Position numbers and translations under genes: made by a program. Below are positions 1-64,000 of a stretch of 64,000 nucleotides of DNA, piece after piece. Source of the DNA: an uncultured Williamsia sp. GTDB taxonomy: Bacteria > Actinomycetota > Actinomycetes > Mycobacteriales > Mycobacteriaceae. Positions within the stretch are counted from its first letter, which is position 1. Every line of letters starts with the position of its first letter. The notes beneath the pieces are model-generated. The model worked only from the letters and a program-made list of their open reading frames with translations, did no database searches and was not told the origin of the DNA. Where the stretch lies: assembly GCF_947494875.1 (NCBI RefSeq), contig NZ_CANLWM010000002.1, positions 372,001-436,000 on the forward strand, written 5' to 3'.

Positions 1-235
1 TGCGGTTCACCAGGTTCTTCAGCTGCGACTCGATGCCGTAGTGCGCGAGGCAGCTCGAGCACTCGTCGATGTGCGACTGCAGACGCTCGCGCACGTCGTC
101 GTCGCACTCGTTGTCCAGCAGGAGCCACACGTCGGCGATCACGGCCGAACAGTCGAGCTGCTCGAACTCGGCGTTCTCCTCCGCGCTCAACCCGTCCTGA
201 CGGACCTGCGTCCGGTCGGTGTGCTCGGCGGTCAT
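1..235 (-). CDS. rshA: Anti-sigma factor RshA/RsrA (partial, C-terminus cut by window edge)
   Basis: Zinc-containing anti-sigma factor that holds SigH inactive in the reduced cytoplasm and releases it on disulfide stress. The visible part is about 78 residues, ending in the ZAS-type zinc signature H-x3-C-x2-C (HIDECSSC) within the last 30 visible residues, which is diagnostic for the family. The start ATG overlaps the sigH stop codon (ATGA, positions 235-232), so the two are translationally coupled, as in other actinobacteria. The C-terminus lies beyond position 1. M. tuberculosis has the same arrangement (Rv3221A after sigH). Confidence 0.9.
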
Positions 236-885
236 CGGGTCACCTCCGCGGTGTCGCCACCGGATCGACGGGCAAAACCACGCTCCGCGGCGACGTCGGC
301 GAGCAGCGAACGGAGCTGCTTGCGGCCACGGTGCAATCGGGACATGACGGTTCCGATGGGAGTGTCCATGATCTGGGCGATCTCCTTGTAGGGCAGGCCT
401 TCCACATCGGCGTAGTAGACGGCCATCCGGAAATCTTCCGGGAGCTCTTGCAGTGCGTTCTTGATGTCGTCGTCCGGGAGGGCGTCGAGCGCCTCGATCT
501 CGGCCGACCGCAGACCGGTCGACGTGTGCTCGGCCGTGGCGGCCAGCTGCCAGTCGGTGATCTCGTCCGTCGGGTACTGCGCGGGCTGTCGCTGCCGCTT
601 CCGGTACCCGTTGATGTAGGTGTTCGTCAGGATGCGGTACAGCCAGGCCTTGAGGTTGGTGCCGGCCTTGAACGAGTGGAAGGCCGAGAACGCCTTCACG
701 AACGTCTCCTGCACCAGGTCCTCGGCGTCGGCCGGGTTACGCGTCATGCGCAACGCGGCGCCGTACATCTGGTCGAGCAGGGGCAACGCATCGCGCTCGA
801 ACCGCGCATCGCGTTCAGCCTGCGTCTCGACCTCCTGGTCGATCGCCTCCGGCTCGGCCGCTGCCGTCGCTTCGGGATCGCTCAC
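232..885 (-). CDS. sigH: RNA polymerase sigma factor SigH/SigR (ECF, oxidative and thiol stress)
   Basis: ECF sigma factor directing the thiol-oxidative stress regulon (thioredoxin system, chaperones, proteases). Region 2 ([17 protein letters not shown] through [16 protein letters not shown]) and region 4 ([20 protein letters not shown]) match mycobacterial SigH very closely. The GTG at 885 is chosen because GAGAGG lies six bases upstream and it gives 217 residues, the usual length of the family (about 216). The frame stays open far upstream, with in-frame starts at GTG 909, ATG 957 and ATG 1014, so a longer isoform like Streptomyces sigma-R prime is possible. A SigH-type promoter lies upstream at 1163-1137. 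Followed directly by rshA. Confidence 0.93.
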
Positions 886-1209
886 CAACACCCTCTCGGC
901 TGTGCTCACACGTGACCGGCCATGATCACGGCCATCCGATGAGCCTACCGAGGGCATGTGGTGGACGAACACGGGTCGGACGCCGGTCGGTGCGTCCAGG
1001 ACAGTGCCCAGCATGTCGACCTCCTCGTCCTCGTGCTGTCCCGGTCGGGCAGACCGGTTGATCCGTGATCGCAAATCGGTAACGAGACGGTGAACACTCG
1101 TCGGATCTGCGGGTCGGATCCTGTCTTCGAATCGCACAACAGTGGCACGGGGGAGAATGTTCCGCAGCATGTGGCTCGAATCTCGTGATCCGTCCGAAAG
1201 GCGTCTGAC
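886..1209. other. sigH leader and sigH/ybaK divergent intergenic region
   Basis: No separate gene is seen here. The stretch holds the SigH-type promoter and a sigH-frame reading frame that remains open throughout. That frame would encode an Arg- and Asp-rich N-terminal extension if an upstream start were used. I see no convincing promoter for the YbaK gene. Confidence 0.5.
1137..1163 (-). promoter_or_regulatory. Autoregulatory SigH-type promoter of sigH
   Basis: Reading the minus strand, GGAAC (1163-1159) is followed by exactly 18 bases and then GTTG (1140-1137). The known SigH/SigR consensus is GGAA(T/C)-N18/19-GTT. It points towards sigH, fitting the autoregulation known for the family. 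It leaves a leader of about 245 nt before the preferred start at 885, long enough to include upstream in-frame start codons. Confidence 0.75.
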
Positions 1210-1707
1210 GTGGGCGTGAGCACTCCGGCGACCGCCGCCCTGACCCGAGCAAGGGTGCCCTACACCGTTCACCGTTACCGTTCTGTGATGGTGAACGGAT
1301 CGTTCGGTGAGGAGGCGGTCGATCACCTCGGTGCGGCAATGGACGTCGCTGCCGAGCGGGTCTTCAAGACGCTGGTGGTCGCGGCACCCGGGGCCGGTCG
1401 GGCCGGGCTCGCGGTCGCCGTCGTGCCCGTCCCCCGGCGGATGGCCCCGAAGGCGGTGGCGGCGGCACTGGGCGTACCGCGGGTCGACATGGCCGAGGCC
1501 GCCGCGGTGACACGGGTGACGGGCTACGTCCTCGGAGGGGTCTCCCCCGTCGGCCAACGTCGTGCATTGCCGACGGTCGTCGACGCGTCGGCGACGGGCT
1601 ACGCGACGATCTTCTGCAGCGGCGGTCGGCGTGGGCTCGAGATCGAACTCTCCCCCGCCGACCTCGTCGCCGTCACCGACGCCGCCGTCGCCGACATCTG
1701 CGCCTGA
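1210..1707 (+). CDS. ybaK: YbaK/EbsC-type aminoacyl-tRNA deacylase
   Basis: Likely hydrolyses Cys-tRNA(Pro), clearing misacylated tRNA formed by prolyl-tRNA synthetase in the cytoplasm. The 165 residues show the YbaK fold signatures: an N-terminal TPATAAL with a later Y-x-V-H-x-Y segment, VFKTLVV with the conserved lysine at about residue 53, a central glycine-rich [12 protein letters not shown] that shapes the substrate pocket, and the closing strand GLEIELSP. The start is GTG. M. tuberculosis has the same family just after sigH (Rv3224A/B). It is divergent from sigH and convergent with the SRAP gene, with repeat array 1 between. Confidence 0.9.
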
Positions 1708-1733
1708 GCAGCCCAGAATCCGCCCCGGCGTCA

Positions 1734-1873
1734 CCCGTCGAGCGTGCCGAAAACCTCCGCCGAGCGTGCCGAAACCAACCGCCAAGCGGGCACATAGTCG
1801 TCGTCGACCGTGCGGTAGATCCCCTCGACCGTGCAGACAATCGCCGCCGAGCCGTTCGCACGGTCGACGCGTG
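1734..1873. repeat. Intergenic 22-bp-period degenerate repeat array 1
   Basis: Six or seven units of a GC-rich motif resembling CCGCCGAGCGTGC followed by a more variable AT-containing half. The motif core (AGCGTGC, AGCGGGC, ACCGTGC or AGCCGTTC) starts at 1741, 1763, 1785, 1807, 1828 and 1850, so spacings are 22, 22, 22, 21 and 22. A further weak unit starts at 1867. It lies between the convergent ybaK and SRAP genes. Related arrays occur elsewhere in this window, most clearly at 16,751-16,913. Confidence 0.75.
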
Positions 1874-1918
1874 CGGCGAGACTGCCGCTCGGCGGGGTGT
1901 TTCGGCCCACTCGGTGGC

Positions 1919-2743
1919 TCAGAGGAGGGTCTGCTGCTCCGGCTTCTCCCCCACGGGTGCGAGGAGGTCGGGACCGTTGTTGGCGACGCGATTCACCAGG
2001 GGTGCCACCTCGCGCCGCTCGATCGCCGCGACGACCTCGTCCGACGGCGGGGCGAGCAGCGACTGCGCCGGGGGTGAGTCCGGATCGAGCCAGGCGTCCC
2101 AGTTCTCCGACGGCATGATCAGCGGCATCCGGTCGTGGATGTTGCGCAACTCGCCGACCGCGTCGGTCGTGATGATCGTGCAGCTCATCAGGGGCGGGGT
2201 GTCGGCGTCGGCGTCCTTGGGCCGCCATGTGGTCCACAGGCCGGCCATGAACAGCCGGGTCCCGTCGACCGGCGACATGAAGAACGGTGTCTTCGCGGGC
2301 TTGCCGTCCGCGCCGGTGTCCTTGCGCCACTCGTACCAGCCGTCCATCGGGATCAACGCCCGACGACCCTTCAGCGACGTCTTGAAAGACGCCTTCTCCG
2401 CGACGCTCTCGGCGCGGGCGTTGAACAGCAACGGCGCCTTCGCGAGGTCCTTCGTCCACGGCGGGACCAGCCCCCAGCGCATGGCACGGACACGCATCCG
2501 CGCCGCCGAGTCCGGGTCGTCGTGGTCGTGGCGGGCGACGACGGTCATGATCGTCGTCGTCGGGGCCACGTTGTAGTTGACACCGGGTCCGCGCCTGCCG
2601 GTGGTCGCGGAGTCACCGGTGTCCGCGGACTCCTGCACGTCCTTCTCCGTCTCCTGCGACGCCGGTGCGCTCACCTCGTCGAGCGCGTCCAGCTCGGCGG
2701 CGAGCGTCGCCGGGTCGGTCGTCACCGCATAGCGTCCGCACAT
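1919..2743 (-). CDS. SOS-response-associated peptidase, SRAP/HMCES family (YedK)
   Basis: Forms a thiazolidine DNA-protein crosslink with abasic sites in single-stranded DNA, protecting them during replication. The start ATG at 2743 places the catalytic Cys at residue 2 (MCGRY), exposed after Met removal, which fixes the start. Other active-site elements are visible: the Asn in NYNVAPT, the Glu in NARAES and the His in HDRMP. At 274 residues it is slightly longer than usual, with an acidic, low-complexity insertion after residue 25. M. tuberculosis Rv3226c is the syntenic homologue. Divergent from the membrane protein gene at 2814. Confidence 0.94.
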
Positions 2744-2813
2744 GGGTCCATGCTGACACCCCGCACCGACGTCCTGCGTCCCGAACGGTCCGCCGTCGTG
2801 CGAGCATCCGACG

Positions 2814-3380
2814 ATGAGCACTCGTGCGGCCCTGGCCCGGCGGTATCGACGACTCGTCCATCGCCCGCACGGTCCCCTCGAACCGCACCGCGCCCGCGCT
2901 CGCATGTCCGCGTACGTCTACGGCACCCTGCTGGCCCTCGCGGCGGTCGTCGTGGTCGATCCGCACGCGATCGAGGACGGGTCGGCGGTGCTCATCGTCC
3001 TGGGCACCACCGCGACGACGTTCCTGGCGCACGTGTTCGCCGAGGTCGTGGCGTACCGCGCGATCGGGGACGTCACCGACGACCGCACCGATCGGGTCCG
3101 TGCCCGCGCCGCGGCGGCCGAACTGCGCGACGCCCTGCCGATCGCCTCGTCGGGTGCGTTCCCGGCGTTCTTCCTCGCGCTCGGCTGGCTCGGTGCCCTG
3201 TCGACGACGTGGGCCTATGCGCTGGCCGGCGCCGGGCCGATCGTGCGGATCGCGCTGGCCGAGATCGCCATCCAACGTCTGCAGGACCGCCCGATGACGG
3301 TGCGGGTGCTCGTCGGAGCGCTCGTCACCGCGGCGGTCGCGACGGCCATCGTGGCGATCAAGGTGCTCGTCGCGCACTGA
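2814..3380 (+). CDS. Integral membrane protein of unknown function
   Basis: I do not recognise the family. The 188-residue protein starts with a basic, His/Arg-rich cytoplasmic stretch of about 30 residues. About five hydrophobic segments follow (roughly residues 33-50, 55-75, 108-128, 130-150 and 163-185). A charged loop near residues 85-105, rich in Asp, Arg and Ala, separates the first pair from the rest. An Ala/Val-rich helix ends in IKVLVAH. It lies 62 bp upstream of aroA in the same orientation and could be cotranscribed. I see no catalytic motif, so transporter, sensor or scaffold roles are all open. Confidence 0.75.
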
Positions 3381-3442
3381 GACCGCCGACGCCGATGCCG
3401 TGTCCCCGGGACCGGCCGGCGTGCGTGGGACAATCGGCGACG

Positions 3443-4702
3443 ATGAGCACCTGGCCCGCACCGACCGCGACCACCCCGGTGTCGGCGACGGTGACGCTGC
3501 CCGGCTCCAAGTCGATCACCAACCGCGCCTTGGTCCTCGCTGCGCTCGCCGACGGACCGAGCACGCTGCGCGGTGTCCTGCGCAGCCGCGACACCGACCT
3601 CATGCTCGACGCGCTCCGCGCGCTCGGCGTGGCGGTGTCGGTGGAGGCGGATCCCACGACGGTGACCGTCACCCCCGGCCCGTTGCACGGCGGGCATGTC
3701 GACTGCGGTCTGGCCGGCACGGTGATGCGGTTCGTCCCGTCGCTGGCCGCGCTCGCCGACGGGGTGGTGACGGTCGACGGCGACGAGCAGATGCGCGCCC
3801 GACCGGTCGACGTGATCCTCCGCGCTCTGGCCGATCTCGGCGTCGCGGTGGAAGGCACCGCGCTGCCCTTCAGCATCACCGGCACGGGTTCCGCTCCGGG
3901 CGGCACGGTCACCCTGGACGCGTCGTCGTCGTCGCAGTTCGTGTCCGGCCTGCTGCTCGGTGCCGCCCGCTTCGACGCGGGGATCAAAATCCACCACGTG
4001 GGGAAACCCGTTCCGTCTCAACCCCACATCGACATGACCGTGGAGATGCTGCGCACCGCGGGCGTCACCGTCGACGACGGCGAGGCGAACACGTGGCGCG
4101 TCGCTCCCGGCCCGATCGCCGCCGTCGACCGGACGATCGAACCCGACCTGTCCAACGCGGCGGCGTTCCTCGCGGCGGCCGCGGCCACCGGAGGATCGGT
4201 GTCGGTGCCGTACTGGCCGCCACGCACCACGCAGCCGGGCGCGCAGATCGTCGACGTCCTCGAGGAGATGGGCGCGTCGACGTCGCTCGCCGACGGGACC
4301 CTCACCGTCCGCGGCCCCGACCGATTGCAGGGCATCACCGCCGATCTGGGCGACATCGGCGAACTGACCCCGACGATCGCCGCGGTGTGCGCGCTCGCGG
4401 GCTCACCCTCGACGCTCTCGGGCATCGCGCACCTGCGCGGCCACGAGACCGACCGCCTCGCCGCGCTCACCGCCGAGATCACCGGCCTCGGCGGGCGCTG
4501 TACCGAGACCGCCGACGGCCTGCGGATCGAGCCGGCGACGCTGCGCGGCGGCACCTGGCACAGCTACGCCGACCACCGCATGGCCACCGCGGGCGCGCTG
4601 ATCGGCCTCGTCGTCGACGGCGTCGAGGTCGACGACATCGCCTGCACGTCGAAGACGCTGCCGGACTTCCCCGCGATGTGGTCGGCGATGCTGGGTGGCT
4701 GA
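3443..4702 (+). CDS. aroA: 3-phosphoshikimate 1-carboxyvinyltransferase (EPSP synthase)
   Basis: Transfers enolpyruvyl from PEP to shikimate-3-phosphate, the sixth step of the shikimate pathway. The 419 residues carry the N-terminal signature [18 protein letters not shown] (PEP and S3P contacts), the central AGTVMRF loop, the serine-rich [13 protein letters not shown] segment and the C-terminal H-E-T-DR and ADHRMA motifs. The ATG at 3443 gives the expected length; the long open frame upstream is the shadow of the preceding gene. Overlaps rsgA by eight bases, so the two are probably an operon, as in M. tuberculosis (Rv3227-Rv3228). Confidence 0.97.
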
Positions 4703-5744
4703 CTCCGGGGCGGGCCGGTCCGCGCGTCAGTACGACGAGAGCGACGTCCGGGTCCGGCCGGGTCGGGGCAGTCGCCCCCGGACGAAGACCCGACCGGCGC
4801 ACGACGACGCGGTCGAGGCACTCGTCGTCTCCCGCGACCGCGGTCGGTGGGGGTGCGTCCTCGACACCCCCGACGAGCGCGAGGTCGTCTGCATGCGCGC
4901 CCGCGAACTCGGCCGCACTCCGGTGGTGGTGGGCGATCACGTGTCGGTGGTCGGTGACCTGTCGGGCGACGAGGGGTCGCTGGCCCGGATCGTGCGCGTC
5001 GCCGAGCGCACGACGGTGCTGCGGCGTACGGCCGACGACACCGACCCCTACGAGCGGATCGTCGTCGCCAACGCCGAGCAGCTGCTGATCGTCACCGCAC
5101 TGGCCGATCCCCCGCCGCGGACCGGGTTCGTCGAACGCGCACTGGTCGCGGCGTACGCCGGTGGGCCGCAACCGATCCTGTGTCTGACGAAGTCCGACCT
5201 GGCCGACCCCGCCGAGTTCCGCGAAGCGTTCGAGGACCTCGAGCTGCCGATCGTCGTCGCCGGTCGCGACGACCCGACCGACGTCGTCGCCGACATGCTG
5301 ACCGGGAAGGTCACGTGCCTCATCGGGCACTCCGGCGTCGGCAAGTCGACGCTGGTGAACCGCCTCGTGCCCGACGCCCACCGCGCCGTGGGCGTCGTGT
5401 CCGGCGTCGGCAAGGGACGACACACCTCGACGCAGTCGGTGGCGTTGCGCCTCCCCGGCGGCGGGTGGGTCATCGACACCCCCGGGATCCGCTCGTTCGG
5501 ACTGGCCCACGTCTCGCCCGACGACGTCGTGAAGGCGTTCGCCGACCTGGCGGAGGTCGTCGAGAACTGTCCGCGCGGATGCCGTCACCTCGGGCCGCCG
5601 TCGGACCCCGAGTGCGCGCTGGACGACCTGACCGGGACCGCCGGTCGCCGCGCGATGGCCGTCCGACGCCTGCTGCAGGCCACCGATCCGGCCCGCGGAC
5701 GGATCGAGGATCCCGGACGCGCAGAAGAGCCCGAGCGTCCCTGA
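4695..5744 (+). CDS. rsgA: Ribosome small-subunit-dependent GTPase RsgA (YjeQ)
   Basis: GTPase that checks the decoding centre late in 30S maturation. Domain order is typical: a basic N-terminal tail, an OB fold (about 45-110), a circularly permuted GTPase domain with G4 LTKSD first, then the P-loop GHSGVGKST and G3 DTPGI, and a C-terminal zinc domain with the Cys-x4-Cys-x-His ... Cys pattern ([10 protein letters not shown]...EC). The GTG start overlaps the aroA end by eight bases. At 349 residues the length is normal for actinobacteria. The C-terminal tail after the zinc domain is acidic and variable. Confidence 0.95.
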
Positions 5745-5754
5745 CGCCGACGGG

Positions 5755-6987
5755 TCAGGCCGCGACGCGCTGACGCCGACGGGCGATCGCGGTCTTGAGC
5801 CCGCTCTGGATGCGACGTGTGCGACGAGACGGGTCGTCGGTGGCGCCGGTGGGCAGCGACGACCAGCGCCGCTCGGACGCGGTCTCCGGGGCGTCGTCGG
5901 CCGTGGCATTCAGGAAGCGGTCGGGCAGCGACAGCTTCCAGATCGTGCGCAGGGTCTGTCCGTACTGCCGTGCCAGCGAGCCCGTCGTGTACGGCAGGTC
6001 GTACTCGGCACAGAGCTGTCGCACCCGCAGGCCGATCTCGGCGTACCGGTTGCTCGGCAGGTCGGGGAACAGGTGGTGCTCGATCTGGTAGCAGAGGTTG
6101 CCGCTCATGAACGCCATCGCCGGTCCGGCGCGGAAGTTGGCCGTCCCCAGCATCTGGCGCAGGTACCACTGTCCGGGGGTCTCGTCCTGCAAAGACTCGA
6201 CGGTGAACTTCTCGGCGCCGTCGGGGAAATGGCCGCAGAAGATGACGACGTAGGCCCACAGGTTGCGGACGAGGTTGGCCGTGAGGTTCGCCGTCATGGT
6301 CCGGCGGGCCCGCCGACCCGACAGCGCCGGGAACAGCACGTAGTCCTTGGCCAACTGCCGAGCGACCTTGCGGACGAAGGTGAGGACCTCGGGACGTGCC
6401 TCGTCCCACGGCCTCTCGCCGGAGACGACCTCCTTGAGGTCGAGGTCGTGCAGGGCGATGCCCCACTCGAACGTCGCGGCGAGGAACACGTTGATGAACG
6501 GCCCGCCGAGGTGCTTCGGCTGCCAGGGCTCGTCGCGGGTCACGCGCATCACCTTGTAGCCGAGGTCCTCGTCCATGCCCCACACGTTCGTGTACTTGTG
6601 GTGGACCACGTTGTGGGAGTGCTTCCAGTGCGGGGCGGCACACACCATGTCCCATTCCCACGACGAGGAGTGCACCTCGGGATCGTTCATCCAGTCCCAC
6701 TGGCCGTGCATGACGTTGTGGCCGAGCTCCATGTTCTCGATGATCTTGGCCACCGAGAGGAGGCCGGTCCCGGCGAGCCAGCCGGTCCGGGAGCGGTTGT
6801 TCCACAACACGAGTCGGCCCGCGGCCTCGAGAATCCGCTGGGCGGTGATGGTCCGCCGCAGGTACTTCGCGTCGCGCGTTCCCCGATCGGCCTCGACCTC
6901 ACGACGGAGCGCGTCGAGCTCGCGGCCGAGCGCGGCGACGTCCTCGTCGGACAGATGGGCGTAGGTGTTGATGTCGGTGATGGCCAT
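5755..6987 (-). CDS. Membrane fatty-acyl desaturase, DesA3-like (copy 1)
   Basis: Integral membrane di-iron desaturase, probably introducing a cis double bond into stearoyl- or palmitoyl-CoA. It resembles M. tuberculosis DesA3 (Rv3229c). The 410 residues show three histidine clusters: HNVMH at 90-94, H-S-H-NVVHH ending at 130, and QIEHHLFP near 310. The C-terminal 50 residues are basic and Thr/Arg-rich. It lies 41 bp downstream of a paralogue in the same direction, so both are probably cotranscribed from the operator region at 8364-8418. A syntenic ferredoxin-reductase partner (Rv3230c position) is absent; the paralogue occupies that place. Confidence 0.9.
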   Translation of the reverse strand: MAITDINTYAHLSDEDVAALGRELDALRREVEADRGTRDAKYLRRTITAQRILEAAGRLVLWNNRSRTGWLAGTGLLSVAKIIENMELGHNVMHGQWDWMNDPEVHSSSWEWDMVCAAPHWKHSHNVVHHKYTNVWGMDEDLGYKVMRVTRDEPWQPKHLGGPFINVFLAATFEWGIALHDLDLKEVVSGERPWDEARPEVLTFVRKVARQLAKDYVLFPALSGRRARRTMTANLTANLVRNLWAYVVIFCGHFPDGAEKFTVESLQDETPGQWYLRQMLGTANFRAGPAMAFMSGNLCYQIEHHLFPDLPSNRYAEIGLRVRQLCAEYDLPYTTGSLARQYGQTLRTIWKLSLPDRFLNATADDAPETASERRWSSLPTGATDDPSRRTRRIQSGLKTAIARRRQRVAA

Positions 6988-7028
6988 GGTGGATCAGCCC
7001 TCTCAGACGATCGGCGTGGTGTGGTCCG

Positions 7029-8333
7029 TCAGGCGGCGGACCGCTGCTGCGCGGCTCGACGGGCGATCGGGACGATGCCGGCGCGCTTGGCGCGACGACG
7101 CTCCCGCACCGCCGCGATGGCGCTGGCGAGTCCGCGACGACGTCCGCTGCGCGGATCGACCGACGGGGTGCCGTCCCACGACAGGTCCGCGAACCGCTTC
7201 TCCGATGCCGTCTCCGGAGCGTCGTCCCGCGTGTCGCGCAGGTACTTGTCCGGGAGCGACAGCTTGGCGATGGTGCGCCAGGCCTTGGCGTACTGCAGCG
7301 GGAACGATCCCGTCGTGTACGGCAGATCGTACTCGTCGCACAGGGCCTGCACGCGCAGCGAGATCTCGCGCAGACGGTTGCTGGGCAGGTCCGGGAAGAT
7401 GTGGTGCTCGATCTGGAACGACAGGTTGCCGCTCATGAACGCCAGCACCGGCCCGCAGTGGAAATTCGCGCTACCGAGCATCTGGCGCAGGTACCACTCG
7501 CCGCGGGTCTCGGTGTCGACATCCTGCCTGGTGAACTTCTCCGCTCCGTCCGGGAAGTGACCGCAGAAGATGATCGCGTTGCTCCACACGTTGCGGATGA
7601 CGTTGGCCATCGCCGTCGCGGTGAGCGCCGATCGCGCACCCGACCGTGACCGGGTGAGGCCACCGGCGAGCGCGGGGTGCAGCACGTAGTCCTTGAGGAT
7701 CTGACGGCCCATCTTGTTCGCGACGACCTTGCCACGGGACCGGAACTCCTCGCGCGGCATCTTCCCCTTCACCGCGCGGCCGATCTCGAGGTGCTGGATC
7801 GCGACGGCGTACTCGAAGAGCACCTGCAGCAGCGTCATGTAGACGACGTTGCCCAGGAAGTAGGGGTGCCACCGCTGGTCGCGCGTCACGCGCAGCGTCC
7901 CGTAGCCGACGTCGTCGTCCATCCCGAGGACGTTCGTGTACTTGTGGTGGACGAAGTTGTGGGTGTGCTTCCAGTACTCGGACGTGCCGGCGTTGTCCCA
8001 CTCCCAGCTGGTCGAGTGGACCTCGGGGTCGTTCATCCAGTCCCACTGGCCGTGCATGACGTTGTGGCCGAGCTCCATGTTCTCGACGATCTTCGCCACA
8101 CCCAGCGCGCTCGCGCCGGCCCACCAGAGCTTCCGGTTGCGCGCCCCGACGATCATCGCTCGGCCGGCGACCTCGAGCCCGCGCTGGAAGCGGATGGTGT
8201 TGCGCAGGTACCGCGCGTCGCGCTCGCCCCGCGAGGCCTCGATGTCGGCGCGGATCTGGTCGAGCTCACGCCCCAACGCCTCGATGTCGGCGTCGGTGAG
8301 ATGTGCGTACTCGGGGATGTTGGTGATCGCCAC
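7029..8333 (-). CDS. Membrane fatty-acyl desaturase, DesA3-like (copy 2, promoter-proximal)
   Basis: Paralogue of the downstream gene, well over half identical by eye through the histidine-box region. The 434 residues carry HNVMH, HTHNFVHH and QIEHHIFP, and share the N-terminal MAIT...YAHL and C-terminal DDAPETASE segments with copy 1. The GTG start at 8333 follows AGGAGG with six bases between. The last 40 residues are strongly basic. The sequence differs most in the region after the second His box (about 150-230), so chain length or headgroup preference may differ. Preceded directly by three palindromic operators. Confidence 0.9.
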   Translation of the reverse strand: MAITNIPEYAHLTDADIEALGRELDQIRADIEASRGERDARYLRNTIRFQRGLEVAGRAMIVGARNRKLWWAGASALGVAKIVENMELGHNVMHGQWDWMNDPEVHSTSWEWDNAGTSEYWKHTHNFVHHKYTNVLGMDDDVGYGTLRVTRDQRWHPYFLGNVVYMTLLQVLFEYAVAIQHLEIGRAVKGKMPREEFRSRGKVVANKMGRQILKDYVLHPALAGGLTRSRSGARSALTATAMANVIRNVWSNAIIFCGHFPDGAEKFTRQDVDTETRGEWYLRQMLGSANFHCGPVLAFMSGNLSFQIEHHIFPDLPSNRLREISLRVQALCDEYDLPYTTGSFPLQYAKAWRTIAKLSLPDKYLRDTRDDAPETASEKRFADLSWDGTPSVDPRSGRRRGLASAIAAVRERRRAKRAGIVPIARRAAQQRSAA

Positions 8334-8363
8334 GCGGTCCTCCTGAACCCTCCGGTCTGATGA

Positions 8364-8418
8364 ACCTACGGAACCGTAGGTCCGTTCCTACGAAAGCGTA
8401 GGTTACGGAGGCGTAGGT
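8364..8418. promoter_or_regulatory. Triple palindromic operator upstream of the desaturase pair
   Basis: Two clean copies of CCTACG-N4-CGTAGG start at 8365 and 8387, exactly 22 bp apart. The first extends to an 18-bp near-perfect palindrome with arms ACCTACGG and CCGTAGGT. A third degenerate copy (GTTACG-N4-CGTAGG) starts at 8402. Dyad symmetry and spacing fit a TetR-type repressor controlling the desaturases. No repressor gene is adjacent. The window's own TetR gene has a different palindrome in front of it. Confidence 0.75.
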
Positions 8419-8524
8419 GTCCACGGACTCCCGACGATGCGGGCTGGATCACACTCCTGACCACCGGCGACGGTGCGCCGACCCAAGAGGACCGGCCCCG
8501 GGCCTCAGGTCCGGACAGGGGCCG

Positions 8525-9046
8525 TCAGAGCAGTTCGAGGAGGAACGGCAGTTCCTGGGTGGCGTACCACCCGAGATCGTGGTCGTCGACGTCGCCGACG
8601 GCGAGTTCGGAGTCCTCGTCACCGAGGTCGGCGGCGTCGACCGCGGCCATCGCGGCGACGACGGCCGGTTCGGCCTCGGCCCCATCGACGTGGACCGAGG
8701 CGATCGACGCGAGGGGCACCGACAGCGGGATCTTCACGACCGCGGTGTCGAGATCGGGGCGAAGGGTGACCGGCTCGACGTCGGCGGCGACGACGACACG
8801 ACGCGGTGGCAGCGGCGGCGCATCGGGGTCGGCGTCGTCCGGGTCGTGCTCGGCGGACAGCAGCCGCAGCGACGCGCGGGCGGCCTCACGCATCGCCGCC
8901 TCCGACAGCTCCTCGTCGTCCCCGGACGTGTAGGACTCCCGCAGTGCGGGCGTCAGGGCGAAGGCTGTCCCGCCGATCGACTCGAACGTCCCGGACTCGG
9001 TGAGCCCGCTGACCATCCGCAACGTCGCGGGGATGTAGACCCTCAC
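8525..9046 (-). CDS. Conserved actinobacterial protein, Rv3231c-like (DUF6912)
   Basis: Function unknown. The 173 residues begin with MRVYIPATLRM and end with a conserved LGWYATQELPFLLELL-type segment that I associate with the Rv3231c/DUF6912 family of Mycobacteriales. The middle is acidic and Ala-rich, with two predicted beta strands (RRVVVAADV, TAVVKIPLSV). No signal peptide or membrane segment is seen. It lies 19 bp downstream of the WS/DGAT gene in the same direction and is likely cotranscribed. Its position beside lipid genes is conserved in M. tuberculosis. Confidence 0.8.
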   Translation of the reverse strand: MRVYIPATLRMVSGLTESGTFESIGGTAFALTPALRESYTSGDDEELSEAAMREAARASLRLLSAEHDPDDADPDAPPLPPRRVVVAADVEPVTLRPDLDTAVVKIPLSVPLASIASVHVDGAEAEPAVVAAMAAVDAADLGDEDSELAVGDVDDHDLGWYATQELPFLLELL

Positions 9047-9065
9047 CGGTACCGCCTCCTGCGTG

Positions 9066-10520
9066 TCAGGGGTCCGACGCGCGCGCGGCGAGCTCGCCGA
9101 CGGCCTCGGCGAGGTACTCCGGCATCGACGCCAGGTCCCACATGATGTCCCGGTCGGCGTTGAACGCGACGAAGATCCGACCGTTGTAGTGATTCAACCC
9201 GATGGCCAACGCACGCTGCGGGACCAGGGCGGGGACGGGGTAGGCGGCGACGATCCGGTTGCCCGCGAGGTACTGCGGTGCCGATCCCCCGCCGGCGATG
9301 CTGATCGGCAGGTTGAAGGACCGGCCCGAGAGGGTCGCCGCCGCACGGGAGGTCATCGCGTGGAACGTCGCGGGACCGACCTCCGGCAGCCACGAGCGGG
9401 TGCCCATCGCCACCCGTCGTCCCGACGTCGAGTGCCGACCGGTGAGGTGTGCGACCTGGGACAGGCGGACGGTCGGGTTCGGTTCCCCGACGGGGAGGTC
9501 GGTGACGAAGCCCCGCACACCGGCTGCGGTCCACTCTGCGTCGTCGATCTGGTCCCAGGACGCCCCCGACGACCCCGGGTCGCCGTGGCCACCGTCGCCG
9601 TACCCGTTGTAGGCACCGAGCGGCACCAGGGCGCGCACGGTCGCGGTCGCGTCGACGGCGGTGTCTCGGGAGAGCATCCAGCGCCGCAGCGCGCCGGCGA
9701 TCGCCGCGAGCACCACGTCCGTCATCGAGCAGTCGTGGTGGCGGGCGATCCGCGCGCACGTCCGCGCGTCCGCCGACGTCACGGTGAACCGTCGACGGCC
9801 GCTGGTCGGGCCGTTCAACGGGCTGTCGGGGGCGCTGTCGGTGGCGAACCGCAGCATCGACCCCACCCGTCGCAGCGACCCGGAGAGCGCCGAGCCGACC
9901 CCCGCGACGGGCGCCGACAGGACGCGGACCGCCCCGACGATCTCCCACGGGCGGCTCGCCACGTCGGTGAGGGCGCCGACTACGAGGGAGGCGTCCGACG
10001 GCTCGGGCGCCGGCAGCCAGATGTCCTGCGGGGCGTCCGGCGGGCGCGGTGAGTCGTCGACGAGGACCTGGTTGATCTCGACCGCGTCGTGCCCCTCGAC
10101 CAGGGCCTGGTGGGTCTTGGTGAGCACTGCCATGCGGTTGTCGGTGAGGCCCTCCACGAGGTACATCTCCCACAGCGGGCGCGACCGGTCCAACGGCCGC
10201 GACATGAGGCGTGCGACGAGGTCGTGCAGTTGTTCCTCGGCGCCCGGACTCGGCAGTGCCGAGCGGCGGACGTGGTAGGTGATGTCGAAGTCGTGGTCGT
10301 CGACCCACACCGGTCGGCCCAACCCCAGGGCCACCTCCCGGATGCGTTGCCGGTAGCGCGGCACCGACCCGAGGCGGCTCTCCACGGTGGCGAGCAGACG
10401 GTCGTACTGGAGCTGCTCGGTCGCCCGGTCCAGGATGAGCAGCGACCCGATGTGGGTCGTCGCGTTCTGGTCGTCGAGGTAGTAGAACTGCGCGTCCTGC
10501 GTCGACAGTCGTGTCACCAC
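9066..10520 (-). CDS. Wax ester synthase/diacylglycerol acyltransferase (WS/DGAT) family, changed active-site motif
   Basis: Family enzymes esterify diacylglycerol or fatty alcohol with acyl-CoA to make storage lipids. The 484-residue length, N-terminal RLSTQDAQFYYLDD, RPLWEMYLVEGL and C-terminal N-x-PxS-type segments (FNLPISIAGG) support membership. The canonical HHxxxDG motif reads HQALVEG at 137-143: the second His, the proposed general base, is Gln and the Asp is Glu. The protein may therefore be weakly active, use a different mechanism or have another role. Syntenic with M. tuberculosis Rv3233c-Rv3234c. The start is GTG. Confidence 0.88.
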   Translation of the reverse strand: MVTRLSTQDAQFYYLDDQNATTHIGSLLILDRATEQLQYDRLLATVESRLGSVPRYRQRIREVALGLGRPVWVDDHDFDITYHVRRSALPSPGAEEQLHDLVARLMSRPLDRSRPLWEMYLVEGLTDNRMAVLTKTHQALVEGHDAVEINQVLVDDSPRPPDAPQDIWLPAPEPSDASLVVGALTDVASRPWEIVGAVRVLSAPVAGVGSALSGSLRRVGSMLRFATDSAPDSPLNGPTSGRRRFTVTSADARTCARIARHHDCSMTDVVLAAIAGALRRWMLSRDTAVDATATVRALVPLGAYNGYGDGGHGDPGSSGASWDQIDDAEWTAAGVRGFVTDLPVGEPNPTVRLSQVAHLTGRHSTSGRRVAMGTRSWLPEVGPATFHAMTSRAAATLSGRSFNLPISIAGGGSAPQYLAGNRIVAAYPVPALVPQRALAIGLNHYNGRIFVAFNADRDIMWDLASMPEYLAEAVGELAARASDP

Positions 10521-10588
10521 TGCGCGTCCGCCCTCCTCGTGGTCACGTTCATCGTAGGCGGCGGGGCATCATCGGAGGCATGTCGACC

Positions 10589-11188
10589 ATGCGTACCCGG
10601 AGCCTCGCACTCGCCCTCGGCACCACCGCCCTCGCGCTGTTCGCGGCGGGGTGCTCGTCCGGCTCGGAGGGATCGACGGCGACGTCGCAAGCGCCGAGGA
10701 CCGTCGTCGTCACCTCGACGGAGAGCGCCACCTCGACGCTGCCGCGCCCGAGCACCTCCACCGAGATTGAAGAGCCCGGGCGCTGCCCGGCGGCGCAACT
10801 CCGGGGATCGCTCATCACCCCACCCGGCGCGATGTCGGCAGGGGCGACGCACCGCGTGCTCGTCCTCACGAACGCGGGCTCGACTGCCTGCACCCTGGCC
10901 GGATTCCCCGGGGTGTCGTTCGTCGGCGACGGGAACGGGACACAGCTCGGCGCTGCTGCCCGGCGCGAGGGGACTGCCGAGCGCACCGTCACCCTGCAGC
11001 CCACCGACAGTGCGAGGGCGACACTGACCGTGGCGGAGGCCGGGAACTTCCCCGACTGCTCACCGGCGACCGCCGACGGGCTGCGGGTCTACCCGCCCGA
11101 CGACCGCGACTCGCTGTTCGTGCGGACGGCCGGTCTGACGGCATGCCGGTCGTCGGCGGTCCTGCTGACCGTCGGCCCCCTCCGCTGA
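10589..11188 (+). CDS. Lipoprotein with DUF4232-type domain
   Basis: Secreted lipid-anchored protein of unknown function. A hydrophobic signal sequence ends in the lipobox LFAAGC, with the acylated Cys at residue 22 from the ATG at 10589. A Ser/Thr-rich linker (about 25-65) follows. The C-terminal beta-rich domain starting at C-PAAQL contains ALTNAG-type and TVTLQP segments and four cysteines that could form two disulfides, typical of DUF4232. GGAGG at 10574-10578 is ten bases before this ATG; another ATG at 10580 is only one base away from it, hence my choice. Divergent from WS/DGAT. Confidence 0.8.
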   Translation: MRTRSLALALGTTALALFAAGCSSGSEGSTATSQAPRTVVVTSTESATSTLPRPSTSTEIEEPGRCPAAQLRGSLITPPGAMSAGATHRVLVLTNAGSTACTLAGFPGVSFVGDGNGTQLGAAARREGTAERTVTLQPTDSARATLTVAEAGNFPDCSPATADGLRVYPPDDRDSLFVRTAGLTACRSSAVLLTVGPLR

Positions 11189-11194
11189 GGCGCC

Positions 11195-11728
11195 TCAGAC
11201 CGTCGTCACGTTGACGAGCATCCACTGCATCCGGATGCGACGCGGCCCACCGGGCGTCTCCGGCCGGACGCGCACCGGCATCCGCTGGATCCGCGCCGCG
11301 AGCGCGTGGACACGGGGACCGCGCGCGTAGCTGGCCGTGATCTCGGCGGCGTCGGGCCCGGACCACTGCAGATGCACCCTCGACAGCGAGGCCGTGGACG
11401 GGACGGTGCCGGGCGGACGGGTCTGCGCGGCCCGTGCGGCGGTGAGGACGGCGACCTGGTCGACGATGTGGCCGACGGCCACCCCGGTGAGGTGCGCCAG
11501 CGGTCGGCGTCGGTCGAGGACCTCGAGCACCATCGTCACCGCCGAGACGGCGAACGCACGGGCGGCCGGGTCGACGGCGTCGGCGGCGCGACGCGGCACC
11601 GGCGACCCGGTGCGCGGCCGCGTCGGGTGGTCCGACGGGTCGGGAACGCACCGGGGGATGTCCCGGAACGTCAATCCGCAGGTCGCGGAAGTGGCCGGTC
11701 CCCGATCGTCGGTGGTCGTCGTGTGCAT
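11195..11728 (-). CDS. Rv3235-like conserved protein (DUF6459)
   Basis: Small protein of unknown function conserved beside secA in Mycobacteriales. The 177 residues have a disordered Thr/Pro/Arg-rich first third. An alpha-helical segment (about 50-105) includes VLEVLDRRRPLAHLTG. A final beta-rich segment carries RVHLQWSGPDAAEITASY and a C-terminal MQWMLVNVTTV. No signal peptide or membrane helix is visible, so it is probably cytoplasmic. Convergent with the DUF4232 lipoprotein, only six bases apart. The short NTF2-like C-terminal strands suggest ligand or protein binding (inference). Confidence 0.75.
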   Translation of the reverse strand: MHTTTTDDRGPATSATCGLTFRDIPRCVPDPSDHPTRPRTGSPVPRRAADAVDPAARAFAVSAVTMVLEVLDRRRPLAHLTGVAVGHIVDQVAVLTAARAAQTRPPGTVPSTASLSRVHLQWSGPDAAEITASYARGPRVHALAARIQRMPVRVRPETPGGPRRIRMQWMLVNVTTV

Positions 11729-11869
11729 GCGGTGCTCCCCTCGCCCGGCGACACCCTCGATCGGTGCCGTCCTTCTCGACGATTGGACGCAGCGCGTGCG
11801 CGGTCGGTTCCCCTCGATGTGCGGGGAATCCGGAGACGGTGCGGGATCAGCGCACGCCGGCGGGTCGGC

Positions 11870-14698
<2,829 letters not shown>

Positions 14699-14859
14699 TG
14701 GTGATCCCTTTGTCTGTTGTGTCGGCGCAGGTGAAAGCCCCAAGCGCGCACAGGTCGGGTCCATGGTACTGACCGGGCCCGTCCGGAGATCATCCGTGCG
14801 TCATCTCCCGCGCCGCGGCGGGCGTGTCGGGGTCGACGCGCCCGCCGTGGGCGTCGGGG

Positions 14860-15573
14860 TCAGCCCCTCCCGGCGGCCGGTGTCAGCCGGATCAGCCCGT
14901 AGTCGAAGGCGTGGCGCCGGTAGACGACCGACGGCTGGTCGGTCTCGGAGTCGTGGAAGAGGAAGAAGTCGTGGCCGACGAGTTCCATCTCGTAGAGGGC
15001 GTCGTCGGTCGTCATCGGGACGGCCGGGTGGTCCTTGATCCGCACGATCCGGCCCGGTTCGTCGGGCTCGGGCACCTTCGCCCACTCGGGTTCGGACTCC
15101 CGCTGCAGCAGGGGCGGCGGGAACTCGGCGGTGGCCTCGGCGACGGATGTGGGCGTGCGCAGGCCGTGATGCACCCGGCGACGGTCCTTCGTCCGCCGCA
15201 GCCGGGACTGAAGGCGGTCGACGGCCTCCTCCAGCGCGGCGTAGAAGTTGTCCTTGCAGGCCTCGGCACGCACCACCGGCCCCCGACCGCGTGCCGTGAT
15301 CTCCACCCGCTGACACGATTTCGCCTGCCGTCGATTCCGTTCGTGGTGCAACTCGACGTCGAAGGCGAAGATCGTGGGATCGAACCGTTCCAGGCGAGCG
15401 AGCTTGTCGCCGACGTGCACCCGGAAGTGATCCGGGATCTCGACGTTGCGACCGGTCACGGTGACCGTGGCCGTCGGCTGCGCGGGTGTGGCGTCGTCGT
15501 CGGCGACGAACGCCGAGCGGCGATCGAACGCGTCCGATGCTGGGGACGGTTTGACGTGGGTGGGTGTCGACAC
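14860..15573 (-). CDS. hpf: Long-form ribosome hibernation promoting factor
   Basis: Binds the 30S decoding region and dimerises ribosomes or stabilises idle ones in stationary phase. GTG 15573 follows AGGAGG with seven bases between and gives 237 residues. After a 40-residue variable tail, the S30AE/YfiA domain spans about 40-145, from VTVTGRNVEIPDHFRVHVGDKL to LEEAVDRLQSRLRR. The C-terminal dimerisation domain (about 180-237) includes RIVRIKDHPAVPMTTDDALYEM and VVYRRHAFDYGLI. This is the long HPF type, as Rv3241c in M. tuberculosis. Confidence 0.94.
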   Translation of the reverse strand: MSTPTHVKPSPASDAFDRRSAFVADDDATPAQPTATVTVTGRNVEIPDHFRVHVGDKLARLERFDPTIFAFDVELHHERNRRQAKSCQRVEITARGRGPVVRAEACKDNFYAALEEAVDRLQSRLRRTKDRRRVHHGLRTPTSVAEATAEFPPPLLQRESEPEWAKVPEPDEPGRIVRIKDHPAVPMTTDDALYEMELVGHDFFLFHDSETDQPSVVYRRHAFDYGLIRLTPAAGRG

Positions 15574-15932
15574 TCGATGACCTCCTGTGTGGGTGGTACG
15601 TCGACGCACCACGGCAGGCGGGCGTCGACGAGTGGGATCAGTGCCGGCGCGCGGCGAGCCACGACGCTCCACCCGTGCACACACATGGATCCGGTGGGGA
15701 CACCGGAACCTGGTTGCGCGCACCGCGACGACACCTCTGATGGGAGTGGCCTCACCTCCAAGGGTTGCCGGTTCGCTCCGTGGTGTCGGCGGGCAGCGAC
15801 CGCGACTTCCGTCGCCGGTCGAACGCGCTCACCGTGGGCTCGACGCTAGTCCCCGACACCGCCGACCGCCATCGTTTGGACATCACCGATTCACCACGGG
15901 GTCATCTCGGATCAACCCGTGTCGCGCGAGCC
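15574..15932. other. hpf upstream region, no gene seen
   Basis: About 360 bp between hpf and comF, both on the minus strand. I see no coding potential that exceeds shadow frames. A perfect 7-bp inverted repeat, TCCGGTG-GGGA-CACCGGA, lies at 15690-15707 and could be an operator or hairpin. I could not assign a confident promoter, although hpf control presumably sits here. Confidence 0.4.
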
Positions 15933-16643
15933 TCACGCAGCCGCGATGACCAGCACCGCGTGCACCGTCACCCCCACTGCCGCGAGCACCCGGACCGACT
16001 CCGCTGCGGTCGCCCCGGTGGTCATGACGTCGTCGACGAGGAGCACCGCGCAGCGTCCGTCGCCGAGACCGTCGAGCCGGGTGGACGGCCCGCGGACGAC
16101 GACGGCCTCGTCGAGGTTGGCGACGCGGTCGCGGGCGGACAGACCCGCCGAGTCGCGCGCCCACATCGACGTCCGCAGGACGGGGTGGACACCCACCGAC
16201 GGCCCCAGTCGCGCGCCGGCCCGTCGCGCGATGGCCGTGACGGGGTCACCCCCGCGGCGCCGCGCGGACAGCAGGCGGGTGGGTGCGGGGATCAGCGCCA
16301 GCCGTGGGGGCTCGACCGGGATCTCCGACCACCGGGCGAGGTCGAGGACGCCGCGGGCTAGCGCGTCGCCGAGAGGGGCCACCAGGTCCTGACGTCGGCG
16401 CTCCTTCAGCGCGAGGACCGCGGCGCGATGGACACCGCGGTACCGGCCCATCGCCCATGTCGGCACGCCGGGGTCGACGCGGGGCGACAGCTCGACGGGG
16501 TCGTCGGCGAGGACCTCCGCGCACCGGGCACACCACGACGAACCGGCCGCCCCGCACCCGCCGCAGCGGACGGGCACGACCAGATCGGCCCCGGCGACCA
16601 CCACGGACCACAGCCCTGAGCCCACGCACCCCACCCTGTCCAA
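15933..16643 (-). CDS. ComF-family amidophosphoribosyltransferase-like protein
   Basis: ComF-type protein with a phosphoribosyltransferase fold. The N-terminal zinc-ribbon pair CGGC and CARC (about 27-41) is present, and the PRPP-binding loop VLLVDDVMTTGAT lies near the C-terminus. The middle contains the conserved LALKERRRQDLVAPLG (K-x-R motif) and LIPAPTRLLSARRRGG. Homologues support natural transformation or DNA uptake in some bacteria, but in actinobacteria the role is not established. Syntenic with M. tuberculosis Rv3242c. Separated from lpqB by repeat array 2. Confidence 0.88.
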   Translation of the reverse strand: MDRVGCVGSGLWSVVVAGADLVVPVRCGGCGAAGSSWCARCAEVLADDPVELSPRVDPGVPTWAMGRYRGVHRAAVLALKERRRQDLVAPLGDALARGVLDLARWSEIPVEPPRLALIPAPTRLLSARRRGGDPVTAIARRAGARLGPSVGVHPVLRTSMWARDSAGLSARDRVANLDEAVVVRGPSTRLDGLGDGRCAVLLVDDVMTTGATAAESVRVLAAVGVTVHAVLVIAAA

Positions 16644-16750
16644 CCGACGCAGACGGTGCGGCGATCCGACCGGCGTCGGGCACGGGTTGTCCCGAGATCA
16701 CCCCGGGTCCCCACCCCCGCCGACCACCCCGACCGATGCTCCTAAACCCA

Positions 16751-16913
16751 CCGCCGACCGGGCCACAACGATCCGCCGAGCGTGCAGCAAATCCCGTCGA
16801 CCGTGCGGCAGATTCCGCCGACCGTGCACTGCGTGCTCGCGGGCGGGATCGAGTGCACGATCGACGAGATCGTGTGCCCGCTCGGCGGGATCGAGTGCAC
16901 GCTCGGCGCGGTC
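16751..16913. repeat. Intergenic 21-bp-period degenerate repeat array 2 (two opposed arms)
   Basis: Four forward units of the CCGYCGA(G/C)CGTGC type have cores at 16757, 16779, 16800 and 16821 (spacings 22, 21, 21). Three units follow in the opposite orientation, with GTGCAC or GTGCCC cores at 16853, 16874 and 16895, exactly 21 bp apart. The forward and inverted arms face each other, so the transcript could fold into a long imperfect hairpin. Unit sequence matches array 1. It fills the gap between lpqB (end) and comF (start), both on the minus strand. Confidence 0.8.
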
Positions 16914-16930
16914 GGCGCCGGGTCAGGGGT

Positions 16931-18673
16931 CTACTGGGCCAGGACGGGGATGGCGCCGGTGCCGACGGTGGGGCCGACCTCGTTCCAGTACTGGTCGGGG
17001 TCACCGTTGGTGCTGCCGAGGCGCAGGATCCCGCGGGCGTCGGCGGCGTAGAGAGTCGTGCGATCCCCGACGACCGCGGTGACCGGCGGGGTGAGGTTGC
17101 CGCTGAGCAGCCCCACGGCCGGTGTGCCGTCGACGGTCACCTGGACGATGGGCGAGTCCGTCGTGCGCCGCGCGATGACGACGGTGTCGCCGGAGACCCA
17201 GTCGAGCGAGGCCGCCTGCGACCCGATGTTGAACGCGGCCACGCGCAGACCCGTCAGCGACAGCGAACCGTCCGACGCGACGGCGACGACCCCGAGCACC
17301 GGCACTCCCCCCACGATCGCCGCCACGCGCGCGCCGTCGCGGGAGACCTGCAGCTCGCTGATGGCACCCGGTGCGACCGCGGCTATCGCGTTCGACGAGA
17401 CCGAGCCCGCGTTCGTGATGGTGCCCGTCGCGTCCCGCCGGAATCGCTCGACGCGACCGTCGACGACCGCCCACACGGTGTCGTTGCCGGCCCCGAACGA
17501 CGGTCGGGTGATCACCTGACCCGACGCGACCGACGTCACCGGCCCGCCGAGATCCCCGAGAACCAGCTCCTCCCCCGTCGCCGTGCGGGTCACCGCGGCC
17601 ACGCGCTGACCGTTGTCCGACACCGCCGCCGAGAGCACCGCCCCGCTGGTCCCGAGCGTTCCGGAGACCGGCGCGAGCGCGGTGTCGGTGACGCGATCGA
17701 GCGACCCCGACCGGACGACCAGCAACCCCGTCGACGACCGCGACGGGCCCGCCGGGTCGAGCGAGGAGACGTCGGCGGTCGTCCACCCGTCGGCGTAGCG
17801 ATCGTCGAGGGGCGCGCCGTCGGCCTGGATGACGTACGGCCCCGGCACGTCGGCGCCGGACAGCGTCCAGATGACCTGGGCGGCGAACAGCGCCCGCCCG
17901 CGTGCGTCGACGTTGCCCAGCCCGGCGAACGTCACCGTGCGACCGCCGGCACTGTTGGTCTCGACGCTCGCGCGCACCGAGTCCGACCCGGGGAGCACGG
18001 GGTCGACGGCGGGCGCGAGTTCGGCGGACGGCCCGCCGACGACGAGGTCGATCACCTGGTCGGCGACGGACCCGCCGGTCGCGTAGACCCACCGGGGATC
18101 GGCGACGAGCCGCTCACCCGACGGGGACGGGAAGTACACGTTGTGGGTGCGATAGCTGGAGGTGAACTGGGTCCGGTCGATCATCACGCCGCGCGGCAGC
18201 GCGCCGTCGATCCGCCACTGCCCGTCGACGCTCGTCAACCGCAGGCTGCTCTCCACCCGACCGGTGGCCGGCGTGAGATGGCCGTCGGACGAGAGGGTGC
18301 CGGTGTTGTCGGCGATGACGCGCACGGCGTACGAGTCGTCGCTGCGGGCGTCGGTGAGCACGCTGATCTGGTCGACGATCAGGGCGTCGCCACGGTCGTC
18401 CCACGCCGACGCCGCCGACTCCGTGAGGTACTGCCGCGCGGCCTGGTGGTTCGAGCCGGGATTGGCTGTCGCCTTGAGGAAGTCGCGCACCAGCGCCTCG
18501 GGCGTCATGCCCGAGCGGGGCATGGGGACAGCAGCGGAGGGCCCGCGGCTCGGCAGCGTGCCGATCGGCTTCGGACTCGAGCTCGTCGGGATCGACACGC
18601 ATCCCGAGAGCACGGCCGTCGCCACGGCGAGGATCACCAGCGCGAGCCCACGCGACCGACGGGACTCACTCAC
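16931..18673 (-). CDS. lpqB: Lipoprotein LpqB
   Basis: Envelope lipoprotein that interacts with the sensor kinase MtrB and influences cell division and cell-wall homeostasis. Signal peptide with lipobox VLSGC (Cys 25). A GerMN domain (about 200-320) includes the [21 protein letters not shown] and [11 protein letters not shown] stretches. The C-terminal half is a beta-propeller-like repeat region rich in short Val/Thr strands. At 580 residues it is close to M. tuberculosis Rv3244c. The start overlaps the mtrB end by eight bases, making mtrA-mtrB-lpqB one operon. Confidence 0.95.
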
Positions 18674-20294
18674 GGGGCGTCACCTTCCGCGGGCCGATCG
18701 GCTTCAGCGCCAGCGGGCTGCCGAGGATCTTGTGGCCACGCACCAGCGGGAGGGTGAGACGGAAGTTCGCACCCTGCCCGGGCTCACCCCACGCCTCCAG
18801 GCGACCGTTGTGCAGCCGGGCGTCCTCGATGCTGATGGCCAGTCCCAGACCGGTGCCGCCGGACCGCCGGAAGCGCGACGGGTCGGATCGCCAGAACCGG
18901 TTGAACACGAGCTTCTCCTCCCCCGGCCGCAACCCGATCCCCCTGTCGCGCACCGTGACCGCGACGGCGTCGCCGTCGGAGCGCATCGTCAGCGTCACCG
19001 GCCGTTGCTCGCCGTGATCGATCGCGTTCGCCAGCAGGTTGCGCAGGATCCGTTCGACGCGTCGGGGGTCGATCTCGGCGATCACCGGCTCCTCGGGCAG
19101 GTCGACGACGAGCGGCGTGTCGGTGTCCTCGGCGAGGTGGCGCACCGTCGCGAGCGCACCCTCGATGGGCACGCTCATGCTGACCTTCTCGGCCGCGAGT
19201 TCGGCGACGCCCGCGTCGTGCCGGGAGATCTCGAGCAGCTCGTTGAGCAGCGTCTCGAACCGGTCGAGCTCCTTGTTCAGCAGCTCCACCGACCGCTTGC
19301 GCACCGGGTCGAGCTCGTCGCGGTCCTCGTACAGGACGTCGGCGGCCATGCGGACCGTCGTCAACGGCGTGCGCAGTTCGTGACTGACGTCGGAGGTGAA
19401 CTGGCGTTGCAGCCCGCCGAACTCCTCCAGGTGGCTGATCTGCTTCGACAGGCTCTCGGCCATGTCGTTGAACGACATCGCCAGACGCGCCATGTCGTCC
19501 TCGCCGCGCACCGGCATGCGTTCCTTCAACCGCCCGTCGGCGAACCGCACGGCGATCCGCGACGCCGACCGCACCGGGATGACGACCTGCCGTGACACCA
19601 GTCCGGCGATCGCGGCGAGAAGGATCAGCAGCACGATGCCGCCGGTGGTGAGGGTGCCGCGGACCAGCGACACGGTGTTCTGCTCGTTGGTCAGCGGGAA
19701 CACCAGGTACAGCTCGAGGCCGGAGATGCCGGTCGACGTGGGTGTGCCGACGACGAGCACGGGGATGCGATCGCCCGACGACCCCGCCACCGACGAGTAG
19801 CGGTAGGCGATCCGGCCGCCACGCACCATCCGCTGGAGGTTGTCCGGGATCTCCTCGACCGGCCCGACCGACGCGGTGTCCCGCGGGCCGCCGCCGGGTA
19901 CCAGCAGCACGGTGTCGAAGGTGCCGACCACACCCGACGACGGCGTCGTGTCGACGTCGCGGTCGGTGAGGATCGACCGCGTCTGGCGCAGCCGGTTGGC
20001 GATGGAGGCGTTCGAGTCCCCACCCGAGAGGTCCCGTTCCACCGACGTCCGCGCGCGATCGATCTCCTCGGTCGCCGCCCGGAGCTTCAACTCGAGCAGT
20101 CGATCGGTGATCTGGCTGGTCAGCACGAAGCCCAGGATCAGCAGCATCGCCAGCGACAGCACCATCGTCGACACGACGACGCGCAGCTGCAGCGACCGTC
20201 GCCAGCGTCGGCCGAGGAATCGACCGAGCGCCCCGGTGCGGCGCAGGTATCGCCCGAACGCCGGGTTGATCCGCCGGCGTCCGCGACGGATCAC
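18666..20294 (-). CDS. mtrB: Sensor histidine kinase MtrB
   Basis: Membrane kinase that phosphorylates MtrA and couples envelope or septum status to division and osmotic genes. The GTG at 20294 overlaps the mtrA stop (GTGA), giving 542 residues. TM1 spans about 38-59, then an extracytoplasmic sensor domain, TM2 near 240, a HAMP domain with GRLKERMPV, the H-box [13 protein letters not shown] with phospho-acceptor His 305, the N-box NLLANAIDH, the G1 box DRGIGL and the G2 box GGTGLGL. The C-terminal tail is basic. Operon order mtrA-mtrB-lpqB is conserved in Mycobacteriales. Confidence 0.96.
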
Positions 20295-20977
20295 GGCGGG
20301 CCGGCCTTGTAGCCGACCCCTCTCACCGTGAGCACGACCTCGGGGTTCTCCGGGTCGGTCTCGACCTTCGCGCGCAGTCGCTGGACATGGACGTTCACCA
20401 ACCGAGTATCGGCCGGGTGACGGTATCCCCACACCTGTTCGAGCAGGACGTCCCGGGTGAACACCTGACGCGGCTTGCGGGCCAGGGCCACCAGGAGGTC
20501 GAACTCCAGCGGTGTCAACGAGATCGGGGTGCCCTCACGGGTCACCTTGTGGGCGGGCACGTCGATCTCGACGGGACCGATCGACAGCAGTTCGGCCGGC
20601 TCCTCGTCGGTACGACGCAGCCGGGCGCGGACGCGGGCGACGAGCTCCTTGGGCTTGAACGGCTTCACCATGTAGTCGTCGGCGCCGGACTCGAGACCCA
20701 GCACCACGTCGACGGTGTCGCTCTTGGCGGTCAGCATCACGATCGGCACGCCCGAGTCGGCGCGCAGGACCCGGCACACGTCGATGCCGTTCATGCCCGG
20801 GAGCATGAGGTCGAGCAGGACGAGGTCGGGGCGGATGTCGCGCACCGCGGACAGCGCCTGGGTGCCGTCGCCGACCACGAACGGTTCGAAGCCCTCACCC
20901 CGCAACACGATGGTGAGCATCTCGGCGAGCGCCGCGTCGTCGTCGACGACAAGGATCCTGGGCTTCATGCGTCCCAT
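20291..20977 (-). CDS. mtrA: Response regulator MtrA
   Basis: OmpR-family transcriptional regulator, essential in mycobacteria, controlling cell-wall hydrolases, dnaA-related targets and osmotic response. The receiver domain has the acidic pair at 12-13, phospho-acceptor Asp 56 in LLDLMLPG and the conserved Lys in MVKPF. The winged helix carries the almost invariant [20 protein letters not shown] segment and ends in [14 protein letters not shown] 20977 gives 228 residues, the same as M. tuberculosis MtrA. An internal ATG at 20968 is possible. Divergent from tmk, 67 bp apart. Confidence 0.97.
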
Positions 20978-21044
20978 CGTGACACTGGTGCACCCCCAGT
21001 CCACGGTGACGCGCCGCTGACGGGGACCACTAGCATCCCGGGAC

Positions 21045-21674
21045 GTGGGCACACTGATCACCGTCGAGGGTCTCGACGGTGCGGGCAAGCGGACGCTGGT
21101 CGAACGGGTGACGGCGCAATGGGAGTCCGACGGACTCCGCGTGGCGACGATGGCGTTCCCCCGCTACGGGCAGTCGGTCCACGCCGACATCGCGTCGGAG
21201 GCACTGCACGGCGAGCACGGCGATCTTCGGTCCAGCGCGTCGGCGATGGCGATGCTCTTCGCCCTCGACCGCAGGGACGCCGCCGACGAGATCCGGGATC
21301 TGCTCGCCACCGTCGACGTCGTCCTGCTCGACCGGTACGTCGCCTCGAACGCCGCATACACCGCCGCGCGTCTGGGCGAGTCCGCCGACGGGGACGCCGT
21401 CGCGTGGGTCGAGGCTCTCGAGTTCGACCGCTTCGGTCTGCCCGTCCCCGACCGGCAGGTGCTCCTCGGCACCGATCCCGAGCTCGCCCGCAGTCGCGCC
21501 ACGTCGCGGGCGGCCGGGGACGCGTCCCGCGCGATGGACGCCTACGAGCGCGACACCGCCCTGCAGCACGCGACGTTCGTTGTCTACCGCGGCCTCGCCG
21601 AGCGATCGTGGCGCTCGCCCTGGACGGCGATCACCGGCTCAGACGACGCCGACGTCCTCGCGACGCAGGTCTGA
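21045..21674 (+). CDS. tmk: Thymidylate kinase
   Basis: Phosphorylates dTMP to dTDP for DNA synthesis. The 209 residues closely resemble M. tuberculosis Tmk: P-loop GLDGAGKR at 9-16 (with the characteristic Arg after the P-loop Lys), FPRYGQSVHADIASEALHG, the DRYVASNAAY dTMP-binding motif and VLLGTDPELA. The last third is variable. It faces away from mtrA, whereas in M. tuberculosis tmk is on the same strand as mtrA. The final 36 bp overlap the convergent SDR gene end. Confidence 0.95.
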   Translation: MGTLITVEGLDGAGKRTLVERVTAQWESDGLRVATMAFPRYGQSVHADIASEALHGEHGDLRSSASAMAMLFALDRRDAADEIRDLLATVDVVLLDRYVASNAAYTAARLGESADGDAVAWVEALEFDRFGLPVPDRQVLLGTDPELARSRATSRAAGDASRAMDAYERDTALQHATFVVYRGLAERSWRSPWTAITGSDDADVLATQV

Positions 21675-22391
21675 CCCGGCGGCCGTCTGCCCGAGCTCCG
21701 GGTACCGCTCGCCGACCGACGCCGACAGCGACGCCTTCGCAGCGCGACTGTCGTCGTCGACTAAGACCTCATGGGTCCCGTCGCGGACGCCGCGCACGAT
21801 CGCCGCCGCCACGTCGGCCGGGTCGTTCTTCGGCATGTCCGCACCGGCCATCATGTCCGTGTCGGTCGCGGCCAGGAACACCGTCATCACCCGCGTCCCC
21901 TGCTCCGCCAGTTCGAGGCGCAGCCCGTCCGAGGCCGACCACACCGCCGCCTTCGAGGCCGAATAGGACCCGGCCTGGGCGACGGTGATCATCGACAACG
22001 CCGACGCGACGGTGACGACGACTCCACCGCCCCGGCGGGCGAGTGTCGGCGCGAAGGCGCGCGTGACGGACAGCGGGGCCCAGAAGTTGGTGTCCATCTC
22101 ACGCCGCATCGCGTCGACGTCGCCGGTCAGCAGCGACTGCATCGCCGTGATGCCGGCGTTGTTGACGACGACGTCGACGTCGTCGGCCACCCGGGCCGCG
22201 GCGTCGATGGAATCCGGGTCGGTGACGTCGAGGGTGAGGGGGACGACGCGCTCGTCGTCGACGGACACCGCCCCCGATCGCGAGGTCGCGTAGACACGGG
22301 CGGCTCCCGCGTCGAGGAAGGCGTGGACGAGGGACAGTCCGATGCCGCGGTTGGATCCGGTGACGAGGACGGTGGCGTTGGTGAGTTCCAT
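21639..22391 (-). CDS. Short-chain dehydrogenase/reductase
   Basis: Classical SDR oxidoreductase, probably NAD(P)-dependent; substrate unknown. TGSNRGIG at 11-18 binds the cofactor, NNAG is at 77-80, and the catalytic pair is Tyr 143 and Lys 147 in SYSASK. The catalytic Ser is probably 130 or 133. A C-terminal helix carries DPADVAAAIVRGVRDG, typical of small SDRs. 250 residues, no signal peptide. Divergent from a MerR regulator with a shared palindrome between them, so the regulator probably controls it. The 3' end overlaps tmk by 36 bp. Confidence 0.88.
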   Translation of the reverse strand: MELTNATVLVTGSNRGIGLSLVHAFLDAGAARVYATSRSGAVSVDDERVVPLTLDVTDPDSIDAAARVADDVDVVVNNAGITAMQSLLTGDVDAMRREMDTNFWAPLSVTRAFAPTLARRGGGVVVTVASALSMITVAQAGSYSASKAAVWSASDGLRLELAEQGTRVMTVFLAATDTDMMAGADMPKNDPADVAAAIVRGVRDGTHEVLVDDDSRAAKASLSASVGERYPELGQTAAGSDLRREDVGVV

Positions 22392-22418
22392 GACTCGACC
22401 GTAGGATCTGACATCGGT

Positions 22419-22437
22419 GTGAGGTTCAAGTCCTCAC
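22419..22437. promoter_or_regulatory. Palindrome between SDR and MerR genes, probable MerR operator
   Basis: GTGAGG-N7-CCTCAC lies in the 74-bp divergent region. MerR-family operators typically are interrupted palindromes overlapping a long-spacer promoter. On the minus strand TTGAAC falls within it, as a possible -35 for the SDR gene. Confidence 0.55.
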
Positions 22438-22465
22438 CGGGAGACGTGCGTCACAGGAGGCGGCC

Positions 22466-22834
22466 ATGCGCATCGGCGAACTGTCGGCGACGACGGGCGC
22501 GTCCGTCCGTTCGCTGCGCTACTACGAGGAACAGCAGCTCATCTGTTCGCGACGCACCGAGGGCGGGCAACGTGTGTTCGACGAGGACACGACACATCGG
22601 GTCGCGATGATCCGCTGTCTGATCGACGCCGGGGTGCCCACGCGGGACATCGGCGCGATGCTGCCGTGTGTCCACTCGGGCACCACCACCCCGACCACGC
22701 TGGCGCGGCTCACCGAGGCACACGCGCGGCTGTCGGCGGAGATGGAGGAACGTCTCGCGACCCGGGACCGTCTGGAACGCATCATCGCCGGCGTGCGCGA
22801 CAACACGTGCGCCGCGGCCGCGGCCCCGGCCTGA
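22466..22834 (+). CDS. MerR-family transcriptional regulator
   Basis: Small MerR regulator of 122 residues. The N-terminal winged helix is unmistakable: MRIGELSATTGASVRSLRYYEEQ followed by RTEGGQRVFDED. A long dimerisation helix (about 75-112) is rich in Leu, Arg and Glu. Two Cys residues, Cys 52 in IRCLID and Cys 68 in MLPCVHS, plus one near the C-terminus (NTCAAA) might sense a ligand or redox state, but no metal-binding signature is clear. AGGAGG lies upstream. Divergent from the SDR, its likely target. Not part of the M. tuberculosis synteny, so probably an insertion. Confidence 0.9.
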   Translation: MRIGELSATTGASVRSLRYYEEQQLICSRRTEGGQRVFDEDTTHRVAMIRCLIDAGVPTRDIGAMLPCVHSGTTTPTTLARLTEAHARLSAEMEERLATRDRLERIIAGVRDNTCAAAAAPA

Positions 22835-22868
22835 CCCACGACGCCGCCGGCCTCCCGCGACAACGAAA

Positions 22869-22902
22869 CGCTCCCGCGACTGTGAGCACAGTCGCGGGAG
22901 CG
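22869..22902. terminator. Bidirectional terminator hairpin between merR and sahH
   Basis: Near-perfect stem: CGCTCCCGCGACTGTG pairs with CACAGTCGCGGGAGCG across a very short turn, about 15 bp usable. It is centred between convergent merR and sahH. Both arms belong to a short repeat, described separately. There is no U-tract, as is common in actinobacteria. Confidence 0.75.
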
Positions 22903-22922
22903 GATTCGTGTCGCGGGAGCGG
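22869..22922. repeat. Intergenic repeat array 5 (three units)
   Basis: The 12-mer GTCGCGGGAGCG occurs at 22891 and again at 22910, and once inverted at 22869-22880. The layout of one forward and two inverted units resembles array 2, but here the period is 19 bp and the unit sequence differs. Confidence 0.55.
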
Positions 22923-22945
22923 TGTTCAGGCCGCGCCGGGGTGGC

Positions 22946-24415
<1,470 letters not shown>

Positions 24416-24631
24416 CGATCTCTCCTGGTCTGGCGATTGCGGCGGGGACGGCCCCCGATGTGGCCGGGTGGTCCCGGATGGCATGACAGGACCCGGACGT
24501 GCCGGATCTCGGGTAACAGGCTAACGAACACCTGCCCTGGTGGCGAAAGGCGGATCATGAACGACCCGTTCAGCACCTGCGGTGTTGTGACCCATGACAG
24601 CGACACCGCCGGAGGAGCCGGGCCGTCCGGG

Positions 24632-25279
24632 TCAGGCGACGGACCGCGCCACCGACGCGATCACCGGCTCGAACAACCGGGCCAGATGGTCGGCGACGTC
24701 GCTGTCGTCCTCGGGCGGGATGGCGATGTAGCTCAGCGCCATCCGACCGATCGACGACGCCACCCGACGCGCCTCGTCGTACGGCGCACCGATCCAGGAG
24801 CGGTGCAGTGTGGTGGCGATGCTCTCGGTCGCGTGCAGGATCAACGGCGCGGCGTCGGTCGTGATGAGCCGCAACAGATCCGGCTTGGCCTGGCCCGACA
24901 GCAACGACTGCACCAGCGGGTCGGCCGCGGCCAGTGCGAAGAAGCTGCGGTAGCCCTCGCGCAGGGCGTCCCGGACGCGTCCCACGTTCTTCTCCACCGC
25001 GACGTCGACGGCGACGCAGAACTCGTCGGTGAGCCGCAGGGCGTAGGCCGTGGCCAGTCCCTGCCGGCTGCCGAACTCGTTGTAGACGGTCTGCCGCGAC
25101 ACACCTGCGGCCTCGGCGATGTCGGTCATGGTCACCGACGACCAGTCCGAGTCGCGCAGGTGCTCGCGCATCGCGTCGAGCAGTCCCCGGCGCAGCAGCT
25201 GCTTGGACGCCTGCTGGTACGCGCCACCCCGCGACCGGCGGGCCGGTACGGGTCTGGTGGTGCGTTCCGGATCGGACAC
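24632..25279 (-). CDS. TetR-family regulator, Rv3249c/AlkX-like
   Basis: One-component repressor. The N-terminal TetR helix-turn-helix spans about 40-85 (VTMTDIAEAAGVSRQTVYNEFGSRQGL), followed by an all-helical ligand domain. Position after sahH and sequence recall M. tuberculosis Rv3249c, reported to bind long-chain fatty-acyl ligands and regulate lipid-transport or alkane genes. The alkB-rubredoxin genes that follow in other genomes are absent here and an amino-acid permease takes the place. 215 residues. A CCTTC-N8-GAAGG palindrome lies 43 bp upstream and is the likely autoregulatory site. Confidence 0.88.
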   Translation of the reverse strand: MSDPERTTRPVPARRSRGGAYQQASKQLLRRGLLDAMREHLRDSDWSSVTMTDIAEAAGVSRQTVYNEFGSRQGLATAYALRLTDEFCVAVDVAVEKNVGRVRDALREGYRSFFALAAADPLVQSLLSGQAKPDLLRLITTDAAPLILHATESIATTLHRSWIGAPYDEARRVASSIGRMALSYIAIPPEDDSDVADHLARLFEPVIASVARSVA

Positions 25280-25321
25280 GTGCCCGATCCTAGCGAGGCG
25301 AACGATCGTCGCGCCGCGAAC

Positions 25322-25339
25322 CCTTCACCATGGCGAAGG
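25322..25339. promoter_or_regulatory. Palindrome upstream of the TetR gene
   Basis: CCTTCACCATGGCGAAGG, dyad-symmetric except for one central A/C pair. It lies between the TetR start (25279) and the permease stop (25366). This is the usual place for TetR autoregulation. The motif differs from the CCTACG operators in front of the desaturases. Confidence 0.55.
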
Positions 25340-25365
25340 CCGTCTTCGCGGTGCCACTTCGGTGG

Positions 25366-26904
25366 TCAGGTGAAGGACTTCTCCGGCGCGCTCGGGACCT
25401 CACCCCGCTCGCGCCTGCCCACCATCGAGTGGTTGCGGCTGTACAGGAAGTAGAAGGCGACGCCGATGGCCATCCAGATCACGAAGCGGATCCAGGTGAG
25501 CGCCGAGAGGTTCAGCATCAGCCAGACACACGAGACGATCGCCAGGATCGGGATGACGGGCATCCACGGCACGGTGAACCCGCGCTCGAGATCGGGCCGC
25601 TTGCGACGCAGGACCAGCACGCCCGCTGCCACGACCACGAACGCGAACAGCGTGCCGACGTTGACCATCTCTTCGAGCTTGTTGATCGGGAAGAACGCGG
25701 CCACCAGCGCGACCACGGCACCGACGATGATCTGGATCCGCGCCGGGGTGCCGAACTTGCTGGTCTTCGACAGTCCGCGCGGCAGCAGGCCGTCGCGCGC
25801 CATCGCGAACAGCACCCGCGACTGACCGAGCATGAGCACCATGACCACGGTCGTCAGGCCGGCGAGCGCACCGATCGAGATCACCTTCTCGGCCCAGGTG
25901 ATGCCGTTGAGCCCGAATGCGTACGCCAGGTTCTTGGCCTCGCCGTCACCGGCCGAGGTGGCCAATTCCTTGTAGTTCACCATCCCCGTCACGACGATCG
26001 TGACCAGCACGTACAGCACGGTCACGATGCCCAGCGAGAACAAGATGCCGCGCGGTACGTCGCGCTTGGGGTTCTTCGTCTCCTCGGCGGTGGTCGCGAC
26101 CACGTCGAACCCGATGAACGCGAAGAACACGATCGACGCCGCGGCCAACAAGCCGTACCAGCCGTAGCTCGAGTCGCCGCCACCGGTCATGAGCGAGAAC
26201 AGCGTCGACTCCACCGAGCTGCCGCCACTCTCGGTCGGCTCCGACGTCGGGATGAACGGGCCGTAGTTCGAGGTCTTGATGTAGAAGAACCCGACGACGA
26301 TCACCAACAGCACGACGGTGACCTTGATGGCGGTGATGACCGCGCTGACCCCCGACGACAGCTTCGTGCCCAGCACGAGCAACGCGGTGATGGCGACGAC
26401 GATGAGCAGCGCACCCCAGTCGACGTCGAGCCCGGCGACCTCGGCGGTACCCCCGGAGAAGCCGAACACCGTGCCGAGGTAACTCGACCAGCCCTTCGAC
26501 ACCACCGCCGCACCGACGGCGAACTCGAGGATGAGGTCCCACCCGAGGATCCATGCGAGGAACTCACCGAAGGTCGCGTAGCCGAAGGTGTAGGCCGACC
26601 CGGCCACCGGCACGGTCGAGGCGAACTCCGCGTAGCAGAGCGCGGCGAGGCCACAGGCGATGGCCGCCATGACGAACGAGATCGAGATGGCCGGACCTGC
26701 CTTGTCACCGGCGGTCGAGGCGGTGATCGTGAAGATGCCCGCACCGATGACGACCGAGACGCCGAAGACGGTGAGGTCCCACCACGACAGGCTCTTCTTC
26801 AGCTGCGAACCGGGTTCGTCGGTGTCGGCCATCGACTGCTCGATGGACTTCGTCCGGGCCAGCGAGCCACGGAACGACCGTGACGGCTCATGCGACCGCG
26901 TCAT
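25366..26904 (-). CDS. APC-superfamily amino-acid permease, cationic amino acid transporter type
   Basis: Membrane transporter of the amino acid-polyamine-organocation superfamily, similar to the syntenic Rv3253c, a putative cationic amino-acid permease. 512 residues from ATG 26904, which follows AGGAGG by six bases. About 12 to 14 hydrophobic helices. TM1 carries the unwound substrate motif VIGAGIFTI, followed by GPAISISFV, AELASTVPVAGS-like CYAEFASTVPVAGSAYT, and FAFIGFDVVATTAEE-T-NP, typical of the CAT/YfnA group. The first 30 residues are a hydrophilic Arg/Ser-rich tail. Substrate assignment is by family only. Confidence 0.9.
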   Translation of the reverse strand: MTRSHEPSRSFRGSLARTKSIEQSMADTDEPGSQLKKSLSWWDLTVFGVSVVIGAGIFTITASTAGDKAGPAISISFVMAAIACGLAALCYAEFASTVPVAGSAYTFGYATFGEFLAWILGWDLILEFAVGAAVVSKGWSSYLGTVFGFSGGTAEVAGLDVDWGALLIVVAITALLVLGTKLSSGVSAVITAIKVTVVLLVIVVGFFYIKTSNYGPFIPTSEPTESGGSSVESTLFSLMTGGGDSSYGWYGLLAAASIVFFAFIGFDVVATTAEETKNPKRDVPRGILFSLGIVTVLYVLVTIVVTGMVNYKELATSAGDGEAKNLAYAFGLNGITWAEKVISIGALAGLTTVVMVLMLGQSRVLFAMARDGLLPRGLSKTSKFGTPARIQIIVGAVVALVAAFFPINKLEEMVNVGTLFAFVVVAAGVLVLRRKRPDLERGFTVPWMPVIPILAIVSCVWLMLNLSALTWIRFVIWMAIGVAFYFLYSRNHSMVGRRERGEVPSAPEKSFT

Positions 26905-27035
26905 GCGCGACCTCCTGTCGGCGTGCGAGGCGAATGCCGATCTTCGGTATGTCGGATTCGGTGCAGATGCGACTCTAGACACGCCCTGTGGTTCGCGGTG
27001 CCCGGTCCGTCGTGTCGTGACCGGACCGCGACGCC

Positions 27036-27947
27036 TCAGCCGCGCAGGATGTCCGGCTCGAGGTAGACGACCCGGGCGACAGGCACCGCCTCTCGGACCC
27101 GCGCCTCCGCGGCGTCGATGGTCGCCGCGACCGTGGCCGCGTCCACGCCGGGCGGGATCGCGATCTTGGCGGCCAGGAGCATCTCCTCCGGCCCCAGGTA
27201 CTGCGTCTTGTAGTGGATGACGCGCTCGACGCCGTCCTGCCCCGACAGCGCCGCGACGATCGCGGCCTCCTGGTCGGGGGTGGCGCCCTCCCCGATGAGC
27301 AGGCTCTGCATCTCGACGATGAGCAGGATCGCGATCGCACCGAGCAGCACCCCGATCGCCAGCGTGCCGGCCCCGTCCCAGACAGCGTCGCCGGTGATCG
27401 TGGCCAGGCCGACCCCGATCAGCGCGAACAGCAGCCCCAGCAGCGCGCCGGTGTCCTCCAGCAGCACCACCGGCAGCTCGGGGCTGCGTGACGTCCGGAT
27501 GAACCGCCACCAGCTCGCGCGCCCCTTCAGCGGACGGGACTCGCGCATCGCGGTGGTGAAGCTGTAGCCCTCCAGGGCGATCGCAACCAGCAGGATGACC
27601 ACCGCCACGATCGGGGACTCGAGTTCGTGGGGGTGCAGGAGCTTCTCGACGCCCTCGTAGATCGCGAAGACCGAGCCGAGGCTGAAGATGACCAGCGCGA
27701 CGACGAACGAGTAGAAGTACCGACTCCGGCCGTATCCGAAGGGGTGCAGGCGGTCCGCCTTCTTCCGTGCCGACCGCTGCCCCAGCAGCAGGAGCCCCTG
27801 GTTCGAGGTGTCGGCGACGGAGTGCACGGCCTCGGCGAGCATCGACGAGGAGCCGGTGACCGCGAAACCCACGAACTTCGCGACCGCGATCCCCGCGTTC
27901 GCGGTCAGGGCCGCGAGGATGGCCTTGGTCGAACCCTCTGACGACAT
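27036..27947 (-). CDS. Cation diffusion facilitator (CDF) family transporter
   Basis: Proton-coupled exporter for Zn, Fe, Co or Mn type divalent cations. 303 residues from ATG 27947. TM2 carries ML-AEAVHSVADT, in which Glu and His/Asp replace the usual H-x3-D layout partially, and TM5 carries EDTGALLGL. The first cytosolic loop has the HPFGYGRSRYFYSF signature of the group that includes YdfM and bacterial FieF relatives. The C-terminal domain (about 210-303) has the CDF ferredoxin-like fold. It is divergent from the EspI-like gene. Metal specificity cannot be read from sequence. Confidence 0.88.
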   Translation of the reverse strand: MSSEGSTKAILAALTANAGIAVAKFVGFAVTGSSSMLAEAVHSVADTSNQGLLLLGQRSARKKADRLHPFGYGRSRYFYSFVVALVIFSLGSVFAIYEGVEKLLHPHELESPIVAVVILLVAIALEGYSFTTAMRESRPLKGRASWWRFIRTSRSPELPVVLLEDTGALLGLLFALIGVGLATITGDAVWDGAGTLAIGVLLGAIAILLIVEMQSLLIGEGATPDQEAAIVAALSGQDGVERVIHYKTQYLGPEEMLLAAKIAIPPGVDAATVAATIDAAEARVREAVPVARVVYLEPDILRG

Positions 27948-28014
27948 CGGTCGGCCTCTCTCGGCGTCGGGTCCTTCCGGACTGCTGCGCGATAGTAAAC
28001 TGGTGGTGCCGTAT

Positions 28015-28033
28015 GCCTGGTCACCGACCAGGC
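28015..28033. promoter_or_regulatory. Palindrome in the CDF/EspI-like divergent region
   Basis: GCCTGGTC-ACC-GACCAGGC, perfect 8-bp arms with a 3-base centre. It could be an operator or a small hairpin in the leader of the EspI-like mRNA. No regulator gene is adjacent. Confidence 0.45.
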
Positions 28034-28119
28034 GTGGGTCCGGGGAGGGGCTCACACGGTGCGCCCGAAGGGTCGAACACAGCCCTGGGTGCGACGACTC
28101 GTACAGGGGATGATGTCAC

Positions 28120-29772
28120 GTGAGCTCGAACCACCGAGGCATCCCGGCGACGCCGCCGTGGTTGCAGTCGAATCCGCCCGCCCAGCCCACGTCCGGACCA
28201 CAGGACACCACCGACGAGCAGGGCGACACCGGCCGCGACGACGCGCTCGAGTCGTCGACCGGGCGCCATCTCGACGACGGAGGGGCGCCCGCATCCGACG
28301 GGTGGGAGGTCGAGACGCCGCGCTGGGTGAACGCGCCCTGGCCGGGTGAGGAGTCGGCCGGCGGCGACGGTCCGCGTCCGGACGAGCCGTGGTTCCCCCA
28401 GCAGGGCCCGGGCCCGTACGGCCCACCCCCGGGCGGCCCCGACGCGAACGGGTACCCACCGCACCCGCCGTTCGACCCGGGTTTCCCGCCCGGCGGCTTC
28501 CCACCTCCGGGCGCCGGTCCGGACGGACCGCCGCCGTGGGCGTTCGGACCCGACCACCAGCCGCCCTTCCTGCCGGGACCTCCGCAGGGCCCGGGGGTCG
28601 ACGGTCGACCCGCCGCCGCTCCCCGCGAGCCCGTGGGATGGGACGCGACGCCCCCGTCGCCGGGACCCGCTCCCGGTCCGCAGGGGCCCGGATGGGGTGG
28701 TCCGCCGCCCGGGCCGGATCCGTACGCGCCCGGCATCCCGCAGGGACCCGGTCCCGACCAGTACGGACCCGGCGCCCCGCAGGCGCCGGGAATGCCGTCG
28801 GCCCCGGGCCAGGGCTACCGACAGTCCGCCCCCGGCGCGCTCGACGAGGTGGCGTTGCTCCGCAAGGCCCGCCGCGCCCCGCACAGCGGATGGCGACGCG
28901 CGGTGCACCGCATGTCGGGCGGATCGATCAACCCGGGCGAGTCGCCGGACGCACTGCACTACGCCGAACTCGTCGAACGGGTCAACCGCCCCGTCCGCGG
29001 CGATTACCGCATCGCGGTGCTGTCGCTCAAGGGCGGCGTCGGGAAGACGACGGCCACCGTCGGCCTCGGGTCGATCTTCGCGTCGCTGCGCGGTGACCGC
29101 GTGATCGCCGTCGACGCCAACCCGGATCTCGGGACGCTCGGACAGCGCGTCCCCCAGCAGACCCGGTCCACCGTGCGGGACCTGTTGGCGGACAACTCGA
29201 TCTACCGCTACTCCGACGTGCGCGCGCACACGTCGCAGTCGCCCAGCCGGCTGGAGGTGCTCGCGTCCGAGCGCGATCCCGCCGTCGCCGAGGCGTTCAG
29301 CGAGGAGGACTACCGCGGTGTGATGAAGGTGTTGCAGCGCTTCTACAACATCATCATCACCGACTGCGGCACCGGCCTGAGCCACTCGGCGATGAACGGC
29401 GTCCTCGACCTCGCGAACGCATTGATCCTGGTCAGCTCGCCGGCCATCGACGGTGCCCGCAGCGCGGGCGCCACCCTCGACTGGTTGCAGGCCCACGGTT
29501 ACGGCCACCTCGTGAGCCGGGCCGTGGTGGTGCTCAGCCACTCGCGGTCGGGGTCGTCGACCATCGACACCAAGCAGCTGAGTCAGCACTTCCTCACCCG
29601 GTGCCGTGCGGTGCAGATGATCCCGTTCGACGACCACCTCGCCGAGGGCGCCGAGGTCGACCTCGAACTGTTGAACAAGCACACCCACCGCTCGCTGGTG
29701 GAGCTCGCCGCCGTCGTGGCCGACGACTTCTCGTCGACGACGATGCGGCGCGTGGACCCCTATCTCGGTTAG
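28120..29772 (+). CDS. EspI-like MinD/ParA-type ATPase with proline-rich N-terminus
   Basis: Resembles ESX-secretion-associated EspI and related MinD-family proteins. The first 230 or so residues are extremely Pro/Gly-rich with repeated PGP and PPP runs. A short linker (ALDEVALLRKARRAPHSGWRR) follows. The SIMIBI ATPase domain has the deviant Walker A KGGVGKT at 304-310, Walker A-prime VIAVDANPD and Walker B IIITDCGTG. It probably acts at the membrane as a dimer switch. No ESX core genes (EccC, EsxA/B) are in the window, so linkage to a secretion system is unproven. The GTG start lacks a strong ribosome site. Confidence 0.85.
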   Translation: MSSNHRGIPATPPWLQSNPPAQPTSGPQDTTDEQGDTGRDDALESSTGRHLDDGGAPASDGWEVETPRWVNAPWPGEESAGGDGPRPDEPWFPQQGPGPYGPPPGGPDANGYPPHPPFDPGFPPGGFPPPGAGPDGPPPWAFGPDHQPPFLPGPPQGPGVDGRPAAAPREPVGWDATPPSPGPAPGPQGPGWGGPPPGPDPYAPGIPQGPGPDQYGPGAPQAPGMPSAPGQGYRQSAPGALDEVALLRKARRAPHSGWRRAVHRMSGGSINPGESPDALHYAELVERVNRPVRGDYRIAVLSLKGGVGKTTATVGLGSIFASLRGDRVIAVDANPDLGTLGQRVPQQTRSTVRDLLADNSIYRYSDVRAHTSQSPSRLEVLASERDPAVAEAFSEEDYRGVMKVLQRFYNIIITDCGTGLSHSAMNGVLDLANALILVSSPAIDGARSAGATLDWLQAHGYGHLVSRAVVVLSHSRSGSSTIDTKQLSQHFLTRCRAVQMIPFDDHLAEGAEVDLELLNKHTHRSLVELAAVVADDFSSTTMRRVDPYLG

Positions 29773-29779
29773 TCCCAGG

Positions 29780-30436
29780 TCAGCGGCCGGACGCCTCGGC
29801 GGGGGTTCTCTCCGCCGGGGCGTCGTCGTCGCGGTGACGGCGCCGCAGTGCGCGGTGCACGAGGTGTGCGGCGATCGGCACCACGACCGTGCACGCCGAC
29901 GCGAGGATGAACCAGTCGATGTTGTCGGCGACGAGCGGCACGTTCCCGAGGAGGTAGCCGAGCACGATGATGCCGGCACCCCACACGATGCTGCCCAGGA
30001 TGCTGAAGACGGTGAAGTCGCGGTGGCGCATCCCCGTGAAACCGGCAAGAAGCGGCACCAGGGTGCGGACGATGCCGATGAAGCGGCCGAAGAAGACCGT
30101 GGCCGCGCCGTAGCGCTCGAAGAAGCGCGTGGTGCGGTGCACCGGCGCGTCGCCGATGAAGCGGATGGTCCGGCCGCGCAGGACGCTGTCCCCCATCCGG
30201 CGGCCGATGAAGTACCCGCACTGGTCACCGAGAGCCGCCGAGAGCGGGACCAGCACGCACGGGACCCACAGCGGCGCATAGGGATCCGGGGCGGCGGCGA
30301 GGATGCCCGCGGTGAACAACAGGGAGTCGCCGGGGAACACGAACCCGATCAGCAGTCCTGTCTCGACGAACACCAGGACACACAGCCCGATCAACCCGCC
30401 CGTCGCGAGGAACGAGGAGGCGTCGAACGGGTTCAC
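29780..30436 (-). CDS. DedA-family membrane protein
   Basis: DedA/VTT-domain membrane protein; family members act as phospholipid flippases or proton-dependent transporters involved in envelope homeostasis. 218 residues from a GTG at 30436. Hallmarks are FVETGLLIGFVFPGDSLLFTAG, the GDQCGYFIGRRMG segment, FFGRFIGIVRTLVPLLAG with the conserved Arg, and G-MRHRDF. About five hydrophobic segments. The C-terminal 25 residues are charged. The long open frame continuing upstream to 31858 is a shadow of the hydrolase on the other strand. Confidence 0.92.
   Translation of the reverse strand: MNPFDASSFLATGGLIGLCVLVFVETGLLIGFVFPGDSLLFTAGILAAAPDPYAPLWVPCVLVPLSAALGDQCGYFIGRRMGDSVLRGRTIRFIGDAPVHRTTRFFERYGAATVFFGRFIGIVRTLVPLLAGFTGMRHRDFTVFSILGSIVWGAGIIVLGYLLGNVPLVADNIDWFILASACTVVVPIAAHLVHRALRRRHRDDDAPAERTPAEASGR
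29791..29823. terminator. Hairpin terminator for the EspI-like gene, inside the dedA 3' end
   Basis: ACGCCTCGGCGG and CCGCCGGGGCGT form a 12-bp stem with one T-G pair around a 9-base loop. It starts 19 bp after the EspI-like stop. It overlaps the last codons of dedA on the other strand. Confidence 0.55.
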
Positions 30437-30610
30437 GCCACCCGACGATACGCACGGCGACCAGGCATCTCGGTCGTCGAGCGGACGGTGCGCCGAGGGT
30501 TCACCGCGGCGTGACGCAGAGTTCACCGCCGGTTGGGGACCCGCTCGCCGCGCGCGGCGGGCCGTGATGCGGTTCACTGGCACGACCGACCGAGACGAGA
30601 TGAGCAGACC

Positions 30611-31705
30611 GTGATCCGACGCCGCACCGACCGTGCCCCGGCACACGTCGGCACCTCCGCGGGCACCGAGACCGCCCTGCTCCGCCCGGTGCCCGACGGC
30701 GCACAGTCCCTGGAGTTCCGGACCATCCACGGGTACCGTCGCGCGTTCCGGATGGCCGGTCGGGGTCCGGCGGTGCTGCTGATCCACGGCATCGGCGACA
30801 ACTCGTCGGCGTGGTCGGAGGTCATCGACATGCTCGCGCCGAACCACACGGTCATCGCGCCGGACCTGCTGGGCCACGGGCTGTCCGACAAGCCCCGCGC
30901 CGACTACTCCGTCGCGGCCTACGCCAACGCCATGCGAGACCTGTTGTCGGTGTTGGGCATCCGACGCGTCACGGTCGTCGGCCACTCCCTGGGCGGTGGC
31001 GTGGCGATGCAGTTCTGCTATCAGTTCCCGGAGTTCGTCGAGCGCCTGGTGCTCGTCTCGACGGGCGGCGTGACACGTGATGTCAGCCCGATGCTGCGAC
31101 TGCTGGCGCTGCCGGGGATCAACGCCACCATCGCCGCGCTGCGCCTGCCCGGACTGGTACCGGCGTCCCACCAGGTCGGCACGGTGGCCGGCCGCGTCCT
31201 CGACCCCGTCTCCCCGGCACTCCCGCGGCGTCTGCGCGAGCTGATCCACGACGCCCCGGAGGTCATGCGCATCGTCGACGGCCTCGCCGAGGCCACTGCG
31301 CACGCGGCCTTCACCCGGACGCTGCGCGCGGTGGTCGACTGGCGGGGTCAGGTGGTCACGATGCTCGACCGTTCCTACCTGACGGCACGCCTGCCGGTGA
31401 TGCTCGTGTGGGGCACGGGCGACACCGTGATCCCGCACCACCACGCCCTGCTGGCGCACTCCGCGATGCCGCACTCGCTGCTCGAGAGTTTCGAGGGCGC
31501 CGGCCATTTCCCCCACCACGACGATCCGGATCGTTTCGTGACCGCGGTGGAGCGGTTCATCGCGGCCACCGCGCCCATGGAGCACGACACCGACGAGTGG
31601 TCGGACCTGCTCGCCGCGGGACCGAGTGTCGACGACCTCACCGGCCCGCGCAGCGTCCAGGAAGAAGTCCTCGAGGAACTGGCGTCCGAGCGCAGCGCCA
31701 CCTGA
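30611..31705 (+). CDS. Alpha/beta hydrolase, Rv2715-like
   Basis: Serine hydrolase of the alpha/beta fold; natural substrate unknown. The sequence closely follows M. tuberculosis Rv2715: LEFRTIHGYRRAFRMAG, the oxyanion HGIGDN, DLLGHGLSDKPRADYSV, and the nucleophile elbow GHSLGGG. The acid is probably the Asp in WGTGDTVIP, and the catalytic His lies in GAGHFPHHDDP. 364 residues from GTG 30611. The C-terminus (LASERSAT) is also shared with Rv2715. No signal peptide, so cytoplasmic. Followed after 32 bp by a membrane protein gene in the same direction. Confidence 0.9.
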   Translation: MIRRRTDRAPAHVGTSAGTETALLRPVPDGAQSLEFRTIHGYRRAFRMAGRGPAVLLIHGIGDNSSAWSEVIDMLAPNHTVIAPDLLGHGLSDKPRADYSVAAYANAMRDLLSVLGIRRVTVVGHSLGGGVAMQFCYQFPEFVERLVLVSTGGVTRDVSPMLRLLALPGINATIAALRLPGLVPASHQVGTVAGRVLDPVSPALPRRLRELIHDAPEVMRIVDGLAEATAHAAFTRTLRAVVDWRGQVVTMLDRSYLTARLPVMLVWGTGDTVIPHHHALLAHSAMPHSLLESFEGAGHFPHHDDPDRFVTAVERFIAATAPMEHDTDEWSDLLAAGPSVDDLTGPRSVQEEVLEELASERSAT

Positions 31706-31737
31706 GGCGTGTCCGTCCGATCTGCCAGACTGCACGC

Positions 31738-32301
31738 ATGAGCGAACAGACCCCCGGGGACGACCGCGTCTCGTTGGGCAAGGGCGATCCCGACCCGTCG
31801 GCGTGGACCCCCGCACCCGAGCCGTACCCGCCGCCGGCCGCCTATCCCCCGCCGACACAGCCGTACCCGTCGTCGTCGCCGTGGGGTCAGACCGAGCAGA
31901 CCCCGCAGGCGCCGTACGGAGGACAGAACCCGTACGGGCAGAATCCGCTGCAACCCCTCGTCACCATCGGCGACATCACCTGCACCGAGCGTGACGTCAT
32001 CACTCCCTCCGGGACGATTCCCATCAGGCAATCGCGGTGGGTTGTCACCGACATGTCGACGAGCAGTGAGCGAATGTCGCAGACCGGGATCGTGCTGGCC
32101 ATCATCGGGTTCTTCGTCATCTGCTTTCTGGCGCTGCTGTTCTTGCTGATGAAGGAACGGAAGACGACCGGCTATGTCCAGGTGACCGTGACAGGACCAA
32201 ACGGCTTCGTACACGTATCGAACATCCCGGCTACCAGCGAAGCGACCATGATCGACGTGTCGAACCGAGTCGGTTACGCGCGGATGCTCTCTGCGAGGTG
32301 A
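31738..32301 (+). CDS. Single-pass membrane protein with Pro/Tyr-rich N-terminus
   Basis: Unknown function. The first 75 residues are Pro-, Tyr- and Gln-rich (PYPPPAAYPPPTQPYP-like), as in many mycobacteriales proteins that interact with cell-wall or scaffold partners. A Cys-containing segment (GDITCTERDVITPSG) follows. One strong transmembrane helix (about 122-142, IVLAIIGFFVICFLALLFLLM) precedes KERKTTGYVQVTVTGPNGFVH and a C-terminal beta-rich domain. The TSSERMSQTG-x-IIGF region resembles a family found in Gordonia and Rhodococcus, from memory only. 187 residues. Confidence 0.75.
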   Translation: MSEQTPGDDRVSLGKGDPDPSAWTPAPEPYPPPAAYPPPTQPYPSSSPWGQTEQTPQAPYGGQNPYGQNPLQPLVTIGDITCTERDVITPSGTIPIRQSRWVVTDMSTSSERMSQTGIVLAIIGFFVICFLALLFLLMKERKTTGYVQVTVTGPNGFVHVSNIPATSEATMIDVSNRVGYARMLSAR

Positions 32302-32306
32302 GTTAG

Positions 32307-33191
32307 TCAGCAGCAGGGCGGTGGCGTCGGACGTACCCGCACGTCGCGGGTGACCTCGGCGCGGCTCGCCCACTCCGAGGCGGGCGGGTAGTCGACCCCG
32401 ACGAGGGTCAGCCCGCGGGCCGCCGCCACCGGGACGTCCGGCGTGCGCTGCGTCTGTTCGAGGAGACCACGGCACCAGGTCAGGTCACGACGACCCTCGC
32501 CGACCGCCGCGACCGCGCCGACCAACGATCGCACCATCGACCAGCAGAACGCGTCGGCGGTGACGTGTGCGATCAGCACGTCGTCGGCGTCGCGCTCCCA
32601 GGTGAAGCGTTGCAGGTCGCGGACGGTGGTCGAGCCCTCACGCCGTCGACAGAACGCGGCGAAGTCGTGCAGGCCGCAGAGCGCGGCCGCTGCGGCGTTC
32701 ATCGTGGCGACGTCGAGCGATCGCGGCCAGGTCGCGGTGTCCCGCGCCCGCACCGGGTCCGCGCCGAACGTCGCGTCGGTCAGGCGGTACCGATAGTGGC
32801 GGCGCAGGGCGGCGAACCGCGCGTCGAAGGCGCGGTCGACGGCCTGCACGGCGGTCACCCGCACGTCGTCGGGCAGCATCTTCGCGAGCCTGCGGACCAA
32901 CCGCGACGGGTCGCCGTCGATCGATCGCGTCTGCAACACCGCCGACGGGACGTCGGCGTGGGCCACCTGGCCGGTGGCGTGCACTCCCGCATCGGTGCGG
33001 CCGGCGACCGTGAGCGAGACCCGCGCCCGCAGCACGGTTCCCAGCGTCTCCTCGAGGGTGGCGCACACGGTCCGATGTCCGGGCTGACGAGCCCAGCCGG
33101 TGAAATCGGTGCCGTCGTAGGCGACGTCGAACCGGAGACGGACGAGCCCGCCGCCGACGGTGTCGGGGGCGGGCTCGTCCGGTGTGCTCAC
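32307..33191 (-). CDS. truA: tRNA pseudouridine(38-40) synthase TruA
   Basis: Isomerises uridines 38, 39 and 40 in the anticodon stem-loop of many tRNAs. 294 residues from GTG 33191. Catalytic Asp 67 sits in [10 protein letters not shown]. Also visible are [25 protein letters not shown] and a conserved [20 protein letters not shown]. It follows rplQ by 13 bp at the end of the alpha operon, the usual position. The last 20 residues end in a Cys pair (PPCC) that I cannot assign a role. Confidence 0.95.
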
Positions 33192-33204
33192 GCTCAGCGC
33201 GACG

Positions 33205-33846
33205 TCACTTGTCGTCGGACTTCTTCTCGTCGTCAGCCGCACCCTTGTCTTGGATCTCCGCGGCGCTCTCGGCCCAGGTCTCCTCGGTGGTGCCCTCGGC
33301 GACGGCGTCGGCGTTCTCCACGGCCTCGTCGGAGGCCTCCGCCTCGACCTGCGCGACGACGTTGTTCTCGTCCTCGGCGGCCTCGGCGGCGGTGTCCGCG
33401 GCCGAGCTGTCGGCGGTCTCGGCAACAGCCGGGGCTGCAGCCTTCGACGCGGCGACGCGGGTGGCGCGGCTGGCCTCGCTGGACGCGGTCGGACCACTGA
33501 CCAGCTCGATGACGGCCATCGGCGCGTTGTCACCCTTGCGGGGCAGCGTCTTCACGATGCGGGTGTACCCGCCCTCGCGCTCGGCGAACGAGGGGCCGAT
33601 CTCGGCGAAGAGCTTGTGCACGACGTCCTTGTCACGGATGTCCTTGAGCACCTCACGACGGTGGGCGAGGGTGCCCGCCTTGGCGTGGGTGATCAGCTTC
33701 TCCGCGTACGGCCGCAGGCGCTTGGCCTTGGCCTCGGTGGTCGTGATCCGCTCGTGCTCGAACAGCGAGGTGGCGAGATTCGCCAGCATCGCCTTCTGGT
33801 GCGAGGCCGACCCGCCGAGACGGGCGCCCTTGGTGGGCTTGGGCAT
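33205..33846 (-). CDS. rplQ: Ribosomal protein bL17 with long acidic tail
   Basis: 50S subunit protein near the exit tunnel. Residues 1-120 are the L17 core: [66 protein letters not shown]. The remaining 90 residues form an Ala/Glu/Asp-rich low-complexity tail ending DDEKKSDDK, longer than in most bacteria but commonly seen in Mycobacteriales. Lies between rpoA and truA in the alpha operon. Confidence 0.97.
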
Positions 33847-33906
33847 CGTTGTCTCCTTGTAAGACGCTCACGGCCTCTCGGCCGGGAGGGAAGGTAGGGC
33901 AGCTCG

Positions 33907-34962
33907 TCAGAGCTGCTCGGTCTCTGCGTAATCCTCGCCCGAGTCGGCATCGGAGAACGATGCGTCGTCGGACCACGTACCCGTGCTCGCGTCGTACCCG
34001 GCGACCTGCGACGGGTCGAAGCTCGCGGGGCTGTCCTTCAGCGACAGGCCCAGCGTGTGCAGCTTGACCTTCACCTCGTCGATCGACTTCTGCCCGAAGT
34101 TGCGGATGTCGAGCAGATCCGACTCCGTGCGGGCGACGAGCTCACCGACGGTGTGCACGCCCTCGCGCTTGAGGCAGTTGTACGAGCGCACCGTGAGCTC
34201 GAGGTCCTCGATGGGCAGGCTGAACGAGGCGATGTGGTCCGCCTCGGCCGGCGACGGCCCGATCTCGATGCCCTCGGCCTCGACGTTGAGCTCACGCGCC
34301 AGCCCGAACAGCTCGACGAGGGTCTTGCCGGCCGAGGCCAGCGCGTCCCGCGCGGTGATCGAGTTCTTGGTCTCGACGTCGAGGACGAGACGGTCGAAGT
34401 CGGTGCGCTGCTCGACGCGGGTGGCCTCCACCTTGTAGGTCACCTTGAGCACGGGCGAGTAGATCGAGTCGACCGGGATGCGGCCGATCTCGGCGCCCGA
34501 CGCCTTGTTCTGCACGGCCGGCACGTAACCGCGGCCCCGCTCGACGACGAGCTCGATCTCGAGCTTGCCCTTGTCGTTCAGGGTCGCGATGTGCAGGTCC
34601 GGGTTGTGCACGGTGACACCCGCCGGCGGGACGATGTCGGCACCGGTGACGGTGCCGGGGCCCTGCTTGCGGACGTACATGGTGACCGGCTCGTCCTCCT
34701 CGGAGGACACCACGAGGCCCTTGAGGTTCAGGATGATGTCGGTGACGTCCTCCTTCACCCCCGGGACGGTGGTGAACTCGTGGAGCACGCCGTCGATGCG
34801 GATGCTGGTGACCGCCGCGCCCGGGATGGACGACAGCAGGGTGCGCCGCAGCGAGTTGCCCAGGGTGTAGCCGAAGCCGGGCTCGAGCGGTTCGATGACG
34901 AACTTCGACCGGTTCTCGGCCAGCGTCTCCTCGGACAGGGTGGGTCGCTGTGAGATGAGCAT
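33907..34962 (-). CDS. rpoA: RNA polymerase alpha subunit
   Basis: Scaffold for RNA polymerase assembly. 351 residues. The N-terminal assembly domain includes [26 protein letters not shown] and the dimer interface. The C-terminal domain (about 255-320), with [22 protein letters not shown] and [15 protein letters not shown], contacts UP elements and activators. The tail is acidic. AGGAGG lies about 11 bases upstream. Preceded by rpsD with a GC-rich hairpin in the 117-bp gap. Confidence 0.98.
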
Positions 34963-35041
34963 GGGTGGTGATTCCTCCTGTGTGGGCATCCGCCATATGA
35001 CGCCCTCGGGTGCCCGGCGACGAACGACGTCGGGCGAGGTC

Positions 35042-35069
35042 GTCCCCCACCGGTGACCCGGCGGGGGAC
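35042..35069. terminator. GC-rich hairpin between rpsD and rpoA, possible attenuator
   Basis: GTCCCCC-A-CCGG pairs with CCGG-C-GGGGGAC around TGAC, 11 base pairs with one mismatch. It lies in the only sizeable gap inside the alpha operon downstream of rpsD. Partial termination or processing here could set rpoA levels relative to ribosomal proteins (inference). Confidence 0.45.
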
Positions 35070-35079
35070 GGCACGCGTG

Positions 35080-35685
35080 TTACTTCGAGTAGAACTCGAC
35101 GATCAGCTGCTCGGTGAGCGGCACGTCGATCTGGCCGCGGTCGGGCACCTGGTGCACGAGGATCCGCAGCGTCGACGGGACCACCTGGAGCCAGCCCGGG
35201 ATCGGCCGCTCGCCCTGGATCTCCTTGGCGATCTGGAACGGCACGGTCTGCAGCGACTTCGGACGGACGTCGATGATGTCGTACTGCGAGACGCGGTAGC
35301 TGGGCACGTCGACCTTCACACCGTTGACGGTGAAGTGGCCGTGGCTGACCATCTGCCGTGACTGACGACGCGTGCGGGCCAGACCGGCGCGGTACACGAC
35401 GTTGTCGAGACGGGTCTCGAGGATGCGGAGCAGCTCGTCGCCGGTCTTGCCGTTACGACGGTTCGCCTCCTCGTAGTAGCGACGGAACTGCTTCTCCATG
35501 ACGCCGTAGGTGAAGCGGGCCTTCTGCTTCTCCTGCAGCTGCATGAGGTACTCGCTCTCCTTGATCCGCGCGCGACCGTGCTGGCCGGGCGGGTAGGGGC
35601 GACGTTCGAATGCCTGGTCTCCACCGACGAGGTCGACGCGAAGGCGACGAGACTTCTTGGTGGCGGGTCCGGTGTAACGAGCCAT
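35080..35685 (-). CDS. rpsD: Ribosomal protein uS4
   Basis: Primary 16S rRNA-binding protein that nucleates 30S assembly and binds the 5' domain. 201 residues: MARYTGPATKKSRRLRVDL start, RRPYPPGQHGRARIKESEYLMQLQEKQKARF, and an S4 RNA-binding domain with RLDNVVYRAGLARTRRQSRQMVSHGHFTVNG. The N-terminus lacks the four-cysteine zinc site, so it is the zinc-free form. In the alpha operon between rpsK and rpoA. Confidence 0.98.
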   Translation of the reverse strand: MARYTGPATKKSRRLRVDLVGGDQAFERRPYPPGQHGRARIKESEYLMQLQEKQKARFTYGVMEKQFRRYYEEANRRNGKTGDELLRILETRLDNVVYRAGLARTRRQSRQMVSHGHFTVNGVKVDVPSYRVSQYDIIDVRPKSLQTVPFQIAKEIQGERPIPGWLQVVPSTLRILVHQVPDRGQIDVPLTEQLIVEFYSK

Positions 35686-35708
35686 GAGTGGGTTCCTTCC
35701 CTTCCCGA

Positions 35709-36119
35709 CTAGACCCGGCGCCGCTTGGGCGGGCGGCAGCCGTTGTGGGGGGCGGGGGTGACGTCGGAGATGGTGCCCACCTCGAGGCCGGCGGCCTGCA
35801 GCGAGCGGATCGCGGTCTCACGGCCCGAACCCGGGCCCTTGACGAACACGTCGACCTTCTTGACACCGTTCTCCTGCGCCTTGCGGGCAGCGTTCTCGGC
35901 GGCGAGCTGCGCGGCGAACGGGGTGCTCTTGCGCGAACCCTTGAAGCCGACGTGGCCCGAGGACGCCCAGGAGATCACGTTGCCCGCGGGGTCGGTGATC
36001 GAGACGATCGTGTTGTTGAACGTGGACTTGATGTGCGCGTGGCCGTGCGGGACGTTCTTCTTCTCGCGACGACGCGAGGTGCCCTTCTTGGGCCCGGCAG
36101 CGCGTGACTTCGGAGGCAT
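35709..36119 (-). CDS. rpsK: Ribosomal protein uS11
   Basis: 30S platform protein near the E-site mRNA. 136 residues. The conserved core starts at [16 protein letters not shown] and includes the [30 protein letters not shown] stretch, ending in the signature [13 protein letters not shown]. The basic N-terminal 25 residues are Lys/Arg-rich. Four bases separate it from rpsM. Confidence 0.98.
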
Positions 36120-36122
36120 GCG

Positions 36123-36491
36123 TTACTTCTTCTTCCCGGCGATGGTCTTCTTGGGGCCCTTACGGGTGCGGGCGTTGGTCTTGGTGCGCTGACCGCGCAC
36201 GGGCAGACCACGACGGTGCCGCAGACCCTGGTAGCAGCCGATCTCGATCTTGCGACGGATGTCGCCCTGGACCTCGCGACGCAGGTCACCCTCGACCTGG
36301 ACGGACGACTCGATGTACTCGCGGAGCTTCGCGACGTCGGAGTCGGTGAGATCCTTCGCACGCAGGTCGGGGCTGAGCCCGGTACCCGCGAGGATCTCCT
36401 TCGAGGTGGTGCGACCCACTCCGTAGATGTAGGTCAGTGCGATCTCCAGGCGCTTCTCGCGCGGGAGATCCACACCGGCAACACGTGCCAT
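36123..36491 (-). CDS. rpsM: Ribosomal protein uS13
   Basis: 30S head protein contacting the P-site tRNA and the large subunit bridge B1. 122 residues, from [24 protein letters not shown] to the basic [17 protein letters not shown] tail. Conserved [13 protein letters not shown] and [18 protein letters not shown] are visible. First gene after a 182-bp gap from rpmJ, in which two hairpins form. Confidence 0.98.
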
Positions 36492-36547
36492 GTGGTGGTT
36501 CCTTTTCGGTTCCGAAGGTCTGCTCCCGGTCCGTCCCCCGTGTGGGG

Positions 36548-36592
36548 CTCCGGCCTTCGTCCGGAGGTGGCCGGGGACGCGTGTGTCCCCGG
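36548..36592. terminator. Two adjacent hairpins in the rpmJ-rpsM gap
   Basis: CTCCGG-N7-CCGGAG at 36548-36566 and CCGGGGAC-N6-GTCCCCGG at 36571-36592 lie in the 182-nt gap between rpmJ and rpsM. They could be an attenuator or a ribosomal-protein leader element for rpsM. No U-tract is seen. Confidence 0.45.
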
Positions 36593-36673
36593 TGGCGCTG
36601 GGAGTCTCATCTGTTCTGTGTTCAGTTGTGTGTCACTCAAGCGACCGCGGGGCCCCGAGGAGCCCGGTGCTGA

Positions 36674-36787
36674 TCAGCCCTGACGCTGCTTGTGTCGCAG
36701 GTTGTCGCAGATCACCATGACCCGACCGTTGCGGCGGATCACCTTGCACTTCTCGCAGATCGGCTTGACGCTCGGGTTGACCTTCAC
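36674..36787 (-). CDS. rpmJ: Ribosomal protein bL36 (zinc-binding form)
   Basis: Smallest 50S protein. A 37-codon gene with GTG start at 36787, encoding [17 protein letters not shown]... ending in HKQRQG. Zinc ligands Cys 11, Cys 14, Cys 27 and His 32 are all present, so it is the C+ zinc-binding paralogue. Position between infA and rpsM is the canonical one. The gene is short and easy to miss. Confidence 0.95.
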
Positions 36788-36819
36788 GTCGGTGCCTCTC
36801 GGGATGGGGTGTGTGGCGC

Positions 36820-37041
36820 TTACTTGTAGCGGTAGACGATGCGGCCGCGGGCGAGGTCGTAGGGCGAGAGCTCCACGACGACGCGATCCTCGGGGAGGAT
36901 GCGGATGTAGTGCTGACGCATCTTGCCGCTGATGTGAGCGAGCACCTTGTGCCCGTTCTCCAGCTCGATGCGGAACATCGCGTTGGGCAGAGGCTCGACC
37001 ACGCGACCCTCCACCTCGATGGCGCCGTCCTTCTTTGCCAT
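36820..37041 (-). CDS. infA: Translation initiation factor IF-1
   Basis: OB-fold factor binding the 30S A site at initiation. 73 residues from ATG 37041: [44 protein letters not shown] and the ending GRIVYRYK are nearly invariant in actinobacteria. It starts the alpha operon in this genome. Upstream is a 211-bp region with repeat array 3. Confidence 0.98.
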
Positions 37042-37195
37042 GTCCTCCACAATCCGGTCCGGACCCGAGCGGTGCCGTGCGGCATCGCCCGCGAAGCGGA
37101 CTCGTCGTCTACCGTGTCGGTACGTGTAATCCCGGGTCGTCACCGACCGCGAACGGCAGGCGACACCGGTGGACACGCACCAGCGCTCCACTGTA

Positions 37196-37245
37196 CGCGT
37201 CTGCGCAGGTATGGGCCAAATCGCCGCAGGTGTGTGCCGAGCTGC
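37196..37245. repeat. Intergenic 21-bp-period repeat array 3
   Basis: Two clear units with GCAGGTRTG cores start at 37205 and 37226, 21 bp apart, with a weaker neighbour upstream. The half-unit GTGTGCCGA resembles the GCGTGCCGA of array 1. Located between infA (upstream side) and the LLM oxidoreductase (3' end). Confidence 0.5.
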
Positions 37246-37252
37246 CGACGGC

Positions 37253-38083
37253 CTACCCGGCGGGCAGCTGCTCCAGGACGTCGGTCACGTCCTTCACGCC
37301 CAGCACCTGGATCGCGACGTGGTCGGCGCCGGCCGCGAGGTGCCTGTCGACGATGTCGCGGATCTGCTCGCCCGTGCCGTGCGCGACGAGCGTGTCGATC
37401 AGTGCGTCGCTGCCGCCGTCGGCGATGTCCTCGTCGGTCCATCCGAGGCGCTTGAGGTTCGCGACGTAGTTCCGCAGGTGCAGGTAGGGGGTGTCCACCG
37501 GCGGGCGGCCGATCGAGCGGGCGGTCTCCGGGTCGCTCTCGAGGACGATCTTGTGCTCGGGCGCCAGGAACGCGTCGGGCCCGAGGATGTCGCGGGCGTA
37601 TTGCGTGTGCTCCGGCGGTGTCAGATACGGGTGGGCCCCGAGCGCGCGGTCGGCGGACAGGCGCAGCATCTTCGGTCCGAGCGCGGCGAGCACCCGACGG
37701 TCCACGGGCAGACCACCTTGGTCGAGCTTGTCGAGGTACTCCACCATCGAGTCGTACGGCGAGGCGTACTCCTGCGTCGCCTCACGGTGTCCGACTCCGA
37801 CGCCCAGGTAGAAGCGGCCGGGGAAGTCCTTGTCGAGGTCGGCGAACTCGCGTGCGATCGCGAGCGGGTCGGTGTTCCAGATGTTGGTGATGCCGGTGGC
37901 CACGCGGACCGACTCGGTCGCCTCGAGGATCTTCCGCGCCGGCGCGAGGTCCTCCGGCGACCCGCCGAGCCAGATGGTCCCGTAGCCGAGCTGCTCGACC
38001 CTTGCCGCCTGGTGCGGGGTCAGCCCGCCGTGCCAGATCCAGATGCCGTGGGTTCCGAAGGCGTGCTTCGTCGCGGTGCTCAT
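37253..38083 (-). CDS. LLM-class F420-dependent oxidoreductase
   Basis: Luciferase-like TIM-barrel oxidoreductase, probably using deazaflavin F420, as common in Mycobacteriales. 276 residues with [34 protein letters not shown] and [15 protein letters not shown] typical of the TIGR03620 subfamily. Substrate unknown. No signal peptide. The C-terminal helical segment [13 protein letters not shown] forms the last barrel strand. Not syntenic with the ribosomal genes around it. Confidence 0.85.
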
Positions 38084-38135
38084 GGCAACGACAACGGCGA
38101 CGGTGCGCAGTTGCTTCCGTGACGGGCGGTCGGGA

Positions 38136-38576
38136 TCAGGCGGTGTGCATGTGCGCCACGAGGGTGGCGGGGTGCGCGGCGAACGCCCGCGACAGCCGGA
38201 CGGCCATACCGACCGAGATCGCGCGGGTCTCGCTGTCGCGCGAACCGTCGGCGAGGACGACGAGGAGGTCGTCGACGGACCCCATCACCGCGACCCATTC
38301 CGCCAGCACGGCCGCCGGCGACTCCCCGGGCTCGGCGTCGAGGACGACGAGGTCGACGAGCGGGTGGCCGGTGTGCCACAGGCGTCGCAGTTCCTGGTGA
38401 TCGGCGCCGCGCGGGCAGACGTGGACAGCACGGACCATCCGGCCGAAGCACCGTGCCCGCACCACCGCCTCGTGGCAGGGCGCGGTGACGTCGTCGACGG
38501 GCAGGATCACGACGCCCCGCGCCGACAGCGCGATGTCGGAGGTGCAGGTCGGCCGGAGGCGATGTGCGGTGGTCAC
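38136..38576 (-). CDS. Small universal-stress-like protein, orphan
   Basis: Unknown. 146 residues from GTG 38576. The alternation of hydrophobic strands and helices (GVVILPVDDV, MVRAVHVCP, LVDLVVLDA, DDLLVVLAD) suggests a Rossmann or universal-stress fold. The order resembles the soluble C-terminal domain attached to some APC permeases, here standing alone (inference by eye). It contains several Cys and His residues but no clear nucleotide motif. It lies 52 bp upstream of the LLM oxidoreductase gene and could be cotranscribed with it. A C-terminal HATLVAHMHTA-like end is odd but probably not functional. Confidence 0.6.
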   Translation of the reverse strand: MTTAHRLRPTCTSDIALSARGVVILPVDDVTAPCHEAVVRARCFGRMVRAVHVCPRGADHQELRRLWHTGHPLVDLVVLDAEPGESPAAVLAEWVAVMGSVDDLLVVLADGSRDSETRAISVGMAVRLSRAFAAHPATLVAHMHTA

Positions 38577-38607
38577 CGGACCACCGTCGCCCGCTCCCCC
38601 GCGCGCG

Positions 38608-38662
38608 ACGACGATCTGTACGCGATCTCGACACCCCGCCGCGCGATCTTGACGCCGCGCTG
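38608..38662. repeat. Intergenic 21-bp-period repeat array 4
   Basis: GCGATCTCGACACC at 38622 and GCGATCTTGACGCC at 38643 are 21 bp apart, with a partial unit before them. They occupy the divergent region between the 38576 gene and dtd. The unit sequence differs from arrays 1 and 2 but the period is the same. Confidence 0.5.
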
Positions 38663-38738
38663 ACACGGCCGCACACCCTGCGATGGGTTTCTGCCCATCG
38701 AGTGGGCGTCGACCGTCGCGCTGGCTAGCGTTCGCGTC

Positions 38739-39176
38739 ATGAGGGCAGTGGTGACACGGGTGACAGCGGCGCACGTGGAGGTCGACGGTGAGACGGTCGG
38801 ACGACTCGACCTCGACGACGGCGTACAGGGGCTGCTCGTCCTGATCGGGGCGACGCACGACGACACCGCCGACACCGCGCGGCGGATGGCCGACAAGATC
38901 TGGACGCTCCGCATCCTCGACGACGAGACGTCGGCCGCCGACAAGCAGGCTCCACTGCTCGTCGTCAGCCAGTTCACGCTGTACGGCGACGTCCGGAAGG
39001 GGCGTCGTCCGTCGTGGAACGCGGCCGCCCCCGGCGATGTCGCGGAGCCGCTCGTCGATCGATTCGTGACCGCTTTGTCCGACCTCGGGGCTACGGTCAC
39101 CACCGGCCGGTTCGGCGCGCACATGCGCGTCCACAGCGTCAACGACGGGCCAGTGACCATCCTCGTCGAGATGTGA
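38739..39176 (+). CDS. dtd: D-aminoacyl-tRNA deacylase
   Basis: Removes D-amino acids (and glycine from tRNA-Ala) from mischarged tRNAs. 145 residues with the DTD signatures [17 protein letters not shown] and the Gly-Pro motif NDGPVT near the end. The N-terminus [17 protein letters not shown] is typical. Followed after 10 bp by a RibD-like reductase gene in the same direction, so likely cotranscribed. Confidence 0.95.
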
Positions 39177-39186
39177 GGGGCCGATC

Positions 39187-39711
39187 GTGCCGACCGTCTA
39201 CTACACCGCGTCCAGTCTCGACGGCTTCGTCGTCGACACCGACGACAGCCTCGACTGGCTGATGCGCAACGACGTCGACGGCACCGGGTTCGGCGGCTAC
39301 GACGGGTTCATCGCGGATGTCGGCGCGATCGTCATGGGCGCCGCCACACATCGCTGGCTGATGGAGCACGAGCCCGACGTGTGGCCGTACGAGCAGCCGA
39401 CCTGGGTCGTCACGAACCACCCCGACACCGTCACCGCGGACGGGGTGCGCACCTATGCCGGTGACGTCACCGAGTTGCACCCGCGCCTCGTCGACGCCGC
39501 GCAGGGTCGCGACGTGTGGGTGGTCGGTGGTGGCGACCTGGCCGCACAGTTCGTCTCCGCGGGTCTCGTCGACGAGATGTGGATCCACTACGCGCCGTGT
39601 TCCCTCGGCGCCGGACGACCGGTCCTCCCGACCGCCTCGCGGTGGCGACTGCTCGAGACCGGCCGCAACCGCGACTTCGTCGGCGCCCGTTGGGCCCGCG
39701 CCGACGACTGA
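39187..39711 (+). CDS. Dihydrofolate-reductase-like (RibD C-terminal family) protein
   Basis: NADPH-type reductase fold related to RibD C-terminal and DHFR domains; substrate unknown. 174 residues from GTG 39187: YYTASSLDGFVVDTDDSLDWL, GAIVMGAATHRWL, WVVGGGDLAAQFVSAGLVDEMWIHYAP and a closing strand. The GGGDLAAQ loop is the nucleotide-binding region. Usually a small redox enzyme in actinobacteria. It ends five bases before the convergent ugpC. Confidence 0.85.
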   Translation: MPTVYYTASSLDGFVVDTDDSLDWLMRNDVDGTGFGGYDGFIADVGAIVMGAATHRWLMEHEPDVWPYEQPTWVVTNHPDTVTADGVRTYAGDVTELHPRLVDAAQGRDVWVVGGGDLAAQFVSAGLVDEMWIHYAPCSLGAGRPVLPTASRWRLLETGRNRDFVGARWARADD

Positions 39712-39715
39712 CGGC

Positions 39716-40798
39716 TCAGCGGGTGCGGTCGCCCGTGGCCGCGTCGAACCAGTAGGTGGTGTCGACGTCGGGCACGCGCAGCCCGATCGTGTCGCCGACC
39801 GCGACGGTGCGGCGATGGTCGATCCGGACCACGACCTTCCCGCCGCGCAACCCGATCGTCTCGTCGAGCGGGGTGCAGTGCACGAACTGTTCGGCGCCGA
39901 GTTCCTCGACCAGGTCGATGCGGCAGTCGAGGGTGTCGCTCGACGCCGCCGTCAGTTCCCACGACTCCGGACGTACCCCGACGGTCACGGTCGACGCCGA
40001 CACCGCCGACGGGGCACGCAGCGCCAGACCACCGAGTCGAATCGTGCCGCCGACGACCGCGACGTCGTCGACGAGGTTCATCGCCGGTGATCCCATGAAG
40101 CCGGCGACGAACGCGTTGTCGGGGTCGAGGTAGAGCGTGCGCGGGGCCGCGACCTGTTGCAGGACTCCGTCGCGGAGCACCGCGACGCGGTCCCCCATCG
40201 TCATCGCCTCCACCTGGTCGTGGGTGACGTAGACCGTCGTCGTCCCCAGACGCCGCTGAAGCGAGGCGATCTGCGCTCGGGTGCTCACCCGGAGTTTCGC
40301 GTCCAGGTTGCTCAGAGGCTCGTCCATGCAGAACACCTTCGGGCGCCGGACGATCGCCCGTCCCATCGCGACGCGCTGTCGCTGACCACCCGACAGCGCC
40401 GACGGCTTGCGGCCCAGGACGTCGGTGAGCTCGAGCATCGACGCGGCCTCGTCGACGGCGGTGGCCGTGTGCGCCTTGCTCATCCCCGCGTTGCGCAGCG
40501 CGAAACCCATGTTCTCCGCGACGGTCATGTTCGGGTACAGCGCGTAGTTCTGGAACACCATCGCGACATCACGGGCCTTGGGCGCGCGCCCGCTCACGTC
40601 GGCGCCGTCGATGAGGACGCGACCGTCCTGGATGGGCTCGAGACCGGCGAGCATGCGCAGGCTGGTGGACTTGCCACAGCCCGACGGACCGACGAGGACG
40701 AGGAACTCTCCGTCGGCGATGGACAGTGACAGGTGGTCGACCGCGGGCCGTCCGGACCCGAAGTCGCGGGTGACGGAGTCGAATTCGACGGACGCCAC
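39716..40798 (-). CDS. ugpC: ABC transporter ATP-binding protein UgpC
   Basis: ATPase of the glycerol-3-phosphate/glycerophosphodiester importer, MalK/UgpC family. Walker A GPSGCGKS, Q-loop VFQNYALYPNMTV, signature LSGGQRQRVAMGRA, Walker B VFCMDEPLSNLD and the switch His in VYVTHDQVEA. A C-terminal TOBE regulatory domain follows (about 240-360). Last gene of the ugpA-ugpE-ugpB-ugpC operon, the same order as Rv2835c-Rv2832c. Confidence 0.93.
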   Translation of the reverse strand: MASVEFDSVTRDFGSGRPAVDHLSLSIADGEFLVLVGPSGCGKSTSLRMLAGLEPIQDGRVLIDGADVSGRAPKARDVAMVFQNYALYPNMTVAENMGFALRNAGMSKAHTATAVDEAASMLELTDVLGRKPSALSGGQRQRVAMGRAIVRRPKVFCMDEPLSNLDAKLRVSTRAQIASLQRRLGTTTVYVTHDQVEAMTMGDRVAVLRDGVLQQVAAPRTLYLDPDNAFVAGFMGSPAMNLVDDVAVVGGTIRLGGLALRAPSAVSASTVTVGVRPESWELTAASSDTLDCRIDLVEELGAEQFVHCTPLDETIGLRGGKVVVRIDHRRTVAVGDTIGLRVPDVDTTYWFDAATGDRTR

Positions 40799-40801
40799 GG
40801 C

Positions 40802-42115
40802 TTACTTCGGCAGCTTCGGCGTGATCTGCCGGTCGATGATCTGCTGGATCTGCGACTGCACCGACGACATCGTCGAGTTCACGTCGGCATTGCGCAGACC
40901 GATCTGCTCGAACCCGGTGCCGATGATCTTGTCGCCGCCGGGCACGAACACCCGCGCGTAGTCCTGCGAGGTGGTCTTCGGCAACTGGTTCACGGCGGTC
41001 GCGAAGTTCGGGTTCTTGGCGAGGAACTGCTCCGTCGACGCCGAGGTGAGCGCCGACTTCCGCACCGGCATGTAGCCGACCTTCTGGGAGAACAGCGTGG
41101 TGTTGTCGGTGTTCGTGATGAAGTCGATGAACTTCAGTGCGTTGACCTTGCGCTCGTCGCTGATCTTCGCCGGGATCGCCAGACCTGTTCCGCCGGTGAC
41201 GCATCCGGGTCCGTTCGGTGCCGGCAGGAAAGCAGTGCCGACGGGGAACTTCGCGTTCTTCGCGATGCCCGACAGGTCACCGGTCGACGCGATGGTCGAC
41301 GCGATGATCCCGGCGCCGAAGTCGTTGGCGATGTCGTTGGAGATCGCGGCGTACCGCTTGTCGTGGATGGAGCTGCGGAGATAGTTCGCGGCGGCGATCG
41401 AGCCCGGCTCGGTGAACGTCAGGTCGAAGCCGTCGGAGTAGCGGCCGCCGAACGTGCGCATGGGCCCCTGGAACGTCCAGCCGAGGTAGTCGGTGGCGTT
41501 GCCCCAGCCGTGGGCGAGTTTGCCCGACCCGACGACGTTCTGCAGTCGCGGGCCCCATTCGTCGAACTCCTGCCAGCTGGTCGGTCCGCGATCGGGCAGT
41601 CCGGCCTCCTGCCACACGGCCTTGTTGTAGTAGAACAGCGGCGTCGACCGGGCGTACGGCAGCGCCCAGTGCTTGTTGTTCCAGGCGTAATCGGCGTACA
41701 GCGAGTCGACGTAGTCGGACGTGTTCACCGACGCCTTGCCGAACAGGTCGTCGAGGGGTGCGATCGCACCGATCAGCGCGAAGTTGAACCACCACACATC
41801 GGAGAGCATCACGACGTCGGGGACGGCGCCGCCGGAGAGCGCGGCGTTGAACTTCTGCGCCACCTCCTCGTAGTTCTTGCCGCCGTCGACCAGCTGGACC
41901 TTCAGCGACGGGTTCGCCTGCTGGAAGCGGGTGATGAGTTCGTTCTCTACGTCGGTCGACTTGCCGGGATGGCTCGACCACCAGGTGATCGTGTTCGAAT
42001 CGCCTCCGCCGGAACCACTCCCGGAGTTGCCGGAGCCCACACACGCGGTGAGGACGCCCGCGGCTGCGGCGGTGACGCCCGCGGCGAGGAAGCCGCGACG
42101 GCTCAGTTCGACCAT
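40802..42115 (-). CDS. ugpB: Substrate-binding lipoprotein UgpB
   Basis: Extracytoplasmic solute-binding protein of the Ugp importer. 437 residues with a twin-arginine signal (SRRGFLAAG, Arg 6-7) ending in a lipobox VLTAC (Cys 25), so probably a Tat-exported lipoprotein. The N-terminal binding domain has ITWWSSHPGKSTDVENELITRF, then FALIGAIAPLDDLF and YARSTPLFYYNKAVW. M. tuberculosis UgpB binds glycerophosphocholine; specificity here is inferred from family. Between ugpE and ugpC. Confidence 0.92.
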   Translation of the reverse strand: MVELSRRGFLAAGVTAAAAGVLTACVGSGNSGSGSGGGDSNTITWWSSHPGKSTDVENELITRFQQANPSLKVQLVDGGKNYEEVAQKFNAALSGGAVPDVVMLSDVWWFNFALIGAIAPLDDLFGKASVNTSDYVDSLYADYAWNNKHWALPYARSTPLFYYNKAVWQEAGLPDRGPTSWQEFDEWGPRLQNVVGSGKLAHGWGNATDYLGWTFQGPMRTFGGRYSDGFDLTFTEPGSIAAANYLRSSIHDKRYAAISNDIANDFGAGIIASTIASTGDLSGIAKNAKFPVGTAFLPAPNGPGCVTGGTGLAIPAKISDERKVNALKFIDFITNTDNTTLFSQKVGYMPVRKSALTSASTEQFLAKNPNFATAVNQLPKTTSQDYARVFVPGGDKIIGTGFEQIGLRNADVNSTMSSVQSQIQQIIDRQITPKLPK

Positions 42116-42164
42116 GGTGATGACTCTTTCTCTGTGGACGGAGCGAGGTGACGTGCCGGTGTGG

Positions 42165-42992
42165 TCATCCCTTGACCGCGCCGGAGGTGAGACCGCGGAT
42201 CATCTGGCGCTGCAACGCCAGGAACACGGCGAGGACGGGGAGCATCGCGAGAACCGTCGCGGCCATCACCGGCCCCCAGTTGGTGAGGCCGTCGCTGTTC
42301 TGGAGCTTGGTCAGGCCGACGGGGAGGGTCGCGACCGAGGAGTCGTCGGCCATGAGGAACGGCCAGAGGTACTCGTTCCACTCGTTGACGATGGTGATGA
42401 CCGCGAACGCGACCATCGTCGGACCCGACAGCGGCAGGATGATCCGCCACAGCAATCGCAGGTGCCCGGCGCCGTCCATCCGCGCAGCCTCGATGATCTC
42501 GGCCGGGATCGACAGGAAGTGGTTGCGCATCAGGAACGTCCCGAACGCGACGCCGGCGAGCGGGACGATGATGCCCAGCAACGTGTTCCGATAGCCGAGC
42601 TGCGCGACGAGCGAGTAGTTCACGATGACGGTGATCTGGTTGGGCACCATCAGGGCGGCGATCACGACGACGAAGATCACCCGCTTGAACGGGAAGTGCA
42701 GGAACACCAGCCCGTAGGCCGACGCGATGCCGAGGACGAACTTGATGACCGCCAGTGCGGCGGTGACGATCACCGAGTTGCTGAGGAACCGCCAGAACGG
42801 GACCGACGTGGTGGCGTCGGAGTAGTTGGACGCGGCGAACACCCGTGGCCACCAGATCGCCGGTTGCACGTAGATGTCGCCGCGTTCCTTGAACGAGGTG
42901 AGCACCACCCACGCCAGGGGCACGGCGATGGCGAGGACGACGAGCACCATGGCCGCGTAGCCGGCGACCTGCGCTGTGCGCGTTCGGGTCAC
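42165..42992 (-). CDS. ugpE: ABC transporter permease UgpE
   Basis: Inner-membrane permease of the Ugp importer, MalG-type. 275 residues, six predicted helices. The EAA loop contacting the ATPase is clear: EAARMDGAGHLRLLWRIILP. Overlaps ugpA by four bases (ATGA-type). C-terminal RQMIRGLTSGAVKG is typical of the family. Confidence 0.92.
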   Translation of the reverse strand: MTRTRTAQVAGYAAMVLVVLAIAVPLAWVVLTSFKERGDIYVQPAIWWPRVFAASNYSDATTSVPFWRFLSNSVIVTAALAVIKFVLGIASAYGLVFLHFPFKRVIFVVVIAALMVPNQITVIVNYSLVAQLGYRNTLLGIIVPLAGVAFGTFLMRNHFLSIPAEIIEAARMDGAGHLRLLWRIILPLSGPTMVAFAVITIVNEWNEYLWPFLMADDSSVATLPVGLTKLQNSDGLTNWGPVMAATVLAMLPVLAVFLALQRQMIRGLTSGAVKG

Positions 42993-43921
42993 GACACCCG
43001 ACCCCGGTCCATGATCCGCACCTGCGCGACCGTGATCACCAGCAGGACGACGAACATCACCGTCGCGACGGTCGCGCCGTATCCGGCCCGGAAGTTGACG
43101 AACGACTCCTCATAGACCTGGTAGACCATCGTCGTCGTGCCGGTGCCCAGCGGACCGCCACGGGTCATCACGTTGATGATGTCGAAGACCTGCAGCGAGT
43201 TGAGCATCACCGTGATCGACAGGAAGTACGTCGTGGGCCGTAGTTGCGGCAGCAGCACCCGACGGAAGTACGTCCACGACGACGCGCCGTCGATCGCCGC
43301 GGCCTCGGAGAGGTCCTCGCGCCGGCCCTGCAGGGCGGCGAGGTAGATGACGAAGGCGTAGCCGACGTTCTTCCACAGGTAGGTCACCGTGATCATGAAC
43401 AGCGCCCAGTGCGGGTCCTGGTAGAAGTCCGGCGGCGACCCCAGACCGACGCGGTGCATCAGGTCGCGGACGAGACCGAAGTTCGGGTCGAAGACGAACT
43501 GGAACGCGATGCCGATGGCGGCGCCGGAGATGACGAACGGCGCGAACACCACAGACCGCACCAGGTTCCGGCCGCGCAACGTCCGGTCGAGCAGGAGCGC
43601 GAGAGCCAGTCCGATGACCATCGACCCGAGAACCGCTGCGACGGTGAAGATCACCGTGTTCGCGACGATCGTGCGGGTGTCGTCGCGGGTGAACCACTCG
43701 ATGTAGTTGGCGAGTCCGAGGAACCTGATGGTGTCCGACGAGATGTTCCAGTCGTAGAACGACAGTCGGATGTTCTCGATCAGCGGCCGGTAGGTGAAGA
43801 CGCCGAGCAGCACGAGGTTCGGGCCGACGATGACGAGGAACAGCGCCCAGTCACGCCATGGGCGGTTCCACAGCGACCCGCCTCCGGACCGCGGCAGGGT
43901 CCGTTCGGTGTCTGCGGGCAC
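42989..43921 (-). CDS. ugpA: ABC transporter permease UgpA
   Basis: Second permease of the Ugp importer, MalF-type. 310 residues from GTG 43921, six helices. N-terminal LFLVIVGPNLVLLGVFTYRPLIENIRLSFYDW, periplasmic loop, and the EAA motif EAAAIDGASSWTYFRRVLLPQLRP. First gene of the operon. A promoter is expected in the 78-bp gap to map but was not identified. Confidence 0.92.
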   Translation of the reverse strand: MPADTERTLPRSGGGSLWNRPWRDWALFLVIVGPNLVLLGVFTYRPLIENIRLSFYDWNISSDTIRFLGLANYIEWFTRDDTRTIVANTVIFTVAAVLGSMVIGLALALLLDRTLRGRNLVRSVVFAPFVISGAAIGIAFQFVFDPNFGLVRDLMHRVGLGSPPDFYQDPHWALFMITVTYLWKNVGYAFVIYLAALQGRREDLSEAAAIDGASSWTYFRRVLLPQLRPTTYFLSITVMLNSLQVFDIINVMTRGGPLGTGTTTMVYQVYEESFVNFRAGYGATVATVMFVVLLVITVAQVRIMDRGRVS

Positions 43922-43999
43922 CTCGGCAGCGTCGACGCAGAGATGGAACGGATGGTGACAACGGATGCGCCGTCAGGTGAACACTGACCGACGCGAGGG

Positions 44000-44794
44000 T
44001 CAGGACGGACGAACGGTGAGGATCCGAGGGCCGTCCTCGGTGACCGCGACGGTGTGCTCCCAGTGCGCCGCGCGGGAGCCGTCGTCGGTGGTGATGGTCC
44101 AGTCGTCGGCCTCGACGGAGGTCTCGGTGGTGCCGAGGGTGAGCATCGGCTCGATGGCGAGTGTGCTGCCGACGACGAGCCGCGGTCCGCGGCCGGGCTT
44201 CCCCTCGTTCGGCAGGAACGGCTCCATGTGCATCTGACGGCCGATCCCGTGACCGCCGTAGCCGGACACGATGCCGAACGACCGCCCGTACCGCTGCTCC
44301 GCGGCCCGCGTCTCCGCCTCGATCGCGTGGGACACGTCGGTCAGGCGGTTGTCGGGATGCATCAAGGCGATGCCGGCCTCCATGGACTCCCGGGTGGCCT
44401 CGGACAGATCGGCGTCGGCGTCGGACAGGTCACCCACCCCGAACGTCCACGCGGAGTCACCGTGCCAGCCGTCGAGGATCGCACCGCAGTCGATCGAGAC
44501 GAGGTCACCCTCGGCCAGCACGACGTCGGCCGACGGGATCCCGTGCACGACGACGTCGTTCACCGAGCTGCAGATCGACCCCGGGAACCCGTGGTAGCCC
44601 TTGAACGACGGCACGGCACCCGCGTCGCGGATCACCGACTCGGCGACCTCGTCGAGTTCCAGGGTGCTGACGCCCGCCCGGGCGGCCTCCCGCACCGCGA
44701 CGAGTGCCGCACCGACCACCGCACCCGCCGCCGCCATGGCGTCGAGCTCACCGGCGGAACGGAACGGCACGGTCTTCGTGCGGCGCAGACCCAT
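44000..44794 (-). CDS. map: Methionine aminopeptidase
   Basis: Removes N-terminal Met from nascent proteins. 264 residues. The five metal ligands are in [26 protein letters not shown] and [30 protein letters not shown] is the family signature. Four bases after adk, so it ends the secY-adk-map cluster. In many actinobacteria infA follows directly; here 7 kb of other genes intervene. Confidence 0.96.
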
Positions 44795-44798
44795 CGGA

Positions 44799-45344
44799 TC
44801 AGACGTTCAGGGCGCGCAGGACCCGCTGGTGCACCTCGCCGACGTCTCCGACGGCGTCGATGACGGTGACCTGGTCGCCGTAGTAGTCGAGCAGCGGCGA
44901 GGTCTCCTTGACGTAGACCTGCATCCGGTTGCGGATGACGTCCTCGGTGTCGTCGGCGCGACCGCGGGCGAGCATGCGCTCGACGACGACGTCCTCGTCG
45001 ACGACGAAGGACAGCACCGCGTCGAGCGAGGTGCCCAGCTCGGACAGGATCTCGGTGAGCGCGTCGGCCTGCTCGGTCGAGCGAGGGAAGCCGTCGAGGA
45101 TGAAGCCGTTGGTGGCGTCGGGCTCCTGCACGCGGGCCTTCACCATGTCGATGGTGATCTGGGACGGCACGAGGTCGCCGGCGTCGAGGTACTTCTTCGC
45201 CTCGAGGCCGATCGACGTGCCCTCGGTGATGTTGGCGCGGAACAGGTCGCCGGTGGAGACGTGGGGGATGCCGAGGCTCTCGGACAGCATCTCCGCCTGT
45301 GTGCCCTTGCCGGCGCCGGGCGGACCGAGGATCACGAGTCTCAC
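44799..45344 (-). CDS. adk: Adenylate kinase
   Basis: Interconverts ATP plus AMP and two ADP. 181 residues from GTG 45344, whose GTGA overlaps the secY stop. P-loop GPPGAGKGT at 7-15, [25 protein letters not shown] and the [16 protein letters not shown] hinge. The LID is short and lacks the four-Cys zinc site, as in actinobacteria. Conserved secY-adk-map order. Confidence 0.96.
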
Positions 45345-46666
45345 TTCAGGAACCCTTCGTATTTGCGCTGCATGAGCTGGCTGTTGATCTGCTTCACGGT
45401 GTCCAGGCCGACGCCCACCATGATCAGCACCGCGGTGCCACCGAACGGCAGGTTCTGCACGCCGCCGGAGTTGCCGATCTCGAGGAACAGGTTGGGCAGG
45501 ACCGCGATCACGCCGAGGTAGATCGAGCCGGGCAGGGTGATGCGGCTCAGGACGTAGCCGAGGTGATCGGCCGTGGGCTGTCCGGGACGGATGCCCGGGA
45601 TGAAGCCGCCGTACTTCTTCATCTCGTCGGCGCGCTCGGCCGGGTTGAAGGTCACCGCCACGTAGAAGTACGTGAAGAAGATGATCATCAGGAAGTACAC
45701 GGCGATGTAGACACCGTTGCTGGGGTCCACCAGGTACTGCTGGATGTAGCGCTGCCACGTCGGCTGGTCACCGGAGCTGCTCTGCGTGAGCTGCACGATC
45801 AGGTTCGGCAGGTACAGCAGCGACGACGCGAAGATGACCGGGATGACGCCGGCCTGGTTGACCTTCAGCGGCAGGTAGGTCGACGAGCCGCCGTACATCT
45901 TCCGGCCCACCATGCGTTTGGCGTACTGCACCGGTATACGGCGTTGCCCCTGCTCGATGAAGACCACGCCCGCGACGATGATGACCGCCGCGACGACGAC
46001 GAGGGCGAAGACGAGTCCGCCGCGGGTGTCGAGGATCTGCTTGCCCTCGGCGGGGATGCGGGCGGCGATGCCGGCGAAGATCAGCAGCGACATGCCGTTG
46101 CCGATGCCGCGCTCGGTGATCAGCTCGCCGAACCACATGACGACGCAGGCGCCGGCGGTCATGACGAGCACGATGATGACGAGTCCGAAGATGGACTGGT
46201 CGCGCAGGATCTCGCTGCCGCGCGAGCAGTCGCGCAGCAGGTCACCGCGGTCGGCGAGGGCGACGATGCCGGTCGACTGCAGCAGTGCCAGCGCCACCGT
46301 GAGGTAGCGGGTGTACTGCGTCATCTTCGCCTGGCCGGACTGGCCCTCCTTGCGGAGCTGTTCGAAGCGCGGGATGACCACGGTCAGGAGCTGCACGATG
46401 ATGCTCGCCGTGATGTACGGCATGATGCCGATCGCGAACACCGACAGCTGCAGGAGCGCGCCGCCGGAGAACAGGTTGATCAGCGAGTAGATGCCGGCGG
46501 AGTTACCGCTCGACACCTCGCTGATGCACCCTCGGACGACCTTGTAGTCGACGCCCGGCGACGGGATCGTCGCGCCCAGTCGGTAGAGGACGAGAATCCC
46601 GATGACGAAGAGGATCTTCCGCCTCAGGTCCTGTGTCCGGATGGCCGAGACAACGGACGATCGCAC
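45341..46666 (-). CDS. secY: Preprotein translocase subunit SecY
   Basis: Core channel of the Sec translocon. 441 residues from GTG 46666, which follows AGGAGG by five bases. Ten helices. [26 protein letters not shown] starts the first helix, and the pore-plug segment is near residue 60. The C-terminal loops contain conserved [15 protein letters not shown]. It is 142 bp downstream of rplO and may have its own promoter in addition to spc read-through. Confidence 0.97.
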
Positions 46667-46808
46667 TAATTCCTCCTGCCCAACGAACACGACCCCTGCG
46701 GCGTCGAGTCACCGGTCCGGGATGGTTCTGAACTCTAACAGCGGGTGCCGCGGGGCCTCGCCGAGCGCTGTCCGCGCCCGACGAGGACCCCGACGGACCC
46801 CTGCGGGG

Positions 46809-47249
46809 TCACACCAGTGTGGTGCTGCCGCCCGCGGCGGTGATCTTCTCCGTGGCCGAGCCCGAGAACTTGTTGGCCGAGACCTGCACGGCGACCGACA
46901 GGTCACCGTCGCCGAGGACCTTCACCAGCTCGTTCTTGCGCACCGCACCCTTGGCGACAAGGTCGTCGACGCCGATGGTGCCGCCCTCGGGGAACAGGCG
47001 AGCGATGTCGCCGACGTTCACCACCTGGTACTCGGTGCGGAACTTGTTGTTGAAGCCCTTGAGCTTGGGCAGCCGCATGTGGATGGGCATCTGCCCGCCC
47101 TCGAAGGCGGCCGGGACGTTCTTGCGCGCCTTGGTGCCCTTGGTGCCGCGACCCGCGGTCTTGCCCTTGGAGCCCTCACCGCGGCCGACGCGCGTCTTGT
47201 CGGTCTTCGACCCGGGTGCGGGCCGGAGGTGGTGCAGCTTGATGGTCAT
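46809..47249 (-). CDS. rplO: Ribosomal protein uL15
   Basis: 50S protein binding 23S rRNA domain II. 146 residues: [38 protein letters not shown] is the basic, Gly-rich extension, and [18 protein letters not shown] the conserved centre. Overlaps rpmD by four bases. Spc operon. Confidence 0.98.
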
Positions 47250-47434
47250 GACTTCTCAACCTCTTCGACGGTGACGAGGTGACGGACCACGTTGATGAGA
47301 CCGCGGTTCGCCGGGGTGTCCTCGCGCACGACGCTCTGACGGATCTTGCGCAGCCCGAGGGTGCGCAGGCTGTCGCGCTGGTTGCTCTTGGTTCCGATCG
47401 TGCCCTTGATCTGGGTGATCTTCAGGTCGGCCAT
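47246..47434 (-). CDS. rpmD: Ribosomal protein uL30
   Basis: 62-residue 50S protein, [36 protein letters not shown], with a ferredoxin-like fold. Sits between rpsE (one base gap) and rplO (four-base overlap), the standard spc operon place. Confidence 0.97.
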
Positions 47435-47435
47435 G

Positions 47436-48098
47436 TCACACTCCCTGACCGGCTCGGGCCCGCAGCATGCCTGCCGGGGCGACGTCCTCGATCGGCAGAC
47501 CGCGGCGGGCCGCGACCTCCTCGGGACGCTGCAGCATCTTCAGCGCCGCCACGGTCGCGTGGACGACGTTGATGGCGTTGTCGGAGCCGAGGCTCTTGGC
47601 GAGGACGTCGTGGACGCCCGCGCACTCGAGCACGGCGCGCACCGCGCCACCGGCGATCACACCGGTACCGGGCGATGCCGGGCGCAGCATGACGACACCG
47701 GCCGCGGCCTCACCCTGGACGGGGTGGGTCACGGTGCTGCCGATCAGCGGCACACGGAAGAAGTTCTTCCGGGCCTCCTCGACGCCCTTCTGGATGGCGG
47801 CGGGGACCTCTTTGGCCTTGCCGTAGCCGACGCCGACCATGCCCTGGCCGTCACCGACGACGACGAGCGCCGTGAAGGAGAACCGCCGGCCGCCCTTGAC
47901 GACCTTCGAGACACGGTTGATGGCGACGACGCGCTCGAGCTGGTTGCGGTCGTTGTCACGTCCGCCGCGGTTGTCGCGACGGTCGTTGCCGCCGCGCCCG
48001 CCGCCACGGCGGTCGTTACCGCCGGCAGCGCCCGCGGGGGCGTTGGGGTCGTTGGTGGCGGGTCCGGTTCCGCCGTCACGCCGTTGACGTCCCGGCAT
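47436..48098 (-). CDS. rpsE: Ribosomal protein uS5 with Gly/Arg/Asn-rich N-terminus
   Basis: 30S protein near the A-site, involved in fidelity and helicase activity. The S5 core starts at about residue 55 with [31 protein letters not shown] and ends with the C-terminal domain [22 protein letters not shown]. The first 50 residues are a disordered Gly/Asn/Arg-rich extension ([21 protein letters not shown]), longer than in E. coli. 220 residues. Confidence 0.97.
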
Positions 48099-48147
48099 CA
48101 GATGGTCCTTCCATGGGTACGTGCGGTGGTGGTCGTGTGGGTGCTCA

Positions 48148-48549
48148 TCAGAACGCGAGCCCTCCCTCGCGGGCGGCGTCGGCCAGAGCCGCGATACGCC
48201 CGTGGTAGTCGCGACCACCGCGGTCGAAGACCACGGCGTCGACGCCGGCGGCCTTCGCGCGGGCGGCGATCAGCTCGCCGACCTTCTTGCTCTGCGCCGA
48301 CTTGTCGCCACCTGCCGAACGGACCTCGGCCTCGATGGTCGAGGCGGCCGCCAGGGTCTTGCCGGCCAGGTCGTCGACGAGCTGCACGTGGATGTGCCGC
48401 GATGACCGCTTCACGACCAGGCGGGGCCGCTGGGGCGTGCCGCTGATCTTCTTGCGGAGCCGGAAGTGGCGACGCGCCACGGACCGCCGACGGCGGGTCG
48501 AGACGTCCTTGCCCACCGGGGTGTGCTGCTTGGTTGTCGTGTCACTCAT
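48148..48549 (-). CDS. rplR: Ribosomal protein uL18
   Basis: 5S rRNA-binding protein of the central protuberance. 133 residues with [40 protein letters not shown] and the conserved [26 protein letters not shown] ending. Spc operon, one base after rplF. Confidence 0.98.
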
Positions 48550-48550
48550 G

Positions 48551-49087
48551 TCACTTACCCGTCTTTCCGACCTTGCGCCGGATCTGCTCGCCCTCGTAGC
48601 GGATGCCCTTGCCCTTGTAGGGGTCCGGGCGCCGGAGGCGGCGGATGTTGGCGGCGATCTGGCCGACCTGCTGCTTGTCGATGCCCGAGACCGAGAACTT
48701 CGTCGGCGACTCGACGGCGAAGGTGATGCCCTCGGGGGCGGTGATGGGAACCGGGTGGCTGTAGCCGAGCGCGAACTCGAGGTCGCGGCCCTTCAGCTGC
48801 ACGCGGTAGCCGACGCCGAAGATCTCCATCTTCGTCGTGTAGCCCTGCGTCACACCGACGACCAGGTTGTTGATGAGCGAGCGACTCAGACCGTGCAGGG
48901 CACGGCTGCGACGCTCGTCGTCGGGGCGGGTGACGACGATGGAGCCGTCCTCGGTCGCCACGTCGATCGGCTCCGAGACGGTCAGCGCGAGCTCACCCTT
49001 CGGGCCCTTGACGAGGACGTCGCGGCCCTCGATCTTCACGTCCACTCCGGCCGGGATGGTGACCGGGTTCTTTCCGATACGCGACAT
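48551..49087 (-). CDS. rplF: Ribosomal protein uL6
   Basis: 50S protein near the GTPase centre. 178 residues, two tandem L6 domains: [17 protein letters not shown] then [13 protein letters not shown] and the second domain ending in [27 protein letters not shown]. Spc operon between rpsH and rplR. Confidence 0.98.
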
Positions 49088-49100
49088 GTCTATGTGCCCC

Positions 49101-49499
49101 TTACCAGACGTAGGCGAGGACTTCGCCGCCCACGCCCTGGTTGGCTGCCTGGCGGTCGGTCAGCAGGCCGGAGGACGTGGAGATGATCGCCACGCCCAGG
49201 CCGCCGAGCACCTTCGGCAGGTTGGTGGACTTCGCGTACACCCGCAGGCCGGGCTTGGAGACGCGCCGCAGACCGGCGATGCTCCGCTCACGGCTGGGGC
49301 CGTACTTCAGGGTGACGACGAGGTTCTTGCCGACCTCGGCGTCCTCGGTGCGGTACTCGGTGATGTAGCCCTCGCGCTTGAGGATCTCGGCGATGTTCAC
49401 CTTGATCTTCGACGACGGCAGGGTCACCTCGTCGTGGAACGCCGAGTTGGCGTTGCGCAGACGTGTCAAGAAGTCTGCGATCGGATCAGTCATGGTCAT
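49101..49499 (-). CDS. rpsH: Ribosomal protein uS8
   Basis: Central 30S assembly protein, also the translational repressor of the spc operon in E. coli. 132 residues, [18 protein letters not shown] to [21 protein letters not shown]. It is now the first ribosomal gene after an 8.5-kb insertion that separates it from rpsN. A near-consensus promoter stands at 49811-49783. Alternative start at 49493. Confidence 0.97.
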
Positions 49500-49843
49500 G
49501 AGTGACCGTCAACCTTTCTCGCAGTGGTTCCCATACAGCACGCTCGCGCCGGTTCCGCCAGTGTCTGTGACACCAGCGGCCTGTCCCGTGACGTGGTGGG
49601 CCTTCCACGAAGTCGGATTCGTGTTCCGCACCGACAGGCGTGCAGGTGCGGGGCCGTACTCCAGCGGTGCTCGCGCAGCCGCCGGCATCTGCGGCCGTCA
49701 GGCCGAGAAGAAGAGCGTCCCCCGGATCCGGAGACCCCGACGAGCGCACGGCACGACGAGCCCCGGTTCGGGCAACCGCTCAAGTGTAGAGAAAGCCGCG
49801 CGTGCGACCAAATCAGTCGTGGTCAGGGGCGCGCGGGGCCGCC
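49500..49843. other. rpsH leader and promoter region
   Basis: Contains the rpsH promoter and a leader of about 275 nt. No convincing gene is seen; the open frame that overlaps the rpsH start is Arg/Pro-rich and looks like a shadow. The long leader could carry an S8-type or other regulatory fold, which I could not resolve by eye. Confidence 0.5.
49783..49811 (-). promoter_or_regulatory. Promoter driving the separated spc genes
   Basis: On the minus strand TTGGTC (49811-49806), a 17-base spacer and TACACT (49788-49783) match the housekeeping sigma-70-type consensus well. It is oriented towards rpsH, about 280 nt upstream of its start. This promoter would be required because rpsH no longer follows rpsN. 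Confidence 0.65.
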
Positions 49844-49975
49844 TCAGGCGCCGAGCGGGTGGACGAGGAGGCCGAACACGAGGGCGATCGGTTGCAGCAC
49901 CGCGGTCGTCACCAGGTCCCTCGGGTGGTGAGCCATGAAGTCCACCAGGACCCCGAACAGCGCGTCGGTCGTCAT
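49844..49975 (-). CDS. Possible 43-residue hydrophobic peptide
   Basis: ATG 49975, nine bases after the EthD-like stop. The peptide has a polar start with a central hydrophobic helix (LQPIALVFGLLVHPL) and could be a small membrane protein. There is no clear ribosome site; translational coupling to the upstream gene is possible. It is too short to be certain. Confidence 0.35.
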   Translation of the reverse strand: MTTDALFGVLVDFMAHHPRDLVTTAVLQPIALVFGLLVHPLGA

Positions 49976-49984
49976 GGCATGAAG

Positions 49985-50659
49985 TTATCCCGTTGCACCG
50001 GTCCCGACCGTGTGGACCCGCCGCACGGTCGGCACGACGTCGATGTCGCGATGGGCGCCGATCGACACGACGCTGTCGAGCATCGCCGCCATCCGTCGGC
50101 TCAACTCCTCGTCGTTGCCGGCGCTGCCGTAGAAGGCATGGGGATCGTGGGCTGCGGCAACCGGGAAGAGTTCCTCGACGATGCCGTCGACGTGCTCGAC
50201 GTCGTCGGTGACCGCCCGCACCGCGATGTTCTGCACGTAGCCGAAGGTGCCCTGGGTGGCGATGGCCACCGGCGTGTGGCTGCCGATCCACCGCGCGAGC
50301 CACTCGTCGTGGGTCAGGTCCGGGGGCCGCCGCAGGAACGCGACGTTCGCCATCGCGTCCGCCGGCTCACCGTCGGGCGTGGTCGGCGGACGAATCGGTG
50401 TGCGGCGCTGCACCTCCCAGCCCACCACACGCCGGGCGACCTCGTGCAGCGCCGCCTCGACGGGAGCGGGGTCGTCGGCGTCGACGGTGACCACCGCGTC
50501 GATCGGCTCCGGCATGGCCTGCAGCGCCAGAGCACCGGCGAAGCGTGGATCGCCGGCGACGTTGGTCTGCACGGTGCGGGCGCCCGTGCGTCGATGCAGT
50601 GCGGGGTCGAGAACAGCCTGCGGGTCGTCGCACCACACCGCGAACACGAAGTCGGACAT
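49985..50659 (-). CDS. EthD-domain protein
   Basis: EthD-type dimeric alpha/beta barrel protein, function unknown. About 224 residues from ATG 50659 (50671 also possible). The EthD signature is in the middle: RRPPDLTHDEWLARWIGSHTPVAIATQGTFGYVQNIAVR. The first 90 residues are Ala/Asp-rich. EthD proteins often act in degradation pathways, but neither this gene nor its neighbours suggest a substrate. First gene of the spc insertion on the minus strand, divergent from the lipase. Confidence 0.75.
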   Translation of the reverse strand: MSDFVFAVWCDDPQAVLDPALHRRTGARTVQTNVAGDPRFAGALALQAMPEPIDAVVTVDADDPAPVEAALHEVARRVVGWEVQRRTPIRPPTTPDGEPADAMANVAFLRRPPDLTHDEWLARWIGSHTPVAIATQGTFGYVQNIAVRAVTDDVEHVDGIVEELFPVAAAHDPHAFYGSAGNDEELSRRMAAMLDSVVSIGAHRDIDVVPTVRRVHTVGTGATG

Positions 50660-50708
50660 GGGGCTGATCATGCTCTCCGACGTCGCCCGAGCTGGTTCAC
50701 TTCACCGC

Positions 50709-51938
50709 ATGAGCCGATTCGGGATCGCGCGCGTGCTCGTCGCGGTGCTCAGCAGTGTCGTCATGGCCGCCCTCGCCGGGCCCGGCCCCGCCGGGGCCGC
50801 ACCTGCTGCGGCAGCGCCGATCCCGTCGGCCGACCCGTTCTACACATGGTCGGGGCCGCTCGCCGGTGTCGTGCCCGGCACGGTGCTGCGCACCCGGCCC
50901 GTCGCCTTCGCGCAGGCGGGCGTGAGCGCGCCGATCTCGTCGACGCAGCTGCTGTATCGGACGACCGCTGACGACGGCTCCCCGTCGACGACGGTCACCA
51001 CCGTCCTGCGGCCGCCGACGCCGGGTCCCACCCGGATCCTGAGCTATCACACCGCCTATGACGCGCTGGGCTCGCAGTGCGACCCGTCGTACACCCTCCG
51101 CGGCTATGCCCCGACCCGCGTCGCGACGGCGGAGCAGGCGGTCATCGCGGGCTGGCTCGCGGCCGGATACACCGTCGTCGTGCCCGACTACGAGGGTCGT
51201 GACCTGCGGTGGACCGTCGGACGCGAATCCGGGTACGCCGCGCTCGACGGGATCCGGGCTGCGGAACGATACCTGCGCCGGTCCCCGGCGACGCCCGTCG
51301 GGCTCCTCGGCTACTCGGGCGGGTCGGTGCCGACGCAGTGGGGTGCCGAACTCGCACCGCGGTACGCGCCGGAGCTCCGGATCGTGGGCTCCGCGGCCGG
51401 CGGGCTGCCGGTCGCTCCCGCGAACAATCTGTCCTACGTCAGCGGCAACCCGAGCTGGGCCGGGGTGATCCCGGCCCTCGCCGTCGCCTATCAGCGCGCC
51501 TACGGCCTCGATCTCGCGTCGTTCCTCTCGCCACGCGGGCTCGCGGCCACCGGGGCGGTGAGCGACCAGTGCATCGGTGTGTTCGCCGGCGAGTTCGGGG
51601 CGCTCACCGACGCCGAGATGGTCCGTCCGCCCTACCGGTCCCTGCTCGACGTGCCCGCGGTCCGCGCGGCCGTCGCGCGGAACACGATGGGGACCGCGGG
51701 GACACCCCGTGCGCCGATGCTCCTCGCCGTCGGGCAGAGCAATGCGCACGGCGACACCGTCATGCTCACCGCCGACGTCGCCGGACTGGCGCACACCTAC
51801 TGCGGTCGCGGCGCACGCGTCGTCTACGAGCGCTACGCCGGCGCCGACCACACCGCCGCGTTCCCGCGCTTCGAGGCCTCCGCCGTCCGCTACCTCTCCG
51901 ACCGGTTCGCCGGGCTGCCGGCGCCGTCCACCTGCTGA
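50709..51938 (+). CDS. Secreted lipase, LIP family
   Basis: Exported serine lipase of the secretory lipase (LIP) family known from fungi and actinobacteria. The signal peptide runs about 1-30 (VLVAVLSSVVMAALAGPGPAGAAPAAA). The nucleophile elbow GYSGG contains Ser 203; the catalytic His is in GADHTAAF near the end, and the Asp is probably in the AHGDT region. 409 residues. Cysteine pairs suggest disulfides. It lies 44 bp upstream of the nuclease gene, same strand, but is probably unrelated in function. Confidence 0.88.
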   Translation: MSRFGIARVLVAVLSSVVMAALAGPGPAGAAPAAAAPIPSADPFYTWSGPLAGVVPGTVLRTRPVAFAQAGVSAPISSTQLLYRTTADDGSPSTTVTTVLRPPTPGPTRILSYHTAYDALGSQCDPSYTLRGYAPTRVATAEQAVIAGWLAAGYTVVVPDYEGRDLRWTVGRESGYAALDGIRAAERYLRRSPATPVGLLGYSGGSVPTQWGAELAPRYAPELRIVGSAAGGLPVAPANNLSYVSGNPSWAGVIPALAVAYQRAYGLDLASFLSPRGLAATGAVSDQCIGVFAGEFGALTDAEMVRPPYRSLLDVPAVRAAVARNTMGTAGTPRAPMLLAVGQSNAHGDTVMLTADVAGLAHTYCGRGARVVYERYAGADHTAAFPRFEASAVRYLSDRFAGLPAPSTC

Positions 51939-51982
51939 CCCGTCGCGCCGCCTGCGAGCCGGGTGGATGGGACAGTGGTCGC

Positions 51983-53008
51983 GTGACCGCCGCTCCGACC
52001 GTTCCCGGATCGGTCACCCGGGTCGTGGGCGTCCGTGCGCTGCTGGGCGAGGATCCTCTGCCTGAGGAGCAGTTGCTCCTCGGGATCGACCTCACGAGCA
52101 CGTCGTCCGCGCGATCGGTCGTCACCGAAGTCGACGCGGCATTGGAGGCGGTCGCGCGGGGGCTGTTCCCGTCCTGGTTGCCCGGGGCCGACGCCCTCGA
52201 CGGCGCGGCGGGACTGGACCGGTCCGCGGCGCAGAAGCTGGCCGATCGACTCGCCACGGAGGCCCCGGACTACGCGCCCTACGTGCGTGCACTGGCCGTC
52301 GCCGCGCTGCACCGCCAGCAGCTCGGCGGCGACATCGCCCCCGAGCTCCGGCTCCGTGGGGCCCTCCGTGTCATCGCGCGCTCGTACTCACGCGCGTCGG
52401 TCGTCGTGGTGCTGCGCCCATGTGCCCTCTCCCCAGCGGGAGTGCTCTCCGATGCCGCCGAGTGGATCGCCGTCCACGGGGGTGCGGCCGTGTGGATTGA
52501 TGTCACCGACGTCGACGGTCTCGGCCGCTTCCCGCTCGTGGACCTGACGCACTCGGCCACAGCAACGGAGGGCCCCGTCGCGTCCACCGTGCCCGTGGAG
52601 CGGGTCACCATCCCGCCACTGGCGGGCATGCCCGCTCCAAACAGTCCCGCCGAGCAGTTGCTGGAGCGACACCTGTCCTCGCTCACCTGGGCGTCGGGAC
52701 GCCGGTGGAACACCCTCGTCGAGACCGGTTCACTGCTCGACGCGCCGATGCGTGTCGACCTCTTCTGGGCCGACGCGATGGTCGTCGTCGAGATCGACGG
52801 CCCCGATCACCGGACGCCCGGGAAGTACGCGGCCGATCGGGTTCGCGACAACCGGTTGCAGCGTATCGGAATGCTCGTGCTCCGCTACACGAACGAGCAG
52901 GTGGCCGACGGCGTTGCCGCGGTCGTGTCCGAGTTGCACCAGGTGCTCTTCGCGCGTGGCACGCCCGTACAGTTCCCACCGGGGCCGATCCCGGCACCGA
53001 GAGGATGA
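51983..53008 (+). CDS. DUF559-like PD-(D/E)XK nuclease protein (component A of a three-gene module)
   Basis: 341 residues from GTG 51983. The first 210 residues are an alpha/beta region I do not recognise. The C-terminal domain (about 220-325) has the layout of DUF559/Vsr-like nucleases: helix SPAEQLLERHL (Glu 224), Asp 259 in RVDLFW, then VVVEIDGPDH with Glu 270, Asp 272 and His 276, and a basic helix ADRVRDNRLQRIG. This is a plausible metal-dependent nuclease active site. It is seven bases upstream of the winged-helix gene, so they form one transcript. Confidence 0.8.
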   Translation: MTAAPTVPGSVTRVVGVRALLGEDPLPEEQLLLGIDLTSTSSARSVVTEVDAALEAVARGLFPSWLPGADALDGAAGLDRSAAQKLADRLATEAPDYAPYVRALAVAALHRQQLGGDIAPELRLRGALRVIARSYSRASVVVVLRPCALSPAGVLSDAAEWIAVHGGAAVWIDVTDVDGLGRFPLVDLTHSATATEGPVASTVPVERVTIPPLAGMPAPNSPAEQLLERHLSSLTWASGRRWNTLVETGSLLDAPMRVDLFWADAMVVVEIDGPDHRTPGKYAADRVRDNRLQRIGMLVLRYTNEQVADGVAAVVSELHQVLFARGTPVQFPPGPIPAPRG

Positions 53009-53015
53009 TCGAGCA

Positions 53016-53666
53016 GTGACCCACCCCCGTCTCACCGGGACCCAGAGCAGCGTGTTGTTCGTGTTGATGGCCCGCGCCGAGGAGGTCCGCAATCCCGACC
53101 TCGCCCGGTTCGGACCGGAACTGAAGAAGCCCGACCGCGAGAAGCTCGTGGGGGCAGGACTCGTGGAGGTCGGCCGCGACGGGCGCGCCATGACGGTGTC
53201 GTTGACGGACGCCGGGTGGGCATGGTGCGCCGAGGAACTCGGCCACGAGCCGCCGGACCGCGCGACGCCGCAACTCAAGGCGCTCTACACCGTGCTCGCC
53301 GGACTCGGCCGTCACCTGACGAGCAGCGACCGTCGCATCTACGAGGTGTTCACCGCCGAGGATCCCGCCGCCGCGCCGTCCACGACGCAGACATCGATGG
53401 GCGTGAGTGTCGTCGACCGCATCCGCGATGCGTACGGTCGCCGCGCATCGCGACCCGGGTCGTGGGTGTCGCTGGCAGTCCTGCGCGCGGACCTCACCGA
53501 CCTCGACCACGCCGACTTCGACGACGCGGTTCGTGCTCTCGAACGCGAGGCGGGCGTCGGGGTCATCCCGCAGGAAGACCAGGGTCGTCTCACCCCGGCC
53601 GATCGCGACAGCGCCGTCGTGATCGGGTCGCAACGGTGCCACCTCATCTCGATCGACGCCCGATGA
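53016..53666 (+). CDS. Winged-helix protein (component B of a three-gene module)
   Basis: 216 residues. The first 75 residues read as a winged helix (TQSSVLFVLMARAEE, KPDREKLVGAGLVEVGRDGRAMTVSLTDAGWAW), similar to DNA-binding adaptor subunits. The middle third looks helical, and the rest (VVDRIRDAYGRRASRPGSWVSLAVLRADLTDLDHADFDDAV) resembles a second helix-turn-helix. No enzyme motif. Its stop overlaps the start of the ATPase gene by four bases (ATGA). Could bridge nuclease and ATPase or bind DNA (inference). Confidence 0.7.
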   Translation: MTHPRLTGTQSSVLFVLMARAEEVRNPDLARFGPELKKPDREKLVGAGLVEVGRDGRAMTVSLTDAGWAWCAEELGHEPPDRATPQLKALYTVLAGLGRHLTSSDRRIYEVFTAEDPAAAPSTTQTSMGVSVVDRIRDAYGRRASRPGSWVSLAVLRADLTDLDHADFDDAVRALEREAGVGVIPQEDQGRLTPADRDSAVVIGSQRCHLISIDAR

Positions 53667-56600
53667 CGGCATTCCACACGAGCCTCGCCCGAACGGCCCT
53701 GGAGTCGGTGCGACTGAGCTGGGCACCGACACCCGACGACGTCTGGCAACCGCAGGAGGAGCTGCACGTCGAAGGGCTCCATGACGCCGTGCTCGGCGAG
53801 CTCCGGAGGGCGTTCGCCGACGCCGTCACAGACGGCGGCAGTCCGCTGGGCGTCGTGGTGCAGGGCCCCGCAGGGTCGGGCAAGACCCACCTGCTCGGCC
53901 AGATCCGCGAGCACGCCCAGCGGTCCGGGGGCTACTTCTTCCTCGTCCGCCTGCTCGACGGCACCGACTTCTGGCGCTCGGTCGTCGTCGGGATGCTGGA
54001 GGACCTCGCGCGGCCGACACCTCATCACCCGTCGCAGCTCGTCGACCTCATCGACGCCCTTGCCCGCGAGGCCGCCCTCGACGCGGACGTCACCGCCGCC
54101 CTCACGGGTCAGGCGCCACTGACCCGCGAGACGCTCGAGGAATTCGTCGATGCCGTCTACCGGCGACACCCCCGCCACCGCCGGCGGTCTCAGCATGTCT
54201 TGCGCGCCCTGGTACTCCGCGCCGCGAGCGACTTCGCGCTGCAGGACCTCGGCGACACCTTCCTGCACCTCGATCCCGGACTCGAGGACGAGCTGGCGGA
54301 ATGGGGTATCCGACAGGTCCGCCTCGGCTACGAGGAGATCGCGCAGAACATCTCGCGCCTGCTCGCCCTGCGTGGCCCGACCGTCATGGCCATCGACCAG
54401 ATCGACACCCTCGTCGCGCTGGGTGCCCACCCGGACGGCCGGGCCGCCGTGGAGCAGTTGGCGCACGGGCTGATGGCGATGCGGGAGACGATGGCACGGA
54501 CGGTCGCCGTCCTCTCGTGCATCAGTGCGTCGTGGGTCATCCTCGAGGAGCACGTCATCAGATCGGTGTCGGATCGCTTCCGCGTCCCGCCGCCCCTGCA
54601 GCGTCCCGACGACCCCGATTTCGGTGTTCGCATGCTCGCCAAACGATTCCGCGCCGGATACTCGTCGATCGGTTTCGAACCGCCGTACCCCTCGTGGCCG
54701 GTCACGCCGGAGGCGTTCGGCGAGTCCACCAGGTTCACGCCGCGCGAACTCCTCATGGCAGCGGATCGGCATGTCAACGCCTGCCTGCGATCCGGGGAGA
54801 TCAGCGAACTGCATGAGCTGAGTCCCCAGGCTCCCGCCGCCGATGCAGCCACGGAGGACCGTGACGCGCTCACCGACCTCGACGATCGGTTCGCCGACCT
54901 GAGCGCGGCGGCCGACCCGAGCGCGGCGCTGCACGCCGACACCGAGGACACCGTCGTCCCCGGCCTGCTCCGCGTCGCGTTCGCCGCGTGGCTCGATCAA
55001 CGCGGCGGCGCCGGCGAGTTCCGGATCGACTCCCCACCCAGCGCGAAGCCAGCGCTGCACGGCCGCATCCGCCGCACCCTCGACGCGGACACCGACCGCG
55101 AGTTCTCGTGGGGTTTCCGATCAGTCGAGAGCCTGAACGCCGTCGCCGCGCTGAGTCGCGTGCGCAAAGCCGCGACGGCGGCCGGAGTCACCACCCGCAC
55201 ACCGGATCACGCTCTGGTCCTGCTCCGCTCGACGCCGTGGCCGTCGGGGCCGAAGACCCGACAGACATTGGACGAACTCGTCGACAACGGGGGTGTGCTC
55301 GTGACATGGTCTGCCGACGACGTCCGCACACTCATGGCGTTGGCGGCCCTGCTCGACGAGCGTCCCGACGACCTCATCCCCTGGCTCGCCTCGCGACGAC
55401 CCGTCGACGGCATCGCATTCCTCGACGTCCTCGACGGCACATCGTCGGACCTCTCCTCCGCTCCGCGCGTCGCGGACGTGTCGACGCCCGCAGCCGACAG
55501 CGTGCCCGAGCCGATCCGGGAGCCGGTCGGTGACCGTCGCGACCCGCCATGGGCCCCGGCGGTCGACATCCCGGCGACCGCCCCCGTCGACGCGATCCCC
55601 CTCGGCAGCGCGCGCGGCCGTCCTGTCACCGTCGACCTGCCGGCCCTGCGGAAGCACACGGCCTTGTTCGCCGGATCCGGCTCGGGGAAGACGGTTCTCA
55701 TACGCCGCATCGTCGAGGAGTGCGCCATCGCCGGGGTGTCGTCGATCGTGCTCGACGTGAACAACGACCTCGCGCGCATGGGTGAGCCGTGGCCCGAGGG
55801 GTCGCGGGAGTGGGGTGCCGACGACGCCGACCGGGCCCGTCGATACTTCGAGGGGACCGAGGTGGTCGTCTACACGCCGGGTCGTGCATCCGGACGGCCG
55901 CTGTCGTTCCAACCCCTGCCGGATTTCCGGGGCCTCACCGACAACCCAGAAGAGTTCGACGAAGACGAGTTCGAGGCCGCCGTGGACTCCGCGGTCGCGT
56001 CTCTTGCACCGCGCGTCAACGCGGAGGGCACGTCCGCCACGGCGAAGCGGCGCCAGGCGATGCTGAACCAGGCGGTGCGGTGGTTCGGTCGACGCGGTGG
56101 AGGCACCCTCCGCGACCTCATCGACCTGCTCGCCGAACTCCCGCCCGGTGTGAGCGACCTCCGTCAACCGGGCAGGCTCGCATCCGACATCGCAGATGGA
56201 CTGCGAGCTGCGATGGCGAACGACCCCATGCTCGGCGGCGACGCCGACGCGATGGACCCCGCGACGTTGTTGACGCCCTCCCCCGGCCGTCGCGCGCGGG
56301 TGTCGGTGATCAACCTGGCGGGGTTGCGCAGCGACGAGAAGCGCGACAACTTCGTCAACCAACTGCAGATGGCTCTGTTCGCCCACATCCGACGGCATCC
56401 GGCCGGCGACCGCCCGCTCGGCGGCCTCTTCGTCATGGACGAGGCCCAGAACTTCGCCCCCGCAGGGAGGTTCACGGCGTGCACACAGAGCACGCTCGCG
56501 CTGGCCTCGCAGGCGCGCAAGTACGGCCTCGGCCTGGTGTTCGCCACGCAGGCACCGAAGGGCCTGAACAACAAGATCCCCGGCAACGCGTCGACACAGT

Positions 56601-56821
56601 TCTTCGGCAAGCTGACCTCCCCCGTGCAGATCGCGGCGGCCCGCGAGGTCGCGAGTTCGAAGGGCAGCGAGATCGGCGATGTCGGACGCCTCACGGCAGG
56701 TCGGTTCTATGCGTCGATCGACGGCGCCCCGTTCGTCGACCTGCAGACACCGCTGTGTCTGAGCCACCACCCGGCGAGCCCGCCCGCGGAGGAGGAGGTT
56801 CTCCACATCGCCCGCGGCTAG
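53663..56821 (+). CDS. Double P-loop ATPase, AAA-type plus HerA/FtsK-like (component C of a three-gene module)
   Basis: 1,052 residues. N-terminal AAA/ORC-like domain: Walker A GPAGSGKT at 68-75, then a FFLVRLLDGTDFW strand and Walker B VMAIDQID at 241-248. The middle is helical and acidic (about 400-640). The C-terminal HerA/DUF87-type domain has Walker A AGSGSGKT at 670-677, DVNNDLARMG after the second strand, Walker B LFVMDEAQNF with Asp 926 and Glu 927, and ATQAPKGLNNKIPGNAST as sensor. HerA-type ATPases pump DNA or assemble with nucleases. The combination with an AAA domain is unusual. Confidence 0.88.
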   Translation: MTAFHTSLARTALESVRLSWAPTPDDVWQPQEELHVEGLHDAVLGELRRAFADAVTDGGSPLGVVVQGPAGSGKTHLLGQIREHAQRSGGYFFLVRLLDGTDFWRSVVVGMLEDLARPTPHHPSQLVDLIDALAREAALDADVTAALTGQAPLTRETLEEFVDAVYRRHPRHRRRSQHVLRALVLRAASDFALQDLGDTFLHLDPGLEDELAEWGIRQVRLGYEEIAQNISRLLALRGPTVMAIDQIDTLVALGAHPDGRAAVEQLAHGLMAMRETMARTVAVLSCISASWVILEEHVIRSVSDRFRVPPPLQRPDDPDFGVRMLAKRFRAGYSSIGFEPPYPSWPVTPEAFGESTRFTPRELLMAADRHVNACLRSGEISELHELSPQAPAADAATEDRDALTDLDDRFADLSAAADPSAALHADTEDTVVPGLLRVAFAAWLDQRGGAGEFRIDSPPSAKPALHGRIRRTLDADTDREFSWGFRSVESLNAVAALSRVRKAATAAGVTTRTPDHALVLLRSTPWPSGPKTRQTLDELVDNGGVLVTWSADDVRTLMALAALLDERPDDLIPWLASRRPVDGIAFLDVLDGTSSDLSSAPRVADVSTPAADSVPEPIREPVGDRRDPPWAPAVDIPATAPVDAIPLGSARGRPVTVDLPALRKHTALFAGSGSGKTVLIRRIVEECAIAGVSSIVLDVNNDLARMGEPWPEGSREWGADDADRARRYFEGTEVVVYTPGRASGRPLSFQPLPDFRGLTDNPEEFDEDEFEAAVDSAVASLAPRVNAEGTSATAKRRQAMLNQAVRWFGRRGGGTLRDLIDLLAELPPGVSDLRQPGRLASDIADGLRAAMANDPMLGGDADAMDPATLLTPSPGRRARVSVINLAGLRSDEKRDNFVNQLQMALFAHIRRHPAGDRPLGGLFVMDEAQNFAPAGRFTACTQSTLALASQARKYGLGLVFATQAPKGLNNKIPGNASTQFFGKLTSPVQIAAAREVASSKGSEIGDVGRLTAGRFYASIDGAPFVDLQTPLCLSHHPASPPAEEEVLHIARG

Positions 56822-56902
56822 GACTGAGCCCTTGTCGGTGGCGTGTGATTGCCTCCCCAGCAACCGATCGAACGCATGTTCGGTCTTCGTGGAGGAGGGC
56901 CC

Positions 56903-57508
56903 ATGACCGACCACAGGATCACCGTTCCGGGACTGCCGCGCTGGCACCCGGACCCGCGAGTCCGCGAGACGATCGACCGCATCCGACGCTTCGGATGGGC
57001 CGTCAACGCCGTCTCCGACATCTGCGAGCAGTGTGAGGCGGCAGGCGAGACGCCGGAATGCTCCTTCGCCTACACCGTGGGCCTCGCGCTCCGCGGTGCG
57101 CCGGAACTCGCCGTGTACGGGCTGCCATCGACCACGGCGGGCGCGGTGCTCAACGAGATGTCCGACCTCCTCGCCGTGGAGTACTGGAAGAACCTCGTCG
57201 ACGACCACGAGGAGATCACGCTCGACGCCCTCGACGTCCCGGTGCGCCTCATCGAGATGGTCGACACCCTCGACCTCATCCACGCCCGGGCGGTCTTCCC
57301 GAATGTCCCTGCACTGCAGGTCGTCTGGACCGACGGGAAGCTCTTCTTCCCGTGGGAAGAGGGATACACCCTGCTCGACGACCAGCAACCGGTTCACGGC
57401 ATACCGGACACGGCGTCGTCTCACCGGCCTGTCGGGCCACGCGTCATCCGCTCGGCAGGCGGACCGAATCGCGCGCAGCGGCGGGCGAGGAAGCGTCGGC
57501 GGCGGTGA
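56903..57508 (+). CDS. DUF4262-domain protein
   Basis: Function unknown; DUF4262 proteins are small cytoplasmic proteins found across actinobacteria and proteobacteria. 201 residues from ATG 56903, with GGAGGAGG upstream. The domain is seen in CSFAYTVGLALRGAPELAVYGLP followed by LNEMSDLL and ALQVVWTDGKLFFPWEEGY. The last 40 residues are Arg-rich, ending RRARKRRRR. It is 81 bp after the ATPase gene and probably transcribed with it, although its connection to that module is unproven. Confidence 0.8.
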   Translation: MTDHRITVPGLPRWHPDPRVRETIDRIRRFGWAVNAVSDICEQCEAAGETPECSFAYTVGLALRGAPELAVYGLPSTTAGAVLNEMSDLLAVEYWKNLVDDHEEITLDALDVPVRLIEMVDTLDLIHARAVFPNVPALQVVWTDGKLFFPWEEGYTLLDDQQPVHGIPDTASSHRPVGPRVIRSAGGPNRAQRRARKRRRR

Positions 57509-57551
57509 CGGCAGAGGCGACCCGGTCAGCTGTTCTGTAGCGTCTTCCGAC

Positions 57552-57923
57552 ATGCAGGTACCGCGTCGGGTCGCGACGGTGAACAAGCACGTCACCAACC
57601 GGATCCAGGGTCTCTGGGCGTGGCTCGTCCCGCCCTGGGCCGTCGTGCATCACACCGGTCGCACGTCCGGGCGCGCGTACCGGACCCCGGTCGTGGGGTT
57701 CAGCACCCCGCAGGGCTTCGCGATCCCACTGCTCTACGGACCGCAGACCCAGTGGGCGAAGAACCTCCTCGCCGCCGGAGGCGGTGAGGTGCAGCAGGGC
57801 GGAAGGCGGCGGGCGTTGATCGGACCGCGTGTCGTCCCGGCGTCGGAGATCACCGCGACAGGCGTCGCGGGGAGGTACACCCGGGCCGCACCGTCGGTGC
57901 TCATCGGCACCCTCCGACCCTGA
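57552..57923 (+). CDS. Deazaflavin-dependent nitroreductase family protein (Ddn-like)
   Basis: Small F420-binding split-barrel protein of the Ddn family. 123 residues. The family core RTSGRAYRTPVVGFSTPQGFAIPLLYG and WAKNLLAAGGGEVQQGGRR are evident. Typical reductases of this type act on quinones or nitro compounds. It is the last gene of the spc insertion and ends 18 bp before a strong terminator. Confidence 0.85.
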   Translation: MQVPRRVATVNKHVTNRIQGLWAWLVPPWAVVHHTGRTSGRAYRTPVVGFSTPQGFAIPLLYGPQTQWAKNLLAAGGGEVQQGGRRRALIGPRVVPASEITATGVAGRYTRAAPSVLIGTLRP

Positions 57924-57940
57924 CGGCAGGCCTCAGACGC

Positions 57941-57977
57941 ACGACGACCCCCGACCGGAGTGGTCGGGGGTCGTCGT
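57941..57977. terminator. Strong bidirectional terminator after rpsN
   Basis: A perfect 16-bp stem (ACGACGACCCCCGACC with its complement) and a 5-base loop lie between the Ddn-like gene and the rpsN stop. It would end both transcripts. It should block read-through from the proximal spc genes into the insertion. Confidence 0.85.
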
Positions 57978-57993
57978 GGCTTCGAGCGTCAGA

Positions 57994-58179
57994 TCACCAG
58001 CTGGACTTCTGCACACCGGGCAGCTCGCCGGCGTGGGCCATCTCGCGCAGGCAGATCCGGCACAGGCCGAACTTGCGGAACACCGAGTGCGGACGACCGC
58101 ACTTCTGGCAGCGGGTGTAACCGCGCACGGCGAACTTCGGCTTCTTGTTGGCCTTGTTGACCAGAGCCTTCTTTGCCAT
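57994..58179 (-). CDS. rpsN: Ribosomal protein uS14, zinc-binding type
   Basis: 61-residue S14 type Z, with zinc ligands Cys 24, 27, 40 and 43 (RCQKCGRPH...LCRICLRE). This is the zinc-dependent paralogue (rpsZ/rpsN1). It is the last gene of the proximal spc transcript, one base after rplE, and rpsH would normally follow. Confidence 0.97.
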
Positions 58180-58180
58180 C

Positions 58181-58759
58181 TCAGTTGTCCTTCACGCTGT
58201 TGTCTTTGAACGGGAAGCCGAGGTGACGCAGCAGCGCCCGGCCCTCGTCGTCGTTGGTCGCCGACGTCACGACGGTGATGTCCATACCGCGCGGCCGGTC
58301 GATGTCGTCGATGTTGATCTCGTGGAACATCGACTGCTCGTTCAGGCCGAACGTGTAGTTGCCGTGACCGTCGAACTGGCGGTCGGACAGACCGCGGAAG
58401 TCGCGGATACGCGGGAGGGCGATCGACACGAGGCGGTCGAGGAACTCCCACATGCGGTCGCCACGGAGGGTGACGCGCGCGCCGATGGGCATGCCCTCAC
58501 GCAGCTTGAACTGCGCGATCGACTTGCGGGCCCGACGGATCTCGGGCTTCTGGCCGGTGATCAGGGCGAGGTCGTTGACCGCCCCGTTGATCAGCTTGCC
58601 GTCGCGGGCGGCGTCGCCGACACCCATGTTGACGACGACCTTCACGACGCCCGGGATCTGCATGACGTTCGCGTAGCTGAACTCCTGCTGCAGCGAGTCC
58701 TTGATCTCCGCGCGGTAGCGCGCCTTGAGGCGCGGCTGTGCGTTCTCGGTGGTGGTCAT
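58181..58759 (-). CDS. rplE: Ribosomal protein uL5
   Basis: 5S rRNA-associated 50S protein. 192 residues with the L5 core [63 protein letters not shown] and [20 protein letters not shown]. The N-terminal 15 residues are variable. One base separates it from rpsN and from rplX. Confidence 0.98.
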
Positions 58760-58760
58760 G

Positions 58761-59078
58761 TCAGATGTCCTTCCCGGTCTTGCGGGAGATGCGGACCTTC
58801 TTGCCGGTCTCCTCGTCGATCCGGTAGCCGACGCGAGCCGGCGTGCCGTCGGAGTCGACGACCATCACGTTCGAGACGTGGATGGGGGCCTCGGTCACGA
58901 CGATGCCGCCCGAGGAGGCACCGCGCTCGGTCTGCGCCGCAGAGGTGTGCTTCTTGATCCGGTTGACGCCCTCGACGAGGACGCGGTTGCGCTGCGGGTA
59001 GGACTCGATGACCTTGCCCTTGGCGCCCTTGTCCTTGCCCGAGATGACGATGACGGTGTCGCCCTTGTGGACCTTCAT
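58761..59078 (-). CDS. rplX: Ribosomal protein uL24
   Basis: Assembly initiator of the 50S subunit, binding near the tunnel exit. 105 residues with the KOW motif [28 protein letters not shown] and [10 protein letters not shown]. Lies between rplN and rplE, one base gaps. Confidence 0.98.
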
Positions 59079-59079
59079 C

Positions 59080-59448
59080 TCACAACACCTCCGGAGCCAG
59101 CGAGACGATCTTCATGAAGCGCTTGTCGCGCAGCTCGCGACCGACGGGCCCGAAGATGCGGGTACCGCGCGGGTCGCTCTCGTTGCGGAGGATCACCGCG
59201 GCGTTCTCGTCGAAGCGGATGTAGGAGCCATCCGGACGACGGCGCTCCTTGGTGGTGCGGACGATGACGGCCTTGACGACCTCACCGCGCTTGACGTTGC
59301 CGCCGGGGATCGCGTCCTTGACGGTGGCGACGATGACGTCGCCGATTCCCGCGTAACGGCGGGACGAGCCACCGAGCACACGGATGCACAAGATCTCCTT
59401 GGCACCGGTGTTGTCGGCGACCCGCAGGCGTGACTCCTGCTGGATCAC
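59080..59448 (-). CDS. rplN: Ribosomal protein uL14
   Basis: 50S protein that forms an inter-subunit bridge. 122 residues from GTG 59448, following GGAGAG; the start gives [36 protein letters not shown] and the usual length. First gene of this spc segment. rpsQ does not precede it, as is also the case in M. tuberculosis. Confidence 0.97.
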
Positions 59449-59827
59449 TTTCTCTCCTCGACCTGGATTGTCTGCCCGCCGGATTTCCGACCCGACGCGC
59501 ACGGTCTGTCACCATCGGACACACGCCTGCTCGAGCCTCCGGAGAGACCGCGATGGGTTCGTGTGCCGAGTCGCGACGCATGACGCGCCGCAGGCAACCG
59601 CCCCAGGGTAGGTGAACCCGCAGGTCGGAAGCAAACTCGCGCATCCGGCGCCCGCTGACATCTGTCCCGACAGCACCGACCGATGGCACCGCGCCGTCGG
59701 GCACCCCTCCCGGCACCGATCTCCGCACGTCAGCCGATCGCGCGACATCGCACCGAATCGGGCAACACCGACGCGGTGGGCGGTTAGCCTTCGCCGTCAC
59801 CATCATCATGGCCTCGGGGAGCTGCAC
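59449..59827. other. Intergenic region between rplN and a secreted-protein gene
   Basis: Holds the probable rplN promoter and a short leader. No gene is seen beyond shadow frames. The right end must also hold the promoter of the 59828 gene, but I did not find a clear one. Confidence 0.45.
59605..59634 (-). promoter_or_regulatory. Probable promoter of the rplN-rpsN transcript
   Basis: On the minus strand TTGCTT (59634-59629) and TACCCT (59610-59605) are separated by 18 bases. The spacing and -10 fit a housekeeping promoter. The leader to rplN is about 150 nt. Confidence 0.5.
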
Positions 59828-60097
59828 ATGACCACCACCATCCGCCGCGTCGTCGTGGCCCTCGCGATGTTCGGCGCAGCCCTCGCGTCGGTGGCAGTCG
59901 CCGCGCCCGCGTCGGCGCAGACCTACGCCAACTGCAAGGCCCTCAACGCCGACCATCCGCACGGGGTCGGTACGCCCGGCGCCGTCGACTCGACGTCCGG
60001 ACGACCGGTGACCACATTCGAGGTCGACGCGACCCTGTACGAGCAGAACCGGAAGAGCGACCGCGACGGCGACGGCATCGCCTGCGAGAAGCGCTGA
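59828..60097 (+). CDS. Small secreted excalibur-domain protein
   Basis: 89 residues. Cleavable signal peptide (about 1-30) ending ASVAVAAPASAQ. The mature part is an excalibur calcium-binding-like domain: YANCKALNADHPHGVG then DRDGDGIACEKR, with the DxDxDG-IACE signature and a conserved Cys pair. Excalibur domains occur in extracellular proteins and nucleases of actinobacteria. Role here unknown. Confidence 0.88.
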   Translation: MTTTIRRVVVALAMFGAALASVAVAAPASAQTYANCKALNADHPHGVGTPGAVDSTSGRPVTTFEVDATLYEQNRKSDRDGDGIACEKR

Positions 60098-60135
60098 CTC
60101 TCCCCGTCTGTCCGATTCCCTGACAGACTGACGGT

Positions 60136-61473
60136 GTGAGCGATCTCCGCCCGGGCGAGAACCGACCACTGGCCGGTTCGAGCGTGTCGGTGTCCGTCTC
60201 GTGCGCGGTCCCGGTCGACGTGTCGGCGCTGCTGCTGGCCGACAGCGGCCGCGTGCGCAGCGACGCCGACCTCGTCTTCTTCAACAACCCGGTCGGCCCC
60301 GGTGTGCAGTACCGGCACGGCGCCGGCGCGCCCGACGTCGTCGCGATCGACACCGCCGCCGTCCCCGCCGACGTCACCACGGTCGCGGTCACCGCGAGCC
60401 TGGACGGATCGGGACCGGCCACGTTCGGTGCCGCGCCGACGCTCGTCGCGACGGTCTCCGCCGGCGGAGAGACCACCACCTTCCAGATGACCGGCCTGAC
60501 CACCGAGTCCGCCGTCGTGTGCGTCGAGATCTACCGCCGCGGGGACGCGTGGAAGGTGCGCGCCGTCGGGCAGGGCTACGACGACGGGCTGGCCGGGATC
60601 GCGGTCGCCTACGGGATCGACATCGACGACGAGCCCGCTCCTGCCGCCCAACCAACGGCTCCGGCCGCCCAACCAACGGCTCCGGCCGCCCAACCGACGG
60701 CTCCTACTGCCCAACGAACGGCCCAGGGAGGCCCCCCGATGCACAGTGAACTGTTCGCCCCGCAGTACGCCGAGGCCTCCGAGCCCGGGATCCAGAAGCA
60801 GGGCAGCAAGATGTGCAAGGTCGCGCTCAACGGCGAGGTGATGGCGCGGACCGGATCGATGGTCGCCTACCAGGGCGACCTCAGGTTCGAGGCGCAGGGT
60901 TCCGGCGGCATCGGCAACATGATCCGCCAGCGACTCTCCGGCGAGGGCGTGCCGCTGATGAAGGTCGTCGGACGCGGAGACCTGTTCCTGGCCAACGCAT
61001 CCACCGACGTCCACCTCATCGATCTCGACGGCACGGACGGGCTCACCATCAACGGCGCCAACGTGCTCGCATTCGAGTCGACGCTGTCGTATCAGATCGC
61101 GCGCGTGCAGGGCGCGGCCATGGCGAGCAACGCCGGCCTGTTCAACTGTGTCTTCACCGGACGCGGCCGGATCGCCATCACCACCGACGGGACGCCGGTG
61201 GTGCTGAACGTCGACCAGCCGACCTACGCCGACCCGCAGGCCGCCGTGGCGTGGTCGTCGAGTCTGCGCACGGGGGTGAAGCAGAACGACTCGTTCAATC
61301 TCGGCACCCTCATCGGCCGCAGCACCGGCGAGCGGTTCACCCTGTCGTTCTCCGGGCAGGGCTTCGTCATCGTGCAGCCGTCGGAGCTCCCGCCGGGCGG
61401 CCTGATCGGCGGCACCGGCGCCGGCGAGCAGTCCGGTGTCGGCGGGGCGCTCGGCGGCCTGCTCGGCCGCTGA
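60136..61473 (+). CDS. TerD-AIM24 fusion protein
   Basis: 445 residues from GTG 60136. Residues 1-165 form a TerD-like, Ca-binding-type domain (DADLVFFNNPVGPGVQYRHGAG, ESAVVCVEIYRRGDAWKVRAVGQGYDDGLAGIA). A linker of three near-identical AAQPTAP repeats (about 171-191) follows. The C-terminal AIM24 beta-prism domain spans about 205-420 (FEAQGSGGIGNMIRQRLSGEGVPLMKV, GRIAITTDG). The tail is Gly-rich. No signal peptide. TerD domains relate to tellurium and stress responses; AIM24-like domains are membrane-associated. Not linked to a ter operon here. Confidence 0.85.
   Translation: MSDLRPGENRPLAGSSVSVSVSCAVPVDVSALLLADSGRVRSDADLVFFNNPVGPGVQYRHGAGAPDVVAIDTAAVPADVTTVAVTASLDGSGPATFGAAPTLVATVSAGGETTTFQMTGLTTESAVVCVEIYRRGDAWKVRAVGQGYDDGLAGIAVAYGIDIDDEPAPAAQPTAPAAQPTAPAAQPTAPTAQRTAQGGPPMHSELFAPQYAEASEPGIQKQGSKMCKVALNGEVMARTGSMVAYQGDLRFEAQGSGGIGNMIRQRLSGEGVPLMKVVGRGDLFLANASTDVHLIDLDGTDGLTINGANVLAFESTLSYQIARVQGAAMASNAGLFNCVFTGRGRIAITTDGTPVVLNVDQPTYADPQAAVAWSSSLRTGVKQNDSFNLGTLIGRSTGERFTLSFSGQGFVIVQPSELPPGGLIGGTGAGEQSGVGGALGGLLGR
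60646..60708 (+). repeat. Coding tandem repeat in the TerD-AIM24 linker
   Basis: Three copies of a 21-bp unit (GCCCAACCAACGGCTCCGGCC, third copy diverged), encoding AAQPTAP repeats. A fourth partial copy follows. Likely to vary in number between strains. Confidence 0.85.
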
Positions 61474-61521
61474 GCCACCCCGCCGGTCCACCGGACTCCT
61501 CCGGCCGGGGTTCTCGATGCG

Positions 61522-61836
61522 TCAGCCGGTGACGACCGGCACCCAGAACCCGAAGAACCAGAAGCCCCACCCGTGATGGGCGGCGTTGTACTGCGGCTGA
61601 ACCCGCTGACCGCGGTAGGTGAACGCGCGGTGATCGGGTCGCTTGACCGCGCCGGGCTGACCCGTCGGCCGCTGCTGCTGTTGCCACTGCTGCTGGTGCT
61701 GTTGCTGCGTGACCTGATGGGCCGGCGCCGCCGAGGCGACGCCCGCTCCGACGCCCAGCGACGCCAGGCCGATGCTCCCCGCCGCGACCGTCCCGACGGC
61801 GAGCTTCTTCACGTTCACGACTTTCTTGATCCGCAT
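61522..61836 (-). CDS. Small secreted Gln-rich protein
   Basis: 104 residues from ATG 61836. Signal peptide with VGTVAAGSIGLASLGVGAGVASA. The mature protein has a Gln/His-rich stretch (QQQHQQQWQQQQ) and a C-terminal aromatic patch, HHGWGFWFFGFWVPVV, probably associating with membrane or other envelope components. Family unknown. Convergent with the TerD-AIM24 gene. Confidence 0.75.
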   Translation of the reverse strand: MRIKKVVNVKKLAVGTVAAGSIGLASLGVGAGVASAAPAHQVTQQQHQQQWQQQQRPTGQPGAVKRPDHRAFTYRGQRVQPQYNAAHHGWGFWFFGFWVPVVTG

Positions 61837-61970
61837 GTCCCACAACCACCTTTGTGTCGTCCACCGGCCACTCGACCGGACTGCCCACGATCGTGGGACC
61901 CATCGCTGGCAACAGACTGCGACGCGGGCTGCTCGTCGCCTGCGAGACCGCTGACCGCCCTCCCAGACAG

Positions 61971-61989
61971 GTTCGTTAGCATCACCTAA
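61971..61989 (+). promoter_or_regulatory. Iron box (IdeR/DtxR-type) upstream of the haem-uptake genes
   Basis: The 19-mer GTTCGTTAGCATCACCTAA matches the IdeR/DtxR consensus TTAGGTTAGSCTAACCTAA at 14 positions, best in the right half. It lies 42 bp upstream of the lipoprotein gene. Iron-repressed expression of the haem-uptake genes is expected. Confidence 0.65.
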
Positions 61990-62030
61990 GTCAGCAGCGG
62001 TCGACCGCTCGCCCGATCCGAGGAGTTCGC

Positions 62031-62555
62031 ATGCACCTCACCTCCGTCGCCCTTCGCCGTCGTGCGCGCATGGCCGCGATCGTGTCCGCCGGCCTTCTCC
62101 TGGCCCTGCCCGTCGCCGCCTGCTCCGACGACTCGTCGTCGACGGCGACGTCGACCACCTCCTCGAGCGCGGCCGGACCCGCCAGCGGCGACGTCGACGC
62201 GCCGTCGGGCTTCGATTCCGCTGCGGCACAACAGATCCTGCGGACGGTCCTCGACCCGACGACGTCGCCGCAGGTGACCGCGGACCTCGTCGACTCCGGG
62301 AACGCGAGCATCGGACAGCAACTCAACGCCTTCGCCCGCGGCGCCGGGCAGGCGGGCTACACCCCCGACAAGTTCACCGTCACCGGCGTCCGCGCCGACG
62401 GCACCGACAAGGCGCAGGCCACCGTCGCCGTCGCGAGCCCGCACACCCCCGCGCCGGTGTCGGTGCAGTACGGCTACGTCCGGGTCGCCGGCACATGGAA
62501 GCTCTCGGCCGACGCGGTGACCGCGCTGCTCGGGATGGCGAGCGGACCCCGCTGA
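62031..62555 (+). CDS. MTB12-like lipoprotein, first gene of the haem-uptake cluster
   Basis: 174 residues. Lipobox LPVAAC with Cys 31, then a Ser/Thr-rich linker. The C-terminal domain (about 60-170), with ILRTVLDPTTSPQVTADLVDSG and [19 protein letters not shown], resembles the low-molecular-weight antigen MTB12 C-terminal domain (NTF2-like). It overlaps hmuT and lies behind the iron box. Such a lipoprotein could bind haem or pass it to HmuT, which is inference from context. Confidence 0.7.
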   Translation: MHLTSVALRRRARMAAIVSAGLLLALPVAACSDDSSSTATSTTSSSAAGPASGDVDAPSGFDSAAAQQILRTVLDPTTSPQVTADLVDSGNASIGQQLNAFARGAGQAGYTPDKFTVTGVRADGTDKAQATVAVASPHTPAPVSVQYGYVRVAGTWKLSADAVTALLGMASGPR

Positions 62556-63592
62556 TCCGCATCGCGCGCACGGCCCTCGCCGCCTCGACGGTCGCCGCGG
62601 CGCTCGTCCTGGCGGGGTGCTCGACGGCCCCGCTCGACGTCGGGTCGGCGACGTCGACGCCGATCGCGGCGACCGGTCCGCGGACGGCGACGATCGCACA
62701 GTCCGATCCCGTCGCGGTGGCGCCGACGCCGGCGCCGCGGCTCCCCGCCTCGGTCGACACCGCCGACGGCCGACGGGTGACGGTCACCGACGTCAGCCGG
62801 ATCGTCGCCCTTGACCGGTACGGCACCTACGGCACCACCGTGTTCGCGCTCGGTCTCGGCGGGAATCTCGTCGGCCGTGACATCGCCACGAAGTTCCCCG
62901 CCGCGCAATCGATCCCGGTGCTGACCCTCGGTGGCACCGACGCGAATGTCGAGGCGATCATCGCGCTGCGACCGACGGTCGTCCTCACCGACGCCTCACT
63001 CCCGTCGTCGGCGACGGTGGTGCGGCAGCTCTCGTCGGCGGGCATCGCCGTCGTCGTGGGCAGCGAGAAGCGCGCCGTCGCGGACACACCCGCACAGCTG
63101 CGATTCGTCGCCCGCGCACTGGGCGTCCCCGACGCCGGGGAGACCCTGGTCCGTCGTGTCGAGGTCGGGTTGTCGCAGGCCCGCGCGATGCGTCCCGACG
63201 TCCCCGACGCCGACCGACCCCGCATCGCGTTCCTCTACGCCCGCGGGACCGGCCTGCTCATCCTCGGCGGGCCGGGGTCGGGCGCCGATTCACTGATCGA
63301 CGTCGTCGGCGCGCGCGACGCCGGTACCGCGGCGGGCCTGACGGACGCCTTCACCTCCCTGACGTCGGAAGGCCTCATCCGCGCCCGGCCCGACGTGATC
63401 CTCATGCTCACCGACGGGCTGCAATCCGTCGGCGGCGTCGACGGCCTGCTGCGCGTCCCCGGTGTCAGCGAGACACCTGCCGGCCGGACGCGGTCGGTGA
63501 TCGACATGGACGACGGCGAACTGCTGTCCTTCGGCCCCCGCACGGGCGACGTCGTCCTCGCACTCACCCGCGCGCTGTACGGACCGCGATGA
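62495..63592 (+). CDS. hmuT: Haem-binding lipoprotein HmuT
   Basis: Haemin-binding component of the HmuTUV importer, a TroA/BtuF-type periplasmic-binding fold. Lipobox VLAGC (Cys 42 from ATG 62495). The mature part has [46 protein letters not shown] and the closing [17 protein letters not shown]. The start is uncertain: ATG 62495 lies within the preceding gene, and only a CTG at 62552 is closer to the signal helix. Both lead to the same mature protein. Haem ligands were not assigned. Confidence 0.85.
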
Positions 63593-64000
63593 CCCGATCG
63601 GCTGTGCGGACCCGGCTCCGGCCGTCGCCGACGGGGCGAGCGCGCCGCGCCGCGCTTGCCGTGGTGCTCGTCGTCGGACTGCTCGCGGTGGCCCTGTCGG
63701 CCGTGGTGGCCGCCGCGATCGGGCAGAACCCGGTGCCCGTCGACGAGGTGATCGGATCGATCCTGCACCACCTGCACCTGCCGATCGGACCGCTGCCCGA
63801 CCAGGTCGGCGAGAACACGCTGTGGAACGTGCGCCTGCCGCGCGTCGTGCTCGCCCTGTTGGTCGGGGCCGCACTCGGCTGCGCGGGCGCGGTGCTGCAG
63901 GGGGTCTTCGCCAACCCCCTCGCCGAGCCCGGCATCATCGGCGTCTCGTCGGGCGCCGCGGCCGGTGCGTCCGGTGTCATCGCGCTCGCCGGTGTCGGTG
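63589..64000 (+). CDS. hmuU: Haemin ABC transporter permease HmuU (partial, cut at right edge)
   Basis: FecCD/BtuC-type permease of the haem importer. 137 residues are visible. The first transmembrane helix ([25 protein letters not shown]) follows a basic tail. The family motif appears in [42 protein letters not shown]. Its ATG overlaps the hmuT stop (ATGA). The remainder and the ATPase gene hmuV lie beyond the window. Confidence 0.9.

Follow-up and report, generated by a model that had tools for sequence, protein, structure and literature searches.

Three tightly coupled genes in a 64,000-nucleotide stretch of DNA from an uncultured Williamsia sp. (hereafter the window) form an operon for a nuclease, a tandem winged-helix protein and a fused AAA–HerA ATPase. 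Judged from the sequences of these proteins and their relatives, the operon probably attacks invading DNA, and we lean, on balance, toward reading the trio as a DNA-translocase/nuclease anti-invader complex.

Architecture of the operon

All three genes lie on the forward strand. The nuclease gene (51983..53008, 341 residues) is followed after a 7-bp gap by the winged-helix gene (53016..53666, 216 residues), which shares an ATGA overlap with the ATPase gene (53663..56821, 1052 residues); the parts and their tight coupling are as the preliminary description had them. The nuclease is of the DUF559 type (Vsr-like, PD-(D/E)XK-type), as assigned by Pfam (residues 258–322, 52754..52948, E 4.9e-9) and by a profile search in which positions 227–331 match PDB 3hrl (E 1.5e-12). 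Six residues of the Pfam match, D259, E270, D272, H276, D285 and D289, are invariant in the alignment of 31/31 nucleases; the first three, like both Walker A motifs of the ATPase, had been singled out beforehand. Residues about 1–205 constitute a family-specific N-terminal part, and mean identity to the window nuclease among 30 relatives is 31% for the N-terminal part and 44% for the C-terminal part. Neither the nuclease nor the winged-helix protein matched a methylase family in Pfam, PADLOC and NCBIfam scans of the trio.

Domain folds are apparent in the models of the winged-helix protein and the ATPase. In the structure model of the second protein, a first winged-helix unit spans residues 8–63 (53037..53204) and has TubR and MarR fold matches, and a second unit, delineated by the secondary structure of the model, spans residues about 132–213 (53409..53654). 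A profile search of the PDB with the winged-helix alignment gave calmodulins (best E 0.00064), which were attributed to chance because both the structure model and its fold matches indicate a winged helix.

The ATPase, delineated by Pfam, the model and fold matches, joins an AAA part, a middle domain and a HerA part. Residues about 40–377 (53780..54793) form the AAA-type P-loop domain, including the helices at its C terminus; AAA_22 and AAA_16 are matched by Pfam in 37/37 ATPase members, matches that leave Orc/CDC6 clade membership unassigned, and the Walker A motif (68–75), Walker B motif (D245-Q-x-D248) and R305 are invariant. A RecA identity of this part was set aside as P-loop similarity; its RecA hits reached 2.9e-30 only with multi-copy RecA fusion chains and were 1.6e-4 or weaker with single chains. 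The HerA/FtsK-type translocase domain (residues 640–1052, 55580..56818) contains Walker A (670–677), Walker B (D926-E927), R952 and Q963, and both P-loops of the protein are invariant in 37/37 ATPases. Archaeal HerA and the DndH C-domain are the two best fold matches of the HerA part, which filled the list of the ATPase fold search.

Between the two P-loop domains, the middle domain (residues 428–592, 54944..55438) has in the model an REase-like order of helix, three strands, helix, strand, helix, strand and helix, and residue counts reveal no conserved D...ExK set, which makes it a candidate inactive REase. It gave nothing significant against PDB sequences (best E 0.15), and profile comparison with the DUF559 nuclease and winged-helix alignments was likewise negative. 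Residues 594–640 are disordered in the model, with no wHTH seen between the middle domain and the HerA part.

Gene linkage and effector exchange

Sufficient flanking sequence was available for 60 full-length relatives. In 60/60 of these loci the winged-helix gene adjoins the ATPase gene and in 43 the DUF559 nuclease is adjacent, so that the three are not found only separately. About a third of the loci belong to Rhodococcus/Rhodococcoides close kin, and the 60 therefore do not count as independent; 49 listed entries had been dropped (short flank, partial ATPase, duplicates or distant pairs), and pieces scoring worse than 1e-40 were passed over unlisted. In three of the 60 loci, marked by hand with Pfam applied to one and PADLOC singly to two, an AbiU/AIPR-type gene stands directly downstream instead of the nuclease. 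A PDC-M02B-like gene lies immediately upstream at two loci, and 14/60 carry neither a DUF559 nuclease nor an AIPR gene. Two distant alphaproteobacterial winged-helix/ATPase pairs likewise have no DUF559 neighbor, and the pair of Gordonia tangerina (L035) is naturally nuclease-less.

The trio proteins co-diversify beyond the divergence of ribosomal proteins (partial Mantel 0.83–0.90, 25 loci). Purifying selection holds the winged-helix/ATPase pair where the nuclease is missing, with dN/dS of 0.10–0.17 and 0.12–0.24 in two nuclease-less lineages for which dS is near or below 1.

Distribution and genomic setting

The ATPase operon is present in 4/8 Williamsia genomes. A 6.15-kb block comprising an esterase-like gene, so named by eye, and the trio (50679..56832) is missing from a related Williamsia genome, G480, in which the genes flanking the block are neighbors, a clean empty site. 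Elsewhere, the ATPase is kept in 36/37 genomes of one genus and 15/16 of a Tsukamurella-like genus, so the expectation that such islands vary between strains holds within Williamsia but not in these two genera. At the family level 40/151 genomes are positive, broken copies included, and at the phylum level 7/396, a count that includes one partial match restricted to HerA.

Ribosomal gene clusters are the commonest setting: 37 of the 58 ATPases in the tree are located among ribosomal genes, as scored where flanks were fetched, typical neighbors are ribosomal or metabolic, and most flanks are not defence-rich. A PADLOC scan of the 118 nearest neighbor proteins from 17 non-ribosomal loci, run with no control set and read without any claim of enrichment, matched 47 models at E up to 1e-8. 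Among the 25 of 47 listed, AbiU (three members), PDC-M02B, HEAT-ARM_XIII, subtilase and RecD/PDC-S were traced to members; mad3, mad8, Csa3 and PDC-M02A are also present without assignment to particular neighbors.

In eight loci a TerD-AIM24 gene follows the ATPase gene at a distance of 27–33 bp. It was left out of the system because it is also found at the same ribosomal boundary in trio-less Williamsia (L104, L106, L108 and L109), and a DUF4262 gene, which likewise occurs without the trio, was rejected as a member. Three of 72,556 plasmid records match. The Tsukamurella 'plasmid 22' carries S10-spc ribosomal genes and looks chromosomal, as does an 11.85 Mb record by its size, leaving a 1.57-Mb Methylobacterium record as the sole match that looks like a real megaplasmid. 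No relative was found among 50,697 phage records, and a viral-contig scan gave 28 pattern matches and 0 relatives.

Discussion

In the mechanism that we propose, the tandem winged-helix protein would bind DNA and, with the AAA domain, position or load the complex; the HerA domain would act as a ring motor pumping DNA, and the DUF559 nuclease would cleave the DNA delivered by it. Because an AbiU/AIPR-type effector replaces the nuclease in some lineages, the winged-helix protein and the AAA–HerA ATPase may constitute a sensing and translocating core, with the nuclease as an exchangeable output. Ring formation, DNA as the substrate, the order of these events and the defence role itself are what we infer.

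The preliminary description knew of no described system with such a set, a view not supported in that form: Orc/CDC6-coupled HerA/FtsK capture systems have been predicted, in which Orc/CDC6 AAA+, HerA/FtsK, REase and wHTH components occur 'in single or multiple polypeptides' (PMC10853773). They are described as including a possible inactive REase flanked by the AAA+ core and a C-terminal wHTH, and their active REases belong to 'two distinct families', one common to AbiJ; neither DUF559 nor AIPR occurs in the text of that source. The parts list of the trio resembles theirs, with a HerA/FtsK ATPase domain and a wHTH protein both present, and the DndH C-domain is among the best fold matches of the HerA part here. 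The trio is therefore not wholly new, and its ATPase family may be among the examples of the capture class. Genus-core retention and ribosomal siting are absent from the section that describes the class. BREX-related capture (BRC) systems also combine ORC/Cdc6 AAA+, HerA/FtsK and a DNA-binding wHTH, and are described with a PglZ effector and DUF4007 and STAND components (PMC12839542), none of which was matched in the trio by Pfam, PADLOC or NCBIfam. In contrast to the SIR2-HerA and DUF4297-HerA anti-phage complexes, HerA is here fused to an AAA domain, its winged-helix partner is a protein of its own, either DUF559 or AbiU/AIPR serves as the effector, and the usual N-terminal barrel region appears, from the model and Pfam limits, to be missing before residue 640; the partners matched neither the SIR2 nor the DUF4297 effector of these systems or of Nezha in the same three scans.

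A HerA motor and a nuclease are also shared with the HerA–NurA end-resection complex, and the trio could be a chromosomal machine for DNA repair or end processing in which HerA pumps broken ends to the nuclease and loading falls to the AAA and winged-helix parts. We regard this as rather doubtful: the operon is missing from most relatives at the family and phylum levels, its DUF559 nuclease is replaced by AbiU/AIPR or absent at some loci, and the partners have no NurA match in Pfam or NCBIfam. The trio also differs from HerA–NurA in the type of its nuclease, its additional AAA and winged-helix parts and its patchy distribution. That the winged-helix/AAA–HerA pair works alone, for example by keeping foreign DNA from being segregated, replicated or transferred, with the nuclease optional, would agree with its unbroken adjacency, the distant alphaproteobacterial pairs and the Tsukamurella-like genus, where 4/15 ATPase-bearing genomes lack the full nuclease family and two nuclease-less loci (L079 and L081) are stop-free with ATPase/winged-helix dN/dS of 0.10 and 0.12. 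We nevertheless think it unlikely, since the nuclease strongly co-diversifies with its partners, has invariant catalytic residues and is kept in 36/36 ATPase-bearing genomes of the other high-carriage genus. Derivation from, or membership in, the MADS methylation-associated defence system is highly improbable. Its mad8 is a related HerA-type ATPase that the HerA domain matches in PADLOC (E 6.4e-22), as do 37/37 relatives, and three neighbors match mad3 and two mad8; however, the mad8 match covers only residues 645–989, and neither partner protein hits any mad model, even at a threshold of E 1. A search of the 118 neighbors with an ATPase-alignment profile returned no HerA-like protein, which leaves the two neighboring mad8 matches without an explanation.

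For the anti-invader complex, analogy favors a defence role in that the AbiU/AIPR and PDC-M02B-like partners are defence-type genes elsewhere. This part of the original proposal gained support from those loci; the ribosomal setting and the scarcity of defence-rich flanks went against it. Also counted against defence are the near-complete carriage in two genera, unusual for an accessory defence system, the metabolic neighbors, the 14 loci at which the pair is selected without nuclease or AIPR, and the lack of relatives in phage records or viral contigs. Tentatively, the trio could be a resident genome-surveillance machine that has long been fixed next to ribosomal operons throughout entire genera. 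Its constant unit, a tandem winged-helix protein and a fused AAA/inactive-REase/HerA motor, would act on DNA even when nuclease-less, with effectors (DUF559, AbiU/AIPR and perhaps PDC-M02B-like) swapped.

If the anti-invader reading is true, the predicted HerA/FtsK capture class gains a compact and testable three-gene example in soil actinobacteria that are culturable and low-risk, and the natural variants, nuclease-less or with another effector, would make sensing, pumping and killing separable. In two genera the operon is almost always retained and does not behave as a roaming defence island. A likely anti-invader module so near the core gene set puts in question the customary view that any operon combining a nuclease with HerA is a mobile island.

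Effector exchange around a conserved winged-helix/ATPase pair

We counted gene neighbours at 60 distinct full-length loci, each with at least 2 kb of upstream sequence. The winged-helix gene (53016–53666 in the window) adjoins the gene for the fused AAA-HerA ATPase (53663–56821) in all 60, while the DUF559 nuclease gene (51983–53008) is adjacent in 43; the trio is thus linked across genomes, contrary to the strictly separate occurrence that would have refuted the preliminary description. At three Actinoplanes loci the nuclease is missing, and the ATPase gene is followed at a distance of −1 to +19 bp by the start of an AIPR/AbiU gene. A PDC-M02B-like gene lies 22–28 bp upstream in two loci, and two others carry a divergently oriented pair encoding a Trypco1 protein and a WD40 protein of 1335–1343 residues, the N-terminus of which appears, by eye, trypsin-like. 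No effector was recognisable at the remaining ten loci without the nuclease. The full nuclease family, sought in ten nuclease-less genomes, was absent from all; C-terminal DUF559 matches only were found in four of these. Across 53 genomes of two genera, the ATPase is present in 51 and the nuclease in 47, with no genome possessing the nuclease without the ATPase.

Individual loci illustrate further arrangements. The ribosomal slot of L065 (610–9579), a Rhodococcus locus, holds two divergent tandem copies, a full trio followed by a nuclease-less pair. In genome G444, the ribosomal-locus copy is in two pieces without a nuclease and an intact trio resides elsewhere (L087, L088), a possible replacement. 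Among the 118 nearest neighbour proteins of 17 non-ribosomal loci, three match PADLOC mad3 (best E 4.6e-55), two mad8 (4.7e-24) and one PDC-M02A (4e-60).

Co-evolution and selection

Pairwise distances of the three trio proteins correlate at 0.78–0.91 (43 loci), and at 0.83–0.90 once ribosomal-protein distance is removed (25 loci; 0 of 2000 permutations). Together with genome co-occurrence, these correlations indicate that the trio evolves as a single unit from which the nuclease can be lost. Purifying selection holds for the trio of the window compared with W. serinedens (dN/dS 0.35 for the nuclease, 0.28 for the winged-helix protein and 0.15 for the ATPase) and for nuclease-less pairs, with ATPase and winged-helix values of 0.10 and 0.12 for L079/L081 and 0.17 and 0.24 for L035/L036; constraint is weakest for the divergent winged-helix pair L053/L075 (0.54).

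Genomic siting and distribution

The operon is both variable and resident. Relative to its near relative G480, in which the mobA-like and DUF4262 flanking genes directly neighbour each other, the window possesses an additional 6.15 kb (50679–56832) comprising an esterase-like gene and the trio. The ATPase occurs in four of eight Williamsia genomes, in one of them in a different slot, after the TerD gene (L107). The earlier expectation that such islands vary between strains therefore stands for Williamsia, but not for a Rhodococcoides-like and a Tsukamurella-like genus, in which 36 of 37 and 15 of 16 genomes, respectively, carry the ATPase.

By our labelling, 37 of the 58 single-piece ATPases in the tree sit among ribosomal genes; this label requires 2 changes on the tree, compared with 7.5 when labels are shuffled (none of 500 shuffles reached so low a value), a clustering that near-copies favour. 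Two slots are usual: the rplN–rpsQ interval and, as in the window, the rpsN–rpsH interval. Within the spc ribosomal cluster of the window (49101–59448), rpsN (57994–58179) and rpsH (49101–49499) are parted by ~8.5 kb of foreign-looking cargo. Both slots look like cargo sites, since differing genes fill them across related genera. In Williamsia without the trio at the window's slot, a separate DUF559 gene of variable length lies beside the DUF4262 gene (L108, 10752–11546; L106, 7663–7914; L107, 4271–4564), and two DUF4262 matches of the Williamsia group (three genomes) contain an internal stop. On the rplN side, the window carries a TerD-AIM24 gene (60184–61473; Pfam TerD E 4e-26, AIM24 E 1.5e-35), which is found 27–33 bp behind the ATPase gene in eight Rhodococcus-type loci and is equally present in Williamsia lacking the trio.

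One sequence-collection scan yielded 39 relatives, from Williamsia, Gordonia, Rhodococcus/Rhodococcoides, Actinoplanes, Herbidospora and one Xanthobacter. Matches were present in 7 of 396 genomes at phylum level (one partial), in 40 of 151 at family level (some copies broken) and in 5 of 398 sampled around the Xanthobacter genome, full length in that genome itself and in G699. Nonomuraea, too, carries the whole trio, as does an apparent megaplasmid of Methylobacterium. Further afield, at the alphaproteobacterial loci L117 and L118, the AAA-HerA protein (aligned over 960 columns, probability 100) is paired with a different DNA-binding-like gene, and a DUF559 profile search there gave no match. 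A record labelled Tsukamurella ‘plasmid 22’ (L093, NZ_LR134464.1) is probably a chromosome fragment, since it carries rplN-rpsE-type S10/spc ribosomal genes (rpsJ to rplN, rplX, rplE, S14). The tree labels of L037 and L065 (Rhodococcus sp. IEGM 1409 and 1381), Chroococcidiopsidaceae, Cyanobacteriota, are contradicted by record titles and ribosomal genes and are a taxonomy mix-up at the record source.

Relation to known systems and proposed function

The operon had been thought to match no described system. That view gives way to a resemblance to the predicted HerA/FtsK capture systems, which comprise an Orc/CDC6 AAA+ protein, inactive and active REases, HerA/FtsK and a wHTH protein (PMC10853773); a second paper describes related BREX-like systems (PMC12839542). 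The operon fits best as a variant of this nearest known class; an AAA+ domain of the Orc/Cdc6 clade and an inactive REase are only candidate features here. A literature search for DUF559 with HerA, with subscription papers and preprints outside its scope, returned two papers, both with unrelated titles, and DUF559 was not among the titles of the best 25 of 73 matches in a second search of the open literature.

The domain anatomy suggests that the HerA domain would form a ring-shaped DNA pump, that the AAA and winged-helix parts would position it on DNA, and that the nuclease would cut. A role in DNA repair is still a serious rival, given near-fixation of the operon in two genera, though we consider it rather unlikely. 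The best hint that the output may be aimed at invaders is the replacement of the nuclease by an AbiU/AIPR gene, a family linked to abortive infection (PMC3506569). Because the pair is kept without the nuclease, it would either have an activity of its own or borrow an effector from elsewhere.
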